A DNA stretch of 61,795 nt. Source: Candidatus Poribacteria bacterium (GTDB taxonomy: Bacteria; Abyssobacteria; SURF-5). Position numbers and translations under genes: made by a program. Positions 1 to 61,795 of the stretch are shown in pieces (the first letter of the stretch is position 1; each line of letters opens with the position of its first letter). The DNA is taken from the NCBI GenBank assembly GCA_016215705.1, contig JACRIR010000262.1, positions 1-61,795 of the forward strand, read 5' to 3'. The notes under the pieces were generated by a model. It was not told the DNA's origin. It searched no databases and worked only from the letters and a program-made list of their open reading frames with translations.

Positions 1-296
1 CCGCCGATGACGACGATGGGGCTTCCGGCGCGCATGGCATTGGCTATGCCGGTGACCGAGTTCGTCAGACCGGGTCCGGCGGTCACGACGGCCACGCCGG
101 GTTTTCGGGTGATGCGAGCCCATCCGTCGGCGGCGTGCGTGGCGGCTTGCTCGTGGCGCACGTCGACAACGCGGATTCCGGTTTCTATGCAACCGGTGTA
201 AATAGGTTGAATGTGTCCGCCACATAAAGTGAAAATACATTCTGAGCCTTCGTTTTTCAGCGCTTTTGCGACGAGGTATCCGCCTTGTTTGTTCAT
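1..296 (-). CDS. Thiamine-diphosphate-dependent enzyme, N-terminal part (cut by window edge)
   Basis: Only the first 98 or so residues are present; the gene continues past position 1. Translation from the ATG at 296 gives the pyrimidine-binding domain typical of acetolactate synthase-like enzymes. A conserved RHEQAA stretch contains the glutamate that activates thiamine diphosphate, and a TAGPGLTN loop follows near residue 75. The family condenses or decarboxylates 2-oxo acids using thiamine diphosphate, and many members also bind FAD. The exact substrate (acetolactate synthase, oxalyl-CoA decarboxylase and others) cannot be told from this fragment. Confidence 0.85.
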   Translation of the reverse strand, partial: MNKQGGYLVAKALKNEGSECIFTLCGGHIQPIYTGCIETGIRVVDVRHEQAATHAADGWARITRKPGVAVVTAGPGLTNSVTGIANAMRAGSPIVVIG

Positions 297-324
297 TTCT
301 TCGTTCTTTCGTTAGTAGTTCCGG

Positions 325-657
325 TCATGCGTCGTCGAAGAGTTTTTTCCACGTATCCTTGCTTCTTTCATAGCCTGCATCGCGTTTTGCCGGCCCGCGG
401 TCATCGGCAAAATCAAATTCATCGCAGAAGTTGCCTTTTTCCTTGTCGAGCACGAGCTCGGTTGTCGGGCTTTTGCACTGGTTTGGCGCGTGCGCATCAT
501 AGAGCTTGCAGTTAAGGCAGCAATGGAGGTCGTAGCCGCAGTTCGCGCACGTTTCCGTTCGTCCCGGAAAGCGATGCTGCGAAACCCAGGCTGCGCCGCA
601 TTTATGGCAAAGCTTCAACTCTTGCCGGCTCCTATGCTGACCTGTGTGAGTATGCAC
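325..657 (-). CDS. Small zinc-ribbon protein of unknown function
   Basis: This short protein carries a Cys-rich zinc-ribbon core: CHKCG near residue 17, CANCG near residue 37, and CCLNC followed by a further Cys shortly after. The C-terminal half is charged and probably flexible. The start is uncertain. The longest reading opens with GTG at 657, but an AGGAG-like site lies inside it and better fits a TTG near 618, just before the first Cys pair. It ends 28 bases before the thiamine-diphosphate enzyme gene and may be co-transcribed with it. I do not recognise a function; zinc binding is inferred from the Cys spacing. Confidence 0.7.
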   Translation of the reverse strand: MHTHTGQHRSRQELKLCHKCGAAWVSQHRFPGRTETCANCGYDLHCCLNCKLYDAHAPNQCKSPTTELVLDKEKGNFCDEFDFADDRGPAKRDAGYERSKDTWKKLFDDA

Positions 658-732
658 AACCCATTCATCTTATTATATTGACAGGCAGACATATTTGTCC
701 AGACTTTGCGACGGTCGGGGTGTGCGAATAGA

Positions 733-752
733 GGGCACGGCGCGCCGTGCCC
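733..752. repeat. Palindromic repeat, family R2 (copy a)
   Basis: This is a perfect self-complementary 20-mer with arms GGGCACGGCG and CGCCGTGCCC, followed by CTAC. It lies between the zinc-ribbon and permease genes in a stretch (658-810) that otherwise shows no gene. Near-identical copies occur at 12855 and 59908. Confidence 0.8.
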
Positions 753-810
753 CTACAGGAATTCTTGCGCCCATGGCCACTATTTATGTCGCCCGCCCCG
801 ATGGTTGGTC

Positions 811-2808
811 CTACACGCGGACAGGAACGATTATGAAGGGAATGCCCTGGCGATACAGTCTTCTCTGTATGGTGAAGGTGATGTAGTTGTGGAGCAGGCG
901 GGTCAGGAAGGAATCGTTCGGGAACACGAGTTGTCCGCCGAAGAAGACGGCGTTGGGGAAACGTTCGAGAATCTTTGAGGCGAGTTTTGTGATTTCCTCG
1001 ACGGCATCGTTCCCGATTGAGGAAAAGCCTTCAGCATAATAGCCGTTTCGCCGCATGAACTCGACATAGCGGTTAACTTCGGTTTTTGTGTGTTCATCTA
1101 GGTTCTGGATATCCGCTGTGCCCTTGAACGTGCCGGCATCGATCACCCCTACTTGCACGAAAGCAAAATTCTTGAACCCTTCTCCGAATAGTCGGATTAC
1201 GCCGAACAGCGTATGGAGCCCGAGACCATTGAATCCATTGACGAGCACAACCGCTGTCTTTGCTTTTGGGTCAAGCCTGGGGTCTTTTGCAGACGTTCTT
1301 TCTTTTGCGGCCGGTAATGCGGGCTCTGAGGAGTCGGCCGCCTGAACGAGGTCATCCAGTTTTCGGAGGAGTTTGAAGGCGGCATCGTAATGGCGCTTGA
1401 TGATGACGGCCAGCACTATTAGGGTTCCCGTGATGAACAAGGTTATCCATCCGCCTTCGTTGAACTTGAGTATGGTAACGGACACGAGAATGAAGGCCGT
1501 CAGGATCAGACCGACACCATTGATTAGAATCCTCTTCGGCCAATTGTCGACCTTGCCGCGCACTTCCCACCAGTGACGCACCATTCCCAATTGCGAAAGT
1601 GTGAATGTGATGAACACGTTGATGCTATAGAGTACTACGAGGAACCGAACGGAGCCACCCGAGAAAAGGATCATTGCAAGGGCAGCGGTTCCCATGATAA
1701 GGACGCCGTTCTGGGTGACGAAGCGGTCGCTGAGGTTGGCGAACCTTGTCGGCACCCATCGGTCGAGGGCCATATAGGACAGGACACGAGGGCCATCAAG
1801 GAAGCCCGTTTGCGCCGCGACAAAGAGGATCGTTGCTTCAGAAACGAGAGTAACGAGAACGAACACTTTTCCTGGATCTCCCCAATCTCTGGTAACGCTT
1901 TCGAAAAGGACAGCGTTCAAAGTTTTTCCTTGTTGCGGCTCGACGCGGTAGAGGATATAAGCGACCATAAGGCCGACGACCATAAAGGCAAGCGAAAAAG
2001 CTATATAATGCATTGTTCGCTTGGCGGTTTCCACCCGGGGCTCCCTGAGGATGGGGATACCGTTGCTGACGGCTTCGATCCCGGTATAGGTTCCCGCTCC
2101 CATACTGTAGGCTCTCAAAATAAGCACAAACATGCCGGCGAAACCGATCTCATAGTAGGTCTCTTGAACGTCGGCGCGCGTAGCGCCTATGACTCCCGAT
2201 AAGTCCATCGAATGCAGAACAACGGCATAGACAATCACGAGCGCGTGCGTTACGATGAAGGTCAGGAATATGGGCACGAGCGGCGCCACGGACTCCTTCA
2301 CCCCCCGGAGATTCAGCAACGTAAGGATAAAGACGCCTGCGACGGCGAGCTCGATCTTGAATTGGTACCATTGCGGCGGGAAATAGCTGAGAATGGCGTC
2401 TGCGCCGCTCGCAATAGAAATCGTAATGGTGAGCACGTAGTCAATGAGGAGAGCGCATCCGGAGACCATGCCCACGTTGGGCGAAAGCAGTTTGCTGGCG
2501 ACCAGGTAACCGCCGCCGCCAGTGGGGAAGAGTTCGATAATTTGCGAATAACTGGCGCTTATCGTATAGATCGTGAAAGCGGAGGCCAGAGCAACAAAGA
2601 ACGCGAGGTGCGGATGAGCGTGCAGGGCGCGGAACGCCTCCTCGGGTCCGTAGCAGGAAGAAGAGATGCCGTCCGCCCCCAGCCCGACCCATGCGAAAAG
2701 CGCTATCAATGAAATCTTGTGGAAAAGCGTTCTGTCGTAGGGGCTACGGGCTCCGCCTATTATCAGGGTTTTCAGGCGACGGGCCAGTGATGGTTTGGGG
2801 GCTTCCAT
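811..2808 (-). CDS. APC-superfamily permease with C-terminal soluble domain
   Basis: A 665-residue inner-membrane transporter. The first 480 or so residues hold about 12 hydrophobic segments and the APC-type opening motif GLGADGISSSCYGPEEAF near residue 42, which suggests uptake of an amino acid or other small cation or organic solute by ion symport. The last 150 residues are hydrophilic with alternating beta and alpha character, resembling the regulatory tails of some APC and KUP-like transporters. The ATG at 2808 follows an AGAGG-like ribosome site at good spacing. It stands alone, 150 bases from the histidine kinase gene. The substrate cannot be assigned from sequence; a K+ or amino acid substrate are both possible. 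Confidence 0.85.
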   Translation of the reverse strand: MEAPKPSLARRLKTLIIGGARSPYDRTLFHKISLIALFAWVGLGADGISSSCYGPEEAFRALHAHPHLAFFVALASAFTIYTISASYSQIIELFPTGGGGYLVASKLLSPNVGMVSGCALLIDYVLTITISIASGADAILSYFPPQWYQFKIELAVAGVFILTLLNLRGVKESVAPLVPIFLTFIVTHALVIVYAVVLHSMDLSGVIGATRADVQETYYEIGFAGMFVLILRAYSMGAGTYTGIEAVSNGIPILREPRVETAKRTMHYIAFSLAFMVVGLMVAYILYRVEPQQGKTLNAVLFESVTRDWGDPGKVFVLVTLVSEATILFVAAQTGFLDGPRVLSYMALDRWVPTRFANLSDRFVTQNGVLIMGTAALAMILFSGGSVRFLVVLYSINVFITFTLSQLGMVRHWWEVRGKVDNWPKRILINGVGLILTAFILVSVTILKFNEGGWITLFITGTLIVLAVIIKRHYDAAFKLLRKLDDLVQAADSSEPALPAAKERTSAKDPRLDPKAKTAVVLVNGFNGLGLHTLFGVIRLFGEGFKNFAFVQVGVIDAGTFKGTADIQNLDEHTKTEVNRYVEFMRRNGYYAEGFSSIGNDAVEEITKLASKILERFPNAVFFGGQLVFPNDSFLTRLLHNYITFTIQRRLYRQGIPFIIVPVRV

Positions 2809-2958
2809 GTTTTGGGGCTACCTCTCACTTACATCATTACTGTCAGAGCCAACCGATTTTCGCGGTGACAGTCAAAAAGGGGTTCCAATGGGCAGTCGGA
2901 TGTCCACGAAACCCCGGAGGTAGTATATAGGAAGGAGATGCCGGATTCAAGGATGTGC

Positions 2959-4722
2959 TTAGCCGTTCAGTACGCCGGATACCAATTCACGCAGCTTGGA
3001 CGTGGAGAACGGCTTAACCAGGAATCGGCAGCCCGTGCTCTCGATGAAGTTTCGCACTTCATCGCGGTATATGTCGCCCGTGCTGAATATTATTCGTCCC
3101 TTCAGGACAGGTCGATTGCTTAAGACCCACTGGTAGAGCTGTTTGCCGTCCAGGCCCGGCATATGGTAATCCACTACAAGAGCGTCGAAGCAGTCGTTTT
3201 CGATCTTATCGGTTGCGGCGTGTCCATCGTTTGCGAAGTCGACGTGATAGCCGTTTCCGAGGACATCGCGAATAACGTCGCGGATGGTGGAATCGTCCTC
3301 GACTACCAGGATTTTTGCAGCGCCTCCGGAGCAGTTTGTGTGATGCTGCGGCTCGTGAGACGTTTCCTTCCTCTGGTCCGCGTTCGGGATTTCCATGATG
3401 AAGGTTGCGCCTTGAGGTGAAGACGACTCGAGGTATATCCTGCCGCCGTGTTCCTCAGCGTAGCGTTTCGATATGCTCAGCCCCAGGCCGGTTCCCTTAC
3501 CGGATTCTTTTGTCGTGAAGAAAGGCTCGAATATCTTTTCGGAGATTTCTTCGGGGACGCCGGGTCCCGAATCTGATATGACGAACTTGACGCAGTTGTG
3601 GTCGTGCGTCGAGCGAATTCGAAGCGCGCCTCCATTAGGTTCCATCGCATGAATCGCGTTGTTTATGATATTCAGGAAGATTTGCGCAAACTGTTTCTCA
3701 TTAACGACTGCGGGAGGAAGATGCGCGCAGAGGTCCGTGACGAGTTCGACACCGTGGTTCCGAAGTTTGTATTCCACAAGCGTCAGCGTGTTTTGGAGCA
3801 CTTGATTGAGATTGACGGCCTCGCGTTCCTGCGTTCCGGGCCGTGAGTAATTGAGAAGCGTCTCGAGTATGGCCTTTGCTCCCATGGCCGACTCCTCGAC
3901 CACGTGGAGCCGCTTCTTGCTTCGCTCATCGCCCGTTTCCTGTTGGAGCATTTGTGAGTAGATGAGGATAGGGGCGATCCTATTGTTAAGCTCATGGGCG
4001 ACTCCCGCGAGCAATTCGCCGAGGGTCGTGAATTTCTCCGATTTGTAGATTTGGTCTTTCAACTCGGCGACGTTTTTTTCCGTTTCGGAGAGGCGATCCA
4101 TTCCGTCGGTCAGCTTTGTCTTGAGGTCTTCGCACTCTTTCCTCATGCGGTCAATTGCCAGCGCTCTTTCCAGTACTATAGCCGTTTGGTCGGCCACCAA
4201 AGTCACGTTTCTTTTGTCTATTGCGCTGAACCGGTGTTTCTTGGAATGGCTGCAGTTGATTACGCCCATGACGGCGCCTTGAAAGATGACGGGGGCGCAC
4301 ACAACCGAGCGGATTTCCTTTGAAGCGTTCTCGAGTTTGATGAAACGTTCGTCAACCTCGCAATCATCGATGAAAACGGCTTCTTCGTGTTCCGCGACCC
4401 AACCTGCTATTCCTTCACCGCGGCTGAATCCTCTGAAAGAAAAGCCTTCTCCGCCGAAAAACGATCCTCCATCGCTTCTGCCTTTCGCGACAAAGAGACT
4501 GAGAGCGCCGTTCTTGGGGTCGCTCAGCATTATGGAACAATTCTCGGCCGGAGTAAATTCTATGATAGCCGTCACAATTGAGATGCAGAGGGCCGGCAAG
4601 TCCTCGAGCAGAGTGACCGCCTGGTTCATCCGAGTTACAAGGCAAAGTTGCGAGAGAGACTCCTTATAACGAAGCTTGATGTCTTCTCCGGAAGGCCCCT
4701 GAGAATCCGTATTGTTCATCAT
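2959..4722 (-). CDS. Hybrid sensor histidine kinase: GAF, HisKA, HATPase and receiver
   Basis: A cytosolic kinase of about 587 residues with no membrane segments. A GAF sensor spans about 25-185, a short coiled coil 190-230, and the phospho-acceptor helix has the H box VAHELNN (His near 243). The ATPase domain shows [17 protein letters not shown] and [11 protein letters not shown]-terminal receiver begins ILVVEDD, with its phospho-Asp in VVDYHMPG near 518 and a later KPF lysine. I chose the ATG at 4722 because GGAG lies seven bases upstream; an in-frame ATG at 4767 lacks such a site. It follows the HDOD gene closely, so the two form one operon. The upstream sigma-54 activator is a plausible partner. 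Confidence 0.92.
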
Positions 4723-4772
4723 GTCGTTCTCCGAGAGTTGTGCTAACTTCCCTCTCCCCCCAGGCATTGATT

Positions 4773-5684
4773 TTATTTCCAGTTCGAGAAGAGAGACAGG
4801 AGCGAATCCTTTCGCTTTGTCAGCTCTTCCCGCAAATCAGCCACGTCTTCGCGATCCAGGCTGAGGTCTACAATTGCCGAGGCCGCGAGCGGCTCGATGC
4901 TTGCGCCGTCGGTCAGGTTGATGCCTTCCTGCCGGCAGAGGTGATTCGCCAGTCGCACAATCGCCGTGGGATGTCGGTAGCGCGCGTCATCGCAGATCAC
5001 GCCGTGATGATTGGCAATCGTGAACACAATGGTTTTTGCGAATCTCCATTGTTGTGTCACCCACATTCCAACCTCCGGATGCGAGAAACCCAGCACTTCG
5101 TCTTCGGCCTCGACTGAAGTAACCCCCCCTGCGGACAGTCTGGAAAGGACTCGATTGTAGCTGTCCGGGAAATAGCTGTCCAGGACGATCTTCCCGATAT
5201 CGTGCAATAATCCGCAAACAAAACCGGTTTCCAGCCTGGTCCTGTGAGTCATACCCGCTATTCTCTTGGCGAGGTAGGCGCATGCGAGTGAATGAGTCCA
5301 GAATCTGGTTCGGTCAAAACTGCTTTGCGACGCCTTCTTATGGAAAGCTTCAATGACGGAAGCGCTCAGCGCTATGCTCTTGACAGCTTCGAAACCCAGG
5401 ACGACGATAGCGCGTGAAACTGTTGGAACCTCCTGCGAGAGCCCGAAGCAGGCCGAGTTCGCGACCTTGAGGATGTTCGCCGTGAGAGTTGAGTCGCGTG
5501 AAATTGCTTCGGCCATTTCCGGAGCGTTCGCATGGCCGTCACCCGCAACCTTGAGAATACGGTTTACCGCCACTGATGGCGCCGGCAATTTGAGCGCCTC
5601 CAGTATGAGGCTTTTGCCTTCTTCCTTCTTGCTGCTCATGTCAGCGGCCTTTTGTTCGGCCTTCTTACGGTTAGTTATTGGCAT
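4773..5684 (-). CDS. HDOD domain signalling protein
   Basis: A 303-residue protein dominated by an HDOD domain, about 20-235, with the typical NSACFGLSQEV and GLLHDIGKI stretches. HDOD proteins relate to HD phosphohydrolases but usually act as signalling scaffolds in two-component and cyclic-di-GMP networks. The GLLHDIGK segment keeps an HD pair, so weak hydrolase activity cannot be excluded. The gene is first in an operon with the downstream hybrid kinase. A good sigma-54 -24/-12 element lies about 60 bases upstream, which suggests control by the neighbouring NtrC-type activator. Confidence 0.88.
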   Translation of the reverse strand: MPITNRKKAEQKAADMSSKKEEGKSLILEALKLPAPSVAVNRILKVAGDGHANAPEMAEAISRDSTLTANILKVANSACFGLSQEVPTVSRAIVVLGFEAVKSIALSASVIEAFHKKASQSSFDRTRFWTHSLACAYLAKRIAGMTHRTRLETGFVCGLLHDIGKIVLDSYFPDSYNRVLSRLSAGGVTSVEAEDEVLGFSHPEVGMWVTQQWRFAKTIVFTIANHHGVICDDARYRHPTAIVRLANHLCRQEGINLTDGASIEPLAASAIVDLSLDREDVADLREELTKRKDSLLSLFSNWK

Positions 5685-5742
5685 ATTTGTCTTAGAAGCA
5701 CCGTTGAATTCTGGTTTTTCTCCTTTCTCTCAAGCAGCAATG

Positions 5743-5758
5743 AGCAAAGACAATGCCA
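5743..5758 (-). promoter_or_regulatory. Sigma-54 (-24/-12) promoter before the HDOD-kinase operon
   Basis: Read on the minus strand this is TGGCATTGTCTTTGCT. It has GG and GC separated by exactly ten bases, and close to the consensus TGGCAC-N5-TTGCW. Transcription would begin near 5733, leaving a leader of about 50 bases before the HDOD start. The gene for a sigma-54 activator is immediately upstream. Confidence 0.65.
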
Positions 5759-5788
5759 ACTACTTCATCCAGGGGTGAAGTAGTGGCA
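5754..5788. promoter_or_regulatory. Inverted repeat overlapping the sigma-54 -24 element
   Basis: The plus strand reads TGCCAACTACTTCA, eight bases, then TGAAGTAGTGGCA: a 13-base-pair inverted repeat with one bulged base. One arm contains the -24 element of the adjacent promoter. A separate perfect 12-base palindrome ACAATATATTGT follows at 5791-5802. These are candidate operators or activator sites; the 5685-5950 gap holds no convincing gene. Confidence 0.5.
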
Positions 5789-5950
5789 TAACAATATATT
5801 GTGGTGTGAAGAGAGGACGGCCTTAAGAGGACACTATGGGAATAGGCATGTACATTTATTGACGAAGCAGTAGGGAACGGCGACGCACAAAAAGGGGCGG
5901 TGCATGTTGTCCGGTGTTTGTCGGGGCAAATTATTGGAGAGATTCGTGTA

Positions 5951-7324
5951 TCAGGAAAGGCCCAGTTTGTCCATCTGGTATTTGAGTGTTCGCCGACTGG
6001 TTTTGAGCAACTCGGCGGCTCGGGTCTGAACACCATTGGTGCGGCGCAGGGCTTCCGCAATGATTTCGGTCAGGAACTGGCGCTCGGCTTCATCAAGCGA
6101 CAGTTCGCCCGAGAAAATCTTCTGTGAGAATTGGCCCACGTCATGTTTGAACTGGCGAACTGACTCAGGGAGCATCTCAGGCATGACGACGTCGGCATTC
6201 GAGAGAACCAGCAGCCGTTCGACCACATTCTGCAATTCCCTGACGTTTCCGGGCCAGCTATAGGTCATGAGAAGATCAACGGCTTCGGAAGCGAACGTTT
6301 TCGTGCAAGTGCCGAGCTCGGGTGAAAGAAGTTTGACAAAATGGTCGATTAACAAAGGGATGTCTTCCGAGCGTTCCCTCAGTGGAGGGATACGGATAGG
6401 CACAACGTGTATCCTATAGTAGAGGTCCTCCCGGAATTTCCCTTCTTTGACGGCTTTCTCGAGATCGCGGTTGGTGGCCGCTATGATTCTTACATCGACT
6501 CCGATATTCTGAGTTCCGCCCACTCGCATGAACTCATGTTCTTGCAGGAATCGAAGCAGTTTGACTTGGACCGCCGGAGGGATTTCTCCGATTTCGTCCA
6601 GGAACAGGGTCCCCTTGTCGGCAAGCTCGCAACGCCCGATTTTTTTTGTGGCGCCGGTGAAAGCGCCTTTTTCATGCCCGAACAATTCGCTCTCGAAGAG
6701 GGATTCGGGGAGTGTATTGCAGTCGAGCGCGACGAATGGCCCGTCCTTGCGCGTGCTTTCCTTATGGTAATGGATGGCGCGGGCGACGAGTTCTTTGCCG
6801 GTTCCGCTTTCGCCCAGGAGCAGGACGCTGGTGCGTTTGTCAGCGAGTTGCTCGATTTGCCGATAGATCTCCTGCATCGGTTTGCTCTCGCCCACAAGGT
6901 TTTCAAAGCCGTACCTTTTCTCGACTTGGGCCCGGAGGATTTTCACTTCGTTGGCGAGAGTGCGGTTTTCCAGCGCTTTTTCGGCGACTAGGCGCAGCTC
7001 ATCGACATCGAAAGGTTTAGTGATGTAGTCAAAGGCGCCGAGTTTCATGGCCGCGACGGCTGATTTCGCATCGCGGTTGGCGGTCACCATCACTACCGGC
7101 GGGACCTCATCCATCATTCTCAGTTGGTCGAGCATGGCCATCCCGTCGACCTCGGGCATCTTGATGTCGAGGAAAATGAGGTCCACACGATTGTCGGGCA
7201 AATGGGCAAGAGCCTCGGTGGCAGACTGTTTGAGAACAACATCGTAGCAGTCCTTGAAGATATCGCGGCAGGTGTTCAGGACATAGCGTTCGTCATCGAC
7301 AATCATGAGGACGGGACGTGGCAC
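5951..7324 (-). CDS. NtrC-family sigma-54-dependent response regulator
   Basis: A 457-residue activator with the full three-domain layout. The receiver domain (1-120) begins VLMIVDDE and has its phospho-Asp at about 53 in FLDIKMPE. The AAA+ domain (about 140-370) has Walker A GESGTGKE, the sigma-54-contacting loop GAFTGA and a Walker B LFLDEIGEI. The C-terminal Fis-type helix-turn-helix includes RAAELLKTSRRTLKYQM. It remodels sigma-54 RNA polymerase when phosphorylated. Candidate targets are the sigma-54 promoters at 5743 and 18232. The downstream hybrid kinase is its likely sensor, by position only. Confidence 0.95.
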   Translation of the reverse strand: MPRPVLMIVDDERYVLNTCRDIFKDCYDVVLKQSATEALAHLPDNRVDLIFLDIKMPEVDGMAMLDQLRMMDEVPPVVMVTANRDAKSAVAAMKLGAFDYITKPFDVDELRLVAEKALENRTLANEVKILRAQVEKRYGFENLVGESKPMQEIYRQIEQLADKRTSVLLLGESGTGKELVARAIHYHKESTRKDGPFVALDCNTLPESLFESELFGHEKGAFTGATKKIGRCELADKGTLFLDEIGEIPPAVQVKLLRFLQEHEFMRVGGTQNIGVDVRIIAATNRDLEKAVKEGKFREDLYYRIHVVPIRIPPLRERSEDIPLLIDHFVKLLSPELGTCTKTFASEAVDLLMTYSWPGNVRELQNVVERLLVLSNADVVMPEMLPESVRQFKHDVGQFSQKIFSGELSLDEAERQFLTEIIAEALRRTNGVQTRAAELLKTSRRTLKYQMDKLGLS

Positions 7325-7366
7325 AAAAAGCCTCCTTTAACGCATGTGAGGAATTAGACTTAGCGC

Positions 7367-7395
7367 ATTCTAGCACAGCCGCAAGTTGGTGTCAA
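7367..7395 (-). promoter_or_regulatory. Sigma-70-type promoter of the NtrC-family regulator
   Basis: On the minus strand TTGACA (7395-7390) is followed after 17 bases by TAGAAT (7372-7367). The spacing is ideal and the start codon at 7324 lies about 35 bases downstream of the expected transcription start. Confidence 0.7.
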
Positions 7396-7452
7396 GAATT
7401 GTGCGCAGTCATGTGTGGAAGAGACACGGCTGTTTCTCACTTTTTGGGGGAA

Positions 7453-8532
7453 TTAGCGGCTGCGATTCTCCATGATGCGAAGTCCCAGGTCGATGTAGTC
7501 CTCGAACGGCTCTGCATATTTGTCGCGTTGCCTCATGATGATTGCGCCCGTCGGACATAGATGGACGCATACACCGCAGCCGATACATTTGTCCGTGGTT
7601 GCCTGCGGGACATCGCCCGTGTCTTTCATCGCCTTCATGTGGCATTTTTCAATGCAAGTTCCGCAGTGGCTGCACTGGTCCTCGAGAACATTCGGTAAGA
7701 AGCGGGAGGTGGCGACAGTGGTTGGCGTCTTCATTTTCGTAATGCCGGCAAGAATATCGCAGCAACAGCCGCAGCAACTGCAAAGGAAGTCGGCTGATTT
7801 TGTGTTGGTTGTGCAGTGGACAAGCCCTGCGTCCGCCGCGCGCCGGGTGATCTCTACGGCTTCCTGTAAGGAGACCTTGCGGGCGAAACCAGCTTGTATC
7901 AGGTGTTCAGCGTCGGCATCGAAAGCAAGACATACTTCCGTCGGGGCGCCGCATCCTTTCCCGAGCAGGTTTGCGGCGGTTCGGCAGTAGCATTGTCCCA
8001 CTCCGACCAGCGAGTGTCTCGCGATGAACTCCGAGACTTTCTCGAACGGGAACACTTCCACTCCGGCGGGTATCTCGCGCTCGATCGGGATTGTGCGCGC
8101 CGCGGTAGTGTGCTCCGAGTCCCGCGCGATGATCGGCCCGAGAACTGTGGAAAAATACTCATCGAACAGTTTCGCCAGGCGGACGAAGTCAACGCCCGTC
8201 TTTTTGCCCGCGCCCATGAACTGAATTTCGACTACGCCGGGCATCAAGGCGAGTCTTCGATAAATGCGCGCATCGGCCGGGCCGCTCGCGTGTATGAGAC
8301 CTTTTGCCGCAAGTTTCTCAAGATGCTCGCTCACTGCGGCGGGTTCGCGTCCAAGGGTCTCGGCGATGCTTTCAGAAGCGCTCGGGAACAGAGGCAGGGC
8401 GGCGACCACAGTTGCGTCATCTTCCGAATACAGCATTTTCAGGATATCGAATTCGACACCAGACTCGCTCTTGGGCAGTCTGAAGGGCGGCTCATCGAAA
8501 GCCGCGCGCAATGTCTCATAAGCATCCGGCAT
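7453..8532 (-). CDS. Winged-helix plus 4Fe-4S ferredoxin-domain protein
   Basis: A 359-residue protein. Residues 25-95 look like a winged-helix DNA-binding or MarR-like fold (SIAETLGREPAAVSEHLEKL, then KGLIHASG). A middle region includes QCYCRTAANLLGKGCG and a dense Cys cluster CSCCGCCCD near 250. The C-terminal third has two ferredoxin motifs, CSHCGTCIEKC and CIGCGVCVHLC, predicting two [4Fe-4S] clusters. Similar proteins are common in anaerobes, often annotated only as 4Fe-4S binding proteins. Redox-linked regulation or electron transfer are both possible; I infer no specific role. It has its own strong promoter. Confidence 0.85.
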   Translation of the reverse strand: MPDAYETLRAAFDEPPFRLPKSESGVEFDILKMLYSEDDATVVAALPLFPSASESIAETLGREPAAVSEHLEKLAAKGLIHASGPADARIYRRLALMPGVVEIQFMGAGKKTGVDFVRLAKLFDEYFSTVLGPIIARDSEHTTAARTIPIEREIPAGVEVFPFEKVSEFIARHSLVGVGQCYCRTAANLLGKGCGAPTEVCLAFDADAEHLIQAGFARKVSLQEAVEITRRAADAGLVHCTTNTKSADFLCSCCGCCCDILAGITKMKTPTTVATSRFLPNVLEDQCSHCGTCIEKCHMKAMKDTGDVPQATTDKCIGCGVCVHLCPTGAIIMRQRDKYAEPFEDYIDLGLRIMENRSR

Positions 8533-8568
8533 AAGAATCTCCTCCTTGGAATTCGGGGTGTGTATTGA

Positions 8569-8597
8569 ATTGTAAGATATCGAGGGTATGCTGTCAA
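8569..8597 (-). promoter_or_regulatory. Sigma-70-type promoter of the winged-helix/ferredoxin gene
   Basis: The minus strand shows TTGACA (8597-8592), 17 bases, then TACAAT (8574-8569). The expected start of transcription is about 30 bases before the ATG at 8532, and an AGGAGGAG-like ribosome site precedes that ATG. Confidence 0.75.
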
Positions 8598-8652
8598 GGC
8601 AGCGAAGAACCGAGGTCGCGGAGTTTTCATAGACGGCTGCGTTCGATTTTGT

Positions 8653-10557
8653 CTATGCGAAGTCGAGGTCGAAACTGTAGACGCCTTCTTCGAGGCTGCT
8701 GCGCATCTTGAGGCCGGTCTTCTGGAGGAGGGCCTGGGCCGCGCGGTTTTCGCGCAGGACTTCGGCGGCGAAGCCGCTGATGCCGTTGCGGCGTGCGATG
8801 GTTATCAGGTAGTTGAGCAGGAAGGTTCCGATGCCGCGCTTTTGCCACTGATCGCGGACGACTAGCGCGAGTTCTGCGCGATTGGAATGCGGATGGAGGT
8901 AATAGCGGCCGATCGCAATTATCTCTTCTCCATGAGCTTCCGGCACGGTGCCGACAATGGCCACGTCATTGCGCTGGTCGATGAACACGAAGTCCTGAAT
9001 CTGTTTTTCCGGTATTCGCTTCCTATAGGCCATGTAGCGATAATATGTCGCTTGCTGCGAGAGCGCATAGAACAGGTCACGCACCCGGGGCTCATCGGTC
9101 GGATGTATGGGGCGGAAGTTGATTTGCGTTCCGTCGTTCAAGAGAAGCGAGGTCTTGAGTTCTTGAGGACCGACAAGGAATTTGCCCTCAATGTCGGCGA
9201 GATCGTCAGCCATCTCGGGACGGACGTACTTTGCTTTGATTGCCTCTTTCAGTAAATCAGCGCGGAAATTCGGATGGGCAATACTTATCAATGCGAGGGC
9301 GCGCTCCTGGACGCTTTTTCCGTGAAGATAAGCGATTCCGTACTCTGTGACGACATAGTGGACATCGCCGCGCGTAGTCACCACGCCGGCGCCCTGGCTC
9401 AAGTGGGCGACAATTCGCGAGATAGAGCCGTTTCTGGCCGTAGAGGGGGCCGCTATGATCGCTTTGCCGTCGAGTGACCTGGCTGCGCCGCGATTGAAAT
9501 CCACCTGTCCGCCGATGCCGGAGAAGAACTTTGTACCCAGCGAATCGGCGCATACCTGGCCGGTCAGGTCGATCTCCAGGGCTACATTGATTGCGACCAT
9601 CTTGTGTTGTTGACCGATCACGAACGGGTCGTTCACGTACTCGGTCGGGTGGAAAGAGAAAACGGGATTGTTGTCTATATAATCGTAAAGTTTTCGGCTC
9701 CCCATGCAGAAACTGGCGACTATCTTGCCCCTGTCCACCGATTTTCGACGCCCCGTGATTGCGCCGGATTCAACAAGCTCGACGATAGCATCGGTGAGCA
9801 TCTCGGTGTGGATGCCCAGGTCCCGCTTGTCTTTCAAGAACTCGAGCACTGCTTGAGGAATGCGCCCGATTCCGAGTTCCATGGTTGAGCCGTTTTCTAC
9901 GAGGGCGGCTATATTTTCACCGATGCGGCGGGTGACCTCGGTCGTTTCCACCGGCTTGATCTCGAATAGCGGTTCGTCGACCGGCGCCAGTATGTCGAGG
10001 TCGTGCACGTGCAGAAAGCTGTCGCCTAGAGTCCGTGGCATCTTGGGATTTACCTGGGCTATCACCATACCCGCGTTTTCCGCGGCGCTCTTGACGATGT
10101 CCACCGAGATGCCAAGGCTGCAGAACCCGCTCTCGTCGGGTGGCGTGACTTGAATCAGGGCCGCGTCCAGCGGCAATTGGCCGGAGCTGAAGAGTCGCGG
10201 GATATCCGAGAGAAAGATTGGGGTATAATCGCCGAGACCTTCCTGGATTATGTCCCGGACGTTCTCCGCGATGAAGAAGCTGTTCACGCGAAAGTGCTCC
10301 GCCAGTTCTTTATGGGCGTATGGCGCCTCGCCGAAGGTCAGCAGATGCACGATCTCGGTGTCGGACAGTTCGCCCCAGCGGGCCGCAAGGGCCCGCACCA
10401 GTTCCTGCGGCTGCGCGCAGCCCGTTCCGATGAAAACGCGGTGTCCGGGCCTAATGTGGGAGACCGCCTCTTTCGGCGTGGCTATCATCGAGCGGTACTT
10501 GACTTGCCAGTTCGGGTCACAGTTTTTTTTGTGGGCTTCGTTCATGGCTGATGCCAA
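8653..10557 (-). CDS. Acetyl-CoA hydrolase/CoA-transferase fused to GNAT acetyltransferase
   Basis: A 634-residue two-domain protein. Residues 1-455 match the acetyl-CoA hydrolase / 4-hydroxybutyrate CoA-transferase family, with GTGCAQPQELVRAL near 45, VTPPDESGFCSLG and FSGIGGQVDFNRGA. The last 160 residues are a GNAT domain containing the acetyl-CoA-binding stretch VVRDQWQKRGIGTFL. The first domain moves CoA between acetyl-CoA and another acid, or hydrolyses it. The second probably acetylates an amine, possibly a protein lysine. It follows the ADP-forming acyl-CoA synthetase by 16 bases, so both are one operon. This fusion is known in other anaerobes such as Geobacter. Confidence 0.92.
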   Translation of the reverse strand: MASAMNEAHKKNCDPNWQVKYRSMIATPKEAVSHIRPGHRVFIGTGCAQPQELVRALAARWGELSDTEIVHLLTFGEAPYAHKELAEHFRVNSFFIAENVRDIIQEGLGDYTPIFLSDIPRLFSSGQLPLDAALIQVTPPDESGFCSLGISVDIVKSAAENAGMVIAQVNPKMPRTLGDSFLHVHDLDILAPVDEPLFEIKPVETTEVTRRIGENIAALVENGSTMELGIGRIPQAVLEFLKDKRDLGIHTEMLTDAIVELVESGAITGRRKSVDRGKIVASFCMGSRKLYDYIDNNPVFSFHPTEYVNDPFVIGQQHKMVAINVALEIDLTGQVCADSLGTKFFSGIGGQVDFNRGAARSLDGKAIIAAPSTARNGSISRIVAHLSQGAGVVTTRGDVHYVVTEYGIAYLHGKSVQERALALISIAHPNFRADLLKEAIKAKYVRPEMADDLADIEGKFLVGPQELKTSLLLNDGTQINFRPIHPTDEPRVRDLFYALSQQATYYRYMAYRKRIPEKQIQDFVFIDQRNDVAIVGTVPEAHGEEIIAIGRYYLHPHSNRAELALVVRDQWQKRGIGTFLLNYLITIARRNGISGFAAEVLRENRAAQALLQKTGLKMRSSLEEGVYSFDLDFA

Positions 10558-10573
10558 TTCCCGTCCCTAAATT

Positions 10574-12664
10574 TCACCCGGACAAAATTATGCGCGCGTC
10601 TGCCACGATGGGCTCTTCGCCGATTTCTCTGACGATGAGGGGGCTGATGTCGAGTTCGGCTATTTGCGGGAAGTCGGTCACAAGCTGACTGATGCGTTGG
10701 AGACAATTCGCGATGGCCGCAAGGTCCACCCCTGCCTGCCCGCGCGCGCCTGCAAGCAAGGCGTAAGATCTCGTCTCCGAAAGCATCTGCATCGCTTCCT
10801 CTGCCGTGATGGGGGCGAGGTGAAACGAGACGTCTTTCATGACCTCGACGAAGATGCCGCCGAGGCCGAACATGAGCATCGGCCCGAACTGGAGGTCGCG
10901 GTTCATCCCGATTATGACCTCGCGTCCCGGGGAGCACATCTTTTCGATATATACCCCCTCGAGTCTAGCGCCGGGCATGCGCTGAGGGATTCTCAGCATC
11001 ATCAAATCGCATGCGTCGCGGACGTCCTCCGGGTTCGACAAACGAAGTCTCAGGCCGCCGACGTCCGATTTGTGAATGATGTCGGGCGAGACGACCTTCA
11101 TGGCCACGGGATATCCGATCCGGTTGGCCACCTCGACGGCCTCATCTGCGTCCAGGGCCGTATGGCCATCCGGCACCGGAAAGCCGTAAGCTCGCAGAAT
11201 CTCTTTTGCCTTGACGTCTCCGATGTACGTTCGCTTTGTGCGCAAGTGCCGCGCGATGATTCTCTCGACCCGGCGGCGATGGACGGGGAAGCGCGTCACC
11301 ACTCGAGGAGGCCGCCGACGCCATGCCGCGTATTCGCAGAGCGCTCGCAGCGATGCGACTGCTCGTTCGGGGGATGGATAGTCTGGAAGATTCGAATCCA
11401 GCATCTCGTCGCGGCCGGGCATTACGTCTTCTCCGCCGACGAAGGAGGCGAGGACCGGTTTGTCTCCCCGAATGCAATGGGCGACGGTCCTCGCAGTCTC
11501 GGCCGGCCTTGTCATTGTCTGGGGCGTAAGGATGAGGATAACGGCGTCCACGGAGTCATCGCCAAGGGCAGCCTCGACGGCCATAGCGTATCGGTCCGGG
11601 TCAGCGTCTCCCAGAACATCGATTGGGCTGCTTCCGCCGCGCGGCGATGGAAGCTTGCCTCTCAAGGCCGTGGACCTGCTTCCTGCCAGCGCGGCCAATT
11701 GCATGCCGGAATGCTCGATGGCGTCGGCGGCGATGATGCCCGGGCCATATGCGTTGCTTATGATGGCAACGCGATCACCTTTCGGCAACGGCTGAGTCGC
11801 CAGCGCGGTGGCATAATCGAGGAGTTTCTCGAAGCTGTCAGCCCTTATCACGCCCGAGCGCTTGAATGCTGCCCCATATGCGATGTCGGAGCCGGCAAGG
11901 CTGCCGGTGTGAGATGAAGCCGCCGTCATGCCGGCCTCTGTGATACCGGCCTTCAGGATTACGACAGGCTTGCTGGAGGCCGCCATTTCCGCGACTTTCA
12001 CGAACTCATCGCCGGAGATGATGCTTTCCAGATAGCCAATGATGACCCTGGTTTGTTCGTCTCCCGAAAAGAAGCCGAGGAAATCTATCTCCGTCAGATC
12101 AGCCTTGTTGCCGATTCCCACAACTTTCGAGAGACCCAGGTGTCCTCTTATGGCCCAGTCCATGATTGCCGCACACACTGCGCCAGATTGAGAAAGTATC
12201 GAGATGCCGCCCGCCCGCGGCAGACGCGGGATAATGGAGGCGTTCATCATGTGGTGGATGTTTATCAGTCCCGGACAGTTGGGGCCCAACAGTCTCACCC
12301 TGTGTTCTGAACAAATCCTCGCTATTTCAGCCTCCAGTCGGGCGCCTTCGGGAGAGGACTCCTTGAAACCTGCCGTGATGACGACTATCGCTTTAGCGCC
12401 TGCCCGAATCGAGCTCTCCACGACGGCCTGAACGGCGGGAACAGGGACTGCTATGATGCTGAGGTCAATCGAATTCCTACAAGTTTTCAAGTCCGGGTAG
12501 CAGGTGAGGCCCAACACCTGCTCGGCGGACGGATTCACAGGTATGATTCGGCCTTTGAAGCCCCCGCCAAGGAGATTGGCGAGAATATCGTGGCCCACCT
12601 TGCCCGGCGTTCTCGAAGCGCCGATGACGGCAATGGTCCCGGGTGAGAGGAGAGATTCAAGCAT
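10574..12664 (-). CDS. Acetate/acyl-CoA ligase (ADP-forming), fused alpha-beta subunits
   Basis: A 696-residue single-chain ADP-forming acyl-CoA synthetase. The N-terminal half has the CoA-binding fold (SPGTIAVIGASRTPGKVG), GPNCPGLI, and the succinyl-CoA-ligase-like flavodoxin domains with SHTGSLAG. The C-terminal 230 residues form the ATP-grasp part (AKEILRAYGFPVP, AMKVVSPDIIHKSDVGG, MFGLGGIFVEV). It interconverts acetyl- or acyl-CoA, ADP and phosphate with acid, CoA and ATP, conserving energy in fermenters. The neighbouring CoA hydrolase and acetyl-CoA synthetase point to acetate as substrate, but branched or aryl acids are possible. Unlike the Pat lysine acetyltransferase, it lacks a GNAT tail. 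Confidence 0.93.
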   Translation of the reverse strand: MLESLLSPGTIAVIGASRTPGKVGHDILANLLGGGFKGRIIPVNPSAEQVLGLTCYPDLKTCRNSIDLSIIAVPVPAVQAVVESSIRAGAKAIVVITAGFKESSPEGARLEAEIARICSEHRVRLLGPNCPGLINIHHMMNASIIPRLPRAGGISILSQSGAVCAAIMDWAIRGHLGLSKVVGIGNKADLTEIDFLGFFSGDEQTRVIIGYLESIISGDEFVKVAEMAASSKPVVILKAGITEAGMTAASSHTGSLAGSDIAYGAAFKRSGVIRADSFEKLLDYATALATQPLPKGDRVAIISNAYGPGIIAADAIEHSGMQLAALAGSRSTALRGKLPSPRGGSSPIDVLGDADPDRYAMAVEAALGDDSVDAVILILTPQTMTRPAETARTVAHCIRGDKPVLASFVGGEDVMPGRDEMLDSNLPDYPSPERAVASLRALCEYAAWRRRPPRVVTRFPVHRRRVERIIARHLRTKRTYIGDVKAKEILRAYGFPVPDGHTALDADEAVEVANRIGYPVAMKVVSPDIIHKSDVGGLRLRLSNPEDVRDACDLMMLRIPQRMPGARLEGVYIEKMCSPGREVIIGMNRDLQFGPMLMFGLGGIFVEVMKDVSFHLAPITAEEAMQMLSETRSYALLAGARGQAGVDLAAIANCLQRISQLVTDFPQIAELDISPLIVREIGEEPIVADARIILSG

Positions 12665-12743
12665 ATAGGATCATTCGGCTCCTTTTAAGAAAGGGGAACG
12701 ACGAAAGGAGCAAGGCGAAAGGGAAAAAACCAAACACTTCATA

Positions 12744-12771
12744 TATATACCTTGCGCGCCCATGATGTCAA
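12744..12771 (-). promoter_or_regulatory. Promoter of the acyl-CoA synthetase/CoA-transferase operon
   Basis: The minus strand shows TTGACA (12771-12766) and TATATA (12749-12744) with a 16-base spacer. It lies about 80 bases before the start codon at 12664. Confidence 0.65.
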
Positions 12772-12854
12772 GGCGCGACAGGCGCGGCGGTTTGCCGAGA
12801 GAGGCGGTTCAGAATTCATGGTTAGAGCTCCAAGCGACGGTCTAAGATTTCGGC

Positions 12855-12878
12855 AGGGGCACGGTTCGCCGTGCCCCT
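12855..12878. repeat. Palindromic repeat, family R2 (copy b)
   Basis: Arms AGGGGCACGG and CCGTGCCCCT flank a TTCG loop. It lies between the acyl-CoA synthetase promoter and the end of the transporter gene, and could also end transcription of the latter. It matches the copies at 733 and 59908. Confidence 0.8.
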
Positions 12879-12918
12879 ACGCTTCGAGAGAGAATTCCGG
12901 TTACAGGCTGCATCTCAA

Positions 12919-14163
12919 TTAAGCCGCAGCCTTGAGCGCCTGCGGCACAGTTTCTTCCTTCGGCGCTTTCGTGACCAGCGTTACGGCCGCTGCGACGAGC
13001 ATGATGAATCCGGCGATAAGATACGCCGTATGGAACGAGCCGTTGGTATCGTATATCTTGCCGGAAAGAAGGGGAAGCACGAAGCCGCCCGCGCCCCACG
13101 CCGTAAAGACAAGCCCGTAGTTAACGCCGAAGTTCTTTATGCCGAAGTAGTCCTTGGTCGTCGAAGGGAAAAGAGAGAGACAAGCGCCATAGCTGAAGCC
13201 GATCAGCATGGAATACACAACGAGCAGGCCAAGTTGGTTTTGCAGCCGCAGTGTGAACATAAGCAGCGCCTGCACGACAAAGACAATCAGCATTGTCATT
13301 GTTCGGCCGATCCGGTCGGAGAGCACGCCGGCGACTACCCGTCCGCTTGCGTTCCCGACGGCAAGCAGCGCCACAAGTATGAAACCGGCTTTCGAGCCGC
13401 TCTGAAGCTCGACGATTTTGGCAAGTTTCCCGATTATCATGAGGCCGGCTCCGGAGCCGCATGCAAACATGAACCACAGAAGATAGAACTGCGGCGTGCG
13501 CAGCATCTCGTTCCACGCGTAGTTGACTGCCGGGGGCGTTGTCGTGGTCTTGCGTTTAGCCGCTGTTTCGGAAGCAATCGGCTTATATCCTTCCGGCGGA
13601 TTGCGAAGCATCTGGGACAGGATTACCACAAAGACCAGGAACCCGACCCCGAATACTCTCATCGCAGTCTGAATGCCATAGACGCCGATCAGATATTTCG
13701 CCAGAGGAGCCGTATAGACGGATGCCAGCCCGAATCCCGCCACGACAATGCCGGCAATGAGGCCGGTTCGCTGAGGCGGAAACCACTTCACTGCGGGGGG
13801 CGTGGCGGATGCGTAACCGAAGCCGATTCCAGCGCCGGCGAGTATTCCAAATCCGATCACAAACAGCGTGAGCGAGGAACTCGCGCTGGCTATGATGAAA
13901 CCCGCTCCGGTGAGAATTCCGCCTAACGTCGCGACTATTCGCGGGCCTATCCTGTCCTGCATTCGGCCGGCCGCCACCATGATGACAGCAAACACTATAC
14001 ATGCGATGGAATAGGGGAGGGCGCGTTGCGCCTCATTCCATCCCCATTCTGAAGGGATTGCCTTCGATATGACGCTCCATGTATAAAGCACTCCGAGGGC
14101 GAGGTTGATCCCCGTTCCCGACAGGGCCACGGTCCAGCCAAAGTTTCTCATCTTATCGCTCAT
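12919..14163 (-). CDS. OFA-family major facilitator transporter
   Basis: A 414-residue carrier with about 12 membrane segments. It has the signatures of the oxalate/formate antiporter (OFA) family: NLALGVLYTWSV near residue 20, GFGYASATPPAVKWFPP near 115, and the following GLIAGIVVAGFG helix. Members move monocarboxylates or dicarboxylates such as formate, oxalate or lactate. It sits 244 bases after acetyl-CoA synthetase on the same strand, which fits acetate or another short carboxylate as substrate, but this is inferred from context. The ATG at 14163 follows a GGAGG-like ribosome site. Confidence 0.9.
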   Translation of the reverse strand: MSDKMRNFGWTVALSGTGINLALGVLYTWSVISKAIPSEWGWNEAQRALPYSIACIVFAVIMVAAGRMQDRIGPRIVATLGGILTGAGFIIASASSSLTLFVIGFGILAGAGIGFGYASATPPAVKWFPPQRTGLIAGIVVAGFGLASVYTAPLAKYLIGVYGIQTAMRVFGVGFLVFVVILSQMLRNPPEGYKPIASETAAKRKTTTTPPAVNYAWNEMLRTPQFYLLWFMFACGSGAGLMIIGKLAKIVELQSGSKAGFILVALLAVGNASGRVVAGVLSDRIGRTMTMLIVFVVQALLMFTLRLQNQLGLLVVYSMLIGFSYGACLSLFPSTTKDYFGIKNFGVNYGLVFTAWGAGGFVLPLLSGKIYDTNGSFHTAYLIAGFIMLVAAAVTLVTKAPKEETVPQALKAAA

Positions 14164-14257
14164 TTGCCTCCTCCTTGACGCTTATGTGTCGCCCGGATAC
14201 GGCGCAGACTATTGAGTCTATGCATTTGCAAAAGGGCTTTGGCAACGACTAAAATCG

Positions 14258-14299
14258 GGGGTGCGTGTCCTCCACGTCTTCGCTCAGGTCACGCACCCC
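14258..14299. terminator. Stem-loop between acetyl-CoA synthetase and transporter genes
   Basis: GGGGTGCGTG (14258-14267) pairs perfectly with CACGCACCCC (14290-14299) around a 22-base loop. It lies downstream of the acetyl-CoA synthetase gene on the minus strand. There is no clear T-run, so termination is only a suggestion; it may be another repeat. Confidence 0.35.
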
Positions 14300-14407
14300 T
14301 CTCCACCCCATGACGGCCCTGGTTTCCCCATCCCCGGGACCTTGATCGGTGATCGCACAGGTCAACCCCGAAAGTTTTGTCCCTATGGGAAAGCCAGGAG
14401 CCAAACC

Positions 14408-16378
14408 CTATTTCTTCTTGCCCTTGAGCAGGCTGTCAACGACGCCGGTATCGGCCAGCGTTGTCGTGTCGCCAAGCTGCTCGCTTCCCTCTGCGATCTT
14501 CCGCAGAATACGCCTCATGATCTTGCCGCTCCGCGTTTTTGGAAGCGCGTCGGCGAACTGCAACTCGTCCGGCGTCGCGATGGCGCCGATCTCCTTTCTT
14601 ACATGCGCCACGAGTTCCTTTTTCATTGCATCCGAGGGCGCAGTCCCGGCCTTGAGAATCACAAAGGCGTAAATGCCCTGGCCCTTGATCTCGTGCGGCA
14701 TGGGGACGACCGCCGATTCTGCGACCGCAGGGTGCGACACGAGGGCGCTCTCGATCTCGGCCGTGCCGAGACGATGGCCGGAGACGTTGATGACGTCGTC
14801 GATGCGGCCCATCAGCCAGTAGTCGCCATCCTCATCCTTTCTTGCTCCGTCACCCGTGAAATATATCCCCGGATAGAGGGTGAAATAGGTGTCCTTGAAT
14901 CGCTTTGGGTCCCCATATACCGTGCGCATCATGCCGGGCCATGGCCGTTTGACGACCAGATACCCACCCTCATTCGGGCTTGCGTCGGCGCCGTTTTCGC
15001 GAATCACGGCGGGGTCGACGCCGAAGAAGGGCTTTGTTGCAGACCCCGGCTTGAGGGTAATTGCGCCAGGAAGCGGCGTGATCAGAATCCCGCCGGTTTC
15101 CGTCTGCCACCATGTGTCCACAATCGGGCATTTGCCCTTGCCGATATGTGTGTGATACCACATCCATGCCTCGGGATTGATGGGTTCGCCCACGCTTCCG
15201 AGGAGCCGGAGGCTTGAGAGGTCGCGCCGGTTCGGCCATTGTTCGCCTTCTCGGGCGATCGCCCGGATGGCGGTGGGCGCGGTGTAGAAGATATTCACTT
15301 TATGTTTTTCGACAATCGCCCAGAAACGGTCGTTCTCGGGATAGAAGGGGACGCCTTCGTACATCAGGCTTGTCGCGCCGGCGCAGAGAGGGCCGTAGAC
15401 GATGTAACTATGGCCGGTGACCCACCCGATATCCGCCGTGCACCAGAAAGTGTCTTCATCCTTGTAATCGAAGATGTACTTGAATGTTTCCAGCGTATAC
15501 AGGAGATAACCCGCCGTTGTGTGCAGCACTCCCTTCGGCTTTCCCGTGCTGCCGCTGGTATACAGGATGAACAGAGGGTCTTCGGAGTCCATGTCCTCAG
15601 GCTCACATTCGTCTATGATATCGGGCGCGTTCATCTCTTCATGCCACCACGTCTCCTTCCCTTCCTTTATGGGGACGCTCTTGTTTGCACGGTTCACCAC
15701 GATTACGCGCTCGATGGATGGACACTTGGCGACCGCATCGTCCGCGTTCTTCTTGAGGTCTATGACTTTGCCGTTTCTGTAGCCGGCGTCGACCGTGACG
15801 AGCATCTTTGCGCCGCTGTCCTGTATTCGGTCCATGAGTGATTCTGCGCTGAATCCGCCAAAGACAATGCTGTGAATGGCGCCTATCCGCGTGCACGCGA
15901 GCATCGCTATCGGCAGCTCCGGAATCATCGGCAGATATATGCAAACGCGGTCGCCCTTTTTGACTCCCTTCTTTTTCAGAACGTTCGCAAACCTGCACAC
16001 TTCGCGGTGAAGCTGCTGATACGTGTAGGTGCGACTCTCGCCGAGCGGCTCGCCTTCCCAGATCAAGGCTGCCTTGTTCTTTCTCCACGTCTTTAAATGT
16101 CGGTCGAGGCAGTTGTAAGAGACGTTCAGTTTTCCTCCCTCGAACCACTTGCAGTCCACCGTCTCGGGATTCCAGGAGTACACCCGATCCCATTTTTTGA
16201 ACCACTCCAACTCCTCAGCTCGTTTTCCCCAGAAACCCTCCGGGTCTTCAAGGGACTCTTTATGCAACTTCTCATACTCCTCGAGAGACTTGATGTGGGC
16301 CTTTTCCCGGAATTCTTTCGGCGGTGGAAATTTCCGCTGCTCATCCATCATTGAAGAAATACCTGTCTCCCTTTGCAT
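14408..16378 (-). CDS. acs: Acetyl-CoA synthetase (AMP-forming)
   Basis: A 656-residue enzyme of normal family length that activates acetate to acetyl-CoA using ATP, via acetyl-adenylate. It has the P-loop-like [15 protein letters not shown] near 255, the acetyl-CoA synthetase motif TWWQTETGG near 405, and the C-terminal catalytic lysine in [13 protein letters not shown], the site that lysine acetylation silences in known enzymes. The ATG at 16378 has AGGAG about eight bases upstream. With the ADP-forming enzyme and CoA hydrolase nearby, the cell can run acetate in both directions. The adjacent GNAT domain could be its regulator (inference). Confidence 0.95.
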
Positions 16379-16479
16379 ACAAAGGCTCCTTTTCTTTTAA
16401 TGATGAACCAACCTGAAATGCTTCCGTCACTTGTTGTCAAATGCGCTTGTACTTATCTTTTGTTTCAGCCGATAAGTTC

Positions 16480-16508
16480 ATTGTAGCGCATCCGCACAAA
16501 GGCCGCAA
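16480..16508 (-). promoter_or_regulatory. Probable promoter of acs
   Basis: The minus strand shows TTGCGG (16508-16503), 17 bases, then TACAAT (16485-16480). The -35 box is weaker than others in the window. The start codon lies about 100 bases downstream. Confidence 0.5.
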
Positions 16509-16542
16509 CGCAACAAGCACGCTTACGGCAAGAGAAATGCGC

Positions 16543-17508
16543 CTATCTTATGATGTTCGCCATCTCGAACATGATATCCTTCTCACGAATCACTCCCACT
16601 ACTTTCTCTTTGTCCATGACAAGGAGCCGCCTGACATTGAAAGACAGGAGCCGATTGGTCGCCTCGAGCAGGCTCGCGTTTGCCTCAATCGTGGGCATTT
16701 TTGGAGACATGAGTTCTCGGACGGGTTTCTTGGCGAGGTCACGGACCATTTTGCTGAATACGCCCGAATAATCGCGTTGGCCGTCCTCTGTCACGCCGGC
16801 GACCTCTGGCCTATCCTCGAGCAGACGCATATACGTTGTCTCCAGTCCCTGGAGGAAATCCGTGAAGCTGACAATGCCAATGACCTTGCCGTCCTTATCG
16901 CGAACCAGAATCGAGCGGTGCACGCCTTCTTCGACAGTGGTGGTAATGATGGTTCTGTTTCCCACTACAACCTCAACCGGTTCTTCTTCAACAGTGGACG
17001 TGATAATAGTCTTGTGGCCGAGGATGACTTCAATTGCCTCGGCGACGGACCAATCCTCCCGAACGGTGCCGAATGAGGAGAGCGGAACCATTATGTCCTT
17101 CACTCTATGTTCTTTGTCGCGGAATGGTTCTTTCTTTTTGCAGGCGTCACGGATTTTCGTTGCGAGAAGGTCGACGTCACATGGTTTTGTCAGATATGCG
17201 AAAGCGCCCTCGCGCAATCCGGCAAGCGCCGAATCAGGCGATCCATACCCCGTGAGCATGATAACCTCTACATTCTTCGGCTTCAGCTTTCTTATCTCGT
17301 GCAGCACTTCGTTTCCATCCATATCAGGCATCTTGATGTCGAGGACCGCGACGTCCACGTTGCCTTTCTTGACCTCGTTCAGGGCCTCCTTGCCTGTCGC
17401 GACGGCCACAACCTCGAAGTTGCGTTTCTTGAGCAACGTGGTTGTCGTCGAGCGGATGCGTTCCTCGTCGTCGACGATCAGGACGTGTATGGGTCTTCCG
17501 TTGTTCAT
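16543..17508 (-). CDS. Response regulator with receiver and paired CBS domains
   Basis: A 321-residue protein. The N-terminal receiver (1-120) begins HVLIVDDEERIRS with its phospho-Asp in AVLDIKMPDMDG and KP near 105. It is followed by a CBS pair, starting VKDIMVPLSSFG and VRELMSPKMPTIE. CBS pairs usually bind adenine nucleotides, so the protein may couple phosphorylation to energy charge. No DNA-binding domain is present. The first CBS domain holds an internal tandem duplication, GHKTIITSTVEE and GNRTIITTTVEE. I chose the ATG at 17508 because a GGAAGGGGGG ribosome site precedes it; a longer reading from 17658 has no such support. Confidence 0.88.
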   Translation of the reverse strand: MNNGRPIHVLIVDDEERIRSTTTTLLKKRNFEVVAVATGKEALNEVKKGNVDVAVLDIKMPDMDGNEVLHEIRKLKPKNVEVIMLTGYGSPDSALAGLREGAFAYLTKPCDVDLLATKIRDACKKKEPFRDKEHRVKDIMVPLSSFGTVREDWSVAEAIEVILGHKTIITSTVEEEPVEVVVGNRTIITTTVEEGVHRSILVRDKDGKVIGIVSFTDFLQGLETTYMRLLEDRPEVAGVTEDGQRDYSGVFSKMVRDLAKKPVRELMSPKMPTIEANASLLEATNRLLSFNVRRLLVMDKEKVVGVIREKDIMFEMANIIR

Positions 17509-18231
17509 GGTCGTTCCCCCCTTCCATCGTTTCGGCGATTCGGAACTAAGGCCGGTCAGCCTCAGTTGTTGAATCGATCCGATAATTGTTCTCTGTCTTT
17601 CCATTCGTCTCACAAAACGGGCAATTTCTGTGCCGATACGTGAAGAGGCTGAATTCACGCCTCAAGGGCCAAAAAAACGCCATATTGCGAGAAATACAAC
17701 AGAATCCTGCCGGATCATCGGCATCGACAGTTGACGAAAAGCTTTACAGGCTGTAAGAAAACCTGACAAGCTGAAGTATAGTTGAAAACAGATGTGCCAA
17801 CGCGGCTGACTGTTCCAAGATTGGCACAAATGCATTCGGCTGCGCTCTAAAGAAGTTTTCCCCGACACATGAATTGTGCTTTACACTTATCACTCTCCTT
17901 TGCGAGACTTCATCTGCCGCGGGCGTTTCTTTGTTTGTTCTATGCAGGAGTGGTTGAGACTGTTCCGCAGTTGTGCGAGCGCCAATTCATTCGTATGCGC
18001 GGCGCGGAAAAGAGCCTGAAACATTGTGCGAATAAACTCGCGCTTACAATGGCACAGCGCGAACACGCAATTGCGGGATGAATTCTGGTTCCGCGTTTCA
18101 GCAAGTGATTCTTCTTCCATCGTGTCAGGAAAGCTTACAGCCTATTAACCTCGGAGCACTTATGCAGTGGCCCTTCGATATCATGTAACTCTTGGCACTC
18201 GATGAGGTTCTGCATTACCCTTGCATACTTG
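17509..18231. other. Long intergenic region upstream of the hydrogenase operon
   Basis: About 720 bases without a convincing gene; short open frames here lack ribosome sites and family resemblance. It holds candidate protein-binding sites: a palindrome TTACAG-G-CTGTAA at 17744-17756, a related sequence TTACAGCCTATTAA at 18135, and an inverted repeat TGTGCCAA (17793-17800) with TTGGCACA (17821-17828). Their distance of 100 to 500 bases upstream of a sigma-54 promoter suits enhancer sites for an NtrC-type activator. Confidence 0.5.
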
Positions 18232-18247
18232 CGGCACGGTTGTTGCT
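18232..18247 (+). promoter_or_regulatory. Sigma-54 (-24/-12) promoter of the hydrogenase operon
   Basis: CGGCACGGTTGTTGCT matches the consensus TGGCACG-N4-TTGCW at every defined base but the first, with GG (18233-18234) and GC (18245-18246) exactly ten bases apart. The expected transcription start is near 18258, giving a leader of about 130 bases before the NuoE-like gene. No good -35/-10 pair was seen nearby. Confidence 0.75.
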
Positions 18248-18331
18248 CTCACTGCTTCACAGACAAAGGCGCAGGAATTGTGTTTGCGGAAATCGAGCAA
18301 CTCCGCGAATCACTGCGTTTGGTCGCACAGA

Positions 18332-18350
18332 GTTTCACCGAAGGTGAAAC
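18332..18350 (+). promoter_or_regulatory. Perfect hairpin in the hydrogenase operon leader
   Basis: GTTTCACC and GGTGAAAC pair as an 8-base-pair stem around GAA, 37 bases before the first start codon. There is no T-run, so it is not a normal terminator. It could be an RNA structure or a protein-binding site. Confidence 0.45.
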
Positions 18351-18386
18351 AGCTCTTGTACATGTCGCTGGAGCGAGGAGAGCGCT

Positions 18387-18917
18387 ATGAATCGTGAATG
18401 CACATGTGAGGGGAAAGGCGTTAATGATGAATTCACGGCTGAGCAATGGAAACTGGTTGATGACGTGGTAAGGAAGTACCGGGGCAAGCCCGGAGCTCTG
18501 ATCCCGGTGTTGGAAGAAGTCCAGAGCATCACGGGTTATCTGCCGGAGTCAATGCAGCGGCGCGTTGCAAAAGGGCTCGGCATTCCCCTGAGCCAGGTAT
18601 ACGGGGTAGTCACGTTCTACTCGTTTTTCACCATGACTCCGCGTGGCAAACATCAAGTTAGGGTTTGCCTAGGCACTGCGTGCCATGTGCGGGGCGCCAA
18701 GCGGGTACTCGAAGAAATGGAGCGAAAACTCGGGATCGAGCCGGGTGGATGCACGGATGACAGACAGTTCAGTCTCGACCTGGTCCGTTGCGTGGGAGCG
18801 TGCGGGCTCGGCCCCGTGGTGGTGGTGGATGAAGAAACTCACAAGCAGGTAAAAGTGGCCAAGCTCGATGCGATCGTGGACAAGTATCGCGCCGAATCCC
18901 CAACCGCTGAGGAGTAA
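18387..18917 (+). CDS. NuoE-like [2Fe-2S] subunit of NAD-linked hydrogenase
   Basis: A 176-residue thioredoxin-like [2Fe-2S] protein of the NuoE/HndA family. It contains LIPVLEEVQSITGYLP near 47, the cluster ligands in CLGTACHVRGA near 95, and the later pair in VRCVGACGLGPVV near 135. In hydrogenases of this type it carries electrons between the flavin subunit and the catalytic subunit. A GAGGAGAG ribosome site lies just before the ATG. It is the first gene after the sigma-54 promoter and ends six bases before the flavin subunit gene, so the two are co-translated. Confidence 0.93.
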   Translation: MNRECTCEGKGVNDEFTAEQWKLVDDVVRKYRGKPGALIPVLEEVQSITGYLPESMQRRVAKGLGIPLSQVYGVVTFYSFFTMTPRGKHQVRVCLGTACHVRGAKRVLEEMERKLGIEPGGCTDDRQFSLDLVRCVGACGLGPVVVVDEETHKQVKVAKLDAIVDKYRAESPTAEE

Positions 18918-18923
18918 CAAACC

Positions 18924-21900
18924 ATGGCCAAGAAGAAGCTGACGATAGATGATTTGAATGTCATTCGTGACCGGGTGGAAAAGGAGAGGGCAAAGTACCG
19001 TCTCCACGCCATGCTGTGCGGCGACACGGGCTGTGTAGCAGGCGGCAGCAAGCCGGTCGCGGTTGCTTTGGCGGAGGAAGTTGCGAAGCATGGCCTGTCG
19101 AGTGAAGTCCGAATTATTGAGACGGGCTGCCAAGGTCTGTGTTCCGTGGGCCCCGTTATGACGATTGTTCCAGAGAGGATTTTCTATCAGAAGTTGACTC
19201 CGCAAGACATGGCTGAGCTCGTGGAGCGGCATTTCATGGAAGGGGAACCGCTGAAACGGCTGATGTACGTTGATCCGGCCTCCGGGGAAATCATTCCTCG
19301 AATGGACGATATCCCATTCTTCGCAAATCAGCAGTTGAGGGTTTTGCATAACAAGGGTCTGATAGACCCGGAAAAAATTGAAGATTACATCTGGCGCAAT
19401 GGCTACAGGGCATTGGCCAACGCGCTCCTCGAAATGACCCCTTCCCAGATTATCGCCGAAGTAAAAGCTTCCGGTTTGCGCGGCCGCGGCGGGGCTGGTT
19501 TCCCCACCGGCGTTAAGTGGGAATTCTGCGCGAATTCCAAGGGTGATGTCAAATACGTGCTATGCAACGCGGATGAGGGCGACCCCGGCGCTTTCATGGA
19601 CCGTAGCGTGATGGAGGGCGATCCGCACTCGATCATAGAAGGCATGATCATAGCGGCCAAGGCAATCAACTCGCATCAAGGCTACATCTATTGCCGGGCC
19701 GAGTATCCGAGGGCGGTGAAGAGACTCAATGTGGCGATTGAGCATGCTAAGGAATGCGGGCTTCTGGGCAAAGACATTTTCGGTTCCGGGTTCGACTTCG
19801 ATGTCGAGGTTTACTATGGCGCCGGCGCATTTGTGTGCGGCGAGGAAACGGCGTTGATGACCTCCATCGAGGGACGCCGGGGCATGCCACGTCCGCGACC
19901 TCCATTCCCGGCTATTTCGGGGCTGTGGAAAAAGCCCACTATCCTCAACAACGTGGAGACCTTTTCGAATATTCCCCATATTATCGTCAATGGCGGAGAC
20001 GAATACGCCAAAATCGGAACCGAATCGTCAAAGGGCACAAAAGTGTTCGCGCTCACCGGCAAAGTCAATAACACCGGTTTGGTAGAAGTGCCAATGGGTA
20101 CCACCATCGGCCACATCATCTTCGATATTGGCGATGGCATCTTGGGTGGAAAGGAGTTTAAGGCGGCCCAACTCGGCGGACCGTCCGGAGGATGCCTCCC
20201 GGCGGAGCATCTTAATCTCCCAACAGATTATGAAGCCATAACAAGAGCCGGCGCGATCATGGGCTCCGGCGGCATGATTGTGATGGACGAGGACACCTGC
20301 ATGGTTGACATGGCACGCTACTTCATGGACTTCTGTCAGGATGAGTCCTGCGGGAAATGCACTCCATGCAGGGTGGGCACAAAACGGATGCTCGAGATTC
20401 TGCAGCGGATATGCAATGGAGAAGGCAAAGAAGGCGACATTGAGCTGCTTGAGGAGCTTGCAGCAAGCATTAAGGATACGGCTCTCTGCGGACTCGGGCA
20501 GACAGCGCCCAACCCGGTTCTCAGCACCATCCGTTATTTCCGCCATGAATATGAAGCCCATATTCACGACAAGCATTGTCCGGCCGCGGTGTGCTCTGCT
20601 CTGTTCAAGAGCCCATGCCAGCACACGTGTCCGCTCGGCATGGATATTCCCGCCTACGTCGCGCTGATACGCGCCGGTCGTGTGGACGATGCTTACAGGG
20701 TGCTCAAGCGCACCAATCCCTTCCCGAGCGTTTGTGGACGCGTTTGCGGGCATCCTTGCCAGAAGAAATGCCGTCGCGGCCAGCTTGACGAGCCGGTCGC
20801 CATCAAGTTCATCAAACGCTTTGTCACCGATAACGCAGAAAGACCGGAAGTCAAGCCGATTCCCGTCACGCGAAAAGAACGGATAGCCGTTGTCGGTGCC
20901 GGACCGGCGGGTCTCACTGCCGCTCTGGAATTGAAGAAACGTGGGTATGCTGTCACGGTATTCGAGGAGGCGCCAAAAGCGGGCGGCATGCTCAGATGGG
21001 GAATTCCTGCTTATCGACTCCCCCGCGAGGCGCTTGACGCCGAGATCGCGGACGTGCTCAAGACAGGTGTCGAACTGCGTGCGAATGTTCGCATCGGGCG
21101 CGACATTACCTTCGAGGAGTTGGGTCGGAAATTTGACGCGATCTACCTGGCCGTCGGCGCTCAAAAGAGCTACGCGCTGGGCATACCCGGTGAAGATGTC
21201 GAGGGCTCATTTGGCGCAGTCGAGATGCTAAGAGCGCACAACAACGGGGAGCCTGTGAAGATCGGCAAGCGGGTTGCCGTCATAGGCGGGGGCAACTCCG
21301 CGATCGACGCTGCCAGAACAGCCGTCAGGCTGAAAGCCGAGTCGGTCACGATCTACTACCGCCGTGAGCGCAAGGACATGCCGGCTCAGGAGATCGAGAT
21401 CAAGGCGGCTGAGGAGGAGGGCGTGCGCATCGAATATCTCGTTGCTCCGGTCAAGGTGATTTCCCAAAACGGCAGAGCATCGCGCCTTGAGCTCGCTCGC
21501 ATGAACCTGGGCGAGTTTGACAGGAGTGGTCGCAAGAGGCCCGCGCCTATTCCCGGATCGGAGTTCACCGTTGATGTCGATACAGTCATAGCCGCTATCA
21601 GCCAAAGGGCCGACCTCGATTTCCTTCCGAAGGAAAGCGGGGTGGAGACCACGCGGACCACGGTGAAAGTGGATGAGACTTTCAAGACCGGCAATGCCAA
21701 GGTCTGGGCGGGCGGCGACGCAGTGACCGGCCCTGCAATGGTCGTGGACGCTATCAGGGCAGGTCAAGACGCTGCTCGGCAAATAGATGCGGCGATGCGC
21801 GCCGCTCGGGGTGAGAAACACTGGATTGCGCCGCCGGATGACGGGATCGTCATACCGTTCGAGGTGGACGAGGAGACTATCGAGCAGCCCCAGGCCGTCA

Positions 21901-22022
21901 TGCCGGAGATTCCGGCATCCGAGCGACGAGAGGATTTTCGCGAGGTAGAGCTAGGTTACGATCTAAAGGTCGCCATGGCGGAAGCTCGTCGCTGCATGCG
22001 ATGCGACGCGAAAACCGAGTAA
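18924..22022 (+). CDS. NuoF-like flavin subunit fused to GltD-type NAD(P)/FAD oxidoreductase
   Basis: An unusually long (1032 residues) electron-transfer subunit. An N-terminal thioredoxin-like [2Fe-2S] domain (1-110) has CGDTGC and GCQGLC. The NuoF core (about 150-545) has the NADH/FMN loop GLRGRGGAGFPTG, ESCGKCTPCRVG for a [4Fe-4S] cluster and CGLGQTAPNPV. After HCPAAVC near 552, the usual HndC-type tail of two ferredoxin motifs is replaced. In its place is a GltD-like [4Fe-4S] domain (CQHTCPLGMDIPAYV, then CGRVCGHPCQKKC) and an FAD/NAD(P) module (VVGAGPAGL near 656, AVIGGGNSAIDAA). The chain ends CMRCD. The second flavin site suggests branching or bifurcating electron flow between NAD(H), NADP(H) and ferredoxin (inference). 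Confidence 0.93.
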   Translation: MAKKKLTIDDLNVIRDRVEKERAKYRLHAMLCGDTGCVAGGSKPVAVALAEEVAKHGLSSEVRIIETGCQGLCSVGPVMTIVPERIFYQKLTPQDMAELVERHFMEGEPLKRLMYVDPASGEIIPRMDDIPFFANQQLRVLHNKGLIDPEKIEDYIWRNGYRALANALLEMTPSQIIAEVKASGLRGRGGAGFPTGVKWEFCANSKGDVKYVLCNADEGDPGAFMDRSVMEGDPHSIIEGMIIAAKAINSHQGYIYCRAEYPRAVKRLNVAIEHAKECGLLGKDIFGSGFDFDVEVYYGAGAFVCGEETALMTSIEGRRGMPRPRPPFPAISGLWKKPTILNNVETFSNIPHIIVNGGDEYAKIGTESSKGTKVFALTGKVNNTGLVEVPMGTTIGHIIFDIGDGILGGKEFKAAQLGGPSGGCLPAEHLNLPTDYEAITRAGAIMGSGGMIVMDEDTCMVDMARYFMDFCQDESCGKCTPCRVGTKRMLEILQRICNGEGKEGDIELLEELAASIKDTALCGLGQTAPNPVLSTIRYFRHEYEAHIHDKHCPAAVCSALFKSPCQHTCPLGMDIPAYVALIRAGRVDDAYRVLKRTNPFPSVCGRVCGHPCQKKCRRGQLDEPVAIKFIKRFVTDNAERPEVKPIPVTRKERIAVVGAGPAGLTAALELKKRGYAVTVFEEAPKAGGMLRWGIPAYRLPREALDAEIADVLKTGVELRANVRIGRDITFEELGRKFDAIYLAVGAQKSYALGIPGEDVEGSFGAVEMLRAHNNGEPVKIGKRVAVIGGGNSAIDAARTAVRLKAESVTIYYRRERKDMPAQEIEIKAAEEEGVRIEYLVAPVKVISQNGRASRLELARMNLGEFDRSGRKRPAPIPGSEFTVDVDTVIAAISQRADLDFLPKESGVETTRTTVKVDETFKTGNAKVWAGGDAVTGPAMVVDAIRAGQDAARQIDAAMRAARGEKHWIAPPDDGIVIPFEVDEETIEQPQAVMPEIPASERREDFREVELGYDLKVAMAEARRCMRCDAKTE

Positions 22023-22087
22023 CGTAGCATCCCCCTTGCCTTTTCATGAAAGAGGGGTAAGAGGGGATTTGAAAAAGGAGAAGCGAG

Positions 22088-23815
22088 ATGGTTACTTTGA
22101 CTATAGACAACCGCAAGACACAAGTCCCGGAGGGCACGACCATTCTCGAGGCGGCCCGCTCAATCGGCGTCCGAATCCCCGCGCTTTGTACGTTGCCGGA
22201 GCTCAACCACGCGCCCGGGGCCTGTCGCGTGTGCGTTGTGGAGGTTGAAAGAAGTAGAACGCTGGTAGCCTCGTGCGTGTACCCCGTAGCCGAGGGAATG
22301 AAGGTGAAAACCAATTCTGAACGGGTGCGCCGAGCGAGGAGAAGCGTGGTCGAGTTCCTCCTCTCTGATCATCCACAGGATTGCAACATATGTCAGAAAC
22401 ACGAGCACTGCGAGCTCCAGGCGGTGGCCGAGCTCGTCGGGGTGCGAACCATCCGGGTGGGGAGAACGGATTTCACGACTCACCGCATCGATGACTCCTC
22501 GCCTTCGCTTATCCGTGACGCGTCCAAGTGCATTAATTGTCTGCGTTGCGTCACTGTCTGCGCCGAGGTTCAGGGAGTGAGTCTATTGACGCCCGAAGGT
22601 CGCGGATTCGATTCAAAGGTCGTCCCCGCTATGAGCGCCAACCTCGCGGATTCGGCGTGCGCCTATTGCGGCCAGTGCGCGGTAGTGTGTCCCACGGGCG
22701 CGATTATCGAGCGCGACGACAGCGACAAGGCGCTGGCCGCTCTTGAAGACCCCAGGAAACACGTCGTCGTGCAGGAGGCGCCTGCCATTCGGGCGGCGCT
22801 GGGAGAGGAGTTCGACATGCCGCCCGGAACGCTCGTAACCGGCAAGATGATAGCGGCTCTACGGCGTTTAGGATTCGACAAGGTGTTCGACACCAACTTT
22901 ACTGCGGACCTCACAATTCTTGAGGAAGGCAGCGAGTTGCTGAAGCGCGTGAAGACGGGTGTCAATCTGCCGATGATAACTTCGTGCAGCCCGGGGTGGA
23001 TCAAATTCATCGAGCATTTCTATCCGGACCTGCTTCCACATCTGAGCACGTGTAAATCGCCTCAACAAATGTTTGGCGCTCTGGCAAAGACCTATTACGC
23101 CCAGTTCGCGGGCATCGACCCTAGAGATATATACGTAGTCTCCATTATGCCATGCACGGCCAAGAAGTACGAGGCCTCACGGCCAGAGATGTGCTCCTCC
23201 GGTTATCGCGACGTGGATGCTGTTCTCACGACCCGCGAACTGGGCCGTATGATACGGCAAGCAGGTGTTGACTTTGTGAACCTCCCGGAGGATACTTATG
23301 ATGCGCCCATGGGGCAGTACACGGGCGCAGGCACTATCTTCGGGGCGACCGGCGGCGTGATGGAGGCCGCGTTGAGAACCGTCTATGCGGTTGTGACAGG
23401 CAAGAGTATGCCCAGCCTCGATATCACGCCTGTCCGCGGACTGGCCGGCGTCAAAGAGGCCGCGATGGTTGTCGGAGAACTGGGCGAAGTCCGGGTGGCG
23501 GTGGCGCACGGGCTGGCCAATGCCAGAAGACTTATGGATAAAGTGACCGACGGTTCCGCGAATTACCAATTCATCGAGATCATGGCGTGTCCCGGTGGCT
23601 GCGTGGGTGGTGGCGGCCAACCCCTTCCGGTCAGCAATGAGAAGCGCATGCTTCGCGCGCAAGCTCTGTATCTGGACGATGGTGAGGTCCAGCAATTCAG
23701 ACAATCGCATGAAAATCCGGGTGTCAAAGAGCTTTACGAGAAGTTCCTAAAGGAGCCTCTCGGCGAGATGTCCCATAAGTTGCTCCACACCCATTATGTA
23801 AAGCGTGGCGTCTAA
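22088..23815 (+). CDS. [FeFe]-hydrogenase catalytic subunit (HydA/HndD type)
   Basis: A 575-residue group A hydrogenase that makes or oxidises H2 at an H-cluster. A plant-type [2Fe-2S] domain leads (CRVCVVEV near 42), then an HxxxC motif (EHCELQ), two [4Fe-4S] motifs (CINCLRCVTVC and CAYCGQCAVVC) and the H-cluster domain. H-cluster motifs are L1 TSCSPGW (Cys at 300), L2 MPCTAKKYE and L3 EIMACPGGCVGGGGQP. L1 has Ser where the classic form has a second Cys. It follows the flavin subunit by 65 bases with a GGAG-like ribosome site. With the NuoE and NuoF-like partners it forms a soluble NAD(P)-linked hydrogenase. Confidence 0.95.
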   Translation: MVTLTIDNRKTQVPEGTTILEAARSIGVRIPALCTLPELNHAPGACRVCVVEVERSRTLVASCVYPVAEGMKVKTNSERVRRARRSVVEFLLSDHPQDCNICQKHEHCELQAVAELVGVRTIRVGRTDFTTHRIDDSSPSLIRDASKCINCLRCVTVCAEVQGVSLLTPEGRGFDSKVVPAMSANLADSACAYCGQCAVVCPTGAIIERDDSDKALAALEDPRKHVVVQEAPAIRAALGEEFDMPPGTLVTGKMIAALRRLGFDKVFDTNFTADLTILEEGSELLKRVKTGVNLPMITSCSPGWIKFIEHFYPDLLPHLSTCKSPQQMFGALAKTYYAQFAGIDPRDIYVVSIMPCTAKKYEASRPEMCSSGYRDVDAVLTTRELGRMIRQAGVDFVNLPEDTYDAPMGQYTGAGTIFGATGGVMEAALRTVYAVVTGKSMPSLDITPVRGLAGVKEAAMVVGELGEVRVAVAHGLANARRLMDKVTDGSANYQFIEIMACPGGCVGGGGQPLPVSNEKRMLRAQALYLDDGEVQQFRQSHENPGVKELYEKFLKEPLGEMSHKLLHTHYVKRGV

Positions 23816-23903
23816 CCGGAAGGAGGCATCGGGGCATTGCATTTTCTTGAGCCACACTCCACACGCTTCGCGATGCCGTTTTGAGAAGGAAGAGGAGGTT
23901 ATT

Positions 23904-24308
23904 ATGCCGAGCAATGCTGAAATACTCCTGGTGGACGATGACCGTGACATTCGTGATTCCGTCCGCATTATCCTGGAGAAGAGTGGTTATGCGGTTCGGA
24001 CCGCTGCAAACGGGCGTGAGGCCCTCGAGGCGCTCAAAGTCAGGCTTCCGGACCTCATGATCCTGGACATTATGATGGCTACCGATACCGAGGGCTTCGA
24101 TCTGGCATATGAGCTCAAAGGGAAGGCCGATTTCGAGAACCTTCCCATCATACTTCTCACCAGCTTCCTCGATAAAGTTCGAAGCGATGGGCCGGATAAG
24201 TTTCAGCACATCCTTGGAGAGGAATGGCCGGCCAAATGGCTTTTTGAGAAGCCCGTTGACTCCAAGAAACTGCTCGATAAGATAAAAGGCATTCTGAGCG
24301 GAGGGTGA
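23904..24308 (+). CDS. Single-domain response regulator (receiver only)
   Basis: A 134-residue receiver with the acidic pair in LLVDDDRDIRD, the phospho-Asp in LMILDIMM near residue 53, and the conserved LLTS and EKPVD near the end. There is no output domain, so it must work through protein contacts or as a phosphate relay. I chose the ATG at 23904 because AGAGGAGG lies ten bases before it. It sits between the hydrogenase gene and a membrane histidine kinase, an obvious partner, and within the same transcription direction as the maturation genes. Confidence 0.9.
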   Translation: MPSNAEILLVDDDRDIRDSVRIILEKSGYAVRTAANGREALEALKVRLPDLMILDIMMATDTEGFDLAYELKGKADFENLPIILLTSFLDKVRSDGPDKFQHILGEEWPAKWLFEKPVDSKKLLDKIKGILSGG

Positions 24309-24492
24309 GCAGGCTGCCATAGTGGAGCAGTCAAATCGCCGGGCTGAGGATGCAGCTCAGGGGCGGGCCCAAAGTTCGGGTTTTTTCCCGGCAAACGAGA
24401 TGGGGCGACGTATGTGGTAAAGCAAGAGGGTGTTTGGAAACAACGCCGGGCATTGTCTGAAGGGTGTTTTCTTAAAACGGAATGGTTCACAA

Positions 24493-26427
24493 ATGAACCG
24501 CAGATCTGAAAACATAGCGCTGGGGAATTTTCCGGAAGAAATCCACAAGCGGAAGCGGATTATACTTGGCGAACTTAAGGAGAGGACCATCTGGTTTGTC
24601 CGCTTACGGTGGCTGGTTCCTCCGAGTATCGCGGCGGGCGCCGCCGCGGCCAGGCTGATAGGAGTTGAATTTCCGGCAGGAGCGCTTCTGGTTGTGGCCG
24701 CGTTCATTCTGGCGTATAACGCCGTGTTTTACGCGCGCAGTCGCTCCTTGGAAGGGGACCAGCCGGATCAGACAGACTACGTTCAGAAGTTCACATATTG
24801 GCAGGTAGCCCTCGATTACGCCGCGATGTTCCTCCTGATCCATTTCACAGGCGGAGCGGCGAGCCCATTAATTTTTTTCTTCATATTCCACATCATATTT
24901 GCTTCAATCCTGCTGAGGCCGCGTTCAGCATACGGCTTCGCGGCGCTGGCCGCCACAGGGATGGGGGCAATCGCGGCCGGCGAAAAGCTTGGATGGCTTC
25001 CGCATCACGCGCTTGTATTTCACGGCAGGGCCATCAACCTGATCGAACAACCTTTTCAGACCCTTGTCAATATGGGCTTTTTCGCGACGTCGGTCTTTGT
25101 AACGGCATTTTCCACGACGGCAATCATGAGCATGCTGCGGAAGCGTATCGTTGACCTCGCGGAGCTTTCCGAGAAGTTGACCACGCTCAATAATAAGCTG
25201 AACAGTCTGTACATTATGACTCAAGCCATAGTATCCACCCAGCATCTCGAGGAAATGCTGAAGATCGTCACCTCGGAACTGGCCGATGTGATGAATGTGC
25301 AGGGACTTTCCGTCAAGCTTCTCGGTGAAGACGGCAAAATACTTCGCTACGCCGCAGCCCACGGACTGCCTGAAGGGTTCATCAAGGAGAAAATCATAGA
25401 AGTGGGGAAGAGCCCTCTTAACCGCCGCATCATCGAGGGTGAGCCATTTGTTACCGGGCACGTGACCCAACGAGAAATGTTTCAGTTCGGGGAAGACCTC
25501 GCGGCGGCCAGGATGCAATCGGTCCTCTTTGTTCCACTTATTGTGGAGGAACGGGTAATTGGAATCCTGGGAGCCTACTCCGCCCATCCGGAGGAGTTCG
25601 GGAGGGATGAAGTTGACTTCTTCCGTCTTGCGGCCGGCCTCGTGGCCATCGCGGTGGAAAACGCCCGCGCTTACGAGTCCATCGAGAGCCTGATGCGGGG
25701 ACGCTCGTGGTTCATGATGCGTGTCGCACATAACTTGCGCGCGCCCCTGGCCGCAATGATCAGCATCCTCGAAGTCGTGCGAAGCGGGTACCAGGGTGAC
25801 CTGAACGACGAGCAGAGCGAATACCTGCGCCGAGTTGACCGCCGCGCCCGGACAATGCTATCGATGATTAACGAACTTATGACACTTGCGTCGGACCGTG
25901 CCGAGACGAGACAAATTGTGCGCGAGCCGATAGACCTCTCGGCGCTTACTCGCAGAATCAGACGCACTTTCCAGGATGAGGCGGCCAAGAAGGGAATCGC
26001 CTTTGAGGTGAGCCTACCCGACGGCACACCCGATATCATGGGCGACTTCGATATGGTTGAACAGATGCTCGAGAATCTCGTGTCGAATTCCATCAAATAT
26101 ACCCCGGCGGCCGGAACCGTGAGTGTGGCATTCTCCTCGGTAGTAAATGGCGGGGGACGGGTCCGGATCGAGGTTCGCGACAATGGCATCGGAATTCCGA
26201 AGGAAGATGTTCCGCGACTGTTCACGGAATTCTTCAGATCGGAAAACGCCAAGTCCGTCGAAGAAGTCGGCACCGGACTGGGCCTGGCTATTGTCAAGGA
26301 GATTGTCGAGCATCACGGAGGGCGGATCCTTGTGGAGAGCGAAGAGGGCCTTGGAACCATTTTCGTTGTCCATCTTCCAGCCGCTCACAAGGAGGGAACA
26401 AATGAAAACCATTGTGAAAGCAAATAG
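24493..26427 (+). CDS. Membrane sensor histidine kinase with GAF domain
   Basis: A 644-residue kinase. About six hydrophobic segments fill residues 30-215, forming a membrane sensor without a large periplasmic loop. A GAF domain follows (about 250-400). The phospho-acceptor motif is VAHNLRAPLAA near 415. The ATPase domain has NLVSNSIKYTP, DNGIGIPKED and VGTGLGLAIV. The ATG at 24493 starts the conserved part; an upstream in-frame GTG at 24430 is possible. Its last 26 bases overlap the hydG start, showing tight coupling to hydrogenase assembly. A link to H2, redox or membrane state is inferred from position only. Confidence 0.9.
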   Translation: MNRRSENIALGNFPEEIHKRKRIILGELKERTIWFVRLRWLVPPSIAAGAAAARLIGVEFPAGALLVVAAFILAYNAVFYARSRSLEGDQPDQTDYVQKFTYWQVALDYAAMFLLIHFTGGAASPLIFFFIFHIIFASILLRPRSAYGFAALAATGMGAIAAGEKLGWLPHHALVFHGRAINLIEQPFQTLVNMGFFATSVFVTAFSTTAIMSMLRKRIVDLAELSEKLTTLNNKLNSLYIMTQAIVSTQHLEEMLKIVTSELADVMNVQGLSVKLLGEDGKILRYAAAHGLPEGFIKEKIIEVGKSPLNRRIIEGEPFVTGHVTQREMFQFGEDLAAARMQSVLFVPLIVEERVIGILGAYSAHPEEFGRDEVDFFRLAAGLVAIAVENARAYESIESLMRGRSWFMMRVAHNLRAPLAAMISILEVVRSGYQGDLNDEQSEYLRRVDRRARTMLSMINELMTLASDRAETRQIVREPIDLSALTRRIRRTFQDEAAKKGIAFEVSLPDGTPDIMGDFDMVEQMLENLVSNSIKYTPAAGTVSVAFSSVVNGGGRVRIEVRDNGIGIPKEDVPRLFTEFFRSENAKSVEEVGTGLGLAIVKEIVEHHGGRILVESEEGLGTIFVVHLPAAHKEGTNENHCESK

Positions 26428-27814
26428 GGCTCCCGCCGACTTTATTGACGAGGGCATAATCCGCAGCCACTTGGAATCGGCCGGACGCGCCAAAGTCGAT
26501 CGCACGAAAGAAGTAATAGAAAAAGCGCGCCGATTGAAAGGCCTCGATCTGGCCGATGTCGCAGTTTTGTTGCAGTGTAATGATCCTGCGTTGATGGAGG
26601 AAATGTTCCATACTGCCCGCGAGGTGAAGGAGTCTATCTACGGAAAACGGCTCGTTCTCTTCGCGCCGCTTTATATCTCGAATCTCTGCCGGAACAACTG
26701 CGCTTACTGTGCTTTCCGCTCGACCAATAAGAATGTCCGGCGCAGGGCGTTGACCCAGGGGAAAATCGCCGACGAAGTGCGTTATCTCGAAAGAACGGGA
26801 CACAAACGCATTCTGTTGGTGGCCGGCGAATCGTATCCTGCCGAAGGGATCGAATACATATACAAGTCCGTCGCAACTATCTATTCGACACGGGAAGGAA
26901 AGGGAGAAATCCGCCGGGTCAATGTAAACATTGCGCCCCTGACAGTGCGAGAGTTTCGCGAACTGAAGGCGTGCAAAATAGGCACGTATCAACTCTTTCA
27001 GGAGACATATCACGAACCGACGTACAAACAATTGCATATGGGTGGTCCCAAGTCGGATTATTATTGGCGATTGACGGCGCCCGGCAGAGCTTTTGAGGCC
27101 GGAATCAATGATGTGGGAATCGGTGTGCTGTTCGGGCTCTACGACTTTCGCTTCGAGATTCTCGCGCTCCTGCAGCATATCCGTGAGCTTGAGAGAATCT
27201 ATGGTGTTGGGCCTCACACGATCAGCGTTCCCCGGCTTGAGCCCGCTGACGGATCATACGTCTCGGAACATCCGCCGTTTCCCGTGGCGGACCGGGACTT
27301 CAAGAAGATCGTCGCCATATTGCGCCTGGCGGTCCCGTATACAGGCATCATCATGACCACACGCGAGACGGCGAAATTGCGCGCCGAAACCTTTGCTCTC
27401 GGCGTCTCCCAGATAAGCGCCGGCAGCCGCACCAGTCCCGGCGGATACACGGAAGGCGAGTCCGCCACCGCCCAGTTTCAGCTTGGTGACCACCGCAGCG
27501 TCGACGAAATCATTCTTGATCTTGTGCGCATGGGCTACATTCCCTCCTTCTGCACCGCCTGCTACAGACTCGGACGCACGGGGGAAGACTTCATGGACCT
27601 CGCCAAGCCCGGCCTGATCAAACGCTTCTGCCTGCCCAACGCAATCATGACGTTCAAAGAATATGTCGAGGACTATGCGACTCCCTCAACGCGCAATGCG
27701 GGTCTCGATGCCATTCAGAAGCATCTGGCGGATATTCCTTCCGCCGAGAGACGCAGAGAGACCGAGGAGCGACTGCGCAGAATCGAGAAAGGCGAAAGGG
27801 ATCTGTATTTTTGA
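26402..27814 (+). CDS. hydG: [FeFe]-hydrogenase H-cluster maturase HydG (radical SAM)
   Basis: A 470-residue radical SAM enzyme that cleaves tyrosine to make the CO and CN ligands of the H-cluster. The SAM cluster motif is CRNNCAYC near 96. The C-terminal auxiliary cluster has the HydG-specific spacing CTAC, 22 residues, Cys, within CTACYRLGRTGEDF. Length is normal. The ATG at 26402 follows AAGGAGGG closely and lies within the end of the kinase gene in another frame. It is followed after 15 bases by aspartase, then hydF and hydE, completing the maturation set. Confidence 0.96.
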   Translation: MKTIVKANRAPADFIDEGIIRSHLESAGRAKVDRTKEVIEKARRLKGLDLADVAVLLQCNDPALMEEMFHTAREVKESIYGKRLVLFAPLYISNLCRNNCAYCAFRSTNKNVRRRALTQGKIADEVRYLERTGHKRILLVAGESYPAEGIEYIYKSVATIYSTREGKGEIRRVNVNIAPLTVREFRELKACKIGTYQLFQETYHEPTYKQLHMGGPKSDYYWRLTAPGRAFEAGINDVGIGVLFGLYDFRFEILALLQHIRELERIYGVGPHTISVPRLEPADGSYVSEHPPFPVADRDFKKIVAILRLAVPYTGIIMTTRETAKLRAETFALGVSQISAGSRTSPGGYTEGESATAQFQLGDHRSVDEIILDLVRMGYIPSFCTACYRLGRTGEDFMDLAKPGLIKRFCLPNAIMTFKEYVEDYATPSTRNAGLDAIQKHLADIPSAERRRETEERLRRIEKGERDLYF

Positions 27815-27829
27815 GTCCAAGGAGCATCC

Positions 27830-29254
27830 ATGAGTGACTACCGTTCCGAACACGACCTGCTTGGGGAGGTCCGCTTGCCGGCGGGTTCCCTATACGGCAT
27901 CCATACCGCCAGGGCAATTGAGAACTTTCCGCTGGCCGGCCGGCGCGTTCATCCGGAACTGGTCCGCGCATATGGAACGGTGAAGCTCGCCTGTGCCCTT
28001 ACCAATCGAGCGCTGGGAGTCTGGAAGGACGAAGCGAAGGCCGGCGCCATCGAGCGCGCTTGCAGTGAGATGGCGGATGGCCTTCTTAATGACTTCATTC
28101 TTGTCGATTCGCTGCAAGGCGGCGCCGGAACCTCCACTAACATGAACGTCAACGAGGTTTTGGCCAACCGCGCGCTCCAGATTTTGGGCAAGCCTCCAGG
28201 CGGCTACGATCATGTCTCGCCGCTGGATGACACAAACTTGCATCAATCAACCAATGACACGTATCCGACTGCCTTGAAGCTGGCGGCGATCCGGCTTCTC
28301 CACGAACTCGAGGCGCGTCTCGTCGCCCTGCAGGAAGCATTTCAGGTAAAAGAAAAACAGTTTGCCCACATTGTCAAGATTGGTCGAACCGAGTTGCAAG
28401 ATGCGGTTCTGACCACGCTGGGACGCGAGATGGGCGCCTATGCCGAAGCGTTCAGTCGTGACAGATGGCGCATTTACAAATGCGAGGAGCGCCTCCGCGT
28501 TGTTAATCTGGGAGGCACCGCCATCGGCACAGGGATTGCCGCTCCCCGCCAGTTTATCTTTCAGGTGGTTGATAAGCTGCGTGATCTGACGCAAATAGGA
28601 TTTGCAAGGGCCGAGAATCTGGTGGAAGCGACCCAGAACGCCGACGTCTTCGTGGAGGTCTCGGGCATTCTGAAAGCCTGCGCGACGTCGCTGCTCAAGG
28701 TCTGCACCGATCTGCGTCTGCTGGCTTCCGGGCCGGAGTTCGGCTTCGGCGAGATTCACTTGCCGGCGCGTCAGGCGGGTTCCTCCATAATGCCCGGAAA
28801 AGTCAATCCGGTAATTCCCGAAGCGGTCTCTCAGGTTGCGATGCTCGTAATGGGATACGACCAGACAATCGCTTTGGCGGCAGCATCGGGTAACCTTGAA
28901 CTCAATGCCTTTCTTCCATTGATTGCCAATTGTCTCCTGGAGAGCATTTCACTGCTCGCTCGAGGTTGCGATATCTTGAGACGATTCTGCGTTGAGGGCA
29001 TCGAGGCGGACGAGCAACGCTGCCGAAGCCATATGGAGAATTCCACCGCAACTGCGACCGCTTTACTGCCTCTGCTCGGCTACGAAGTCGCTAGTGAACT
29101 GGTGACGCTGGCCGGTAAAATGGGTAAAAGCATCAAAGACGTCGCAGTGTCCGGAGGAATTCTGACTGCTGAACAGTTTGATGAATTGGTGAACCCGGAG
29201 GCGGTCTGCCGACTCGGCTCGCCGCCAAAGGGGGAGGCGAAAGGGAAAGAATAG
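27830..29254 (+). CDS. aspA: Aspartate ammonia-lyase family enzyme in the maturation cluster
   Basis: A 474-residue member of the aspartase/fumarase superfamily. The signature GSSIMPGKVNPV lies near 320, with GGAGTSTNMNVNE near 98 and the substrate loop STNDTYPTA near 140, which favours aspartase over fumarase. Aspartase releases ammonia from aspartate to form fumarate. Its position between hydG and hydF suggests it supplies ammonia for the bridging amine of the H-cluster dithiolate ligand; similar placements are known in other hyd loci. Fumarate could also feed the reductase direction of the succinate dehydrogenase near 52 kb. Confidence 0.88.
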   Translation: MSDYRSEHDLLGEVRLPAGSLYGIHTARAIENFPLAGRRVHPELVRAYGTVKLACALTNRALGVWKDEAKAGAIERACSEMADGLLNDFILVDSLQGGAGTSTNMNVNEVLANRALQILGKPPGGYDHVSPLDDTNLHQSTNDTYPTALKLAAIRLLHELEARLVALQEAFQVKEKQFAHIVKIGRTELQDAVLTTLGREMGAYAEAFSRDRWRIYKCEERLRVVNLGGTAIGTGIAAPRQFIFQVVDKLRDLTQIGFARAENLVEATQNADVFVEVSGILKACATSLLKVCTDLRLLASGPEFGFGEIHLPARQAGSSIMPGKVNPVIPEAVSQVAMLVMGYDQTIALAAASGNLELNAFLPLIANCLLESISLLARGCDILRRFCVEGIEADEQRCRSHMENSTATATALLPLLGYEVASELVTLAGKMGKSIKDVAVSGGILTAEQFDELVNPEAVCRLGSPPKGEAKGKE

Positions 29255-29286
29255 GTTGAAGAACAGGAACAGATGGTGGTGAGGAA

Positions 29287-30525
29287 ATGGAGCATACACC
29301 GAAAGGGCTCAGGCTCCATATAGGCTTGTTTGGCCGCCGTAACGTTGGCAAGTCGAGCTTGCTCAACGCCATTACGCGCCAGCAAGTCTCAATTGTGTCC
29401 GAACAGGCAGGCACTACGACCGACCCTGTCGAAAAACCGATGGAGCTTCTTCCTCTGGGACCGGTGCTTTTTATCGATACTGCGGGAATCGACGACGTGG
29501 GATCGCTCGGCGAATTGCGAGTCCGGAGAACCCGCCAGGTGTTTGACCGAACCGATGTCGGTGTCATTGTTTCTGAAGCCGACGGATGGGGCGCTTTCGA
29601 AGACCAACTGCTGGCTGAGTTGAGCAGCCGGAGCCTCCCCATAATAGTGGTCTTCAACAAAGTCGATTTGGCGCGGCCGAATGGAGAGACCCTCGCGCGA
29701 CTGGTGTCGGAAAAAATACCGGTTGTGAGTACATGCGCCATTGCCGACACGGGAATGCTTGACCTGCGGCAAGCGCTTCTCGACGCCGCCCCGACGGAGT
29801 TCATCAACAATCCGACTATTCTCGGGGACCTCGTGGGGCCGGGCGAATTGGCGGTGCTTGTTGTCCCGATAGACAAAGAAGCGCCGAAAGGAAGGCTCAT
29901 TGTCCCGCAGGTGCAATCCATACGCGACCTCCTGGACGGAGACGCCTATTGCCTGGTTGTCAAGGAGCGAGAGCTGCGCGATGCGCTCGATCGCCTTAAG
30001 CGTCCTCCCAAGCTTGTTGTCACCGACTCGCAAGTATTCCTTAAGGTCGCCGCGGACACTCCGCGCGAAATCAAACTCACTTCGTTTTCGATTCTCTTTG
30101 CGCGTTTCAAAGGCGACCTGGTCCAACAAGTGCTTGGAACACTGGCCGTCGAGCGCCTGAAGCCGGGCGACAGAATTCTCATAGCCGAATCATGCGCGCA
30201 TCATCCCATCGCAGAAGACATCGGCCGTGTGAAAATTCCGCGCTGGCTCACGCAATATGTCGGCGGGAAGCTGGAAATAACGACGATACAAGGACACGAT
30301 TTCCCTGACGACCTCGCATCCTACGGCCTTGTGATCCATTGTGGAGCCTGCATGATGAATCGACGAGAAATGTTGACAAGACTGCTGCGATGCCGTCGCG
30401 CCGGTGTCCCGATAACCAACTATGGGCTCGTCATAGCCTATTCGCTCGGCATATTCGAGCGAGCGCTCGAGCCGTTTCCAGCGGCGCTGGAAGTCTATCT
30501 GGAACATAAGAAATCTGTCGGATAG
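29287..30525 (+). CDS. hydF: [FeFe]-hydrogenase maturation GTPase HydF
   Basis: A 412-residue scaffold GTPase on which the diiron subcluster is assembled before transfer to the hydrogenase. The G domain (10-170) has GRRNVGKSSLLNA, FIDTAGI and NKVD. The C-terminal cluster-binding part has SCAHHPIAED near 300 and HCGACM near 350, matching the family Cys and HCxxC ligands. The ATG has GAGG nearby. It lies 33 bases after aspartase and 162 bases before hydE; the latter gap contains a long perfect hairpin repeat. Confidence 0.95.
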   Translation: MEHTPKGLRLHIGLFGRRNVGKSSLLNAITRQQVSIVSEQAGTTTDPVEKPMELLPLGPVLFIDTAGIDDVGSLGELRVRRTRQVFDRTDVGVIVSEADGWGAFEDQLLAELSSRSLPIIVVFNKVDLARPNGETLARLVSEKIPVVSTCAIADTGMLDLRQALLDAAPTEFINNPTILGDLVGPGELAVLVVPIDKEAPKGRLIVPQVQSIRDLLDGDAYCLVVKERELRDALDRLKRPPKLVVTDSQVFLKVAADTPREIKLTSFSILFARFKGDLVQQVLGTLAVERLKPGDRILIAESCAHHPIAEDIGRVKIPRWLTQYVGGKLEITTIQGHDFPDDLASYGLVIHCGACMMNRREMLTRLLRCRRAGVPITNYGLVIAYSLGIFERALEPFPAALEVYLEHKKSVG

Positions 30526-30607
30526 TGATTCAACCGCGTTGTATGGGCGCGCGACCGTGCGCCACTACGACGCGATATCGACTTGTTCCAGATTTCCAAG
30601 AGCCGGA

Positions 30608-30650
30608 GCTTATTCGGGGACACCATGCCGCATGGTGTCCCCGAATAAGC
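30608..30650. repeat. Palindromic repeat, family R1 (copy a), between hydF and hydE
   Basis: A perfect hairpin: 20-base arms starting GCTTATTCGGGGACACC, around a CCG loop. It lies inside the maturation operon and could tune hydE expression or RNA decay. Five relatives occur at 33231, 36237, 38236, 43591 and 56466. Confidence 0.9.
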
Positions 30651-30687
30651 GTTGCCCCAACAAGCGTGGCTTTGACAAGAGGCTGGG

Positions 30688-31755
30688 ATGGACCATAGCG
30701 AAATACTGGCTTGGCTGAAGGAAACAAACGAGGAACGCCTTGACAAACTTTGGCGTAACACTGACGTCGTGCGAAAACAATATGTTGGCGACGAGGTACA
30801 CTTGCGCGGCCTTATCGAGATATCCAACTACTGCGTCCGGCAGTGCGGCTATTGCGGTCTGAGGCGCGATAATGGAAAACTCGAACGCTATCGCATGACC
30901 GCCGACGAGATCATGGCCTGCGTCAGAGAAGCCGAAGGTTATGGCTACGGAACCGTCGTCCTTCAATCCGGCGAAGACTACGGAATCGAGACGGAATGGC
31001 TCGCGGACATTGTTCGACGCATCAAGGCCGAAACCGGACTCGCCGTGACCTTGAGCATGGGCGAGCGGCCCAACGAAGATTTGGAAGTCTGGCGCCAGGC
31101 GGGCGCAGACCGATACCTACTCAGATTTGAAACATCTGCGCCCACCCTGTATCGTCTGATTCATCCATCCGTTCCCGGCAAAACTTCAGATCGCATCGCC
31201 ATTCTCCGTAAGCTGAGAGAGATCGGCTACGAAGTTGGGAGCGGGGTCATGATAGGTATACCCGGCCAAACCTATGAAAGCATTGCTCGCGATATCGAGC
31301 TATTCCGCCAACTTGACCTCGATATGATCGGAGTTGGGCCATATATTCCGCATCCGGCGACGCCGCTCGGCATAGGCCAATGGAAGTCTGCCATACCCGC
31401 GGACGAGCAGGCGCCCAATACGGAAGAAATGACATATAAAGTGATTGCCCTGGCGCGCATCGTTTGTCCGGAAGCAAACATCCCGAGCACAACGGCATTG
31501 GCAACCATCAACACCGCCACCGGTCGCGAACTTGGGCTCATGCGCGGCGCGAACGTTGTCATGCCGAATCTGACGCCTCCGCAATACCGCGCCAACTATG
31601 AAATCTATCCGGCAAAGGCGTGTATCAAAGAGACCGGCCCCGACTGTCATAGATGTCTTCTCCGCCGAATTGAATCTATCGGCAGGCGACCCGGCAAAGG
31701 ACGTGGCGACCGTAGTGCTTTCTCCAATGGACTTGAAAAAAAGGCGGGCTTTTGA
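30688..31755 (+). CDS. hydE: [FeFe]-hydrogenase maturase HydE (radical SAM)
   Basis: A 355-residue radical SAM enzyme acting in synthesis of the H-cluster dithiolate bridge. The SAM cluster motif is CVRQCGYC near 49. Further family landmarks are VVLQSGEDYG near 92, SMGERPNEDLEVWRQAGADRYLLRFET near 130 and GVGPYIPHPATPL near 215. A GAGG-like ribosome site precedes the ATG. It is the last gene of the hydrogenase locus before the porin. BioB-like or HmdB-like enzymes are less likely given the neighbours. Confidence 0.94.
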   Translation: MDHSEILAWLKETNEERLDKLWRNTDVVRKQYVGDEVHLRGLIEISNYCVRQCGYCGLRRDNGKLERYRMTADEIMACVREAEGYGYGTVVLQSGEDYGIETEWLADIVRRIKAETGLAVTLSMGERPNEDLEVWRQAGADRYLLRFETSAPTLYRLIHPSVPGKTSDRIAILRKLREIGYEVGSGVMIGIPGQTYESIARDIELFRQLDLDMIGVGPYIPHPATPLGIGQWKSAIPADEQAPNTEEMTYKVIALARIVCPEANIPSTTALATINTATGRELGLMRGANVVMPNLTPPQYRANYEIYPAKACIKETGPDCHRCLLRRIESIGRRPGKGRGDRSAFSNGLEKKAGF

Positions 31756-31886
31756 TAAGTTAGGGCCTCACTTCCGGAGCGGCGGTTCTCACCCCGTTCT
31801 CGCAAACTGCTCTTCAGGGAGAGATACTCCGATTTCCATGTTGTAGTTTTCCGTATTCCGAACCCGAAATCAAAGGAGTAATGTGC

Positions 31887-33173
31887 ATGAAGAAGATGAT
31901 TATTCTGACATGTCTCGGATTGCTGCTCATATCCGGAACCGCAGTCGCGCAGGCGCAAGGCGACTCCGGCGAAATCGAAGCACTTCGCAAATTAGTTCAA
32001 GAGCAAAACGCAAGAATCTCAGACCTTTTGTCTAGAATCGAGGCCCTCGAGGCAAAACAAGGCGAACAGGGCGAGTGGATCGAGACTGAAAAAGAGTCAG
32101 AGAAGAAAGAAGCGGAATGGACCGAGCGTATCGTGCTCAAAGGAGACTTCCGCTATCGTTACGAGTGGATCGACGATGACAGAGAAAAGGAGGACAGGAA
32201 CCGCAATCGCATCCGGGCGCGCGTGGGTCTCGAAGCCAAACTTAACGACACAACGGACCTGGGATTCCAGCTCTCGACTTCAGAACCCAATGGCAGGGGA
32301 GCGGAAGGCGACCCGATCTCGAACAACCAGACACTGACCAATTCATTTTCGCTCAAGAATATATGGCTCTCGCAAGCTTATTTTGATTGGCATCCCGCGC
32401 AGGCGCCGGGACTCCACGTGCTGGGGGGAAAAGTGTACTATCCGTTTTACGCGCCCGGCAAGAGCGAACTCATATGGGACGCTGATCTTACCCCCGAGGG
32501 CGGCGTGATTAAGTATGCGAAATCATTCGACTCCGTCGACGCGTTCGGCAACCTGTACGGATTCTGGGTTCTCGAAAGAAGCCAGGACGCTGACTCAGGA
32601 TTGTTCGGAGCGCAGGGTGGCGCAAAGCTCAACTTCGAGGCGTTCGGCGATAAGGCCTACGTGTTGGGCGGGCTCGGCTATTTTGATTTCGGCAACGTCG
32701 AAGGCGAAAGACCGTTCTTTGACAACACAGGAAAGAGTTTCGGCAACACGCTCGTAGGCAATGTTTTGGCGGAGGATTTCGACGAACTTGAACTCTTCGG
32801 CGAGTTCGGATTCAAGGCCAAAGAGATACCGCTATTACTCTTTGCGCATTATGTCACCAATGTCGCCGCGAACGGAGAGGATGATGGTTGGCTGGTCGGC
32901 TTGGGCGTAGGAAAAGCCAAGGAGCCCGGCGATTGGGAGGCCAAATACACATACCGCGTACTTCAGAGAGACGCCGTCCTGGGCGGTTTCACTAACTCCG
33001 ACTTTGGCCGCGGCGGAACCGACGCGAAAGGCCACGAGATCGGCATTGCTTATCAACTGGCTAAAAACTGGCAGGTGGTGGCGAAGTACTTCAATAACGA
33101 GACCGGCATTGGGATTGGTGAAGACGAGGAAGACTACGAGAAAGTGCAACTGGATTTGAATTTCAAGTTCTAG
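31887..33173 (+). CDS. Putative outer-membrane porin with coiled-coil N-terminus
   Basis: A secreted protein of about 428 residues. An N-terminal signal peptide (KKMIILTCLGLLLISGTAVAQA) is followed by a coiled coil of about 45 residues rich in Glu, Leu and Lys. A long stretch of alternating hydrophobic residues follows, ending in Phe (LDLNFKF), as expected of an outer-membrane beta-barrel. Family members form trimeric channels. I start at the ATG at 31887 because AAGGAG is then eight bases away; the ATG at 31881 would be only two bases from it. The substrate is unknown. Its location after hydE may be chance. Confidence 0.85.
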   Translation: MKKMIILTCLGLLLISGTAVAQAQGDSGEIEALRKLVQEQNARISDLLSRIEALEAKQGEQGEWIETEKESEKKEAEWTERIVLKGDFRYRYEWIDDDREKEDRNRNRIRARVGLEAKLNDTTDLGFQLSTSEPNGRGAEGDPISNNQTLTNSFSLKNIWLSQAYFDWHPAQAPGLHVLGGKVYYPFYAPGKSELIWDADLTPEGGVIKYAKSFDSVDAFGNLYGFWVLERSQDADSGLFGAQGGAKLNFEAFGDKAYVLGGLGYFDFGNVEGERPFFDNTGKSFGNTLVGNVLAEDFDELELFGEFGFKAKEIPLLLFAHYVTNVAANGEDDGWLVGLGVGKAKEPGDWEAKYTYRVLQRDAVLGGFTNSDFGRGGTDAKGHEIGIAYQLAKNWQVVAKYFNNETGIGIGEDEEDYEKVQLDLNFKF

Positions 33174-33201
33174 TCGCCCGATTCCGCATATCGCTATTAT
33201 C

Positions 33202-33221
33202 ATTCCCGCGAAAAAGGGAAT
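33202..33221. repeat. Short inverted repeat, family R3 (degenerate copy)
   Basis: ATTCCCGCGAAAAAGGGAAT resembles the better copy at 60053 (ATTCCCGC, loop, GCGGGAAT). It lies just after the porin stop codon. Confidence 0.55.
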
Positions 33222-33230
33222 CAAATCAAA

Positions 33231-33296
33231 TCCCCCTCCCCGCTAATTCGGGGACACTATGCCGCATGGTGTCCCCGACTTAGCGGGGGAGGGGGA
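33231..33296. repeat. Palindromic repeat, family R1 (copy b), likely bidirectional terminator
   Basis: The longest family member: arms of 31 and 32 bases around CCG, with two mismatches and one gap, the core being TCGGGGACAC and GTGTCCCCGA. It is followed by TTTT. It lies between the convergent porin and HU genes, where it could stop transcription from both sides. Confidence 0.85.
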
Positions 33297-33339
33297 TTTT
33301 CCTTCAATCAATCGGCGTCTGCCGCTGAGAAACTTACGG

Positions 33340-33627
33340 CTACTTCTTGCTGAGGATCGCGTCTTTTGCCGCTTTCGCAACCCTGAACTTCAGCACGCGC
33401 TTGGCGGGAATCTTGATGGCTTCGCCGGTCGCGGGGTTGCGGCCTATGCGGGCCTTGCGATTGACGACCACAAGCTTCCCCAGGCCTGGAAGCGTGAACG
33501 CATTCTTGGCCTCTTTGTAAGCGATTGCGGTCAGTTCATCGAGCAGACCTGAAACCTGCTTCTTGGGCAGATCGGCCTTCTCTGCAAGGCGCGCAATCAA
33601 CTCAGACTTAGTTATTGCTTTTGCCAT
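33340..33627 (-). CDS. HU/IHF-family DNA-binding protein
   Basis: A 95-residue nucleoid protein that bends and compacts DNA. The family signature is clear: KSELIARLAEKADLPKK at the start, LPGLGKLVVVNRKARIGRNPATGE with the minor-groove-inserting Pro in the arm, then KRVLKFRVAKAAKDAI. I chose the ATG at 33627 because GGAGGGAAGAG precedes it; an in-frame start at 33642 lies inside that site. A near-consensus promoter lies about 70 bases upstream. Confidence 0.95.
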   Translation of the reverse strand: MAKAITKSELIARLAEKADLPKKQVSGLLDELTAIAYKEAKNAFTLPGLGKLVVVNRKARIGRNPATGEAIKIPAKRVLKFRVAKAAKDAILSKK

Positions 33628-33694
33628 GTCTCTTCCCTCCATCTCAAACCATAGATTAGTTCACATGTAGAATATCTCACAAAACCGCGCGGAA

Positions 33695-33724
33695 TTATAC
33701 GGGAAACGCAGGCATTCTGTCAAC
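33695..33724 (-). promoter_or_regulatory. Sigma-70-type promoter of the HU gene
   Basis: The minus strand reads TTGACA (33724-33719), 18 bases, then a perfect TATAAT (33700-33695). It is the strongest -10 box in the window, fitting an abundant nucleoid protein. Confidence 0.85.
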
Positions 33725-33954
33725 TTCCTTGTCATTTTGAGCGACCGAAGAATATCTCTAATCACCGCAAAGGCGCAAGGAGCGCAAGGAAAGACTTCGA
33801 CTCCGGGGTCACGGGGAGCACAAGGTTGAAAGCATACTCAAGCCTGCAGTGGATATGGTTGCATCAATACCTGATTCTACAGTAACATATGTCGGACCGA
33901 TTCTAGACACGGCAACTCGCATTTCGATAAGCCATAACGGGAGAGAGGAAAAGC
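33725..33954. other. Intergenic stretch with repeat fragments
   Basis: It contains a half-copy of repeat R4 near 33731 (GTCATTTTGAGCGACCGAAG) and the phrase GCAAAGGCGCAAGGAGCGCA near 33769, typical of dispersed non-coding repeats. No gene is seen. A GGGAGAGAGG ribosome site for the next gene lies at the right end. Confidence 0.45.
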
Positions 33955-34773
33955 ATGGATATGTTCAGGGACAGAATAGCCATTATCACCGGCGCGGCCT
34001 CTGGCATCGGACGAGCGATCTCAGAAGAACTCGCCCGACGCGGGGCGACCGTGGTCTTGTCCGATGTCAATGCGGGGCTTCTTGAGGAAACGACAAATTC
34101 GATAGCCAAAGCCGGGCATCGCGCAAAGGCTGCGACCGTGAATGTTACCGACCACGAGGCCGTGAAGAATCTTGTTGACGACACAGTCAAGGAATACGGT
34201 CGGCTGGACTATATCTTCAACAATGCAGGAATCACCGTGGTCGGCGAGACGCAAGACTTTTCCTGCGAGGACTGGCGCAAGGTAATTGAAGTGAATTTGT
34301 TCGGCGTCATCAACGGCGTGCTCGCGTCCTATCCTGTCATGGTGAAGCAGGGCTTCGGCCACATCGTGAACACGGCGTCACTGGCGGGATTGATTCCCGC
34401 CGGAGGCGAAATCTCCTATACTACGAGTAAGTACGGCATTGTCGGGCTCTCTCATGCGCTGCGAGTGGAGGGCGCAGACCTTGGCGTGAAGGTCAGCGTC
34501 ATTTGTCCCGGCTTCATCAATACCCCGATCATCTACAACTCGAAAACCATCGGGCTCGATCATCAAAAGATGATAGCGGCCATTCCCGGACTCCTGCCCG
34601 TCGACGAATGCGCGCGAGAGATACTCCACGGCGTCGAGTGCAACAAGGCGACTATTCTGATCACCCGCCTCGCAAAGGTCCTCTGGCCGCTCCACCGCAT
34701 AAGCCCCAACTTCATCATATGGCTCGGCAAACGATTCATGAGAGATATCCGGAAGATGCGACTCGAGAAGTAG
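33955..34773 (+). CDS. Short-chain dehydrogenase/reductase (SDR)
   Basis: A 272-residue classical SDR. It has the nucleotide-binding TGAASGIG near 13, DVN near 36 (acidic residue favouring NAD), NNAG near 88, a catalytic Ser near 141 and the YTTSK motif near 155. The extended C-terminus ends in a short hydrophobic and basic segment that may touch the membrane. The substrate is not evident; such proteins often reduce acyl chains, sterols or keto acids. It has its own ribosome site and no close operon partner. Confidence 0.9.
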   Translation: MDMFRDRIAIITGAASGIGRAISEELARRGATVVLSDVNAGLLEETTNSIAKAGHRAKAATVNVTDHEAVKNLVDDTVKEYGRLDYIFNNAGITVVGETQDFSCEDWRKVIEVNLFGVINGVLASYPVMVKQGFGHIVNTASLAGLIPAGGEISYTTSKYGIVGLSHALRVEGADLGVKVSVICPGFINTPIIYNSKTIGLDHQKMIAAIPGLLPVDECAREILHGVECNKATILITRLAKVLWPLHRISPNFIIWLGKRFMRDIRKMRLEK

Positions 34774-34968
34774 AATCTATTGCGTCACATAGCAAGCAAA
34801 GAGGAAATCGGAACGGAATCTGCGGATAGAATATCATCTCTATTCGCGCAATTCGCCCCACGTCTTGTTGAATCCGTGCAACCACTCTCAAGTTATGCTA
34901 GAATATTTGGATTTGGAATACTCTGCAAAAAAGGCATTGACTGCAACAGAAAGAAATAAGGTCTGCAA

Positions 34969-36216
34969 ATGACTGACGGGAAGGCAAGAAACGCGGATCT
35001 ATCCGCTCTGAGGATTGACCGTGAGCCACAAGAAGATCGGGGCGCCGGAACCAGCCGACGGCGATTGATCGTTGTGGCCGGGACTTTGCTTATTCTTCTG
35101 CTTGCTGCCGCGGCATACGTGTTTGCCAGAAATTTCAGCCGGGCGGTTCCCGTTAAAGTGGCCGCCATAAGAGTTCTCGACACCTCGCAGGGCGAGGTCA
35201 CCTTGTCGGCAAACGGCTATGTCGTCGCGCAGGTGCAGGCCGCAATAGCTTCAAAGGGAACCGGCAGAATCGAGTATTTGGGGGTAGTGGAGGGAGACAA
35301 GGTGAAGGCCGGCCAGGTGGTCGCGCGGCTGGAGGATGATGACGTTGCAGCAGTGTTATCCCGGGCACGGGCCGATCTCCAGATGTCTGAGGCCGCGCTG
35401 GAGGAAGCGCAGGCAAGCCTGAATGAAGCACGGCTTGATTTTGAGAGGAACCGACAGTTGCACAACCAGGGAATTGCATCGAAATCCGAATATGACCTGT
35501 TCGAGGCGAAGTATAAGCGCGCGCTTGCCGCTGCGGCGTCTTCAGAAGCCAGAATTCGCGTCGGCAAGGCCGCCGTCAAAGAGGCCGAAGTCCAGGTCGA
35601 GAACACGCGTATTCGAGCGCCGTTTGACGGAATCGTGCTTGCAAAGAACGCCGACGTCGGTGAGATCGTCGCGCCGCTATCGGGCTCGGCATCCTCACGC
35701 AGCGCGGTCGTCACGATTGCTGATATGGGCTCATTGGAAGTCGAGGCGGATGTCTCCGAATCCAATATTCACAGGGTAACACCGGAGCAGGCGTGTGAAA
35801 TAGTTCTCGACGCCTTTCCCAATGTGCGTTATAAGGGCTATGTTCATAAGATAGTGCCGACGGCTGACCGTGCTAAGGCAACCGTCCTCACGAAAGTCCG
35901 TTTTGAGAAGTTTGACGAGAAGGTTCTGCCCGAGATGAGCGCCAAAGTGAATTTCCTTGCTCCTGTTCGCCATGAGGGCGAAGCGGAGGCGGAAGCCATG
36001 ATAGTCGCTCCAAAAGCGGCGGTGACCGAGCGGGAAAAAGGAAGCGTGGTATTTGTCGTGCGGGGCGATACGGTCGCCGAGACCCCTGTCGTGACGGGCG
36101 GGAGCATTGGCGATTCGGTGGAAATAAAGGGCGGCGTTTCCGCCGGAGAGGCGGTCGTTTTGAATCCTTCATCCGACCTCAAATCAGGCGCGAAGATTGT
36201 GATCGGGGGGAGTTAG
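34969..36216 (+). CDS. Periplasmic adaptor (membrane fusion) subunit, MacA/HlyD type
   Basis: A 415-residue adaptor linking an inner-membrane ABC exporter to the outer membrane. A single membrane anchor lies near 25-47 (LIVVAGTLLILLLAAAAYVFA). Then come the biotinyl-lipoyl half-motifs (GRIEYLGVVEGDKVKAGQ and APFDGIVLAKNADVGEIV), a helical hairpin rich in Ala and Glu (about 125-200) and beta-barrel domains. The ATPase and two permeases follow on the same strand, so this is a MacAB-like export unit. No TolC-like gene is in the window. An R1 repeat separates it from the ATPase gene. Confidence 0.92.
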   Translation: MTDGKARNADLSALRIDREPQEDRGAGTSRRRLIVVAGTLLILLLAAAAYVFARNFSRAVPVKVAAIRVLDTSQGEVTLSANGYVVAQVQAAIASKGTGRIEYLGVVEGDKVKAGQVVARLEDDDVAAVLSRARADLQMSEAALEEAQASLNEARLDFERNRQLHNQGIASKSEYDLFEAKYKRALAAAASSEARIRVGKAAVKEAEVQVENTRIRAPFDGIVLAKNADVGEIVAPLSGSASSRSAVVTIADMGSLEVEADVSESNIHRVTPEQACEIVLDAFPNVRYKGYVHKIVPTADRAKATVLTKVRFEKFDEKVLPEMSAKVNFLAPVRHEGEAEAEAMIVAPKAAVTEREKGSVVFVVRGDTVAETPVVTGGSIGDSVEIKGGVSAGEAVVLNPSSDLKSGAKIVIGGS

Positions 36217-36236
36217 GCAGTGCGTGGCGCTGACGT

Positions 36237-36305
36237 GGAAAATCGGGGACACGATGCCGCATCGTGTCCCCGATTTTCCCACGCCGTATCGTGTCCCCGA
36301 TTTTC
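36237..36305. repeat. Palindromic repeat, family R1 (copy c), with extra half-unit
   Basis: A perfect hairpin (20-base arms around CCG, 36237-36279) is followed by a second right arm, CGTATCGTGTCCCCGATTTTC, at 36285-36305. This one-and-a-half unit arrangement suggests slippage or partial duplication. It lies between the adaptor and ATPase genes of one export operon. Confidence 0.85.
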
Positions 36306-36337
36306 GGAACAATGTCGATGCATGAGAGGAAATATCC

Positions 36338-37015
36338 GTGACGAAAGCCATTGTCGATCTTCAGAACGTCAGCAAGATTTATCGGCGCGACGGGAAAAAG
36401 GTCTCTGCGCTGGACGGGATAACGTTCAGCATTCCTGATGGGGAATTTGTTGCGCTTATGGGGCCGTCCGGCTCGGGAAAGACTACTTTGCTAAACCTTA
36501 TCGCCGGCATTGACAAGCCTGATTCCGGAAAGGTGCTGGTTGCGGAGACTGACATGGGATCGCTATCAGAGTCGCGGCTTGCTGGTTGGCGAGCCCGCCA
36601 CGTGGGTTTTGTCTTTCAGTTCTACAATCTAATACCGGTGCTCAGTGCTTTCGAGAACGTGGAAATGCCCTTGATGCTGACACGGCTCTCAAAACAACAG
36701 CGGCGCGAACACGTGAGGGCAGCGCTTGAGGTTGTCGGATTGATTGACCGGATGCACCACAAGCCCCGTCAATTGTCGGGAGGACAGGAACAAAGGGTCG
36801 CCATCGCGCGGGCCATCGTCAGCGATCCAACCATAATTCTTGCGGACGAACCCACGGGAGACCTCGACAAAGACTCCGCAAATGAGATACTTACGCTACT
36901 CGAGCGGCTGAATTCCGAATTCAAGAAAACCATTATCATGGTGACGCATGACCCGCATGCCGCAGAAAAGGCGCATGTGGTTCATCATGTGGACAAAGGA
37001 CTGCTGTCAGATTAG
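36338..37015 (+). CDS. ABC transporter ATP-binding protein, MacB/LolD type
   Basis: A 225-residue ATPase with Walker [10 protein letters not shown] near 43, Q-loop in [10 protein letters not shown], signature [14 protein letters not shown] near 145, and Walker [13 protein letters not shown]. It starts with GTG preceded by GAGAGG. Members power extrusion of lipoproteins, peptides or antibiotics through FtsX-like permeases. Both permease genes follow at once, the first 12 bases later. Confidence 0.95.
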
Positions 37016-37027
37016 CTCGGGGAGAAG

Positions 37028-38191
37028 ATGTTCAAGCTGATTCTCAAGAACGCGTTTCGCCACAGAATGCGGACGCTTCTCACCATTGTGGGCTTGGCGA
37101 TATCAATACTTGCGTTCGGCCTTTTGCGCACGGCGGTGAGCGCATGGTACACAGGCGTCGAAGCATCGTCTCAGACGCGCCTGATCACGCGCAACGCCGT
37201 CTCGCTGGTGTTCGCCTTGCCGCTGTCGTACAAGGAAAAGATACTCGGCATTCCGGGAGTTACCGGAATATCATATGCGTATTGGTTCGGCGGCACATAC
37301 ATAGACATGAAGAACTTCTTTCCCCAATTTGCAGTCGAGCCGGAGTCCTATCTGGACCTGCATCCGGAGTACGCCCTCACGGAAAAAGAAAAAGAGGATT
37401 TCCTGAAGCAGAGAAACTCATGCGTCGTGGGGGCCGCGCTTGTCCGAAAACATGGCTGGAAACTCGGGGACACCGTCCGGCTCACGGGCACTATCTTTGC
37501 CGGTGACTGGGACCTCGTAATCCGGGGCGTCTATCACGGCTCCGGTCAATTCACCGACGAAAATCAGATGCTTCTGCACTGGCAATATGTTGACGAAACA
37601 ATGCAACGTGTGATGCCCGAGATGAGCGGCTACGTCGGATGGTACATGGTGCGGATTGCCGGTCCCGACGATGCGGCCAGGGTCTCGGCCGCGATAGACT
37701 CGCGTTTCGAGAATTCGCTGGCCGAAACCAAGACGGAAACCGAGCGGGCTTTCAACATGAGCTTTATATCCATGCTTAGCGCTATCATAACGGCTCTCCG
37801 ACTAATTTCCGTCGTCATCGTCGCAATCATGCTCCTGGTTCTGGCAAACACAATGACGATGACGGCCCGGGAGCGCATCCCCGAATATGCCGTCTTGAAA
37901 GCCGTCGGCTTCCGCGCGCAGCGGCTAAGCGCGCTGATCATCGGGGAGTCGGTGTTGATTGCCATTGCGGGAGGGCTGGTCGGAATTCTGTCGCTGTTTC
38001 CCACATGCGCCGCTTTTTCTCAGTTTGTGGCGAAAAACCTTTCGGGTTTCTTCCCTGTGTTCAGACTTGCATATAGCACCATCGGGATGGCCACTGCAAT
38101 CACAATTGTTGTCGGGATTGTGGCGGGCCTGTTTCCGACGTTTCGAGTGGCTCGAATGAAAACCGCCGACGGGTTGCGGCATATAGGGTGA
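37028..38191 (+). CDS. ABC transporter permease, MacB/FtsX family (first copy)
   Basis: A 387-residue permease with one N-terminal membrane helix (near 15-37), a periplasmic MacB-type domain to about 255, and three C-terminal helices forming the FtsX domain (AEKIPEYAVLKAVGF-like region reading ERIPEYAVLKAVGF near 285). GGGGAG precedes the ATG. With the ATPase and a second permease it should form a heteromeric export complex. Confidence 0.92.
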   Translation: MFKLILKNAFRHRMRTLLTIVGLAISILAFGLLRTAVSAWYTGVEASSQTRLITRNAVSLVFALPLSYKEKILGIPGVTGISYAYWFGGTYIDMKNFFPQFAVEPESYLDLHPEYALTEKEKEDFLKQRNSCVVGAALVRKHGWKLGDTVRLTGTIFAGDWDLVIRGVYHGSGQFTDENQMLLHWQYVDETMQRVMPEMSGYVGWYMVRIAGPDDAARVSAAIDSRFENSLAETKTETERAFNMSFISMLSAIITALRLISVVIVAIMLLVLANTMTMTARERIPEYAVLKAVGFRAQRLSALIIGESVLIAIAGGLVGILSLFPTCAAFSQFVAKNLSGFFPVFRLAYSTIGMATAITIVVGIVAGLFPTFRVARMKTADGLRHIG

Positions 38192-38235
38192 ACAGCGATG
38201 ACCTTTGGTCGGGGACTCCATGCGCGCGAGAAGAA

Positions 38236-38278
38236 GCTTGTTGGGGGACGCCATGCCTCATTGTGTCTCGCAATAAGC
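38236..38278. repeat. Degenerate palindromic repeat, family R1 (copy d)
   Basis: This 43-base stretch aligns end to end with copy a at 30608, starting GCTTGTTGGGGGACGCCATG and ending AATAAGC, but several arm positions have drifted and the stem is partly broken. It lies between the two permease genes of one operon. Confidence 0.7.
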
Positions 38279-38310
38279 GCCGGTCTCTCAGGAGGCGCAG
38301 AGGATATCGT

Positions 38311-39477
38311 ATGAAGATTCCGATCATATACAACTGGCGCAGTATTCTGGCGCGCCCGCTGACGACGATTCTGACTGTGCTCGGTATAGCGCTCGTGGTC
38401 TTCGTTTTTGCGGCGGTTCTGATGCTTGCCAACGGTCTGAAAAAGACACTGGTGGGCACGGGAGAAGAGACCAACGCAATTGTCCTCCGCAAGGGCGCAG
38501 ATTCGGAAATCAGCAGCATCGTCACCCGGGATCAGTATAACATTCTCAAGACACTGCCGGAGGTGGCAGTAACCGCCGATGGAACGCCGTTGGTGGCCGG
38601 CGAGTTGGTGGTCGTCAATAATATTCCGAGGCGGGCCGACGACGGTCTCTCCAATGTCATGGTGAGGGGCGTCAGCAAGGAATCCCTTCTCATGCGCTCA
38701 AAGGTAAGACTAGTCAAGGGAACAATGTGGCGGCCGGGACTTTCCGAAATCATAGCGGGCAGTTCCGTTTCCAGGCGATTTCAAGGCTGCGGCATGGGTG
38801 AAAGCGTCAAGATGGGCGGTCGCGAGTGGGTCGTTGTCGGTATCTTCGAGGCCGACGGCACAGGCTTTGAGTCCGAGCTCTGGGGCGACGTGGAGCAATT
38901 CATGGATGCCTTCGAGCGCCCGATATTCTCTTCGGTAACAATGCACATGAAGGACCCTTCGAGGTTCGAGGAAATGAAGACGCGCATCGAGAACGACCCG
39001 CGTCTCACTGTGAGTTTTCAAAGAGAGCGGGAGTTTTATGAAAAGCAGTCTCAGAGTCTCGGCCTGTTTATTCGCGTCCTCGGTCTGACCATTACCATCA
39101 TCTTCAGCTTTGCAGCCATGACGGGAGCGGTCATCACCATGTATTCCGCCGTGGCAAACCGGTCGGCGGAAATCGGCACGTTGCGGGCGCTCGGCTTTCG
39201 GCGAAGGAGTATACTGGCGTCTTTCCTTGTTGAATGCATCCTTATCTCTCTCCTGGGCGGGATGCTCGGCTTGGCGCTTGCTTCCCTGCTGCAGTTCATC
39301 AGCATTTCGACCACAAACTTCCAATCTTTTGCCGAACTTGCGTTCGGCTTCAGCCTATCGAGCCGCATTGCGGTCAACTCACTCCTGTTTGCCGTAATCA
39401 TGGGGATCATCGGCGGCATGGCCCCGGCCGTCCGCGCCTCGCGAATGAGGGTGGCGACCGCATTGCGCGCCGCGTAG
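38311..39477 (+). CDS. ABC transporter permease, MacB/FtsX family (second copy)
   Basis: A 388-residue permease related to the preceding one: an N-terminal helix near 18-40, a periplasmic domain, and three C-terminal helices with the FtsX motif SAEIGTLRALGFRRRSI near 288. I start at the ATG at 38311 because CAGGAGG lies upstream; a longer reading would run through the R1 repeat. It completes the adaptor-ATPase-permease-permease export unit. Confidence 0.92.
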   Translation: MKIPIIYNWRSILARPLTTILTVLGIALVVFVFAAVLMLANGLKKTLVGTGEETNAIVLRKGADSEISSIVTRDQYNILKTLPEVAVTADGTPLVAGELVVVNNIPRRADDGLSNVMVRGVSKESLLMRSKVRLVKGTMWRPGLSEIIAGSSVSRRFQGCGMGESVKMGGREWVVVGIFEADGTGFESELWGDVEQFMDAFERPIFSSVTMHMKDPSRFEEMKTRIENDPRLTVSFQREREFYEKQSQSLGLFIRVLGLTITIIFSFAAMTGAVITMYSAVANRSAEIGTLRALGFRRRSILASFLVECILISLLGGMLGLALASLLQFISISTTNFQSFAELAFGFSLSSRIAVNSLLFAVIMGIIGGMAPAVRASRMRVATALRAA

Positions 39478-39607
39478 TCGCCGTTTATGTTCGCATGATT
39501 CGCGTTGCCTTTCTTTTGGAATCTCACCCAAATTTGAAAACAACCGTTGACGCAATTCCTGAATCGCGCGCATAAAACTTCTTCGAACTCGCGAACGGTT
39601 TTCCAAC

Positions 39608-39635
39608 TTGACAAACCGTCATTAGACGGTATACT
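39608..39635 (+). promoter_or_regulatory. lexA promoter with embedded palindromic operator
   Basis: TTGACA (39608-39613) and TATACT (39630-39635) are 16 bases apart. The spacer holds the perfect inverted repeat ACCGTC-ATTA-GACGGT (39615-39630), touching the -10 box. A repressor bound there would block RNA polymerase, so this is a strong candidate for the LexA self-regulation site. The start codon is 54 bases downstream of the -10 box. Confidence 0.75.
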
Positions 39636-39688
39636 ATCGATAACGATACTTCAAACAAGAAACTGCTTGTTTTCCCGGAGACAGCGAC

Positions 39689-40291
39689 ATGAAAACTCCC
39701 ACCGACAACCAGCGGCGTGTCCTGGAGGCAATTCTGCGTCTTATCGATGCCGAGGAGCGGCCGCCTTCAACGCGCGAACTTGCTGCGGAACTTGGCTGCC
39801 ATGTCAAGACCGTGTGGCAATACCTGTCGATTCTCGAGCGCAAGGGCTATCTCGCACGAAGAAAAGGCCGCATTCGCCTGTCACCGGGACTGGCTCGCGG
39901 ACGCGGAATTCCCATTGTTGGGCGCGTCGCGGCAGGAGCGCCGATACTTGCGGTCGAGAACCGCGAAGGCGCTCTGTCGCTGGAAGAACTCTTTGGGGCG
40001 GGGGGTGACCTGTTTGCAGTGCGCGCTGAGGGTGACAGTATGGTGGATGCCGGTATATTTGGCGGCGACTTGGTTGTCGTGCGGAGCGCTCGCCGCGTTC
40101 GTAGCGGCGAGATCGCGGTCTGCTACGTTGGAGAGGATGGAGACGTCACGGTGAAGCGGCTTATCGAGCGCCCCGATTGCTACAAGCTAATGCCCGCAAA
40201 CGAGGCATATGAGCCGACGCGAATATCCAAGAGTGACCCGCACTTCCGCATCGCGGGGAAAGTGGTTGGCGTGGTGAGAAGAGTTCCATAA
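39689..40291 (+). CDS. lexA: LexA SOS repressor
   Basis: A 200-residue repressor with an N-terminal winged helix (STRELAAELGCHVKTVWQYLSIL) and a C-terminal S24 self-cleavage domain. The Ala-Gly cleavage site is in GRVAAGAPI near 78. The catalytic Ser is in EGDSMVDAGI near 115 and the Lys in VTVKRLIE near 153. RecA filaments on damaged DNA trigger its cleavage. recA lies 1.9 kb downstream on the same strand. The recognition helix differs from that of E. coli, and the proposed operator upstream differs too. Confidence 0.94.
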   Translation: MKTPTDNQRRVLEAILRLIDAEERPPSTRELAAELGCHVKTVWQYLSILERKGYLARRKGRIRLSPGLARGRGIPIVGRVAAGAPILAVENREGALSLEELFGAGGDLFAVRAEGDSMVDAGIFGGDLVVVRSARRVRSGEIAVCYVGEDGDVTVKRLIERPDCYKLMPANEAYEPTRISKSDPHFRIAGKVVGVVRRVP

Positions 40292-40644
40292 GGAGCAAAC
40301 GCAATGCCGCAATAGGTTCAAGCACTTGCTGCGCCCAGTGGCAATCATGAAGTCGATTCACGGCTTGCAGTTTATGGCGTACGGTTAAAGGAATGGCGGT
40401 CTTGCGGCGCTGGCTCGCGCATGATTTTGGCTTTGGCCAAGACAAAACCTTGCTTTGATTTTCTTTGTGGCATTGCGATTCGGCAGTTGGAAGATTGAAG
40501 AAGGGAGATTGGAAAAAGTATTTGCCCTGTGTTAGAATGAGCCAGAATCCAATCGATTGTAGCACGAGTTTTGTACGAGTTTTGTGGGGGATGCTTCAAG
40601 AAAATCATGACAGAACTTCGTGATTTCGAACGGGGGCAGAACAG
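40292..40644. other. Intergenic region after lexA
   Basis: About 350 bases with no supported gene. It has a tandem pair of ACGAGTTTTGT at 40563-40585 and short A/T-rich segments. The next gene has a GGGGG-type ribosome site at the right end. Confidence 0.4.
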
Positions 40645-41340
40645 ATGACAGAAAGCGGGTCGGCCGCCCCAAAATACGTGACGCCGGACGAGATGAAACG
40701 CATCGACAGGTTCGCCATTGACGAGATGCGCATTCCGGGCGTAGTGCTTATGGAAAACGCAGGACGCGCTGTTTTTGAGGCGGCATATGCCGCACTGGCC
40801 GGACGCGATTTGCCGGTGCTCGTGTTCTGCGGGCGGGGGAACAACGGCGGCGACGGTTTCGTGGTCGCGCGCCATCTCATCAATAACCGAATCGAAACGC
40901 ATGTCTTCCTGGTGGGCGCTGCCTCCAGAGTCAAGGGTGACTGCCGGGTGAACCTGCGCATTCTTCAAAAGATGGGTGTGCTCATAAACCACGTGACAAA
41001 GAAGGGGCTTCCGGAACTGCGCAACCGTATGAAGAGATGCGGGATCATAGTCGATGCTCTGTTGGGGACGGGGCTTTCGGGTGAGGTGTCGGGGCTGTAT
41101 CGCGAAGTGATATCTCTCATAAACGAGGCCGGATGTCCGGTGCTGGCTGTGGACATACCCTCCGGACTGGACGGCGCCACGGGGAAGCCGCTTGGCATTT
41201 CGGTTGTGGCGAACATGACCGTCACGTTTCAACTGCCCAAGAAGGGATTTGAGAACCCTCTGGCACGCAATTATACCGGCCAGTTGAAGGTCGTCGACAT
41301 CGGGATTCCGTTACATCTATGCACGCGCCCGAAAGGTTGA
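40645..41340 (+). CDS. nnrE: NAD(P)H-hydrate epimerase (YjeF N-terminal domain, stand-alone)
   Basis: A 231-residue Rossmann-like enzyme that epimerises damaged NAD(P)H hydrates so that the partner dehydratase can repair them. Landmarks are ENAGRAVFEAA near 37, FCGRGNNGGDGFVVARHL near 55, DALLGTGLSGEVSG near 137 and AVDIPSGLDGATG near 170. Many bacteria fuse this domain to the NnrD dehydratase; here the dehydratase part is absent and must lie elsewhere. Its stop codon overlaps the next start as TGATG. Confidence 0.9.
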   Translation: MTESGSAAPKYVTPDEMKRIDRFAIDEMRIPGVVLMENAGRAVFEAAYAALAGRDLPVLVFCGRGNNGGDGFVVARHLINNRIETHVFLVGAASRVKGDCRVNLRILQKMGVLINHVTKKGLPELRNRMKRCGIIVDALLGTGLSGEVSGLYREVISLINEAGCPVLAVDIPSGLDGATGKPLGISVVANMTVTFQLPKKGFENPLARNYTGQLKVVDIGIPLHLCTRPKG

Positions 41341-41912
41341 TGCCTATGGCAACCATCCGAACGTTTGTCGCTGTAACGATGGCCGGGTCGCTTCACAAGA
41401 CGCTTGGCGAGGTGATAGATAAGTTTTCATCATCGAAAGCGAGCGTCAAATGGGTGGAGCCGCATAACGCTCACCTAACACTGAAGTTCCTCGGTAACGT
41501 CGAGGAGGCGCGTTTGGCGGAGGTCTTCGCAGCCTGTGAAAAAGCGGCAAAAGGATTCAAGCCGATTGACCTCGAAGTGAGGGCGGTCGGGTGTTTCCCT
41601 TCGATGAAACGGCCAAGGGTAGTGTGGCTCGGAATCGAGAAAGGGGCTGAGGCCATACGACAGCTTCAACAAAAAGTGGAAAGCGAACTCGAACGCATCG
41701 GTTTTCCGAGAGAAGATAAGGATTTCAAGGCGCATCTGACCATCGGGCGCGTGAAGGGGCAGCAGGGCGTGCAGAGGCTGTGCGGCCTTCTCGAAGAAGA
41801 AAGAAACGTTTTCATTGGCTCGATGCGCGCCGAAAAGCTATCCGTCATGAAGAGCCAGCCGCTTTCGACCGGTCCAGTGTACACGGAGATGAAGGCGATA
41901 CCGCTTGAATAA
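41340..41912 (+). CDS. thpR: RNA 2',3'-cyclic phosphodiesterase ThpR
   Basis: A 2H phosphoesterase of about 190 residues that opens 2',3'-cyclic phosphates on RNA ends. The two diagnostic HxTx motifs are HLTLKFLG near 43 and HLTIGRVK near 131. The start is taken at the ATG at 41340, which overlaps the upstream stop codon; an ATG at 41346 is nearly as good. Co-translation with the epimerase suggests a small housekeeping-repair operon. Confidence 0.92.
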   Translation: MPMATIRTFVAVTMAGSLHKTLGEVIDKFSSSKASVKWVEPHNAHLTLKFLGNVEEARLAEVFAACEKAAKGFKPIDLEVRAVGCFPSMKRPRVVWLGIEKGAEAIRQLQQKVESELERIGFPREDKDFKAHLTIGRVKGQQGVQRLCGLLEEERNVFIGSMRAEKLSVMKSQPLSTGPVYTEMKAIPLE

Positions 41913-42036
41913 AGAGCGTGGGATGCACAAAGAGGAAAAGGGATAGAATCCGCAGATCGTGCGGACTCCGGCGCGATTGAATATCTCAGGGACCGCGTCC
42001 CCCCCTGTGACAGATACTAATCTTCTCGACTTGCAA

Positions 42037-42048
42037 AGCGCTTACGCT
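42037..42048 (+). promoter_or_regulatory. Inverted repeat AGCG-CTTA-CGCT upstream of recA
   Basis: A 4-4-4 perfect inverted repeat right after TTGCAA (42031-42036), with TAGGAT boxes at 42050 and 42055 as poor -10 candidates. The TTA-centred layout resembles the lexA palindrome, but the arms differ. It could be a weak SOS operator; I would not rely on it. Confidence 0.25.
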
Positions 42049-42144
42049 GTAGGATAGGATTAACAGATGAAGCTTGGCGGCATGCAGCGATTTGAGTTGC
42101 CGCGCTCGTGACGCAAGTGAATCACTCACCAAAGGGGACAACAG

Positions 42145-43167
42145 ATGACAGCAAAGGAAGGCGAAGCGAAGGAAAAACTTCTCGGGATCACGATTTCTCA
42201 GATCGAAAAACAATTCGGGAAGGGCGCAATCATGAAACTGGGAGAGGCTGCGAAGACGCCCCGTGTTCCCTCGATATCGACGAACATTATAGCGCTCGAC
42301 CTCGCGCTCGGCGCGGGCGGCATCCCGCGTGGGAGAGTTGTCGAGATTTTTGGGCCGGAATCTTCAGGCAAGACCACTCTCTCGCTTCACATCGTCGCGC
42401 AAGCGCAGAAACAGGGCGGCTCGGCAGCGTTCATCGACGCCGAACACGCCCTCGATCCCGATTATTCGAAAAGAATCGGCGTGAATATCGACGATCTCTT
42501 GATCTCTCAGCCCGATAGCGGCGAACAAGCGCTCGAGATAACCGATATGCTTGTGAAAGGCGGCGCGGTTGACATTGTGGTTGTAGATTCGGTGGCTGCG
42601 CTCGTGCCCCGCGCGGAAATCGAGGGCGAGATGGGAGATCAACACATGGGTTTGCAGGCCCGGCTTATGTCGCAGGCCATGCGCAAGCTCACGTCCTCTA
42701 TCAACAAATCGAAGACGACGGTTATGTTCATCAATCAGATACGCGAAAAAATCGGTGTGATGTTCGGCAATCCCGAGACTACGCCGGGTGGTCGAGCTCT
42801 CAAGTTCTACTCTTCAGTCCGACTCGACGTGAGACGCCTCGGCACCATAAAAGAGGGACAGGACACCGTGGGCGCGCGGACGCGGGTCAAGGTGGTCAAG
42901 AACAAGGTTGCTCCACCGTTTAAGGAGGCTGAGTTCGATATTCTCTTTGATGAGGGAATCTCGAAGGAAAGCAGTCTGATCGACGTCGCGGTCGAGCAGA
43001 AAGTAATTGTCAAGAGCGGCGCATGGTTCTCATACAAGAACGAGCATATTGGACAGGGCCGCGAGAGCGCCCGTAGATTTCTGAAAGAAAACCCCGCCCT
43101 TTTCAAATCGATTTTTGATGAGACCATTCAGCGCTTGAATGTAGCCACGCCGGAACCGGAGCCATGA
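42145..43167 (+). CDS. recA: RecA recombinase
   Basis: A 340-residue RecA of normal length that forms filaments on single-stranded DNA, drives strand exchange and activates LexA cleavage. Walker [10 protein letters not shown] is near 70, [20 protein letters not shown] near 145, and the L2-region [23 protein letters not shown] near 195. GGGGACAACAG before the ATG provides the ribosome site. Its last four bases overlap the VOC gene start as ATGA. Confidence 0.98.
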
Positions 43168-43583
43168 CCAACCACATTCATCACGTTCACATATTCGCCT
43201 CGGACATAAACGAGAGTGTCAAATTCTACGAAGAGTTCTTTGGCGGCAAGGTAGTCCTTGACGCAGAGTTTGCGGGCGCGCGGAACGTGTTCATGCGGAT
43301 CGGAAATGGCCGCCTCCATTTCTATGAGCAGCCGCCAAAGAATCCGGGAAGGGGAAGCATTCACCATTTTGGGATTCAGACGGATAATATTGAAGAAGTG
43401 GTTTGCAGACTGAAGTCGAAAGGAATCGGGTTCAAGAAAGAGATTACCGACTTGGGGGTGTGGAAATATATCATGGTTCCAGCGCCGGATGAAATACTGA
43501 TTGAGTTATTCCAGATAGATAAGGCGCGCGTCCCCTCTGAATTCGCGGACTATTTTGAGCAGGTTCCGAACTGTGGTTACTAA
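43164..43583 (+). CDS. VOC-superfamily (glyoxalase-like) protein
   Basis: A 139-residue protein of two beta-alpha-beta-beta-beta modules. It begins [25 protein letters not shown]; the second module begins [17 protein letters not shown] His early in each half and a late Glu in EILIELFQ are typical metal ligands, so a glyoxalase, epimerase or dioxygenase-like reaction is possible. The ATGA overlap with recA implies translational coupling, which is unusual for this family and may be coincidental. Confidence 0.85.
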
Positions 43584-43590
43584 AATCGCA

Positions 43591-43631
43591 CTTATTCGGT
43601 GATGCCATGAGGCATGTCGTCACGGAATAAG
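43591..43631. repeat. Diverged palindromic repeat, family R1 (copy e)
   Basis: CTTATTCGGTGATGCCATG and its near-complement CATGTCGTCACGGAATAAG form a 41-base hairpin with the same length and ends as copy a but a changed core. A degenerate R3 unit follows at about 43634. It sits between the VOC and GalT-like genes. Confidence 0.7.
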
Positions 43632-43669
43632 TATCCGCTTTCGCAGGAATGGCGTGAGAGTGTGAGGCC

Positions 43670-44701
43670 ATGGAAATCCATTTTGAGAAGCGCCGGATGA
43701 TAACCAAGTTTCTTGATCCCGCGCTCAATTTCGCAGAGAACGAGCGGGTGACGGAAATCCGCGTGGACCCGCTTACAAAACAGACCACACGTTTGCTGCA
43801 TTTTCCCATACGCTGGGCTCAAAAGACTGACTTGGGCGAGATTGTAGAACGCTCGCTTGAGTTCGGTTGCCCATTTTGTCCTCAAATGATTGACATGGTC
43901 ACGCCGAAGTTTCCCACTGAGCTCACTTCAAAGGAGCGTATTCAGAGGGGGAGCGCAGTGGTCTTCCCGAACATGTTTCCCTATGACACTTACAGCGCCG
44001 TCGCAATCTTTTCGGGAGAACATTTCAAGCCCATGGCGGAATTCGAACCCCAACTCCTGCGCGACGGCTTCTGCGCGTCGCAGGAATACCTGACATCGGT
44101 CCAGGCGTCTGACCCGGGAGCGCCACTGTATCACACGATAAACTGGAACTACATGCCGCTCGCAGGAGGAACAATCATACATCCGCACCTGCAAATAATC
44201 GCCGGTAGTACGGGAACCAACTATCACCGCAGGATTCTCGAATCGAGCGCCGCATATGCGGCCGCCAACTCGAGTTCGTACTGGGCCGACTTGATCGAGG
44301 AAGAAACACGCCTCGGAGAACGGCTTATCGGAAAAGTCGGGAAAACAACGTGGCTGGTGTGTTTTGCGCCCAAGGGAATCATCGACGTCATGGCGATATT
44401 CGAGGGTGTGCTGACAATTTCCGACATCAAAGAGTCCGATTGGATGGACTTCTCGCGCGGGTTGTCAGCGGCAATGAAATTGCTCGACAGCCGCGGCTTT
44501 TACAGCCTCAACATGGCCATATATTCGGGGCAAGGCGCAGAACATTTCTGGACGCACGCGAAACTGGTTCCGCGCGCGCTGCTCCCCCCGATGAATGCAA
44601 GCGACATCAACTATTTCAACACGCTTCACAACGAGGTGCTGACGATCTTCGAGCCGGAACAAATCTGCGCTGAGGCGAAAGGATTCATTGAAAAAGCATG
44701 A
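43670..44701 (+). CDS. GalT-like nucleotidylyltransferase of the HIT superfamily
   Basis: A 343-residue protein with the HIT-type active site HPHLQ near 168 and a zinc-type CPFC near 67, both found in galactose-1-phosphate uridylyltransferases. FPNMFPYDTYSAV near 100 and EHFWTHAKLVPR near 285 also fit. No other galactose-pathway gene is nearby, so a related nucleotidyl transfer (for example ADP-glucose phosphorylase-like) is equally possible. Confidence 0.8.
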   Translation: MEIHFEKRRMITKFLDPALNFAENERVTEIRVDPLTKQTTRLLHFPIRWAQKTDLGEIVERSLEFGCPFCPQMIDMVTPKFPTELTSKERIQRGSAVVFPNMFPYDTYSAVAIFSGEHFKPMAEFEPQLLRDGFCASQEYLTSVQASDPGAPLYHTINWNYMPLAGGTIIHPHLQIIAGSTGTNYHRRILESSAAYAAANSSSYWADLIEEETRLGERLIGKVGKTTWLVCFAPKGIIDVMAIFEGVLTISDIKESDWMDFSRGLSAAMKLLDSRGFYSLNMAIYSGQGAEHFWTHAKLVPRALLPPMNASDINYFNTLHNEVLTIFEPEQICAEAKGFIEKA

Positions 44702-44757
44702 AGATCGGGATGCGAATGTCACGAATGAAGAGCGAATGAAACGAACGGAGAAGATGA

Positions 44758-44777
44758 ATTCCCGGCCTTGCGGGAAT
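44758..44777. repeat. Short inverted repeat, family R3
   Basis: ATTCCCG and CGGGAAT pair around GCCTTG, just upstream of the acyl-CoA ligase gene. It belongs to the same loose family as 33202, 48735 and 60053. Confidence 0.55.
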
Positions 44778-44796
44778 GACATATTGAAGGTGATAT

Positions 44797-46359
44797 ATGG
44801 CGAAAGTTCCAAAAAGCGTGACAACGCTTGGCAAGATGCTCGAGCATCGTGCCTCTGCGATTCCTGACAGGCCGGCTTTATATTTCCGCGACGAAACAAT
44901 TTCCTTCCAGGAACTGAACAAGTATGCCAACAGGTATGCCAATGTCTTCCGTGACCTGGGGATCAGGACGGGCGACAGGGTCTGCATTCTTTCACCCAAT
45001 CGGCTCGAGTTCCTGTATGCATATTTCGGCTTGATCAAAATCGGCGCGATGATGGTTTCGCTGAGCGTCATGCTCAAGGCGGACGAAGCGAAGTACATCA
45101 TCGACGATGCAGGCGCGAATGTGCTCGTGGCGACCGAGTATCTGTATCCGGTCATTGAACCGATCCGCGACCGGTTGCCGACAATCAAACACATTCTCTA
45201 TCTGGACGAGAACCCACCGGAAGGCGTAATTGAACTCAAACCGCTCGCTGAAAAGGCTTCCGAAGAGTTTCCCTCGCTCGACATCGCGCCCGATTCAGTC
45301 GCGTGCATTATCTATACTTCAGGCACAACAGGCAGGCCGAAGGGCGCGATGCTCACGCACTCGAATCTTCTTCACAATTTCGAATCCGCAAATGACCTGT
45401 TAAGAACCACGCCGGACGACGTGCTGCTTGTGCCCGGGCTGCCGCTGTTTCATCTCCTCGCACAAATTTGTGTGATGGGGGCGCTCTACGGTGGAGTGCC
45501 AAGCGTTCTGATGGAATTCTTTGTGCCGCAAATAGTGCTTGAGAATATCGCCAGATACAAATGCAACTCCTTCTCGGGCGTGCCAACAATGTTCGCGTTA
45601 CTTCTGAACGATCCCGAGATAGACAAACACAATCTATCGTCGCTGCGCATTTGTTTCTGTTCGTCGGCGCCGCTGTCACTCTCACTTCTCAAGAGATTCG
45701 AGGAACGAACCGGCGCAATCATCACGGAAGGTTACGGACTGACCGAGGCTACCGCTCTAGTGACCTCAAATCCAATAGACGCGGAACGGAAGGCCGGCTC
45801 GGTGGGTGTGCCGATTCGATGCGAGGTGCGGGCCGTCAACGAGAATGACGAGGACGTGGCCTGCGGAGATGTGGGCGAGATAATCATCCGTGGTAAGAAC
45901 GTGATGAAAGGATACTACAACAAGCCTGCTGCGACCTCGGAGGCGATGAAGAATGGGTGGCTGCATACAGGTGACATGGGGAAATTCGATTCTGATGGAT
46001 ATTTGTATGTCGTTGACAGGAAGAAAGACCTTATAATCACCGGTGGCTACAACATCTATCCCGCCGAAGTAGAGAATATTCTTTATAAGCATCCGAAAAT
46101 TGCGATGGCGACGGTGATCGGCATACCCGACGAAATAAAAGGAGAGATAGCGAAGGCATATGTGGTTCTGAAGGAAGGCGAGACTGCGACCGACAAAGAG
46201 ATTATAGAGTTCTGCCGGGAACGCATCGCGAAGTATAAAGCGCCGAGGGCGGTCGAGTTCAGGGAGAGCTTGCCGACGACGCCGACAGGGAAGATACTCA
46301 AACGAACGTTGCGAGATGAGGTCCTTGCCACCGAAAAGAGGAGATTGGAACACGCATGA
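44797..46359 (+). CDS. Long-chain fatty-acid-CoA ligase (AMP-forming)
   Basis: A 520-residue class I adenylate-forming enzyme. The ATP-binding motif IIYTSGTTGRPKGAMLTH is near 170, GYGLTEATALV near 310, TGDMGKFDSDGYLYVVDRKKDLI near 395, and the catalytic Lys in TPTGKILKRTLRDE near 505. It activates fatty acids to acyl-CoA for beta-oxidation or lipid synthesis; chain length cannot be told. A GAAGGTGAT ribosome site precedes the ATG. Confidence 0.93.
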   Translation: MAKVPKSVTTLGKMLEHRASAIPDRPALYFRDETISFQELNKYANRYANVFRDLGIRTGDRVCILSPNRLEFLYAYFGLIKIGAMMVSLSVMLKADEAKYIIDDAGANVLVATEYLYPVIEPIRDRLPTIKHILYLDENPPEGVIELKPLAEKASEEFPSLDIAPDSVACIIYTSGTTGRPKGAMLTHSNLLHNFESANDLLRTTPDDVLLVPGLPLFHLLAQICVMGALYGGVPSVLMEFFVPQIVLENIARYKCNSFSGVPTMFALLLNDPEIDKHNLSSLRICFCSSAPLSLSLLKRFEERTGAIITEGYGLTEATALVTSNPIDAERKAGSVGVPIRCEVRAVNENDEDVACGDVGEIIIRGKNVMKGYYNKPAATSEAMKNGWLHTGDMGKFDSDGYLYVVDRKKDLIITGGYNIYPAEVENILYKHPKIAMATVIGIPDEIKGEIAKAYVVLKEGETATDKEIIEFCRERIAKYKAPRAVEFRESLPTTPTGKILKRTLRDEVLATEKRRLEHA

Positions 46360-46395
46360 AGCGAAGCTTGGCGTGAAAGGAGTCAATAGAGAATC

Positions 46396-46839
46396 ATGGC
46401 AATAAAGGGAAAGCAAAAATCAGGGTTTAAAACTTGCCGTTGCGGGCATACATGGAAAACGCGAGAGGACTTCCTAAACGACCGGAATCTGAAAATAGTG
46501 GGATACCAACCCGACTTCGTCAATCACAAGTACAACCACTTCTTGTTCAATCACCTTGCAAAAGGATGCGGCCAATTCTTTGGAGTCAGAGCATCTGATT
46601 TCAGCGACCTCCGGGAGAGAGGATGCGCAGCCGAACTACGCACCGGTCAGAAAGGTTGTCCGGGTTACTGCCTCAATACCACGGACCTCCGGGTATGTTC
46701 GGTAGCTTGCTGCAATGCGTCCGACCGAAAGCTGGCCGCGAAGATTCGCAGCCGCCGGGTATTGCGGAGACTGATATCAGGGATGGTGACTTCAGACGAT
46801 CCACGCAGGGCAAGAACGAAGCCGATGTCTGCCAGCTAA
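46396..46839 (+). CDS. Conserved Cys-rich protein of unknown function
   Basis: A 147-residue protein I cannot assign. The N-terminal part has CRCGHTWKTREDFLND and KYNHFLFNHLAKGCGQFF. A Cys-rich segment GCPGYCLNTTDLRVCSVACC follows at about 95-115, with a basic tail. The Cys and His pattern suggests metal binding. It lies 36 bases after the acyl-CoA ligase with AAGGAG somewhat far upstream. The even Cys spacing and lack of overlap with another gene argue that it is real. Confidence 0.65.
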   Translation: MAIKGKQKSGFKTCRCGHTWKTREDFLNDRNLKIVGYQPDFVNHKYNHFLFNHLAKGCGQFFGVRASDFSDLRERGCAAELRTGQKGCPGYCLNTTDLRVCSVACCNASDRKLAAKIRSRRVLRRLISGMVTSDDPRRARTKPMSAS

Positions 46840-46960
46840 GTAGCGAATTCTATTAACTTCTATGTGGTTGAATACATGTCTGGAAGAACTAGGACTGAAC
46901 GAGCGGTATGGGAAGGGTATCATTAGAAAGAAACACCACAGGATTCTGGAGAATGGTTCC

Positions 46961-47425
46961 TCAATCAAACCGTCTGCCTTCCGCAACTGCCTTAAACACA
47001 TCCATCGCGGTCACAATGCCAACGACTTTGCCGTCCCTCAGAATCGGAACGCGATGCACGTTGAAGGAATACATGATTTTGCATACGTCCCTAACGGGCG
47101 TTAATTCAGTGGCAGTGTGGAGGTCGCGAGACATGACTTCCTCAACCCAGAGATGCTTTGTGGAAACTCCACTGGCTCCGTCAGGGTCAGCGTCGCGAGA
47201 GAAGAGCTCATAGATATCCTGGTACTCGAGATTTGAGCCAAGAACCCGGGCTTCCTCCCTAATCAGGTCTCGCACAGAGATCATACCGATCAGCCTCTTA
47301 TCCTTATCGGTCACCGGAACGCCGGTGAGACTCTTTTCGGTGAGCAGCTTTGAGAGTTCCCGAAGTGAAGCGGACTTATCCACTGTTGTGACGTTCACCT
47401 TCATTATGTCTTTAGCCAGAAGCAT
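46961..47425 (-). CDS. CBS-pair protein at the end of the diphosphoglycerate operon
   Basis: A 154-residue stand-alone CBS pair: AKDIMKVNVTTVDKSASLREL opens the first repeat and VEEVMSRDLHTATELTPV the second, each ending with a hydrophobic strand-turn-helix (RLIGMISVRDLI and KVVGIVTAMDVF). Such pairs bind AMP, ATP or similar ligands. I chose the ATG at 47425, which has GAGG six bases upstream; a TTG at 47467 would overlap the preceding gene. It is 31 bases after the mutase gene on the same strand, suggesting an energy-sensing partner of the operon (inference). Confidence 0.88.
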   Translation of the reverse strand: MLLAKDIMKVNVTTVDKSASLRELSKLLTEKSLTGVPVTDKDKRLIGMISVRDLIREEARVLGSNLEYQDIYELFSRDADPDGASGVSTKHLWVEEVMSRDLHTATELTPVRDVCKIMYSFNVHRVPILRDGKVVGIVTAMDVFKAVAEGRRFD

Positions 47426-47456
47426 TGTGCGCCTCGAATACGGATGCGTTATGGTT

Positions 47457-48710
47457 TCAGCTACCAAAACGATAGGTCACTCCCATGAGGTCAAGCAATG
47501 AAAGGAGAAAATCGTTGGCGCGGATGCGTGTAAGCCCGCCGTGAGCGCATGCGCGCTCACCGAAGCTCCTCACGTCATCGACAAGAACCCCATCCCCGTG
47601 TATGAGGACCGGCACAGGGTCAGCGCTATGTTCGCGGATAGCGCAGGGAGTCGAGTGGTCGCCGGTGACGGCTATATAGACGTCTTGAGGATTGTCGAGA
47701 GAATCGATTACTTTCTGGAGCATCCTATCCATTTGTTCGATAAAAGCCAGTTTTTCGCGAGGCTTGTTGTCGTGGGCCGTGAGGTCGGCGCCTTTAATGT
47801 GTGTGACAACGAAGTCGGCCTCTTTCAAACCCTCGACCGTGAGTCGCGCTTTCTCATCGAGATCGGTGTCTATATTGGCAGTCAGTTTTTCGTTGGTGAG
47901 GACTTTGAATCCTGACATGATAGCTATCCCTGCAACGGTGCTTTCTCCCGTAATGCAGCAGCCTTTGATATCGAACCTTTCGGTCAGGCTTCGCATCTTT
48001 ACCGCCATGCCCGCTCCGCGCGTGATCACGATGTTTGCCGGAAGAAGTCCCTTGCCCATGCGCTCCCTGTTCACATCGTGATTTCGAAGTTTCTCGTAGG
48101 ATTTACGCACGAATTGATTGACGAGTTGGGCTGTTTTCTCGGCAAGAGGCTGGCCAGACCGTTTGGGTTTGACCTCCTGAACCGGCTGACCTTCATTCGT
48201 CGGTCCGGGGTCGGAGTTAGTGATATCTGCGGACAGCCGGGGTCCGCTGAGCACCAGAACCGCGCGATGTTCCGTTGCAGGTTTGAATATGGCGTTGATC
48301 CCGTTTTCGAGCGGCATCCCGTCAAGGACGGCGGCGAGAGCTTCAGTATGTCGGATTCTGCCTGCGCGGCGATCCAGCACGATGAGATTCTCATCGACAG
48401 TCGCGAAATTGCACCGTAGCGCGACATCGCCCGGGTTGAGATCAATTCCGACGCCGACAGCCTCGATCGGACCTCTTCCCCAATAGACTTTCAAAGGGTT
48501 ATATCCGAAGAGAGCGAGGTGTCCCACGTCGGTGCCCACGCGGATGCCGGGCGAGAGTGGGTCCATCAGGCCGGTGATCCCTGTGCGCGCCAGCAAATCG
48601 AAGCATGGTGTGTTGGCGGCTTCGAGCGGAGTCAGCCCGCCGAGTTCGTCGATTGGCCGGTCACCAAGGCCATCTATAATCAACATGATTCCTTTGTGCG
48701 CTCTTGTCAT
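47457..48710 (-). CDS. apgM: Cofactor-independent phosphoglycerate mutase, archaeal ApgM type
   Basis: A 417-residue alkaline-phosphatase-superfamily enzyme interconverting 3- and 2-phosphoglycerate without 2,3-bisphosphoglycerate. Landmarks are LIIDGLGDRPI near 9, LTPLEAANTP near 25, GTDVGHLALFGYNP near 57, GRGAG-like TRGAGM near 232, HIKGADLTAHD near 305 and the metal-binding TGDHSTPC near 350. This branch is typical of archaea and some bacteria. It lies between the cyclic 2,3-diphosphoglycerate synthetase and the CBS protein, so it would set the supply of 2-phosphoglycerate for the pathway. Confidence 0.93.
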   Translation of the reverse strand: MTRAHKGIMLIIDGLGDRPIDELGGLTPLEAANTPCFDLLARTGITGLMDPLSPGIRVGTDVGHLALFGYNPLKVYWGRGPIEAVGVGIDLNPGDVALRCNFATVDENLIVLDRRAGRIRHTEALAAVLDGMPLENGINAIFKPATEHRAVLVLSGPRLSADITNSDPGPTNEGQPVQEVKPKRSGQPLAEKTAQLVNQFVRKSYEKLRNHDVNRERMGKGLLPANIVITRGAGMAVKMRSLTERFDIKGCCITGESTVAGIAIMSGFKVLTNEKLTANIDTDLDEKARLTVEGLKEADFVVTHIKGADLTAHDNKPREKLAFIEQMDRMLQKVIDSLDNPQDVYIAVTGDHSTPCAIREHSADPVPVLIHGDGVLVDDVRSFGERACAHGGLTRIRANDFLLSLLDLMGVTYRFGS

Positions 48711-48734
48711 GTTATCTTCACCAATCAGAAGAAT

Positions 48735-48760
48735 GGATTCCTGCCTTCACAGGAACGATA
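48735..48760. repeat. Degenerate inverted repeat, family R3, inside the diphosphoglycerate operon
   Basis: GGATTCCTGCCTTCACAGGAA is a drifted form of the R3 unit, followed by a second GGATTCCTGT at 48771. It fills the 69-base gap between the synthetase and mutase genes. Confidence 0.5.
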
Positions 48761-48779
48761 CAAGAATTGTGGATTCCTG

Positions 48780-50153
48780 TCACGTTGTCTTTCTTGATTT
48801 GAATCGCTCGACGGCCAGATCGGCAATCCGCAAGACTTCATTGGCGAGCCTTGCCCCGCCGTCAATCTCAAGCGGTATATTGTCCGCATATACGACCCGC
48901 AAACCCGCCTCGACAGCGACCGCAGTCGCGACATCGATGGCTGCGGCCTTCACCTCGGTCAGCAATACCGTTGGATTATTTTTTTTGAGCACTTCCGAAA
49001 TATCTGTCCGAAGCTTGGGCCGATTCGACAGATTGTGACTGATCGCAACGACGTCACACCCGAAGTTTTCCTCGAGGCTCCGGCGAATCGTGTCGCCCAT
49101 GACAGGAGGGGCAGTCGTCGTCAAGAAGACTTTTTCGGACCTGATATCATCGAGCGGCCTGGGTCTGAACACAGTTCTTGCAACACGGGCAGACGGATTC
49201 AACGCGTGAATGGCCTTGCTCATCTCATCCACTTTATTCTTGTCAGCCATCGGCTCTTCGCACATCGTGAGGACGCACAGGTCGGATTTGCGAATCCTGT
49301 AGGGGCCCATGTATCCTGTGATGTAGTCAGGCGTCTGGTGCGCGCCGATGACGAGGACCCAGGCGTCCGTCGCGACCGGCGGCATCGACGAGCCGCTTCC
49401 CTCGAAAATCACGAAGTCATTCGGAAGCTCGTTTGCAACGCGGGCCCCCTGCGGCACGACTGAAGTGAACACGACGCCGGCAAAACCTCCGCCGCATCGC
49501 CGGCATCCGATAGTCGTGAGCCGCGCCATAAGCGCATTTTCGTAGTGGTCACTCGCGGCGTGTTTGCCGCGCCGGCTTTCGGCCAGGAGATATTCGGGTG
49601 TGATGCGTACTTCCTCGCCCTTGATGACCTCGGGTTGAGGCGGACCGCCCCGGCCCATTGTGACGATACAAGGCTTGAAGCGGGCCTTCACTCCCTCTTG
49701 CCCGCTGAGAGTCCGGCCTATGTGGGCTGCGAGGGCTGTCTTGCCGACGCGTTTGCCCATGCCGCCGACCGAAAGTGAGGGCTTCATGCAGATATTCTCG
49801 AAACGCGGAGGATTGAATTGGAAATCGGCCCCTTCATATACTACACCCCGGCTGAGTATGAGGTTTGCGAATTCGAACCGCCTGCGGGAATTGACGACGG
49901 GTTCGTCGCTCAGGTCGACGGCAACGGCGGGACGGAACTCGTCGATTGCGCGAGCGATTCCGGCCAATGGATCTTTATCGATAGTTACGGGCAGGCCGAG
50001 TGCTTTCAAGTCTTCGGGAGTTCCGATCTTCTCCATTCCGCCGATGAAAACGGCGGCAACCGCCTCGTAGCCGCGACTTCCGGCGACTTCGGCAATGCCG
50101 TCTCGATTGACCGGAATGTAGTGTTCGCCGTCAATGAGGAAGAGCGCCTTCAT
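48780..50153 (-). CDS. Cyclic 2,3-diphosphoglycerate synthetase
   Basis: A 457-residue ATP-dependent enzyme that closes 2,3-diphosphoglycerate to its cyclic form, a compatible solute and phosphate store described in methanogens such as Methanothermus. It opens MKALFLIDGEHYIPV. A P-loop-like GGMGKRVGKTALAAHIG lies near 132, and later come FVIFEGSGSSMPPV near 248, HQTPDYITGYMGPYRIR near 275 and ATAVAVEAGLRVVYADN near 420. Length and order match the archaeal family. Its start overlaps the 2-phosphoglycerate kinase stop as ATGA, so the two steps are coupled in translation. A different ligase activity cannot be excluded. Confidence 0.88.
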   Translation of the reverse strand: MKALFLIDGEHYIPVNRDGIAEVAGSRGYEAVAAVFIGGMEKIGTPEDLKALGLPVTIDKDPLAGIARAIDEFRPAVAVDLSDEPVVNSRRRFEFANLILSRGVVYEGADFQFNPPRFENICMKPSLSVGGMGKRVGKTALAAHIGRTLSGQEGVKARFKPCIVTMGRGGPPQPEVIKGEEVRITPEYLLAESRRGKHAASDHYENALMARLTTIGCRRCGGGFAGVVFTSVVPQGARVANELPNDFVIFEGSGSSMPPVATDAWVLVIGAHQTPDYITGYMGPYRIRKSDLCVLTMCEEPMADKNKVDEMSKAIHALNPSARVARTVFRPRPLDDIRSEKVFLTTTAPPVMGDTIRRSLEENFGCDVVAISHNLSNRPKLRTDISEVLKKNNPTVLLTEVKAAAIDVATAVAVEAGLRVVYADNIPLEIDGGARLANEVLRIADLAVERFKSRKTT

Positions 50154-51331
50154 TTTGTTTTCCCGATGCGGGTCTTGTCGTGGCGTCTGACAAACGCGGT
50201 GAGGTGTTCCACTATCGTCGCCACGAGTTGATCGAAGTCTTTGTTATCAAACACCGGCACATCGTGCTTGATTGCCTGCTCGACAATGAAGTCCTGTATT
50301 TTCCGTATCGAGTCGAAATTGCTCAAGTATTTCTCTGCTCCACGAGTGGACGCCTGCTGGCCGCGGATATTGAAGCGCTCGCGGTGAATGTCTTGGTCTT
50401 CGGTGGTTATTACCATTCTGCACACGAGCGCCTTGCCCGCATAGTCCCTCTTTATGCAGCCGGGCACGACGTGTACGCCGTCTATTATGGTGCTGATCTT
50501 TTCATTCAAAGCGCGGTCCATGAGCGCATAGATGCCCGCCGACACCCGAAGCGCCTGTTCCATGAACGCAGCAATCACAATGTCATCCTGAATTCCCTTT
50601 GGCAAGTCGTACGCTTTCCATGCGTCGAATGACGATTTGTGTATCGTCGGCATGAGTTCGGGCGAGAACATGATGCGCATCACTTCCCGCACTGAGTCAG
50701 TGGATATGACGCGCGTGATTCCGAGACGGTGGGCAAGTTCGACGGCTATCGTGGATTTGCCTGTTCCGGCGGTTCCTCCGAGCAGAATGATGAGCGGGCG
50801 GAGTGGTTTCTTAAGGCGGCGCCAAAGCAGATAGCGATTCGCATAGCCCGAGCCGTATTTCTTGCGGAGGGTCTCGACTGTCAGGTCGCGCAGTCCATCG
50901 TAGGTCACTTCTCCCCTTCCGCGGCGAAGCAGAGTTCGCTCGATGGCCATCGCCAGAGAGTGCGAGATGTTCGGCTCGATGCCGGAAGCCTCGAGTGACT
51001 GCGAGAGGATTCCTTTTGAGAAGGGAACGCCGGAACCCGCTCCCTTCACGAGAATGGAAGATGAGAGTTTCTTGCGCTCGAGGTATTTTTCGGCCATCTC
51101 CTCGCCGTACTCGCGTAGGAGCAAGTCGTGAACCATGCGTCTGAGTTGCGTCTTTTCGATCCGCATCGTTCTCCGTTTGAGCAGGCGCGCTTCCATTCTC
51201 TCTGCGATGCCATAAGCTTCGGCGGGTTTCAGGCCGATCATAAGGAGCCCCTGCGAGAGGATTCCTTTTGAAAACGGGAACCGCAGGCCTTTGTTCACCA
51301 CCACAGGGTATTTGCTTTTTATCGCTTTCAT
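50150..51331 (-). CDS. 2-phosphoglycerate kinase with duplicated ATP-cone-like domain
   Basis: A kinase of about 393 residues that phosphorylates 2-phosphoglycerate to 2,3-diphosphoglycerate, the first committed step to the cyclic compound. The C-terminal P-loop domain has GGTAGTGKSTIAVELAHRLG near 190 and STDSVREVMR near 213. Before it are two related segments of about 85 residues, each starting PFSKGILSQ and containing a Met-Glu or Ile-Glu helix, resembling ATP-cone nucleotide-sensing domains. I start at the ATG at 51331; a GTG at 51367 lies at or before the expected transcription start. It is the promoter-proximal gene of the operon. Confidence 0.9.
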   Translation of the reverse strand: MKAIKSKYPVVVNKGLRFPFSKGILSQGLLMIGLKPAEAYGIAERMEARLLKRRTMRIEKTQLRRMVHDLLLREYGEEMAEKYLERKKLSSSILVKGAGSGVPFSKGILSQSLEASGIEPNISHSLAMAIERTLLRRGRGEVTYDGLRDLTVETLRKKYGSGYANRYLLWRRLKKPLRPLIILLGGTAGTGKSTIAVELAHRLGITRVISTDSVREVMRIMFSPELMPTIHKSSFDAWKAYDLPKGIQDDIVIAAFMEQALRVSAGIYALMDRALNEKISTIIDGVHVVPGCIKRDYAGKALVCRMVITTEDQDIHRERFNIRGQQASTRGAEKYLSNFDSIRKIQDFIVEQAIKHDVPVFDNKDFDQLVATIVEHLTAFVRRHDKTRIGKTK

Positions 51332-51370
51332 CGCACTCACTCTGATTCGAGACGACAAATTTCTCACTTC

Positions 51371-51399
51371 AGTCTAGCACAGGCTAATTGGAGTGTCAA
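51371..51399 (-). promoter_or_regulatory. Sigma-70-type promoter of the diphosphoglycerate operon
   Basis: The minus strand shows TTGACA (51399-51394), 17 bases, then TAGACT (51376-51371). Transcription would start near 51364, which rules out the GTG at 51367 as a start codon. Confidence 0.75.
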
Positions 51400-51450
51400 A
51401 GCTCCTTCGGTCGGATCAAAGACAGGCGGAAGGGGCAAGAAATCGACAAA

Positions 51451-51502
51451 GGGTTAAGAGGGGTTAAGAGGGGTTGACAAAGCGCGCCGTGTTTGCTATC
51501 GT
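51451..51502 (+). promoter_or_regulatory. sdh promoter with tandem GGGTTAAGAG repeats
   Basis: TTGACA (51474-51479) and TATCGT (51497-51502) are 17 bases apart. Immediately before, GGGTTAAGAG occurs twice in tandem (51451-51470) with a third partial copy running into the -35 box. The repeats could be a protein-binding array or simple slippage. The first sdh start codon is 61 bases further on. Confidence 0.65.
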
Positions 51503-51562
51503 TTTAGCATCTTTTCAATCACCTCGATTCTTCGACCTTCGGCCGCACGAGAGAGAAACCTT

Positions 51563-51901
51563 ATGACCCAACAACGCGGGCTGTGGTCTTGGTTGCTTCA
51601 GCGAGTAACGGGCGCCTATCTTATCTTTGGGATGGCCGTTCATATCATCGTGCTTCCGCTCGGCAAGGGAACCATAACGTTTGACAGCGTGGCATCGCGA
51701 CTGCGCCAGCCGGGTTGGGCGCTATTTGATTTCCTGCTTCTCACGGTCTGCGTGTATCATGGCTTCAATGGGCTGTGGTCGGTCTTCACGGATTTCAACC
51801 CGCCGGCGAAACTGAGGCAAGGTATCGGCTGGTGTCTGGCCTTATTCGGACTGATTTGGGTTATCTTCGGCGTCTTCGTACTGGTCCCTTTCACCAGATA
51901 G
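51563..51901 (+). CDS. sdhD: Succinate dehydrogenase membrane anchor, SdhD-like
   Basis: A 112-residue protein with three membrane helices. RVTGAYLIFGMAVHI holds a His in the first helix. YHGFNGLWSVFTDF in the second matches the SdhD motif around the haem-ligand His and the quinone-site Asp-aromatic pair. It anchors the enzyme in the inner membrane and helps bind quinone and haem b. It starts the operon D-C-A-B and precedes the second anchor by 10 bases. Confidence 0.85.
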   Translation: MTQQRGLWSWLLQRVTGAYLIFGMAVHIIVLPLGKGTITFDSVASRLRQPGWALFDFLLLTVCVYHGFNGLWSVFTDFNPPAKLRQGIGWCLALFGLIWVIFGVFVLVPFTR

Positions 51902-51911
51902 GGGTTCTCGT

Positions 51912-52280
51912 GTGAACTGGCTCAAAGACTTTCTGTTAAACAAACACGAGGGTCAGCCATCCTTCGGGCTTCAGCGGCTCACGGGCATTCTGCTCGCAAT
52001 CTATCTCATTCCACATGTCTTCCTGAATGGTTTCGCCCTTTTTTTCGGGCCTGAGAAATACACCGAGTCTACCGCGATGGCGCAGAAGCTGCACTGGCTC
52101 GAGTTGCTGATAATCCTGGGTGTGGCGTTCCACATGTTCAATGGTATTCGAATCATCTGTGTGGACTTCTTTGCGGCCACCCGAAGCCGGAAGTCGCTTT
52201 TCTGGGTTGCGGGCGCGTTGACAGCGGTTGTGATGATTTACAGCTTTTACGTTTATATCCCGAAAATGTTCGGACATTGA
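51912..52280 (+). CDS. sdhC: Succinate dehydrogenase membrane anchor, SdhC-like
   Basis: A 122-residue protein with three helices. QRLTGILLAIYLIPHVFLNG gives the SdhC-type opening, and FHMFNGIRIICVDF matches the HxxxGIR-xxxD motif around the haem ligand. It starts with GTG. It pairs with the SdhD-like anchor to form the quinone-reactive membrane part. A fumarate reductase direction is possible in an anaerobe; sequence alone does not decide. Confidence 0.85.
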   Translation: MNWLKDFLLNKHEGQPSFGLQRLTGILLAIYLIPHVFLNGFALFFGPEKYTESTAMAQKLHWLELLIILGVAFHMFNGIRIICVDFFAATRSRKSLFWVAGALTAVVMIYSFYVYIPKMFGH

Positions 52281-52292
52281 AAAGCAAGAGAT

Positions 52293-54020
52293 ATGAAATA
52301 TCATGATGTGATCATAGTTGGCGGTGGGTTGGCAGGGCTTCGGGCGGCGATCGAAGTCAACATGCACAACCTGCGCGCCGCTGTGCTGTCGAAGGTTTAT
52401 CCGATCCGCTCGCATTCAATTGCGGCGCAGGGGGGGATCAATGCGCCTCTGGGCAATCATCCGCGCGGCTCGTATGATTCGTGGGAGCGGCACGCTTTTG
52501 ATACCGTGAAGGGCAGTGATTATCTCGCGGATCAGGACGCCGTTGTTCGGATGATCAAGGACGCATCGGCCCGAATCTTCGAGATGGAACATTGGGGATG
52601 TCCGTTCAGCCGCACGCCTGACGGGAAGATCGCGCAGCGTCCTTTCGGCGGCGCCGGGTTCCCGCGTACGTGTTTTGCAGCCGATAAGACCGGTCACATG
52701 TTGTTGCACACACTGTTCGAGCAAGCGGTCAAATACGAGTCTGCCGCCGAGCGTGGCGAAATGAAGATATACAATGAGTGGATAGTCACGTCGCTGGTTG
52801 TCGAGAATGGCGTGTGCCGCGGGGTGATCGCGCTCGAACTGGCGACCGGCAAGCTCGAGGCGTTCAAGGCCGACGCCGTCATATTCGCGACCGGCGGCGC
52901 AGGAAGACTGTATTCAAACTCCACTAATGCGCTCATCAATACCGGAATGGGCATGGCTGTGCCCTATTGGGCCGGCGTTCCCCTGAAGGACATGGAGTTT
53001 GTCCAGTTTCATCCAACCACGCTTTACGGCTCAAACATTCTCATGACAGAGGGCGCGCGCGGCGAGGGCGGATATTTGACGAATAACAAAGGCGACCGAT
53101 TCACCGCAAATTACGCTGACAGTCGCAAGGCGATGGAAGTTGCCCCTCGCGACATAGTGGCTCGTAACATGACGACCGAGATACTGGAGGGACGCGGATT
53201 CGAGGATGCATATTTGCTGCTTGACCTGCGGCATTTGGGCGAAGAGAAAATAGCGACGCGGCTGCCCGGCATACGAGATATCTGCCAAAAATTTCTCGGA
53301 ATCGATCCGGTCGACCAGCCGATTCCGGTTCAGCCCGGCCAGCACTATACGATGGGCGGAATCGATTGCGACAAAGACGGGCTCTCGAAGGTGAAGGGCT
53401 TCTACGCGGCCGGTGAGGCGGCATGCGTGAGTGTGCACGGTGGGAACCGGCTCGGCGGCAATTCGCTTCTAGACACCATCGTATTCGGGAAAATTGCCGG
53501 TGAGCACGCATCGGACTATGTAGTCGGGAAGGCCGATTTGGGCGCCGGCGACAAAGCGCTCGAGGATGCGCTTGCTCGAGAAGAAGAAAAACTCAAGAAA
53601 CTTCTCAGTTCCACCGGATCAGAGGATCCTTCGGTAATAAAAGAAGAGATGCAGAAAGCAATGAAGGATGACGTTGGGATATTTCGGACTAAGGAGCAAC
53701 TTGGACGGGCATTGCAGAGAATAAGAGAATTGAGGGATCGCTACAAGAAGATTCGGCTGAAGCACACGGGCGCGAAATATAATTATGATTTGATGTGGAA
53801 CATCGAGTTGGGCGGGAGTCTGGACGTGGCGGAGGTGATCGTTGCGGGCGCACTCGCGAGAGAAGAGAGCCGTGGTTCGCATTTCCGGCGCGATTTCCCG
53901 AAGCGTGACGACGAGAAATTCCTCAAGCATACCCTCGCGTATTACACGCCTGATGGGCCACGACTCGAGCAGTCCAATGTCAATCTTGATCATTGGGCGC
54001 CGAAGGAAAGAAAGTATTAG
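52293..54020 (+). CDS. sdhA: Succinate dehydrogenase/fumarate reductase flavoprotein
   Basis: A 575-residue flavoprotein with covalently bound FAD. The dinucleotide fold is VGGGLAGLRAAIE near 10. The flavin-attachment His lies in the SHSIAAQGGINA region near 46. Catalytic stretches include QFHPTTLYGSNILMTEGARGEGG near 245 and GEAACVSVHGGNRLGGNSLLD near 375. It oxidises succinate to fumarate, or the reverse, passing electrons to the iron-sulfur subunit encoded 141 bases downstream. Confidence 0.96.
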   Translation: MKYHDVIIVGGGLAGLRAAIEVNMHNLRAAVLSKVYPIRSHSIAAQGGINAPLGNHPRGSYDSWERHAFDTVKGSDYLADQDAVVRMIKDASARIFEMEHWGCPFSRTPDGKIAQRPFGGAGFPRTCFAADKTGHMLLHTLFEQAVKYESAAERGEMKIYNEWIVTSLVVENGVCRGVIALELATGKLEAFKADAVIFATGGAGRLYSNSTNALINTGMGMAVPYWAGVPLKDMEFVQFHPTTLYGSNILMTEGARGEGGYLTNNKGDRFTANYADSRKAMEVAPRDIVARNMTTEILEGRGFEDAYLLLDLRHLGEEKIATRLPGIRDICQKFLGIDPVDQPIPVQPGQHYTMGGIDCDKDGLSKVKGFYAAGEAACVSVHGGNRLGGNSLLDTIVFGKIAGEHASDYVVGKADLGAGDKALEDALAREEEKLKKLLSSTGSEDPSVIKEEMQKAMKDDVGIFRTKEQLGRALQRIRELRDRYKKIRLKHTGAKYNYDLMWNIELGGSLDVAEVIVAGALAREESRGSHFRRDFPKRDDEKFLKHTLAYYTPDGPRLEQSNVNLDHWAPKERKY

Positions 54021-54161
54021 GAAAACAAGCACAGGTCAAGAGTCACGAGTGTAAAGTCCTCTTATTGAAGAGTCATTCATGTGGTTTGTCGTATTCATGC
54101 GATTCGTATTCCAGGGTCCTCTTTGCGCTCACTGCTTCTTTGCGGTTAAAAGGGATAGAAC

Positions 54162-54878
54162 GTGGCTGATATAACATTCAAGGTATTCCGATTCGATCCG
54201 GGGACCGACAGCGCTCCGAGATTCGATACCTTTGTGGCGCCGCTGTTCAAAAAGGGGCTGACAGTTTTGGAAGCGCTGTTCTATATACAAGAGAAGCTTG
54301 ACGGCTCGCTTGCATTCAGGGCGTCGTGCAGAGAGGGCGTATGCGGGTCGTGCGCGATGCATATCAATGGAAAGTACCGGCTTGCATGTGAGACGCAGGT
54401 GAGCGAACTCGGTTCGGACGGCGTCATTGTCCAGCCGCTCGGCCATCTGAAAGTCTTGCGCGACCTCGTAGTTGACATGGAGCCGTTCTTCGCGAAGTAC
54501 AAATATATCAAGCCTTACCTCATGCCGGGGAGCCCGTCGCCGGAGCGCGAGTGGCCGCAAACCGTCGGCGAGCATGCCAAGGTGATGCCTTCAATCGATT
54601 GCATATTATGCGCATGCTGTCACGCGTCGTGCACGGTCACGGCGACAGACCCTGACTATCTCGGCCCTGCCGCTCTGTTGTGGGCCGACAGATTCGCGAG
54701 AGACTCGCGCGATAATTCACTCGACGAACGCTTGAGGCTTGTTGATCAGTTGCACGGAATATGGCGCTGCCACACGATTTTTTCCTGCCAGGAAGTCTGT
54801 CCGAAAGACCTCGATCCCACCGGCTGCATCGCCGATCTGAAACGAAAAGCGATGAAGCGGAAGCTCTTCGGCCACTGA
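54162..54878 (+). CDS. sdhB: Succinate dehydrogenase/fumarate reductase iron-sulfur subunit
   Basis: A 238-residue electron-wire subunit. The [2Fe-2S] ligands are in CREGVCGSCAMHINGKYRLAC near 62. The [4Fe-4S] and [3Fe-4S] ligands are in CILCACCHASC near 148 and CQEVCPKDLDPTGC near 208. It starts with GTG (ATG absent), with GGGATAG upstream. It links the flavin of SdhA to quinone at the membrane anchors. Confidence 0.95.
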   Translation: MADITFKVFRFDPGTDSAPRFDTFVAPLFKKGLTVLEALFYIQEKLDGSLAFRASCREGVCGSCAMHINGKYRLACETQVSELGSDGVIVQPLGHLKVLRDLVVDMEPFFAKYKYIKPYLMPGSPSPEREWPQTVGEHAKVMPSIDCILCACCHASCTVTATDPDYLGPAALLWADRFARDSRDNSLDERLRLVDQLHGIWRCHTIFSCQEVCPKDLDPTGCIADLKRKAMKRKLFGH

Positions 54879-54948
54879 GCCAACCCGAAAAAGCAACAAA
54901 TCTCAGCCGGATGTCTCAGAGCCAGAGATGAGAATCTCAAAAGCGCGC

Positions 54949-54977
54949 TTGACAAATGAAGGAAGGCAAAATACACT
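54949..54977 (+). promoter_or_regulatory. Sigma-70-type promoter of the lipase-like gene
   Basis: TTGACA (54949-54954), 17 bases, then TACACT (54972-54977). An ATG at 54956 in the reading frame lies inside this promoter, so the gene must start later, at 55019. Confidence 0.7.
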
Positions 54978-55018
54978 GGACTTCAAAAGTCCTGTCCCCA
55001 ATCACCGGTGAATGCGCC

Positions 55019-56248
55019 ATGATCGAAAACTCCCCTATTCTCCTCTCTGACATTCGTGGGTACAGCCGGCTCGCTGTCGAGGCTACTATTGGGCTGACCA
55101 ACGTCGTCGAGACCATGCACCACAATATTGCCCGCGCTCCAGGCATTCTTGGCGCACCCACGCAGGAGCCCACGAAGGGCATCACCGGGCTGGTTTACCA
55201 AATCATCCGAGGGGTGACCCGCTTGGTAGGTGGTGGCATCGATGTGGCGCTCGCGCAGCTCGTTCCACAACTTAGTCACGGGACGTCGTCCGCCGAGCGC
55301 GAAGCCGTCCTTGCGGCGCTGAACGGTGTCCTGGGCGACCACCTTGCTGCCGGCGAGAACCCGCTGGCAATTCCCATGCGGCTGCGCCGGGATGGACAGC
55401 CGCTTGAACTGACGAGGAAGGCCCTGGCAGCGGCGATTCCTCGGCCAAGCCGCAAGGTTCTCATGCTCGCGCATGGACTGTGCATGAATGATCTGCAGTG
55501 GAGGCGGAAGGGGCACGACCATGGCGCAGCCTTGGCTGCCGATGCCGGTTTCACGCAGGTTTATCTGCACTACAACAGCGGCCTCCATATATCCACCAAC
55601 GGTCGCGCGTTCGCCGACCTTATCGAAGCCCTGCTCGAAGTCTGGCCGGCGCCTGTGGAGGAACTGGTCATTATCGGGCATAGCATGGGCGGGTTAGTTT
55701 CCCGCAGCGCCTGCCACTACGGCAAGGCTGCGGGACACAATTGGCTGCGGCGCCTCCGCAAAATCATCTTCCTTGGTGCGCCTCACCATGGCGCCCCGCT
55801 GGAACGCGGCGGCAATTGGCTGAATGTTATTCTGAGCGTCAGCCCGTACACGGTGGCGCTTGCTCATCTCGGGAAGATTCGTAGCGCCGGCATCACCGAC
55901 CTCCGTTACGGTAGCCTGCTGGACGAGGAGTGGAAATACCGAGACCGCTTCGCCCACTCGAAAGACAGGCGGCGCGTCGTGCCGCTGCCGGATGGCGTGC
56001 AGTGCTATGCCGTCGGCGCTTCGATCTCAAGGGCGAGCGCTCTGGGTAAGAGATTCCTCGGCGATGGACTCGTCCCCTTAAGCAGCGCCCTGGGCCGGCA
56101 CGCTGACCCCCGCCGGAACCTGTCCTTTCCGGAGTCGCAGCAATGGATCGGATACGGCATGAAGCACTTGGACCTGCTCGCTCGCAGAGAAGTGTACGAA
56201 CACATGAAACAGTGGCTCTCATGTCCGTCCTGGCGTGAATCCCGATGA
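55019..56248 (+). CDS. Alpha/beta hydrolase, lipase-like
   Basis: A 409-residue hydrolase. The nucleophile elbow GHSMGG lies near 222, preceded by LMLAHGLCMNDLQW near 155, an oxyanion-hole-type HG. The Asp in GDGLVPLSSALG near 360 and a His late in the chain (KHLDLL) complete a triad. The first 140 residues are unique to this kind of lipase or esterase. No signal peptide is seen, so it is probably cytosolic. It stands alone with its own promoter. The substrate could be a triglyceride, polyhydroxyalkanoate oligomer or other ester. Confidence 0.85.
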   Translation: MIENSPILLSDIRGYSRLAVEATIGLTNVVETMHHNIARAPGILGAPTQEPTKGITGLVYQIIRGVTRLVGGGIDVALAQLVPQLSHGTSSAEREAVLAALNGVLGDHLAAGENPLAIPMRLRRDGQPLELTRKALAAAIPRPSRKVLMLAHGLCMNDLQWRRKGHDHGAALAADAGFTQVYLHYNSGLHISTNGRAFADLIEALLEVWPAPVEELVIIGHSMGGLVSRSACHYGKAAGHNWLRRLRKIIFLGAPHHGAPLERGGNWLNVILSVSPYTVALAHLGKIRSAGITDLRYGSLLDEEWKYRDRFAHSKDRRRVVPLPDGVQCYAVGASISRASALGKRFLGDGLVPLSSALGRHADPRRNLSFPESQQWIGYGMKHLDLLARREVYEHMKQWLSCPSWRESR

Positions 56249-56465
56249 TCTTTTCAGTGTCGCCCCGCTCGCAAGAACCGGGTGGTTGAGCGAGCCGGTG
56301 AAATGGGGAATATTCATGGATAACGGCTACTTCTCAAATGTAACCCCTTAAGGCGCTGAGCGAAACTTCCTCAAGGTCCTATGAGAGTTTTCAGCGCCAC
56401 AGAGCGCACAGCGCAGCGGAGCCGCAGCCAAACAGCACATATCGGGCGCGATGAATCGCGCCTCA

Positions 56466-56506
56466 GAAAATCGGGGACACGATGCGACATCGTGTCCCCG
56501 ATTTTC
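56466..56506. repeat. Palindromic repeat, family R1 (copy f)
   Basis: A perfect hairpin with 19-base arms (GAAAATCGGGGACACGATG) around CGA. It lies between the lipase-like gene and the convergent helicase fragment, where it could terminate both. The flanking 56249-56549 stretch holds no gene but carries a fragment rich in CGCACAGCGCAGCGGAGCCG. Confidence 0.9.
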
Positions 56507-56549
56507 TTCATTCTTGCCTGCAGGAGCGCAATTCATTGCGCCCGTGTGA

Positions 56550-57401
56550 TTAATATGCGTCAGTCCCGCTCAGCTTATAAAGCACGTCTGCGAGTTTTTT
56601 CAGGGTGTCTGCGTTGGGAGCCGGTAGTTTGAGGTAAGTTCTGCCCGTCTGGTCTGTTTCGATAAAGGACTGGGCGATATTAAGAAGACCTCCGGCTTGT
56701 GGTTCCGTTTCTGTTTTTTGTCCCGTTTCTGAAGGTTGTGCCTTTTGGGTTCCCGCGGCTAATGCCCGGCCGAGTTTATCGAGGAAGGCGAGCCCGGCGG
56801 ATGCGAGTTCGGCCCATGCTTGACTTGCCGCTGGAGCGGCAGCGGCGGGTTTCGCCTCGAACTCTTCCGGACTGACCACTTTTTCGATTTCCTCCATTGC
56901 AGCGACGGAAGGTTCCGGCTCGGAGACTGCAACTTGCGGAATAGAACTGGCGGCCTTTTCGACGGATTCCATGAAGCGTTTGAGTCTGGAGCCGCCGAGG
57001 AACACTTCGTCCTGTCCGCCGTCGAGCACTCCCGAAAAAAGCGATCTCTTGAAGCCGAGAAGAGAGAGCATGCCGTGCTCGATGGTCCCGCTGGCGATGA
57101 AGTTGACAACTTGTACGGGCCGACGCTGACCCAATCGGTGGACTCTGCCGATGCGCTGTTCGAGCACTGCCGGATTCCAGGGCAGGTCCATGTTGATTAC
57201 CGCCGAGGCGCATTGCAGGTTCATGCCCACACCGCCCGCTTCGGTGGAGAGAAAGATTATGTGGGGCGTCTTTGGCTTTGCTTTCTTTGAGCGTTTGGGT
57301 CGGCTGGATTGTTTCTTGCGCGCCGCCTCAAACGGTAGGGTCGCGCCCTTTCCCTCGGGTGTTCTCGCTTTGGACTCGCCGTCTTCTCCTTTGAGTGTCA
57401 T
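56550..57401 (-). pseudogene. SNF2-family helicase, C-terminal fragment only
   Basis: The 283-residue frame contains only the final helicase motifs: FLSTEAGGVGMNLQCASAVINMDLPWNPAVLEQRIGRVHRLGQ near 50-95 (motifs V and VI), then a tail of about 180 residues. Intact SNF2 enzymes have about 500 to 900 further residues before this, with Walker A and DEAD-type motifs. None of these are found upstream in any frame. The first 45 residues are low-complexity and basic. So the gene is 5'-truncated and cannot hydrolyse ATP. A start-codon reading at 57401 exists but has no clear ribosome site. Confidence 0.75.
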
Positions 57402-57839
57402 GAGGATACTCCCTTTTTGAATAGTCTCGCTATACTACTCCATTGCATTTTCTTTAATTCCTGTCCTGATTTTTGAGAGATATTTGCATAAGTTATTGTC
57501 GTTAAGACGATTCCAGCTTTTGTGGAAATACTTTGTGAGGGTCTTGTTGAGGTGTCTAATCCGTGCTAATCCGCATAAATCCGTGGTTAAGGACGCGTCT
57601 TCTTTTTTTTCTTCTTTTTCCCCGTGAATCCCGCGCTGAGGCTTCCGAAGTCCCGCCCCCGGCGGGATGCTCCCCGTGGTAAACTGACTCTTTTGTTTCT
57701 TCTTCTCCTGGTTGGTTGCGGCTGCGCCGCGCTGTGCTACACATCCAAGTCTGCTGTCCACAGGTCTTCAAGCGAAGCGTAAGCGCCTCCAGCCTCGCTC
57801 CATCTCGCGATTGTTCTTGGCGCTCGGATCGGACATTCC
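57402..57839. other. Decayed, repeat-bearing stretch upstream of the helicase fragment
   Basis: No supported gene. It holds the phrase AATCCGTGCTAATCCGCATA at 57558, T-rich low-complexity sequence at 57598-57620, and at 57690-57735 a sequence whose complement (CACAGCGCGGCGCAGCCGC) recurs at 59821. It may be where the helicase lost its front part. Confidence 0.4.
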
Positions 57840-58193
57840 CTACTTCTTCTTCGCCCTGAGCATCGTGAGGAGCATCTTGAAACGCCTGTCGGCCCGCACT
57901 GCATGCGGGATATTAGCGGGCATCAAGAGGATTTCGCCATTGCCCGCGTGGCAAGGCTTGCCACCGATAATGAACTCGCCTTCTCCGTCAACAACCTGAA
58001 CGAGGGCGTCGAATGGAGCAGTGTGCTCGCTCAGACCCTGATCCGCATCGAAAGCGAACAAGGTGACTGTGCCCGCGTCATTTTCAACCAGAGTGCGGCT
58101 GACAATGGAGTCCTCGCCGTATTCAACAAGTTTCGCCAAATCAACGACCTTCCCCTTCTCTAACTTCAGCTTCTTCTCTTTTTCAGTGGCCAT
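57840..58193 (-). CDS. Small cupin-domain protein
   Basis: A 117-residue single-domain cupin. The two cupin motifs are HTAPFDALVQVVDGEGEFIIGG near 55 and LLMPANIPHAVRADRRFKM near 88, with only part of the usual His set. Small cupins bind metals or sugars and sometimes act as sensors. I chose the ATG at 58193, which has TAGGAGGAAG before it; the longer reading lacks support. No functional partner is nearby. Confidence 0.85.
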   Translation of the reverse strand: MATEKEKKLKLEKGKVVDLAKLVEYGEDSIVSRTLVENDAGTVTLFAFDADQGLSEHTAPFDALVQVVDGEGEFIIGGKPCHAGNGEILLMPANIPHAVRADRRFKMLLTMLRAKKK

Positions 58194-58457
58194 GGGCTTC
58201 CTCCTAAGAAAGCAGGTCTGAGCGTTTGGCAGTTTGAAGGTTTGACGAGAGTGCTTCGCTCCACTCGCAATGACACAACGGTGATCACTCTTTCTTCCAC
58301 GACTAATCACGCTAAAGGCGCGATCAATCGTTCCTAAGCTCATGCTCAGATAATATGATTTGGAGGCGGGATAGTCAAGTGAAATTTGTGAGCGTTGTTG
58401 TCGGGGGTTTTGACCAAGCGGGGAAGAGCGGCCCCTCCGGCATGGAACAAAAAACGC

Positions 58458-58504
58458 TTGACAAACATGGAAAGACACGGTATATAATAACTAACTGGAT
58501 CAGT
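58458..58504 (+). promoter_or_regulatory. Upstream promoter and operator-like site before the TetR-type gene
   Basis: TTGACA (58458-58463), 17 bases, TATATA (58481-58486). Just downstream is ACTG-GAT-CAGT (58494-58504), an imperfect match to the fuller palindrome at 58600. Confidence 0.6.
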
Positions 58505-58567
58505 CAATTATTCTTGAAGTCGAAGGGGGAAAGGTCAAAAGGGGAAAACAGTGTCTGCGCGCCGCAC

Positions 58568-58614
58568 TTGACAAGAAGTTGGATAAGCGCTAAAATTGTA
58601 CTGACTGAGTCAGT
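58568..58614 (+). promoter_or_regulatory. Second promoter with perfect palindrome before the TetR-type gene
   Basis: TTGACA (58568-58573), 17 bases, TAAAAT (58591-58596). A perfect 15-base palindrome ACTGACT-G-AGTCAGT (58600-58614) follows at once. This is the classic layout for self-repression by a TetR-family protein; such regulators bind palindromes of this kind. Confidence 0.7.
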
Positions 58615-58697
58615 TCAATATACGACGGCCTGAAAGACGAGACCGGGTTTCTGAGAACCGGCAGGCGAGGCAAGACTGATGCGCGGAGATGACGACG

Positions 58698-59420
58698 ATG
58701 GCGCCCAGGGTGCGAACAACAAGTCGCCTTTTGGAAATTGTGGAGGCTGCAATCCGGGTTTTCGGCCGGAAGGGGTATGCGCTTACCCAGATGGATGACA
58801 TTGCTGAGGCAGCCAATGTCTCCAAAGGGACTCTTTACAACTACTTCAACAGCAAGGCCCATTTGTTCGCTTATGTGCTGGAGAATGGAATGCCGGATGA
58901 GGATGCCCCGATGTCGCTACCGGAGATGTCTGTTATCAAAAGTGACAAGGAGCTACTCAAGCAGTTAAGAGACAAGTTGAAGAAAGAAAGCAGACTCGGG
59001 AACGTGAACAGGTTCTTGAAACGAAAACCTGATGAGATCGACCTGGAAAATGAACTCTACGAAATATTGAGCGAGTGGTGGGACCTGCTTGAAAGGAATC
59101 GTGTTCAGATAATCGTTCTGAAACGGTCGGCAACCGAGTTTCCCTAGATGGCAAAGTTATATGACCTTTTCGCCCGGGAACGCGTTCTGGAGCAAGTGGA
59201 AAAGTACCTTTCTGTCCGAACAAAACAGGGCGTGGTAAGGCCTCTTAACTCGGTTGCCGGAATGGCCCGCATGTTGATGACAACCATGAGTATGTTCGGA
59301 TGGCGGCAATTCATGCGATATGAGAAGCTGCGATATCCCAAGTCGGAGATACTCCCGGATGTGGTTTCAACTCTCGTTCGCGGGTGGGAGAGAGAAAGAA
59401 ATCGGAGGGTTGCGCGGTGA
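58698..59420 (+). pseudogene. TetR-family regulator broken by one in-frame amber codon
   Basis: Two halves lie in the same frame, separated only by TAG at 59145-59147. The first half has the TetR helix-turn-helix (IVEAAIRVFGRKGYALTQMDDIAEAANVSKGTLYNYFNSK). The second half continues the ligand-binding domain (MAKLYDLFARERVLEQVEKYLS). At the break the family usually has Pro-Glu-Met/Leu-Ala; a GAG to TAG change would explain it. The full protein would be about 240 residues, normal for the family. The start is taken at 58698, nine bases after CGGAG. Its end overlaps the Nramp-like remnant as GTGA, so they were one operon. Sequencing error or suppression are alternatives. Confidence 0.8.
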
Positions 59421-59819
59421 AGAAATCCAACAACAGGATCGGCCGCCTGCTTCTCCAAATGGGTCCCGGCCTCATCTGGGCCATGATGGCTATAGGCATT
59501 CAACGCGATGATCGGGAAAAAGGGAATTTCGGAGCTTAGCAGGTTTCGCGTTATCTACACACTTGTGATCGTGTCAGGAGGACTTCTACTCGCAACGATT
59601 GTGCAGAAGCCGGTTTTTCTCGTAATCCTCGCAGTTTCCGCAGGATTTATCGCGTATCCGGTTATCTACATACTGAACATCTGGGCAGTGACGAAGCTGG
59701 TCGACAAAGAGTTTAGACCCTCCCGGTCCAGCCTTGCAGTAGCGTACGCCGGCGTGGTGTATTCTCTTGTCGGGGCTGTGATGTTGCTGCTCGTCAGAGT
59801 GCTCAAAGTGTGGGGTTGA
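59417..59819 (+). pseudogene. Internally deleted Nramp-like metal transporter remnant
   Basis: The first 28 or so codons from GTG 59417 (RIGRLLLQMGPGLIWAMMAIG) look like the start of an Nramp-family transporter. The frame then runs to a stop at 59539. From about 59508, in a different frame, about 100 residues follow with three hydrophobic helices (RVIYTLVIVSGGLLLATIV, FLVILAVSAGFIAYPVIYIL, SLVGAVMLLLVRVL) that look like the end of the same family. About 300 central residues are missing. I conclude that a large internal deletion with frameshift destroyed the gene. A small genuine membrane protein at 59508-59819 is an alternative. Confidence 0.6.
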
Positions 59820-59907
59820 ACACAGCGCGGCGAGGCCGCAACCAAGAAGAAGAAACCAAAAAAGAAGAAGAAACTGGTGTTTTGTCAACTCTGTTTTGTC
59901 GGTTCCC

Positions 59908-59935
59908 GTAGGGGCACGGCGCGCCGTGCCCCTAC
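59908..59935. repeat. Palindromic repeat, family R2 (copy c)
   Basis: A perfect 28-base palindrome, GTAGGGGCACGGCG followed by its complement. It is the longest of the three R2 copies. Confidence 0.85.
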
Positions 59936-60052
59936 AAAAACATGCGCGCACACTTGCAGGCTCAAGTGTGACATGAAACTAGGGGAACACGAATGTCACG
60001 AATCGCGCAAGGCGCGAGACGAATTGCACGAATAAGCGCTTCTCTCTTTATC

Positions 60053-60072
60053 ATTCCCGCGAAGGCGGGAAT
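60053..60072. repeat. Inverted repeat, family R3 (best copy)
   Basis: ATTCCCGC and GCGGGAAT pair perfectly around GAAG. Degenerate copies lie at 33202, 44758 and 48735. Confidence 0.75.
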
Positions 60073-60159
60073 CCATTAGAGAACGATGAGTTATACAAAT
60101 GTATTCTTGAGAATCACATGATTTTAGGAAATTAACGGTTAGTAGCGCAGTGAGGTCAT

Positions 60160-60960
60160 ATGAAAATCAATGAGGAAAAATGCGTCGGTTGCGGCAATTG
60201 CGTCTCGTTTTGCACAATGGGCGTAATACGCATAGAGAACGGACTCGCGGTTGTCAACGAGGATGAATGCGTCGAGTGCAACACCTGCTATCGTTGCTGC
60301 GAATCCGAGAATCTCAATCCGAAAATCGTGCGCGCGCTCAGAAAATTGTTCGGTGTTTTCAATCTGCGATATGATGCGCGCATGGACGTTTGTCCGACGG
60401 GCGCGCTCTCGCCACCCGATCTTGAGTGGCCGCGCTCGCTGAGGCGCGCGTTCAGCGATCCCACGGCGCCGCACGACAGCACGGGCCTGGCCGGCCGCGG
60501 AACCGAAGAGATCAAGACGAACGATATCACGGGTCGGATAGGACCCGGCGAGGCAGGTATCGTAATTGACCTTGGGCGGCCGGGGACCGGCGTTTTCTTT
60601 CACGAAATAGACAAGATGACAAGGGCTCTCGCGCCTTTGCGCGTCACATTCGAACCCGAAAACCCGCTAACCGCTCTCATGATAGACGTTCGGATGGGGA
60701 ACCTTAAGGCGGACATCCTACAGGAGAAGGTGCTTTCGGCGATAATCGAATTAAAGGCGCCGATGGAAGAGCTTCCGCAAGCGCTGAACACAATAAAGGA
60801 GGTCGCCGGCAAGCTCGACACCGTCGTGAGTGTGGGCGTCTCGAGCAAATGCGAAAGCGACGGCGGCATCCCTCACGAGGGTGTCTGCGTGGAGGCCGGT
60901 TATGCGCCTTCACCAAATGGAAAAACCAATCTCGGGCTGGGCCGGCCGGTATCAATCTAG
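60160..60960 (+). CDS. Ferredoxin-domain protein with unknown C-terminal domain
   Basis: A 266-residue protein. The first 90 residues carry [4Fe-4S] motifs: CVGCGNCVSFC near 8, CVECNTCYRCC near 38 and MDVCPTGAL near 77. The remaining 170 residues form an unfamiliar domain with TGRIGPGEAGIVIDLGRPGTGVFFHEIDK and a Cys pair later (SSKCESDGGIPHEGVCVEAGY). It probably moves electrons to or from an unknown partner. The next gene, 283 bases on and in the same direction, encodes another unknown with conserved Cys and may work with it. Confidence 0.85.
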   Translation: MKINEEKCVGCGNCVSFCTMGVIRIENGLAVVNEDECVECNTCYRCCESENLNPKIVRALRKLFGVFNLRYDARMDVCPTGALSPPDLEWPRSLRRAFSDPTAPHDSTGLAGRGTEEIKTNDITGRIGPGEAGIVIDLGRPGTGVFFHEIDKMTRALAPLRVTFEPENPLTALMIDVRMGNLKADILQEKVLSAIIELKAPMEELPQALNTIKEVAGKLDTVVSVGVSSKCESDGGIPHEGVCVEAGYAPSPNGKTNLGLGRPVSI

Positions 60961-61091
60961 AGTCCACGGTTCACGGTTCACGGCTAAACCATGATTCCTG
61001 AACCGGAGACTGCAAACCATAAACCGTGAACCAGCACAGCGTTTCCCAAACAACATAGTATAAGTATTTGAGGATAAGCTTAATAGTAACT

Positions 61092-61176
61092 GTCATTCTG
61101 AGCGAAGCGAAGAATCTCTTCCTCGGTTTCGAAGTCGCCGCAACTCACAGAGATTCTTCGCTGCGCTCAGAATGAC
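61092..61176. repeat. Long inverted repeat, family R4
   Basis: GTCATTCTGAGCGAAGCGAA at 61092 and its near-complement ending CGCTCAGAATGAC at 61176 form a stem of about 28 base pairs around a 29-base loop. A half-copy lies at 33731. Upstream, 60965-61033 holds another inverted pair built on GGTTCACGGTTCACGG and ACCGTGAACC. The 60961-61243 gap has no gene otherwise. Confidence 0.7.
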
Positions 61177-61243
61177 GTCCCTGTCCGATTTATTGCATAT
61201 GGACATGGATACCCAACGTTCCACTGGTTCTTCGGAGAATGAA

Positions 61244-61795
61244 ATGACAAATACACTGCACAGAAAGGGATCGCCCGAGGCATTGAGGGGAGACTTCGTC
61301 GTTTTCGTAACTCCCACCCGGAGCCTCTCGCCCGAGTTGCCTGAAAAGATGAAGCGATTCACCGAGATCGTTCTGAAACATGGTCCTGTCAACGTCTCGA
61401 AAATAGAGAACATGTCGATGCGGCGCGTTGATCCCCGGAGAATCAACGAAGAGATGCAGAATCAGTTAGCGTTCACGGCAACCTTCGACAACGTCGAAGC
61501 GGTCGCCTCTGTCATTGCCGACTTGAAAAAGGCCGATCTTGGAGTGCCGATTAACGTCAGCGGCCTGCTCGATGAGGTCAAACAATGCTGCAAGAAGGCC
61601 GGCATGACGCGCCACAGCGCCGAACAGTCGTTGGGTGTGTTCGGAAGAACCGACCGCCTGCCGCCGCGCGAGGTCGTCGAGATCAACAGCATGTGCGGCC
61701 ACGGCATGGTCTCGTTCAACCTCATCAAGAAAGTGATAGACGAAATCAAACTGGCGAGGATGACTCCCGAGCAGGGCGCCTACCTCCTCGCCAAG
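61244..61795 (+). CDS. Conserved protein of unknown function, N-terminal part (cut by window edge)
   Basis: An open frame of 184 codons runs to the window edge without a stop. It begins MTNTLHRKGSPEALRGDF and includes TPTRSLSPELPEKMKRF, KIENMSMRRVDPRRINEEM, a Cys pair in VKQCCKKAG and a striking EINSMCGHGMVSFNLIKK near 160. I do not recognise the family. The Cys and His in MCGHGM may bind metal. The ATG at 61244 is six bases from GGAG; upstream in-frame ATGs at 61199 and 61205 have no ribosome site. It may be co-transcribed with the ferredoxin-domain gene. Confidence 0.75.
   Translation, partial: MTNTLHRKGSPEALRGDFVVFVTPTRSLSPELPEKMKRFTEIVLKHGPVNVSKIENMSMRRVDPRRINEEMQNQLAFTATFDNVEAVASVIADLKKADLGVPINVSGLLDEVKQCCKKAGMTRHSAEQSLGVFGRTDRLPPREVVEINSMCGHGMVSFNLIKKVIDEIKLARMTPEQGAYLLAK

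Follow-up and report, generated by a model that had tools for sequence, protein, structure and literature searches.

The window, which is the whole stretch of 61,795 nucleotides that was analysed, has four open reading frames in a row on its minus strand. In order of transcription they are predicted to encode 2-phosphoglycerate kinase (2PGK), cyclic 2,3-diphosphoglycerate (cDPG) synthetase (cDPGS), an archaeal-type phosphoglycerate mutase (apgM) and a CBS-pair protein (Table 1), as a sequence-only reading of this DNA had listed them. The four-base overlap of the first two genes, also claimed there, is exactly ATGA (50153–50150), with the ATG of cDPGS placed over the stop codon of 2PGK. The same reading called the arrangement compact. 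The four genes do follow one another directly, but the cDPGS–apgM spacing of 69 bp is about 65 bp longer than the 4–6 bp in two relatives. A dispersed repeat was sought in this gap, and one further weak match was found, at chance level. For the CBS-pair gene an alternative ATG start at 47425 gives a protein of 154 residues and abolishes the overlap with apgM; it is a likelier start than the TTG.

The four genes had been placed behind one promoter. A sigma-70-like site does lie at the right position upstream of 2PGK, but the consensus match in itself is weak, as five sites of this kind were found in the region with 2.9 expected by chance. A succinate dehydrogenase operon diverges from the locus, starting at 51563. 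The window also holds an open reading frame of 343 residues at nt 43670–44701 that matches no Pfam or NCBIfam model. Its counterpart in the genome SURF_17 lies beside the locus and is 70% identical; the name "galT-like" used for it here is a provisional label.

Table 1. Features of the locus in window coordinates, in order of transcription
Feature	Position	Strand	Details
Sigma-70-like promoter	51371..51399	-	TTGACA-17 bp-TAGACT, extended -10 TG; 10/12 consensus matches only
2PGK	50150..51367	-	GTG start, 405 aa; PRK04220, PF03477
cDPGS	48780..50153	-	457 aa; N-terminal domain and P-loop domain (GMGKRVGKT)
cDPGS–apgM gap	48711..48779	-	69 bp; weak stem-loop 48756-48737
apgM, archaeal-type cofactor-independent phosphoglycerate mutase	47457..48710	-	417 aa; PRK04024
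CBS-pair protein, probable nucleotide-sensing regulator	46961..47467	-	TTG start, 168 aa; PF00571 twice

Assignment of the four proteins

Pfam and NCBIfam have no model for cDPGS, and the protein was identified by comparison with the solved Methanothermus fervidus enzyme (PDB 8oru/8ork). The phmmer alignment covers residues 2–454 with an E value of 3.4e-131, and this full-length homology to 8oru takes in the N-terminal domain, which has no known relatives. In the M. fervidus structure, with ADP, Mg and 2,3-diphosphoglycerate (2,3-DPG) as ligands, E45 of the partner subunit, K145, R146, T150, D208, E305, T353 and E404 hold the substrate or the nucleotide, and K46 adjoins E45 (PMC10690619). We aligned 43 homologues using the 8ork numbering. 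The window cDPGS is identical at E45, K46, K145, R146, K149, T150, D208, E305, T353 and E404, and T143M and I147V are the only changes in the Walker A region. P335 is listed in PMC10690619, position 335 of 8ork is F, and F335-R336-P337 is retained in the window.

This check of the ligand residues discriminates, since two kinds of homologue fail to keep them. The homologue of genome G385 (L043:7050–8438) carries E14S, H15Y, E45D, K46L, C226A, E305Q and R336E. Distant homologues of about 430 residues in the phylum of G385 (L096–L100) are without the substrate-binding residues and served solely as outgroup. The latter form a separate, apparently uncharacterised P-loop family. G385 has the four-gene order intact, but with its ligand residues lost the homologue was not counted as a functional cDPGS. 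It may have a new activity, and the retention of the operon with a degenerate cDPGS suggests that the locus can drift in function.

The whole 2PGK protein scores 374.2 bits against PRK04220 (cut-off 343). The best single stretch reaches 320.7 bits and the two cone stretches lift the total, and the protein passes this equivalog cut-off as a borderline case. The model for mevalonate-3-phosphate 5-kinase gives 87.5 bits. The ATP-cone-like repeats reported from the sequence proved to be genuine tandem ATP-cones by the cone profile, with a PF03477 match, at about residues 22–101 and 107–187; they precede a P-loop kinase domain with the Walker A motif GGTAGTGKST and share 35% identity (E 4e-13). Two cones were found in eight bacterial 2PGKs, those of the three Abyssobacteria, Coatesbacteria, G314, G180, G106 and G385. 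A single cone was found in all seven archaeal 2PGKs tested and in those of Omnitrophota, Actinomycetes, G380 and G242. A sequence search of the PDB returned no solved 2PGK. In the structural model, whose confidence is moderate (pLDDT 69), one succession of elements appears twice ahead of a P-loop kinase part that resembles nucleotide and gluconate kinases in fold. The methanogen 2PGKs of L044 and L046 have threonine in place of the Walker A lysine (GGASGVGTS); bacterial and Thermococcales-like 2PGKs retain GK[ST].

The operon apgM scores 507.3 bits against PRK04024 (cut-off 489). It is one of three apgM-type genes in the window's genome. Each of the Abyssobacteria has two to three such genes, and no bacterial-type iPGM was found in Abyssobacteria genomes. 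Further copies besides the operon apgM are present in G000, G001, G002, G385 and G386. The apgM tree joins the operon copies with the Coatesbacteria-type apgMs in a single clade (100/99), and the remaining apgM-type paralogues from these genomes lie outside it; within this clade the operon apgMs are not separated as a group of their own from the unlinked Coatesbacteria-type genes. With curated models for 2PGK and apgM and a solved structure for cDPGS, the three enzyme assignments are strong as predictions, and the direct path from 3-phosphoglycerate to cDPG proposed in the sequence-only reading stands on the same footing.

The CBS-pair gene, whose product has two Pfam CBS motifs, adjoins 2PGK or comes next in the operon in Abyssobacteria, Omnitrophota, G385 and G380. 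It follows 2PGK in G380 and also in the archaeon G578 and the methanogen loci L045 and L046. The strongest argument for counting the CBS protein as part of the system is this recurring linkage to 2PGK across genomes. The ATP-cones of ribonucleotide reductase sense ATP and dATP, adenine nucleotides are often bound by CBS pairs, and both kinds of domain bind nucleotides in other proteins. Control by the energy state can therefore fairly be inferred, and by analogy nucleotide control through the two ATP-cones is plausible.

Distribution and gene order

The window's genome is an assembly of 5.47 Mb, 92% complete. Its closest relatives among the genomes compared are Candidatus Abyssobacteria, and all three members of the family have the operon. 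The cDPGS proteins of the same-family genomes G001 and G002 are 72–74% identical to that of the window. Among 386 genomes spread over Bacteria cDPGS is present in ten; outside the family it is found in seven of 383, in five family groups. Carriers that could be given a name belong to Omnitrophota (L004) and Coatesbacteria (L005), and one is an Actinomycetes MAG (L018). Within Omnitrophota it occurs in one of 334 genomes, and within Archaea in 37 of 297.

A search of related genomes for the same gene order, suggested along with the original claim, found 2PGK-cDPGS-apgM-CBS complete in three Abyssobacteria and in the Omnitrophota genome. The recurrence of this order in independent genomes places the arrangement far beyond chance. 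SURF_17 has fadD-like and galT-like flanking genes in common with the window, and its three enzymes exhibit 74–82% identity to those of the window. Other orders are also seen. 2PGK precedes cDPGS directly in G106 and G242; cDPGS comes before 2PGK in G380, the Actinomycetes MAG and Thermococcales-like archaea; and the two genes are on separate contigs in Coatesbacteria and two genomes of family f34.

Some neighbouring genes deserve mention. In the Coatesbacteria locus cDPGS has a radical SAM gene on one side and a LolA gene on the other, with 2PGK on another contig. A radical SAM gene likewise precedes cDPGS in L040 of the f34 group, where 2PGK is again on another contig. In the Actinomycetes MAG (L018:1–801) a calcineurin-like phosphoesterase gene stands directly before cDPGS and is a candidate for a cDPG hydrolase.

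The literature was covered through open-access papers, and no report of the cDPG pathway in bacteria was found there. The suggestion of an under-described bacterial use is borne out to that extent by the presence of the operon in bacteria.

Role of cDPG and origin of the operon

The reading that we favour, with somewhat better than even confidence, is that of a bacterial cDPG operon whose product serves as a nucleotide-gated reserve of phosphate and carbon, and perhaps also of phosphoanhydride energy. ApgM would convert 3-phosphoglycerate to 2-phosphoglycerate, 2PGK would phosphorylate this with ATP to 2,3-DPG, and cDPGS would use a second ATP to close the intramolecular phosphoanhydride of cDPG. 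The compound would accumulate as a soluble store in slow-growing, probably mesophilic anaerobes. The nucleotide level would gate the flux into this store by acting on the paired ATP-cones of 2PGK and on the CBS-pair protein, and release from the store may also be under the control of the latter. We know of no cDPG hydrolase identified in sequence, and thus the operon as it can be read lacks a step for release.

The temperature of the hosts bears on this role. Reverse gyrase is absent from all 13 bacterial carriers, and M. fervidus was positive in the same search. Two published Abyssubacteria genomes come from fluid of 22 C at a depth of 1,500 m (PMC6121073). The host of the operon, whose MAG is 92% complete, is probably mesophilic, or at least not heat-loving, and the bacterial carriers appear not to be the hyperthermophilic hosts that a thermoprotectant system calls for. 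Growth temperature was also estimated from IVYWREL in the small loci. The value for the window was 46 C, but the method placed the M. fervidus loci at only 58 C and was discarded.

The 2023 structural paper described cDPG as a thermoprotectant exclusive to hyperthermophilic archaeal methanogens (PMC10690619). It was also reported that cDPG occurs in Methanobrevibacter smithii, that it may be a store of carbon and phosphate, and that the synthetase of M. fervidus can also work in the direction of ATP (PMC1224877). A 2009 genome paper suspected another role for the 2PGK of mesophilic methanogens (PMC2686161), and phosphorus-limited Methanothermobacter maintains its cell phosphorus content via cDPG (PMC4302986). 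These precedents, together with the lack of reverse gyrase and the relatives at 22 C, favour a phosphate or energy store. The sparse distribution of cDPGS in Bacteria (7/383 outside the family and 1/334 in Omnitrophota) fits a lineage-specific use equally well as a general store. A bolder and decidedly tentative extension is that in several deep-branching, energy-limited bacterial lineages cDPG serves as a phosphagen, a soluble reserve of phosphate and energy that has no tie to heat. It would be filled by the dedicated operon, switched by the tandem ATP-cones and a CBS-pair sensor, and reversed to ATP at times of energy shortage.

Could cDPG instead be a classical compatible solute, a thermo- or osmoprotectant and counter-ion for K+, as in hyperthermophilic methanogens? 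The enzymes are the same as in M. fervidus, the charge of -3 could balance K+ (PMC4302986), and use of cDPG against heat has been suggested for thermophilic ammonia-oxidising archaea (PMC5797428, PMC7819960). We consider this unlikely, and protection against heat is disfavoured because the 13 bacterial carriers have no reverse gyrase and the relatives were collected at 22 C; moreover, a mesophilic methanogen accumulates cDPG too (PMC1224877), and the 2PGK of mesophilic methanogens has been argued to act otherwise (PMC2686161). At low temperature cDPG may still act osmotically. Much less probable is a gluconeogenic branch, in which cDPG would be an intermediate on the way to stored carbon or to cell-wall material and sugars, and not a phosphate or energy reserve. 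Methanothermobacter does turn cDPG over quickly into a polymer pool (PMC1224877), but in the loci with annotated neighbours none of the adjoining genes was recognised as polymer-making, save in G242, where a sugar nucleotidyltransferase gene precedes 2PGK.

The remaining alternatives concern the substrate and the origin of the genes. P-loop small-molecule kinases readily shift substrates. The bacterial enzymes might have moved to a related phosphate ester; alternatively, 2,3-DPG might itself be the useful product, for example as a mutase cofactor. The G385 homologue, with several ligand residues lost in the same operon layout, is in line with such a change, as is the known 2PGK of Thermus and Deinococcus relatives (PMC1274311), where cDPGS is not reported. 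This is somewhat less likely than the solute role: the window keeps all reported contacts to ADP, Mg and 2,3-DPG, the whole path from 3-phosphoglycerate is assembled, and 2,3-DPG makes little sense as cofactor for an operon mutase that is cofactor-independent. As to origin, archaeal-type enzymes and a patchy distribution could speak for a recent archaeal transfer without metabolic integration, or for a misbinned archaeal contig. In the cDPGS tree with long-branch rows left out, the ten bacterial sequences form one clade (97/94) against 21 archaeal rows; with the long branches kept, the base is without resolution. The 2PGK tree, with many long branches, groups 11 of 12 bacterial sequences weakly (85/82) and was set aside as an arbiter of origin. 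The GC content of the operon is 0.554 and that of the host 0.551, and GC3 is also close to that of host genes. The bacterial cDPGS clade, the host-like GC and GC3 and the sharing of the operon by the whole family show that it is long established in the lineage. SURF_17 has the same locus with its flanks, G001 has the operon, and a succinate dehydrogenase operon flanks the window's copy. Transfer from archaea was one of the two explanations first offered; a recent one, or misbinning, is thereby largely refuted and is the least probable of the alternatives, whereas an old exchange between the domains may have taken place.

The closest known system is the M. fervidus pathway (8ork, 8oru). Both have two ATP-using steps, and their cDPGS proteins align over the whole length, with the ligand residues and the unusual N-terminal domain in common. 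The window differs in being bacterial and probably mesophilic, in having 2PGK, cDPGS, apgM and CBS in one operon, in the two ATP-cones of its 2PGK (one in the archaeal 2PGKs tested) and in the separate clade of its cDPGS. The Thermococcales-like cDPGS-2PGK pairs (PDB 9sxb group) also have both genes adjacent on one strand, and in archaeon G578 a CBS-pair gene lies next to the pair. Unlike the window, these pairs have cDPGS ahead of 2PGK, no apgM and one ATP-cone, and their cDPGS is of about 430 residues and in a distinct clade. The 2PGK of Thermus and Deinococcus (COG2074, PRK12337) is bacterial as well and was noted earlier as an archaeal-type gene (PMC1274311), but no cDPGS partner is reported there, and the window 2PGK, at 365 bits, falls under the PRK12337 cut-off of 603.

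Each enzyme and each family was already known. Judged by the open-access literature, three things are new: the occurrence in bacteria, the operon of four genes that includes the mutase and the CBS protein, and the doubling of the ATP-cone. They may have been noticed elsewhere. The finding provides enzymes for cDPG production from probably non-thermophilic sources and a natural example of a kinase with doubled ATP-cones. A conserved bacterial operon with relatives at 22 C makes it unlikely that heat is the sole purpose of cDPG, and this purpose becomes testable through comparison of the hosts.
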